A stretch of 8,932 nucleotides of DNA from Candidatus Korarchaeum sp. (GTDB lineage Archaea; Korarchaeota; Korarchaeia; Korarchaeales; Korarchaeaceae): contig JAJHQZ010000021.1 in NCBI GenBank assembly GCA_020833055.1, positions 1 through 8,932 on the forward strand, given 5' to 3'. This document shows positions 1 to 8,932 of this stretch, in pieces (the stretch's first letter is position 1; every line of letters starts with the position of its first letter). A program made the translations under genes and the position numbers. The notes below the pieces were generated by a model. The model worked only from the letters and a program-made list of their open reading frames with translations. It ran no database searches and was not told the DNA's origin.

Positions 1-2
1 AG

Positions 3-305
3 GGGAGATCCGGCGCAGAATACGATTTCACGATAGCTGTATGGTTAGAGGGATCTGATGAGCCCATAGCAGTACTGGATTTCGTCAGAGGTCCTATCGA
101 TGATGAGAGACTCCTCTCATTCTTCGCCAAGTCCCTCGATGTCATGGCGAAGGAGAGGATATTAGTTACGCAAGCGAAGGACAGCTTAATGGAAGCGAAA
201 GCGAGTAGGTTGGGCATAAGGGTCTTCGAGCTGGAGGATGAGGATCTCGTAAGGAAGATAGGGGAAGTGCTGCTTTCTCTGCATGTAAAAGGGAGTGAGA
301 CATGA
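3..305 (+). CDS. C-terminal part of an unidentified protein, possibly restriction-endonuclease-like fold (5' end outside window)
   Basis: An open frame runs from the window edge for 100 codons to a TGA. The visible product is a compact alternating beta/alpha domain. A strand around AEYDFTIAV is followed by a strand around IAVLDFVRG, a helix (LLSFFAKSLDVMAKE), the strand RILVT, a helix, and the strand IRVFE. This order, with an acidic residue in each of the first two strands and the closing 'strand-helix-GI-strand', resembles the core of PD-(D/E)XK nuclease-like domains in archaeal proteins of the Mrr/restriction-endonuclease-like type. However, the lysine expected after the second acidic residue is not obvious, so it may be inactive or another fold. 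The stop overlaps the next start as ATGA, so the two genes are probably co-transcribed and translationally coupled. Coding status is well supported by codon use; the family is a weak inference. Confidence 0.6.
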   Translation, partial: GRSGAEYDFTIAVWLEGSDEPIAVLDFVRGPIDDERLLSFFAKSLDVMAKERILVTQAKDSLMEAKASRLGIRVFELEDEDLVRKIGEVLLSLHVKGSET

Positions 306-1771
306 GGAGGATATATCTCACCCTCTTCCTGATCTTCCTCAATATCTCATTGATGCCCTTCTTCATAGGTGGGATGCACACATTCCTCGCTTACGCTTTC
401 GCTCTGATATTCGCTATCTATTTCTCAGCTCAAGCTTTCATATCGATGGATAGCAAGCTGCTAGGAGGGGCCGCTCTCTTCTCCCTCCTCATAATAGTCC
501 CCATCTCCTTAGCTTTAGTAGCCTCCCTGGAGAGCCTCAGCACCTTCGAGACGATCCTCTATGGGATAATAGCATTCGGCTTCACTTTGATATCTTGGCA
601 TTACCTCCTCTTGGTGCCCCTAGCTGCCTACTATAAGAGGATGGAGGAGATAGAGGCGAGGAAGCCCCTGCTCTACAGACCTCTGGTTAGCGTGATAATC
701 CCAGCTAGGAACGAGGAGAAAGTGATAGGGTCCACGATAAGATCTGTTCTGGAGTCCGATTATGAGCCAAAGGAGGTAGTGGTAGTCGATGATGGATCTA
801 CGGATAGGACATTCGAGATAGCATCGATTTACCAGGGGCCCAAGGTCAAGGTCCTCAGGAGGGAACTAGGAGGCAGGGGGAAGGCCAGAGCCCTCAACTT
901 CGGCTTGAGGTTCGCGAGAGGCGAAGTCATAGTCCTAATGGATGCTGACACTATAATAAGCAGGGATGCTATAAAAGAGCTAGTTAGAAAGCTTCAGGAC
1001 CCCAGGGTATCTGCTGTAGCTGGTAACGTCATGGTTAGGAATAAAGTGAACTTATTGACGAAACTGCAGGCGATAGAATACATAGCGACTTTCCACTTAT
1101 TCAGGAAGGGATTGAGCGTATTGGGGGCTGTTCCAATAATATCTGGAGCTCTTGGGGCATTCAGGAGAAACGTTTTAGAAAGTAGTGGTCTCTACGATAT
1201 TGATACTTTAACAGAGGATTTCGACGTGACTTTGAAGGCCCTCAAGTCCGGGAGGATCGTTCAAGCGAGTTCATATGCTCTAGCTTTCACTGAAGCCCCT
1301 GAGAAGTTGAAGAGCTTGTATAGGCAGAGGTTGAGGTGGTATAGAGGGGCTTATGAAGTTCTAATAAAACATAGGGATGCATTCTCGCTCTCAGGCTCGA
1401 CTATGCTTGACTTCTCACTGATCCTGATGAACAACTTAATAATACCTCTGATAGACTTCCTATCCATAATATCGATAATCATAGCAATATTGAGGGGCCT
1501 CATATGGCCCTTGATCATCCAGATAATCCTCTTCTCCACCCTACAGATATTAATAAATTTATTTACATTGCAATTGGCTGAGGAGAGAGATATCTCACTA
1601 GTATTTCTCCCGCTGTTCGCAATAGGCTACAAGCAGTTCCACGAGATCTTAATGCTGAAGTGCTTCTTCGACGTCATAATAGCTAGGATGAGGGGGAAGA
1701 GCTTCTCATGGACTTTCATAGAGAGGAGGGGCCTAGAGGAGCCTAAGTTGAGAGCTGGCCCCCGATTTTAA
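302..1771 (+). CDS. Membrane-bound processive glycosyltransferase, family 2 (cellulose/hyaluronan/PNAG synthase-like)
   Basis: This 489-residue inner-membrane enzyme probably polymerises a nucleotide sugar into a surface polysaccharide. Hydrophobic segments near residues 4-22, 26-47, 55-77 and 84-110 precede a cytoplasmic GT-A domain. That domain starts at VSVIIPARNEE (129-139) and carries DDGSTD (163-168), the metal-binding DAD in VLMDADT (214-216), TED (304-306, the catalytic-base position) and QRLRW (342-346). This D, DxD, ED, QxxRW set is diagnostic of processive GT2 synthases. Further membrane segments lie at about 368-399, 402-425 and 430-460. There is no PilZ domain and no deacetylase nearby. 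The ATG overlaps the preceding stop, with a purine-rich GGGAGTGAG just upstream. The substrate cannot be told from sequence; non-processive N-glycan or glycolipid mannosyl/glucosyl transfer is an alternative. Confidence 0.9.
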   Translation: MRRIYLTLFLIFLNISLMPFFIGGMHTFLAYAFALIFAIYFSAQAFISMDSKLLGGAALFSLLIIVPISLALVASLESLSTFETILYGIIAFGFTLISWHYLLLVPLAAYYKRMEEIEARKPLLYRPLVSVIIPARNEEKVIGSTIRSVLESDYEPKEVVVVDDGSTDRTFEIASIYQGPKVKVLRRELGGRGKARALNFGLRFARGEVIVLMDADTIISRDAIKELVRKLQDPRVSAVAGNVMVRNKVNLLTKLQAIEYIATFHLFRKGLSVLGAVPIISGALGAFRRNVLESSGLYDIDTLTEDFDVTLKALKSGRIVQASSYALAFTEAPEKLKSLYRQRLRWYRGAYEVLIKHRDAFSLSGSTMLDFSLILMNNLIIPLIDFLSIISIIIAILRGLIWPLIIQIILFSTLQILINLFTLQLAEERDISLVFLPLFAIGYKQFHEILMLKCFFDVIIARMRGKSFSWTFIERRGLEEPKLRAGPRF

Positions 1772-1775
1772 GAAG

Positions 1776-1783
1776 TTTTTTAA
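1776..1783 (+). promoter_or_regulatory. T-rich box between glycosyltransferase and MBL genes: candidate TATA box and/or poly-T terminator
   Basis: TTTTTTAA begins five bases after the glycosyltransferase stop. Its centre lies about 24 bases before the ATG of the next gene, close to the spacing expected for an archaeal TATA box driving a leaderless transcript. A run of six T on the coding strand is also what archaeal RNA polymerase uses to terminate, so it could serve either or both roles. Confidence 0.4.
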
Positions 1784-1803
1784 CGCTGCATTCATGCAAG
1801 CTC

Positions 1804-2667
1804 ATGCTCAGAGGATTAGGCGATGGCATCCAAGTGCTCCCGGGGAGCCCCTCAACTCTCTTCATCCCTTCATCGGATGGCTACTACATAATAGATCCGG
1901 GATCTTCCGAGGAGAGGAGAGCTTATATAGAGGCTCAGGGGAAGATAAAAGCTGTTCTGATAACTCACTCACACTCGGATCATATATTAGCCGCTAGGGA
2001 TTTGAGATCCGAACTGGGCGTTTTCGCTCCCCTCTCCGAGACCCCCTTCATAGAGTCCCCGGAGCTCAGGGAGGCCACTACGTTCGGGGGTTACGCTCCC
2101 TGGAAATTGATATTCCACGTAGAGGCAGTTCCCCTGAAAGTGGATAATCCATTCAGGCTGCCCTTCAATTTAGATGGGATAGAGGCGATCCCCCTACCTG
2201 GCCATACATTCGGGCAAGTGGGTTATGTAGCCAGAGGGATTTTGTACGCTGCCGATTCCTTCTTCGGAGATAAACTCCTGAAGAACGTTGTGATCCCTTA
2301 CTTCTTGGATTTCGAGACCGCTATGAGTACTATAGAGTTCTTGAGGGATAATGCGAGGGAATTCGAGAAGATAGTCCCCTCACACGGGCCTATAGTCGAG
2401 GGAAGGAGGGCTATAGAGCTCCTAGAGATGAACATGAGGGCGATGGAATCGATAAGGGAGAAAGTGATATCGATCCTCAGGGGGAGGAAGATGTGCGTCG
2501 AAGCTCTATCAGCTAGGATATTGAGGGAGGGAGGTGCTGAACTGACCCCGGGATCTATAATACTCTCCTCAGTGACTATAAGGTCCCTGCTCTCCAGGCT
2601 CTATGAGAGGGGCATAGTGGATGCTGAAGCTAGTGAGGAAGGCATACTTTGGAAGCTCAACGATTGA
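1804..2667 (+). CDS. Metallo-beta-lactamase-fold hydrolase with C-terminal winged-helix-like domain
   Basis: This 287-residue soluble enzyme binds two metal ions and probably hydrolyses an ester, thioester or phosphoester. The HxHxDH signature is intact (THSHSDH, residues 54-60). The remaining ligands are in place: H134 in LPGHTFG, D151 in YAADSFFGD and H194 in VPSHGP, so it should be active. The strand YYIIDPGSS (27-35) is the usual MBL entry. Residues about 212-287 form a helical tail ending in a wing-like REGGAELTPGS...LYERGIVDAEA segment, the layout of LACTB2-like and glyoxalase-II-like MBL proteins with a C-terminal winged helix. The start is the first in-frame ATG and has no Shine-Dalgarno, fitting a leaderless transcript. 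The 3' end overlaps the convergent neighbour by 11 bp. The substrate is unknown. Confidence 0.9.
   Translation: MLRGLGDGIQVLPGSPSTLFIPSSDGYYIIDPGSSEERRAYIEAQGKIKAVLITHSHSDHILAARDLRSELGVFAPLSETPFIESPELREATTFGGYAPWKLIFHVEAVPLKVDNPFRLPFNLDGIEAIPLPGHTFGQVGYVARGILYAADSFFGDKLLKNVVIPYFLDFETAMSTIEFLRDNAREFEKIVPSHGPIVEGRRAIELLEMNMRAMESIREKVISILRGRKMCVEALSARILREGGAELTPGSIILSSVTIRSLLSRLYERGIVDAEASEEGILWKLND
2657..2667. other. Convergent 3' overlap of two genes
   Basis: The last 11 bases of the MBL hydrolase gene (plus) and of the 579-residue protein gene (minus) are shared, with stop codons TGA at 2665-2667 on plus and TGA at 2657-2659 on minus. No intergenic terminator can exist here, so transcripts must read into each other's 3' end or stop within coding sequence. 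Confidence 0.9.
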
Positions 2668-4396
2668 GGAAGCCCATCAGACGGTCCAGGATACCGGCTC
2701 TAGCCTTCATCTCCACTAGAGCTGGATGAATCGGATCCCTGAGATCGAACTTGAGGTCAATAAGTTGCTTTTCATCCTTAACAGTGACCTGAAGCAGCGG
2801 ATGTTCATATCTATAGCTCATCACCCTGACCTCTCCCCCTACCGCTCCCCTAACTATCCTCTCAACGGTCTCCTTCAAGATCCTGGGCTCTACCTCCATT
2901 GAACCATCCTCAAAGGAGTAGCGAACCACGAAGAGGAACATCCCCATCCGGTCCATGCCATTCAAATGGAGGAAAGCGTTTACTCTCCCCCTCCTTCCCT
3001 TGAAGAGCGACCTAGGTTTTATCTTCCATAAGATCTCACTGGGATTCCTCTCAAAATCTAGTCTTAGGCTCACTCCCAAGTTGTATTTCGAGGATAGCTC
3101 CATCTCAGCCTCCCTTATTACATCTTCCAGGCATCCCTTTCCCAGGAGGATCCCCTCATCCCCCTTCAGGAGGAAGGAGAGGCAAGCATCACTACCCTCG
3201 AACTTACAGAAGAGCAGATATCCCGAGCTCTTCGGATCGTAAGCTGCTCTCTCAACTAGCAGCGACATATCCGGTGATCCCCTGAGATCGTTCAGTTTGA
3301 AGACCGAGAACTTCCATGAGCCCCCTCTCCTCGATTTGACGTAGAGCAGGGAGTCATCCACATCATAATCGAGCTCATCTGCATTCAATATGCGCTTCAA
3401 TGCGCCTTCATCAACTTTCTTACTCAGGATATGCACTTCACCGCTGGAAGCATCGTAAGAGACGTTCAATACCACGAAATTTATGGTCAGGGTCATGATG
3501 AAGCTCACGCGAGTCTCACCATCCCTCTCCACCACTCTGTAAGATCTAGCGATATCTTCCATGGATAGCTCGATCATGGAGGGATCTACGGATGTTATCC
3601 TCGAGATCTCCCTTATGACGTTCCTCCTCATTTCCTCTAATCCCGGGAGCTTCACCCTATTCATCGCTCCAGAGTACCTGTTGACCCTGATGAGCTCCAA
3701 CTCACCACCCATCTTCACTATGAAGTTAGCGTAGCCATCATCTGATCCCCTCGCTAGGATCTCGATTCCTACAGATGCCTTCTTTTTATCGAACAGGGCA
3801 TCCCATGACCTCGTTATAATCCTCCTCCCGGCCCCTTGATCCGAATTCTTGATGGACTCCAAAACAGTGGTTTCGAGTTCCTCCAGCGGTATTGGCTTCA
3901 ATGAGACTCTCCTTCCCCTTTCACTCAGCTCCGCCTCTCCGATCTCCCTGTCCCCTAACTTCAGGGAGTACTTGAGCTTCCTCGCTATGAGGACGGTTTC
4001 AGCATTCAATACTTTAACTGAACTCTTGGGGACCCTCAGGGACTCCGAGAGGGCTTCTAATAAAAATTCTCTAGCTTCTCCCCTGGATATCTCGCTATTA
4101 ACCTCTAACTCGATCTCCCCAGCTAATTCGAAGCTGAGGTAGTCCGAAGCCCTGAAATCGATCAATTTGGGTTTTGGGGAGTTCAAGACGAGGCTCTTAC
4201 CGCTCTTATACAGATATGGGACGAAATCCTTCCTCCCCGATCTATTCGTATAACTCACTTGCCAGTTAATGAGGACTCCGTAATCGACTGAAGCCCATTT
4301 GAGCTCAAATTTGACCTCAGATGGGTCTATTCCGCTCTTCATAACCTCAGAATCTAAAGAAATGCTCAAGTTCTTGGGTATCAGGACGATCTCCAT
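2657..4396 (-). CDS. Unrecognised 579-residue beta-rich repeat protein, partner of the BrxL-like ATPase
   Basis: I do not recognise this protein. It has no signal peptide, membrane segment, Walker motif, zinc cluster or Lon serine-lysine dyad, and is presumably cytoplasmic. It looks mostly beta with short helices, and I see about six similar units. Each is a strand, a turn such as SG, DG or ERG, another strand, a short linker, then an acidic-start amphipathic helix. Approximate positions are 88-120, 150-183, 234-266, 306-336, 404-433 and 488-518; examples are NRYSGAMNRVKL-GLEEMRRNVI and RYSFEDGSMEVEP-LKETVERIV. This layout recalls PepSY-like modules, but that is inference only. The start at 4396 is chosen over an in-frame ATG at 4453 because GAGGTGGAG (4402-4410) lies 5 bases upstream and the extra 19 residues would lie wholly inside the preceding gene. 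It overlaps the ATPase gene by 16 bp, so the two are translationally coupled and probably work together. Confidence 0.8.
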   Translation of the reverse strand: MEIVLIPKNLSISLDSEVMKSGIDPSEVKFELKWASVDYGVLINWQVSYTNRSGRKDFVPYLYKSGKSLVLNSPKPKLIDFRASDYLSFELAGEIELEVNSEISRGEAREFLLEALSESLRVPKSSVKVLNAETVLIARKLKYSLKLGDREIGEAELSERGRRVSLKPIPLEELETTVLESIKNSDQGAGRRIITRSWDALFDKKKASVGIEILARGSDDGYANFIVKMGGELELIRVNRYSGAMNRVKLPGLEEMRRNVIREISRITSVDPSMIELSMEDIARSYRVVERDGETRVSFIMTLTINFVVLNVSYDASSGEVHILSKKVDEGALKRILNADELDYDVDDSLLYVKSRRGGSWKFSVFKLNDLRGSPDMSLLVERAAYDPKSSGYLLFCKFEGSDACLSFLLKGDEGILLGKGCLEDVIREAEMELSSKYNLGVSLRLDFERNPSEILWKIKPRSLFKGRRGRVNAFLHLNGMDRMGMFLFVVRYSFEDGSMEVEPRILKETVERIVRGAVGGEVRVMSYRYEHPLLQVTVKDEKQLIDLKFDLRDPIHPALVEMKARAGILDRLMGFLNR

Positions 4397-5838
4397 CTGA
4401 ACTCCACCTCGAGCTCGTTGGGGTATTCGTGAGGAAGCTTCAGCCTCAACCAATCCCTCACTAGCTTCCTCATCTCTATCGCGATATCCACTATCCTCTC
4501 CATGGTCTCCCTATCCCTGACCTTGAGGTCTGGGTAGATCAGCTTTATAGCCCCGGAGACGAGCCTTATCAGGGCCCTCTCATCCCTTATACTGACGTTC
4601 CCGAACTTCATGAAGCTCCTCGCGATTGTTGAGGCATCGAACTTCCTCATCTCATGCAGCCAGTATGATATGAGATCCAAGGAGAGGCCCTTCCCTCTCG
4701 CTATATGCTCCTGCGAGCTCCTTATCTTCGGGAGCTTCCAGCCAGGTAATATGCCATGTATCCTGTCCATCAATGCTGTGTCCCTGGCGAACTCCGGAAG
4801 GAAGCTATCGATGTCGCGGGGCGAGCTGGGTATACTCTCAACGTTTCCGATGAAGACGAGGGAACAATCGCTCGATACAAGCTTCCCTCCCCTCTCGTAA
4901 TTCCCGCTCTCCATATAGTCCTTGAGCTTCCCTATCATCTCCTCAGTCCCGCTCAAGCTCAAGTAATTGATCTCATCGAATACTACGGCATCCATAAGGC
5001 CTATGAGTCCTATCGTCTTCGTCAGCTTATTGTAGAAGAGTTCGCTGGGGGAGGCCCTCCCTCCCGATATTACCCTGACCTTATGGGAGATGTTCTTGTA
5101 GAGATAGCTCTTCCCCGAAGCCCTGGGCCCGAACTCCATCATATTCACGTTGCACTCTATGAGGGGGACCAGTCTCATCAGATAGAGGATCTTCTGCTCG
5201 AAATCGTAAGAGCTGGGATTGAGGCCCAAACTCTGTATTAGGATATCCATCCATTCCTCATCAGTGAAATGGGGTCTCGCCCCTCGGAAGTATTCGATAT
5301 CGAAGCTGCTTATCTCATATGGGTGGAACTCCACCATCAGTACGGGCTCTGATTTCTTATCCCCATATCTTCTCCCATCATCGAAGATCAGCTTTCCTAT
5401 CCCCCAGACACCGTTCCTAAGCAAGTTCTCATGCTCTTCCAGTATCCTAGGATCTATCATAGCGTTCTTGAGGTTCAGGACGGGTATCTCGAGCCTATGG
5501 ACCCCTGACTTTATATCAGTCACTACTTTGAAATCGTCCAGTATAAATTGCTCCCCTTTACTCATGAGCCTGTTCAATACGACGTCTTTCTCCTCGGGCT
5601 CCGGTCTCAGCTCCCTCAGATACTCGGCGATCCAAGAGGGGCATTTGGGTAGGGGGATATCACTGCACAACTTCAGGATCAGATACTCCTCTATATAACG
5701 CGGGATCTTATAAGCGGAGAGGTTTAAGTGGAATCCCTTCTCAACCACGCAGCTGGAATCGAAGAATATCAAAAGCTTTCTCTCCAGATCCCTCGATAAT
5801 GTCGATTCTGAGATGAACTCCCTACCCTGTTCCTTCAT
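4381..5838 (-). CDS. brxL-like: BrxL-type AAA+ ATPase lacking the Lon-like protease domain
   Basis: BrxL proteins are ring-forming AAA+ ATPases of BREX phage-defence loci that bind DNA and resemble replicative helicases. This 485-residue protein shows the family's features in order. An N-terminal domain carries DIKSGVHRLEIPVLNLKN (about 108-125), and RGARPHFTDEEWMD (about 185-198) precedes the ATPase core. The core has Walker A FGPRASGKS (236-244), ISGGRAS (257-263), ELFYN (266-270), Walker B VVFDE (285-289), KDYMESG (306-312), sensor VFIGN (328-332), the arginine-finger-like DRIHG (358-362) and PGWKLPK (365-371). A helical lid with RDERALIRLVSGAIKL follows. The protein stops at LEVEFRWRSS, about where the Lon-like domain begins in the 650-700-residue bacterial form. 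I choose ATG 5838 because a TATA box at 5863-5870 lies 28 bases upstream; a GTG at 5853 (490 residues) would precede the transcription start. The partner gene overlaps its 3' end by 16 bp. No other BREX gene is visible. Confidence 0.85.
   Translation of the reverse strand: MKEQGREFISESTLSRDLERKLLIFFDSSCVVEKGFHLNLSAYKIPRYIEEYLILKLCSDIPLPKCPSWIAEYLRELRPEPEEKDVVLNRLMSKGEQFILDDFKVVTDIKSGVHRLEIPVLNLKNAMIDPRILEEHENLLRNGVWGIGKLIFDDGRRYGDKKSEPVLMVEFHPYEISSFDIEYFRGARPHFTDEEWMDILIQSLGLNPSSYDFEQKILYLMRLVPLIECNVNMMEFGPRASGKSYLYKNISHKVRVISGGRASPSELFYNKLTKTIGLIGLMDAVVFDEINYLSLSGTEEMIGKLKDYMESGNYERGGKLVSSDCSLVFIGNVESIPSSPRDIDSFLPEFARDTALMDRIHGILPGWKLPKIRSSQEHIARGKGLSLDLISYWLHEMRKFDASTIARSFMKFGNVSIRDERALIRLVSGAIKLIYPDLKVRDRETMERIVDIAIEMRKLVRDWLRLKLPHEYPNELEVEFRWRSS
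4402..4410 (-). promoter_or_regulatory. Shine-Dalgarno site deciding the start of the 579-residue gene
   Basis: On the minus strand GAGGTGGAG lies 5 bases before the ATG at 4396-4394, and its GAGGTG core is 8 bases away. It matches the archaeal anti-SD well and sits inside the 3' end of the upstream ATPase gene. It therefore supports internal initiation in a bicistronic message rather than the longer frame starting at 4453. Confidence 0.7.
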
Positions 5839-5860
5839 CAGATCGAATAGCACTCGATTT

Positions 5861-5870
5861 CTTATAAAAA
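5861..5870 (-). promoter_or_regulatory. TATA-box promoter of the BrxL-like/partner operon
   Basis: In the 66-base gap after the DUF354 gene, the minus strand reads TTTTTATAAG, preceded by a purine-containing GGATCAA that could serve as a weak BRE. The box centre is about 28 bases before the ATG at 5838, the spacing expected for a leaderless archaeal mRNA. This gives the two-gene unit its own promoter even though the DUF401/DUF354 genes read in the same direction. Its T run may also help end the upstream transcript. Confidence 0.65.
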
Positions 5871-5904
5871 TTGATCCTGTCTTAACTAATAGGGACCAAA
5901 GGAC

Positions 5905-6909
5905 TCAAGAGAATCTAGATCTTATAACTCTCACGAGGACCTCAGCTGGATCCTCGCATCCCCTCAAGAACTCCCTAGCCCTCTCCCTGAGCCTCCCGCT
6001 CTCCCACTCCTTCCTGAGCTCATCGTAAACCGAGGAAAGATGGCTAGCTTTCATACCGGTAGCCTTCCTCATGAGCCCCTCGCTCAATAGTATCTTGCTC
6101 ACGCAGGGATCCTCGCCCGGGAAGAGGGAGATGGAAGGTACTCCCAGCAGAGCCGCTTCCCTGGCCATAGTCCCCCCTCCGGATATCACGCCAGCTGATC
6201 TGGAGATGAGGGAGATGCCATCTATACTCGCACTCACCCTCTCCCCCGATGGCAGCTCTATGATCCCCTCCCTCATTATCTTGACGGCTGGGATCCCCTT
6301 CTCCCTAAGGAACTTCTCCACGATACTCTCGAAGGGGCCGCCCTCCTTCAGGTAATGGGATGCCACTGGCGGGTACCTGATCACGATGTACTCCCCCTCA
6401 TCTAGCCCCAGATCAGATTTCACGAACTCCCCATCCTCCGTGAAATCCAAAACGTGTGAGACCTCGAACAGCCCCCTGAACCTCATAGTCTCGCTGTAAG
6501 TGGGGCCTGAGAAACACTCGGGGACTATGGATAGTGTTGATAGGGGGAAGGTGAGCTTCGTCACTATATGAGGGGGGATGTCGTTATCGTTCATAGCTAT
6601 ATAAGGTATCCCCAGGCCGAAGGCCACTCTAGCTTGCTCAACCGATGCCTTAGATACCGCAAGATCTATCTCTCTATCAGCTATAAGCAACGCGAGCTCC
6701 TTTACCCTCTCAGCGAATGATACTAGCTTCTCATAATCGCTAGCTCCCCACTTCCCAATTACTTCAGCCTCTATCGGTATCATGGCCCTCAGGAGCTCAA
6801 CTAAAGAGCCCTTCCTCCTCGTCGTCAGGAAAACTCGGCCTCTGAACTTCTTCAGGAACCTCCTCCAGAACCTGACGTTGGCTTCATTCACTATATCGAT
6901 CCAGATCAA
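5905..6909 (-). CDS. DUF354 family protein, GT-B glycosyltransferase-like
   Basis: This 334-residue protein has the usual DUF354 length and layout. It opens with the strand MIWIDIVNEANVRFW, the family's N-terminal 'WIDI.N..hv.F' signature. It continues with VFLTTRRKGSLVELL (26-40), EAEVIGKWG (47-55), the strand IPYIAMNDND (101-110) and YIVIRYPP (174-181). The C-terminal nucleotide-sugar-type loop is VISGGGTMAREAALLGVPSIS (about 241-261), which resembles UDP-GlcNAc epimerase and MurG-like GT-B enzymes. It is cytosolic and probably acts on a nucleotide sugar or lipid-linked sugar; the reaction is unknown for the family. The start is TTG at 6909 within a TTGA overlap with the DUF401 stop, with GAGGTCGA just upstream. 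The next Met is at residue 43, after conserved sequence, so TTG is the only sensible start. It is co-transcribed with the DUF401 gene. Confidence 0.85.
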   Translation of the reverse strand: MIWIDIVNEANVRFWRRFLKKFRGRVFLTTRRKGSLVELLRAMIPIEAEVIGKWGASDYEKLVSFAERVKELALLIADREIDLAVSKASVEQARVAFGLGIPYIAMNDNDIPPHIVTKLTFPLSTLSIVPECFSGPTYSETMRFRGLFEVSHVLDFTEDGEFVKSDLGLDEGEYIVIRYPPVASHYLKEGGPFESIVEKFLREKGIPAVKIMREGIIELPSGERVSASIDGISLISRSAGVISGGGTMAREAALLGVPSISLFPGEDPCVSKILLSEGLMRKATGMKASHLSSVYDELRKEWESGRLRERAREFLRGCEDPAEVLVRVIRSRFS

Positions 6910-8111
6910 GCTATCGACCTCAGTAATGATAGGAGGAATGTGAGCACCAAGCTCATGGCCACTGCCGGCACTAAGTACTTGTAAACTCCAGAGTACCTCG
7001 CTTTATAATACTCCAGGGTCAGGACGAGGCACAAGTGGACTGGCGATAGCATTACTCCAAGGTAACCGCCAGCGTAACTCATCAGAAGGAAGGTATCCCT
7101 TATGTTCGAGGAAGTCCCTATTATCTCGCTTAGCAATGGGAAAGCCGTCCCCGTGTAAACGTACTCCCCTGCTGTAGTCACCCCTATTACGAAAGTTATG
7201 AGGAAGCAGAGGGGGAGGGCCGGTATGTTCCTAGCTAGCATGAAGTTGTAGAGGGCTAGGGCAGCTTTACTATCGTAGACGTACTGAGTGAACACAGTGA
7301 CCGCTATGACTACTGCAAGTATCTTGAATGAGAGGGCGAACTTCAGCCCCTCCCTCACATCCTTCCTCGAGGGCCTAGTGTAAATAGTCACTAATATCGC
7401 TGAGATCAGGAGGGAGATGTCCACTGGGAGCTTGATCAAGAATATGAGTACTATTATGAGTAAGAAGGGCCAAAGATTGACTAAAGCCCTGTAACTCACA
7501 TTGCCTCTCTCGAACGAGTTCTCATATTTCCTGATGCCAAGGGCGAATATGAGGAAGCCAGCGACGTAAGAAGCTATTGCAGCTGGATATGTGGCCTCTA
7601 TTATCCTGACAACAGATGTCTTGAGTATGACGGACGCTATTATTATCGATTGGAAGATGGGCCACACTGGAATTGTAACGTGCCTGAACCAGTAATTTAT
7701 GAAAGTAGCGAAGTCGCTATCCAGCTTCTGCCTCTCCATGTAATGCTCCTTCATCATCATAGCTGAGACAAGAGCCCCTCCGGGCATTGGTATCAAGCCT
7801 ATTAGAATGGGGATGAATATAGATGCGAATCTGGGGCCCAGGCTGACAGCAAAGTCAGTGATCCTATCCAGGATCCCGCTGACTTTCATTATATAGGAGA
7901 GGAAGAGGGCGGATGAGAAAGCTGTTATTAAGGAGAGAGTGCTCCTCGAGAATATCCCCTTGAAAGTCGATTCTAGGAAGGATATTCCTAGTGTGAGGAT
8001 CCCAAAAGATATTGTTGATGCTAAAACAGCTATATGAACCTCTTGCTTCATGAAGAGGAGCCCTACGAGCAGAGCTATTGATATAGCGAAGCTTAGGACT
8101 GGATCTACCAT
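6906..8111 (-). CDS. DUF401 family integral membrane protein (anion-transporter-like)
   Basis: This 401-residue archaeal membrane protein has about 10-11 hydrophobic segments. DUF401 members resemble ion-transporter-superfamily anion carriers such as gluconate and dicarboxylate permeases, but no substrate is established. Family features include GLIPMPGGALVSAMMM (about 105-120), a re-entrant-loop-like motif, then INYWFRHVTIPVWP (about 138-151), GVTTAGEYVYTGTAFPLL (about 310-327) and LSPVHLCLVL (about 355-364). I place the start at ATG 8111. A TATA-like TAAAATATTTTA is centred about 29 bases upstream, and the first hydrophobic segment begins immediately after. ATG 8129 (407 residues) is possible but would lie only 11 bases from that box. 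It is the first gene of a unit with the DUF354 protein, with which it shares a TTGA stop/start. The pairing hints at export or uptake of a sugar acid or lipid-linked sugar, which is inference. Confidence 0.85.
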   Translation of the reverse strand: MVDPVLSFAISIALLVGLLFMKQEVHIAVLASTISFGILTLGISFLESTFKGIFSRSTLSLITAFSSALFLSYIMKVSGILDRITDFAVSLGPRFASIFIPILIGLIPMPGGALVSAMMMKEHYMERQKLDSDFATFINYWFRHVTIPVWPIFQSIIIASVILKTSVVRIIEATYPAAIASYVAGFLIFALGIRKYENSFERGNVSYRALVNLWPFLLIIVLIFLIKLPVDISLLISAILVTIYTRPSRKDVREGLKFALSFKILAVVIAVTVFTQYVYDSKAALALYNFMLARNIPALPLCFLITFVIGVTTAGEYVYTGTAFPLLSEIIGTSSNIRDTFLLMSYAGGYLGVMLSPVHLCLVLTLEYYKARYSGVYKYLVPAVAMSLVLTFLLSLLRSIA

Positions 8112-8134
8112 CGGGGTGAGCTCCCCCATTTCCT

Positions 8135-8146
8135 TAAAATATTTTA
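8135..8146 (-). promoter_or_regulatory. Palindromic TATA-like box upstream of DUF401 gene
   Basis: TAAAATATTTTA is a perfect 12-base palindrome in a locally GC-rich flank. Read on minus, its centre lies about 29 bases before the ATG at 8111, suitable for a TATA box with a very short leader. Because it is symmetric it could also seed transcription on plus, but no gene is seen there. Confidence 0.5.
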
Positions 8147-8235
8147 CATGAAGGGCGCGGGAAAATTCAGCAGTATTGAGAAAATTATTTTTTCTATTTC
8201 CAAGTATTTATTAATATTTTTGTGTTTATGAAGTA
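8147..8235. other. AT-rich intergenic spacer
   Basis: This gap between the YkgJ-like and DUF401 genes is much more AT-rich than the rest of the window, especially 8180-8235. It contains GAAAATT twice (8161 and 8180), AAGTATT twice (8202 and 8231) and runs such as ATTTTTT. On the minus strand, the direction of both flanking genes, it holds A runs rather than long T runs, so a classic poly-T terminator for the YkgJ-like gene is not evident. I see no RNA gene or open frame in it. Confidence 0.5.
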
Positions 8236-8661
8236 TTAGATCTTTATTATTCTCCTCAGTGCTCTGGATATCTCCTCGGATGGCCCCCTGAAGGGCTCCG
8301 CGTCCCCTTCCTCATCCCACTTTATACCGGGGCATGAGATGGATGCTAGTATGAAATCCTCCCCAACTATGAAGGGATACCTCCTGCAAGTATCAGGCCT
8401 GTATTCGTATGCTATGCACCTATCATCCTTGAGGAAAATGCATTCACCGTTCTCCTTCAGCTTCATCCTGTACTTAGCTCCAGTCAAGTATAGCTCGAGC
8501 TCACTGGCTTCCTCATAGAAATCGGAGAATCCCGCTTCTGATAATCTTTCAATATCCCTATCGTAGAGTACCACTATCCTATCCTTGCAGCACTGAGCGC
8601 AGAGCTTACATGAGAAGCCAGGCATCCTCTCCACTCTTATGAAGTCGGATATCACGAACAT
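8236..8661 (-). CDS. YkgJ-type CxxCxxCC cysteine-cluster protein
   Basis: This 141-residue soluble protein belongs to the YkgJ/Fe-S or zinc cluster family (the CxxCxxCC domain). The N-terminal cluster FSCKLCAQCC places cysteines at 18, 21, 24 and 25. The later conserved cysteines are present at 74 (GECIFL), 82 (RCIAY), 92 (RPDTCRRYPF) and 110 (SISCPGI), giving the full eight-cysteine pattern. The family is thought to bind zinc or an iron-sulfur cluster; no enzymatic role is established, and links to protein or flagellin-lysine modification apply only to some relatives. The ATG at 8661 has no Shine-Dalgarno, but a TATA-like ATGTAATAA lies about 27 bases upstream, indicating a leaderless message. 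M13 (8625) is an alternative start that still keeps all cysteines. It is transcribed alone, divergent from the gene at 8735. Confidence 0.88.
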   Translation of the reverse strand: MFVISDFIRVERMPGFSCKLCAQCCKDRIVVLYDRDIERLSEAGFSDFYEEASELELYLTGAKYRMKLKENGECIFLKDDRCIAYEYRPDTCRRYPFIVGEDFILASISCPGIKWDEEGDAEPFRGPSEEISRALRRIIKI

Positions 8662-8683
8662 CTAATAACTGGAGATTACTGCC

Positions 8684-8694
8684 TTATTACATAT
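8684..8694 (-). promoter_or_regulatory. TATA-like box of the YkgJ-type gene
   Basis: The minus strand reads ATATGTAATAA, centred about 27 bases upstream of the ATG at 8661, with no Shine-Dalgarno in between. This is the arrangement of a leaderless archaeal promoter. It lies in the 73-base divergent region shared with the plus-strand gene at 8735, whose own candidate box, TCATTAAC (8708-8715), is weaker. Confidence 0.45.
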
Positions 8695-8734
8695 GATGCG
8701 AAGGGGTCATTAACACCTCCGTCCTTATGTCGCG

Positions 8735-8932
8735 ATGAGACGCTCACTACTGCTGATACTGCTCCTCCCCCTCCTGCTCGCTAGTTGCTATCAGGACTCA
8801 TACTATCAGGGACTTGGGGGAATGAGGGGAGGGGCTAGAGTGCTGCTGTTCAAGCAGGGGCTTCCCGGGGACCCAGTAGCTATAGTGCCCGTGGGGGGCC
8901 TCATAGCCGTAGCGTCATCTGACGGGACCATC
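8735..8932 (+). CDS. Secreted or lipid-anchored protein, N-terminal part (3' end outside window)
   Basis: Sixty-six codons are visible from ATG to the window edge without a stop. The N-terminus is a textbook export signal: MRRS, a Leu/Ile run (residues 5-15), then LLAS-C with cysteine at 18, a lipobox-like cleavage and lipidation site. A Tyr/Gly-rich linker follows, then a beta segment (VLLFKQG, VAIVPVGG, LIAVASSDGTI). The last stretch, 'LIAVASSDGTI', looks like one blade strand of a beta-propeller (PQQ or WD-like), but a single unit is not enough to be sure. It may be an exported sensor, binding protein or dehydrogenase-like propeller on the cell surface. An ATG at 8727 is out of frame and hits a stop after two codons. 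The start has no Shine-Dalgarno and only a weak TATA-like sequence about 24 bases upstream. Confidence 0.7.
   Translation, partial: MRRSLLLILLLPLLLASCYQDSYYQGLGGMRGGARVLLFKQGLPGDPVAIVPVGGLIAVASSDGTI

Follow-up and report, generated by a model that had tools for sequence, protein, structure and literature searches.

What does a BrxL ATPase do in an archaeon where the other BREX genes are missing, and what does the gene directly downstream contribute? The window, that is, the whole stretch of DNA analyzed here, is a complete contig of 8932 bp from a 1.39-Mb Korarchaeum genome that is 99.5% complete. Our preferred answer, to which we assign a probability of roughly 0.55, is that the two genes form a compact, mobile system of the defense type, made of a short BrxL and a dedicated cytosolic PepSY-like partner. 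What looks new is the mobile BrxL-partner module, short BrxLs devoid of a Lon-like domain being already known; in the literature on TIGR02688, COG4930 and orphan BrxL, we found no description of such a module.

A short BrxL outside any BREX system

The brxL-like gene spans positions 4381 to 5838 of the minus strand and encodes 485 amino acids from ATG 5838, or 490 from an alternative GTG start at 5853 (4381 to 5853, minus strand), the reading frame being intact from either start. ATG 5838 is the preferred candidate, because a TATA-like box (TTTTTATAAG, positions 5861 to 5870, minus strand, also present in the relative G010) precedes it by about 27 nt, a spacing that would suit a leaderless archaeal transcript, and because the G010 orthologue, which is 96% identical, has no GTG at the same codon.

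The encoded protein is a true BrxL and belongs to the short form described by TIGR02688. Its whole-protein score against TIGR02688 is 414.1 bits, above the curated cut-off of 329.3, and it matches the BrxL_ATPase and BrxL_N profiles with 365 and 92 bits; against TIGR02653, the model of Type-1 BrxLs with a C-terminal Lon-like or HKD domain, it scores 287 bits, below the cut-off of 628. The profile searches ruled out MCM and standard Lon as identities of the ATPase. Residues 21-470 align with residues 7-456 of a solved 679-aa BrxL (8EMC; E 4e-62). Across 47 aligned BrxLs, invariant positions comprise the D and E of Walker B (VVFDE, 4972 to 4986), the G and N of Sensor 1 (VFIGN, 4843 to 4857) and the D and R of DRIHG in the arginine-finger region (4753 to 4767); the G and K of Walker A (GPRASGKS, 5107 to 5130) and the P and K of PGWxxPK are invariant or nearly so (all minus strand). 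The preliminary description had read intact BrxL motifs in a short protein, and profiles, alignment to a solved BrxL and multiple alignment all confirm this.

Compared with Type-1 BREX BrxL (TIGR02653; 8EMC), the N-terminal and ATPase domains can be aligned and all motor residues are kept, but the Lon-like domain of about 220 residues that pairs two rings is lacking: only 20 residues follow position 470, versus 221-223 in two long BREX BrxLs. This absence does not mark a separate branch, because the Lon-less form is the normal TIGR02688 form, is also that of Type-4 BREX, whose BrxL likewise consists of an N-terminal DNA-binding region and an AAA+ ATPase with no C-terminal extension (PMC12839542), and is common to nearly all short BrxLs that we fetched. 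The preliminary proposal of a stand-alone archaeal branch therefore holds as regards a position outside BREX and a different partner, and is wrong or too strong as regards the missing domain.

Unlike a Type-4 BREX locus, the window carries no PglZ, no BrxC above cut-off and no adjoining phosphorothioation gene; a single uncharacterized partner is found instead. Apart from brxL, no BREX core gene is present on the contig, and neither a PglX methylase nor phosphorothioation genes occur beside brxL among the window ORFs. In G010, a single-contig relative, the pair occupies the same position with the same neighbors on both sides, and no BREX gene was found in the approximately 20 kb read on each side. 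Genome-wide, PglZ (PF08665) has no match in the window's own genome, while control genomes gave matches. The corresponding BrxC search, made with the profile of the DUF6079 family alone, returned a sole signal of 16.9 bits (cut-off 23) in a 380-aa AAA protein. The BrxL described here thus stands outside any BREX system, alongside another partner, as had been anticipated from the sequence.

The partner gene

The partner gene lies directly downstream of brxL, at positions 2657 to 4396 of the minus strand, and encodes 579 amino acids from ATG 4396, or 598 from an alternative TTG start at 4453 (minus strand). If ATG 4396 is used, it overlaps the brxL stop by 16 nt (4381 to 4396, minus strand). The spacing is overlapping or near zero in all relatives that have the partner, and such overlapping frames may reflect translational coupling.

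The partner lacks any hydrophobic stretch of the kind expected for a membrane span and is predicted to be cytosolic; a membrane or secreted PepSY protein is ruled out on the same ground. No Pfam family matches the window partner above cut-off, PepSY (PF03413) included. The sole member of the partner family to pass is that of L021, another Thermoproteota archaeon (30.9 bits, cut-off 24), and it is via this relative that we tentatively use the term 'PepSY-like'. A core of the window protein, residues 228-400 (3254 to 3772, minus strand), is common to the Thermoproteota partners and is modeled as helix-plus-sheet units, each with a helix and three to four strands (mean pLDDT 86); for the protein as a whole, the confidence of the model is low. 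Used as queries in fold searches, the full model and this core retrieved only low-Z, beta-propeller-like entries and one YpeB entry (5BOI; rank 11, E 0.013, amid unrelated beta-propellers), and no solved structure stood out. The likeness to PepSY/YpeB-type proteins resides in the L021 score and the modeled units, whereas the predicted cytosolic location, the lack of a nearby protease and the missing Pfam match set the window partner apart. A search for internal repeats gave a single marginal non-overlapping pair, from which we do not conclude that the partner is repetitive. We also considered a detached Lon-like C-terminal domain of BrxL and rejected it, as profile comparison of the partner with full-length BREX BrxLs revealed no similarity (E 0.74).

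Within the genus, brxL and the partner co-occur in the same 4 of 16 genomes (G000, which is that of the window, G010, G012 and G005), always adjacent and with overlapping frames. A more distant form of the partner is found 3' of BrxL in G017 (C46), and a related protein of 544-573 aa follows BrxL in Pyrodictiaceae/Desulfurococcales (L013, L026) and in L021. Profile comparison of the Korarchaeum-genus partners with the crenarchaeal ones gives a score of 42.6, whereas none of 60 column-shuffled controls exceeds 24.3; with a probability of about 95%, the G017 protein matches either set. Because of this score and this intermediate protein, we assign the Korarchaeum-genus and Thermoproteota partners, on profile evidence, to one family. 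The family is rare: it occurs in 2 of 398 genomes of one phylum, taken as Thermoproteota, and in 3 of 214 genomes of one order. No confirmed relative of BrxL or partner was detected on viral contigs.

A two-gene insertion under purifying selection

In six congeners (G003, G005, G007, G011, G012 and G014), the two genes found on either side of the window pair are immediate neighbors in convergent orientation, a few to about 70 bp apart. They encode a metallo-beta-lactamase-fold hydrolase (left, 1804 to 2667, plus strand) and a DUF354 protein (right, 5905 to 6909, minus strand). Since the flanks lie tail-to-tail in these congeners, the window and G010 carry a clean insertion of about 3.2 kb made of just brxL and the partner, with short intergenic sequence (2668 to 5904 in the window). 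G012 and G005, in which this site is empty, have the pair at other places, and the stretches read around it have no flanking gene families in common. The pair looks like a mobile unit that has been inserted at different genome sites. Conserved pairing, co-inheritance and movement as a cassette strongly support the earlier suggestion that this BrxL works with a different partner. In G012, a Csx1-type CARF gene (Csx1_CARF; L032:3791-4873) lies upstream of the cassette at a distance of about 1.4 kb.

Could the pair instead be the replication or maintenance genes of a plasmid or virus, left behind in the chromosome? MCM-like ATPases are common on archaeal elements, and the clean insertion of the pair alone would fit. 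However, no integrase, capsid or replication-origin gene is seen with the pair, viral contigs provided no confirmed relatives and the L021-type partner was not found on plasmids, so that we regard this origin as rather improbable.

Both genes are under purifying selection, with dN/dS of about 0.19 and 0.18 between the window and G010. This bears on another reading, in which the pair would be all that is left, without function, of a BREX or restriction system since lost; the absence of other BREX genes would agree with it. That reading is already largely refuted and we give it hardly any credence: both frames are open and selected, and the partner, which is no BREX component, has been retained with BrxL across two archaeal groups.

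A genome-maintenance role should also be weighed, in which BrxL, as an MCM-like DNA ring, would serve repair or the restart of replication, the partner would be a regulator and neither would take part in defense. MCM helicases are the closest structural relatives of BrxL (PMC10164562). The immediate neighbors of the pair in the window, L013 and L021 are housekeeping genes and not a defense island; the Pyrodictiaceae copies are in such surroundings, and the L021 copy lies beside a dCTP deaminase and an AGOG-like glycosylase. Moreover, in a sister BrxL clade the preceding gene encodes a conserved hydrophobic protein and the surroundings are chromosome-like. We nevertheless consider this role unlikely, given that the pair is present at different sites in only 4 of 16 congeners and that the partner evolves fast: between the window and G012, dN is 0.59 for the partner and 0.21 for BrxL, a nearly threefold difference.

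Mobility, patchiness and coupling of two genes would also be expected of a toxin-antitoxin-like addiction pair, in which one protein would hold the other in check, and PepSY domains are presented as protease-inhibitory domains in a passage of PMC6393860 that cites earlier work. We find this interpretation very doubtful, since BrxL has no protease active site (PMC10164562), neither gene resembles a known toxin and both proteins are large.

A possible role in defense

The reading that we favor, a two-gene system of the defense type, draws on what is known of BrxL in BREX. The Acinetobacter protein forms ATP-dependent rings on double-stranded DNA, its C-terminal domain pairs two rings, and its ATPase is required for restriction (PMC10164562). 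Most BREX systems tested depend on BrxL for restriction, but methylation does not require it (PMC12707154, PMC10164562). By analogy with Acinetobacter, and judging from the conserved domains and motor residues, the window BrxL would assemble in an ATP-dependent manner into an MCM-like ring of six subunits on double-stranded DNA. The partner may dock on this ring as a substitute for the absent Lon-like ring-pairing domain, may decide on which DNA the ring is loaded, or both. As no nuclease domain is seen in either gene, the loaded ring would block replication or processing of the invading DNA without cutting it. The module would then be a small system that restricts viruses or plasmids and spreads as a unit. 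A defense function appears plausible for the pair, although its immediate neighbors in the window, L013 and L021 do not form a defense island; the main gap in this reading is that no modification enzyme accompanies the two genes, which leaves the sparing of self-DNA unexplained.

We tentatively put forward a bolder version: BrxL and one PepSY-like adaptor may constitute a complete, methylation-free, two-gene system against invaders, a cassette moving among hyperthermophilic archaea in which the adaptor recognizes the target, a task that elsewhere falls to several other BREX proteins. Such a natural two-gene setting could make the BrxL ring and an adaptor accessible to study in isolation from the remaining BREX proteins, and the pair could be a natural minimal system for finding out the role of BrxL.

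A further sequence bears on restriction. G004, a congener without BrxL, encodes a 726-aa protein (L119:3-2180, minus strand) in which an Mrr restriction-endonuclease domain (34.1 bits, cut-off 21) is fused to a partner-like region. This region matches the Thermoproteota partner profile with an E-value of 2e-4 in that genome and an hhalign score of 35.6, versus at most 22.4 in 40 shuffles. Because the Korarchaeum-genus partners by themselves give no significant match, this link between the partner family and restriction is suggestive only. A GHKL-ATPase gene is located 1.3 kb upstream of the fusion (L119:3486-4985, minus strand). Further hints of defense are the Csx1-type CARF gene near the G012 copy and the other short BrxLs that follow Type IIG restriction genes, DUF499, or PglZ plus a BrxC-like gene.

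Short BrxLs in other settings

In one archaeal phylum, taken as Thermoproteota, 398 genomes were sampled and 29 of them carry a BrxL relative; Thermotogaceae also have short BrxLs. The preliminary description had called for a survey of the neighborhoods of short archaeal BrxLs, and in it the partner does recur, but Type IIG, DUF499 and PglZ plus BrxC-like settings are also seen.

The commonest arrangement in the fetched loci is a short BrxL directly behind a Type IIG restriction-methylase-like protein of about 1225 aa (PADLOC score 1284 bits). We observed it at L028:6292-9951, L025:6276-9959, L022:6317-9994, L098:4294-8013 and about ten more loci, and the two genes often overlap by a few nucleotides. 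No account of this two-gene arrangement was found in the papers searched. These archaeal and Thermotogaceae pairs resemble the window pair in BrxL length and motifs and in having two adjacent genes; however, BrxL is the second gene, the companion is a restriction-methylase and the BrxLs occupy a separate part of the BrxL tree. Further short BrxLs are preceded by DUF499 or by PglZ together with a BrxC-like gene, and one (L014) is inside a BREX-like locus.

A maximum-likelihood tree of BrxL sorts the sequences by neighbor (partner-, hydrophobic-protein- or restriction-linked), with two changes for three states. The AU test does not reject a single clade for the partner-linked BrxLs (p-AU 0.46), although such a clade is not thereby proven.

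Other settings were observed in passing. In six genomes of one phylum, taken as Thermoproteota (L083, L084, L085, L089, L090 and L094), BrxL follows a protein of about 285 aa that has an N-terminal hydrophobic stretch and belongs to no Pfam family; in five of the six, its C-terminus reads NRI(E/D)RLL, possibly a docking peptide. Two Bathyarchaeota BrxLs (L020:2572-4512 and L023:9920-11818) bear a C-terminal extension of 180-190 residues, for which the L020 sequence gave no Pfam match. Finally, on Thermus/Meiothermus plasmids (L104:1510-9587 and L105:1592-9551), a BrxL of 510-540 aa ends an operon with vWA and tubulin-like genes and is followed by 3'-5' exonuclease genes.
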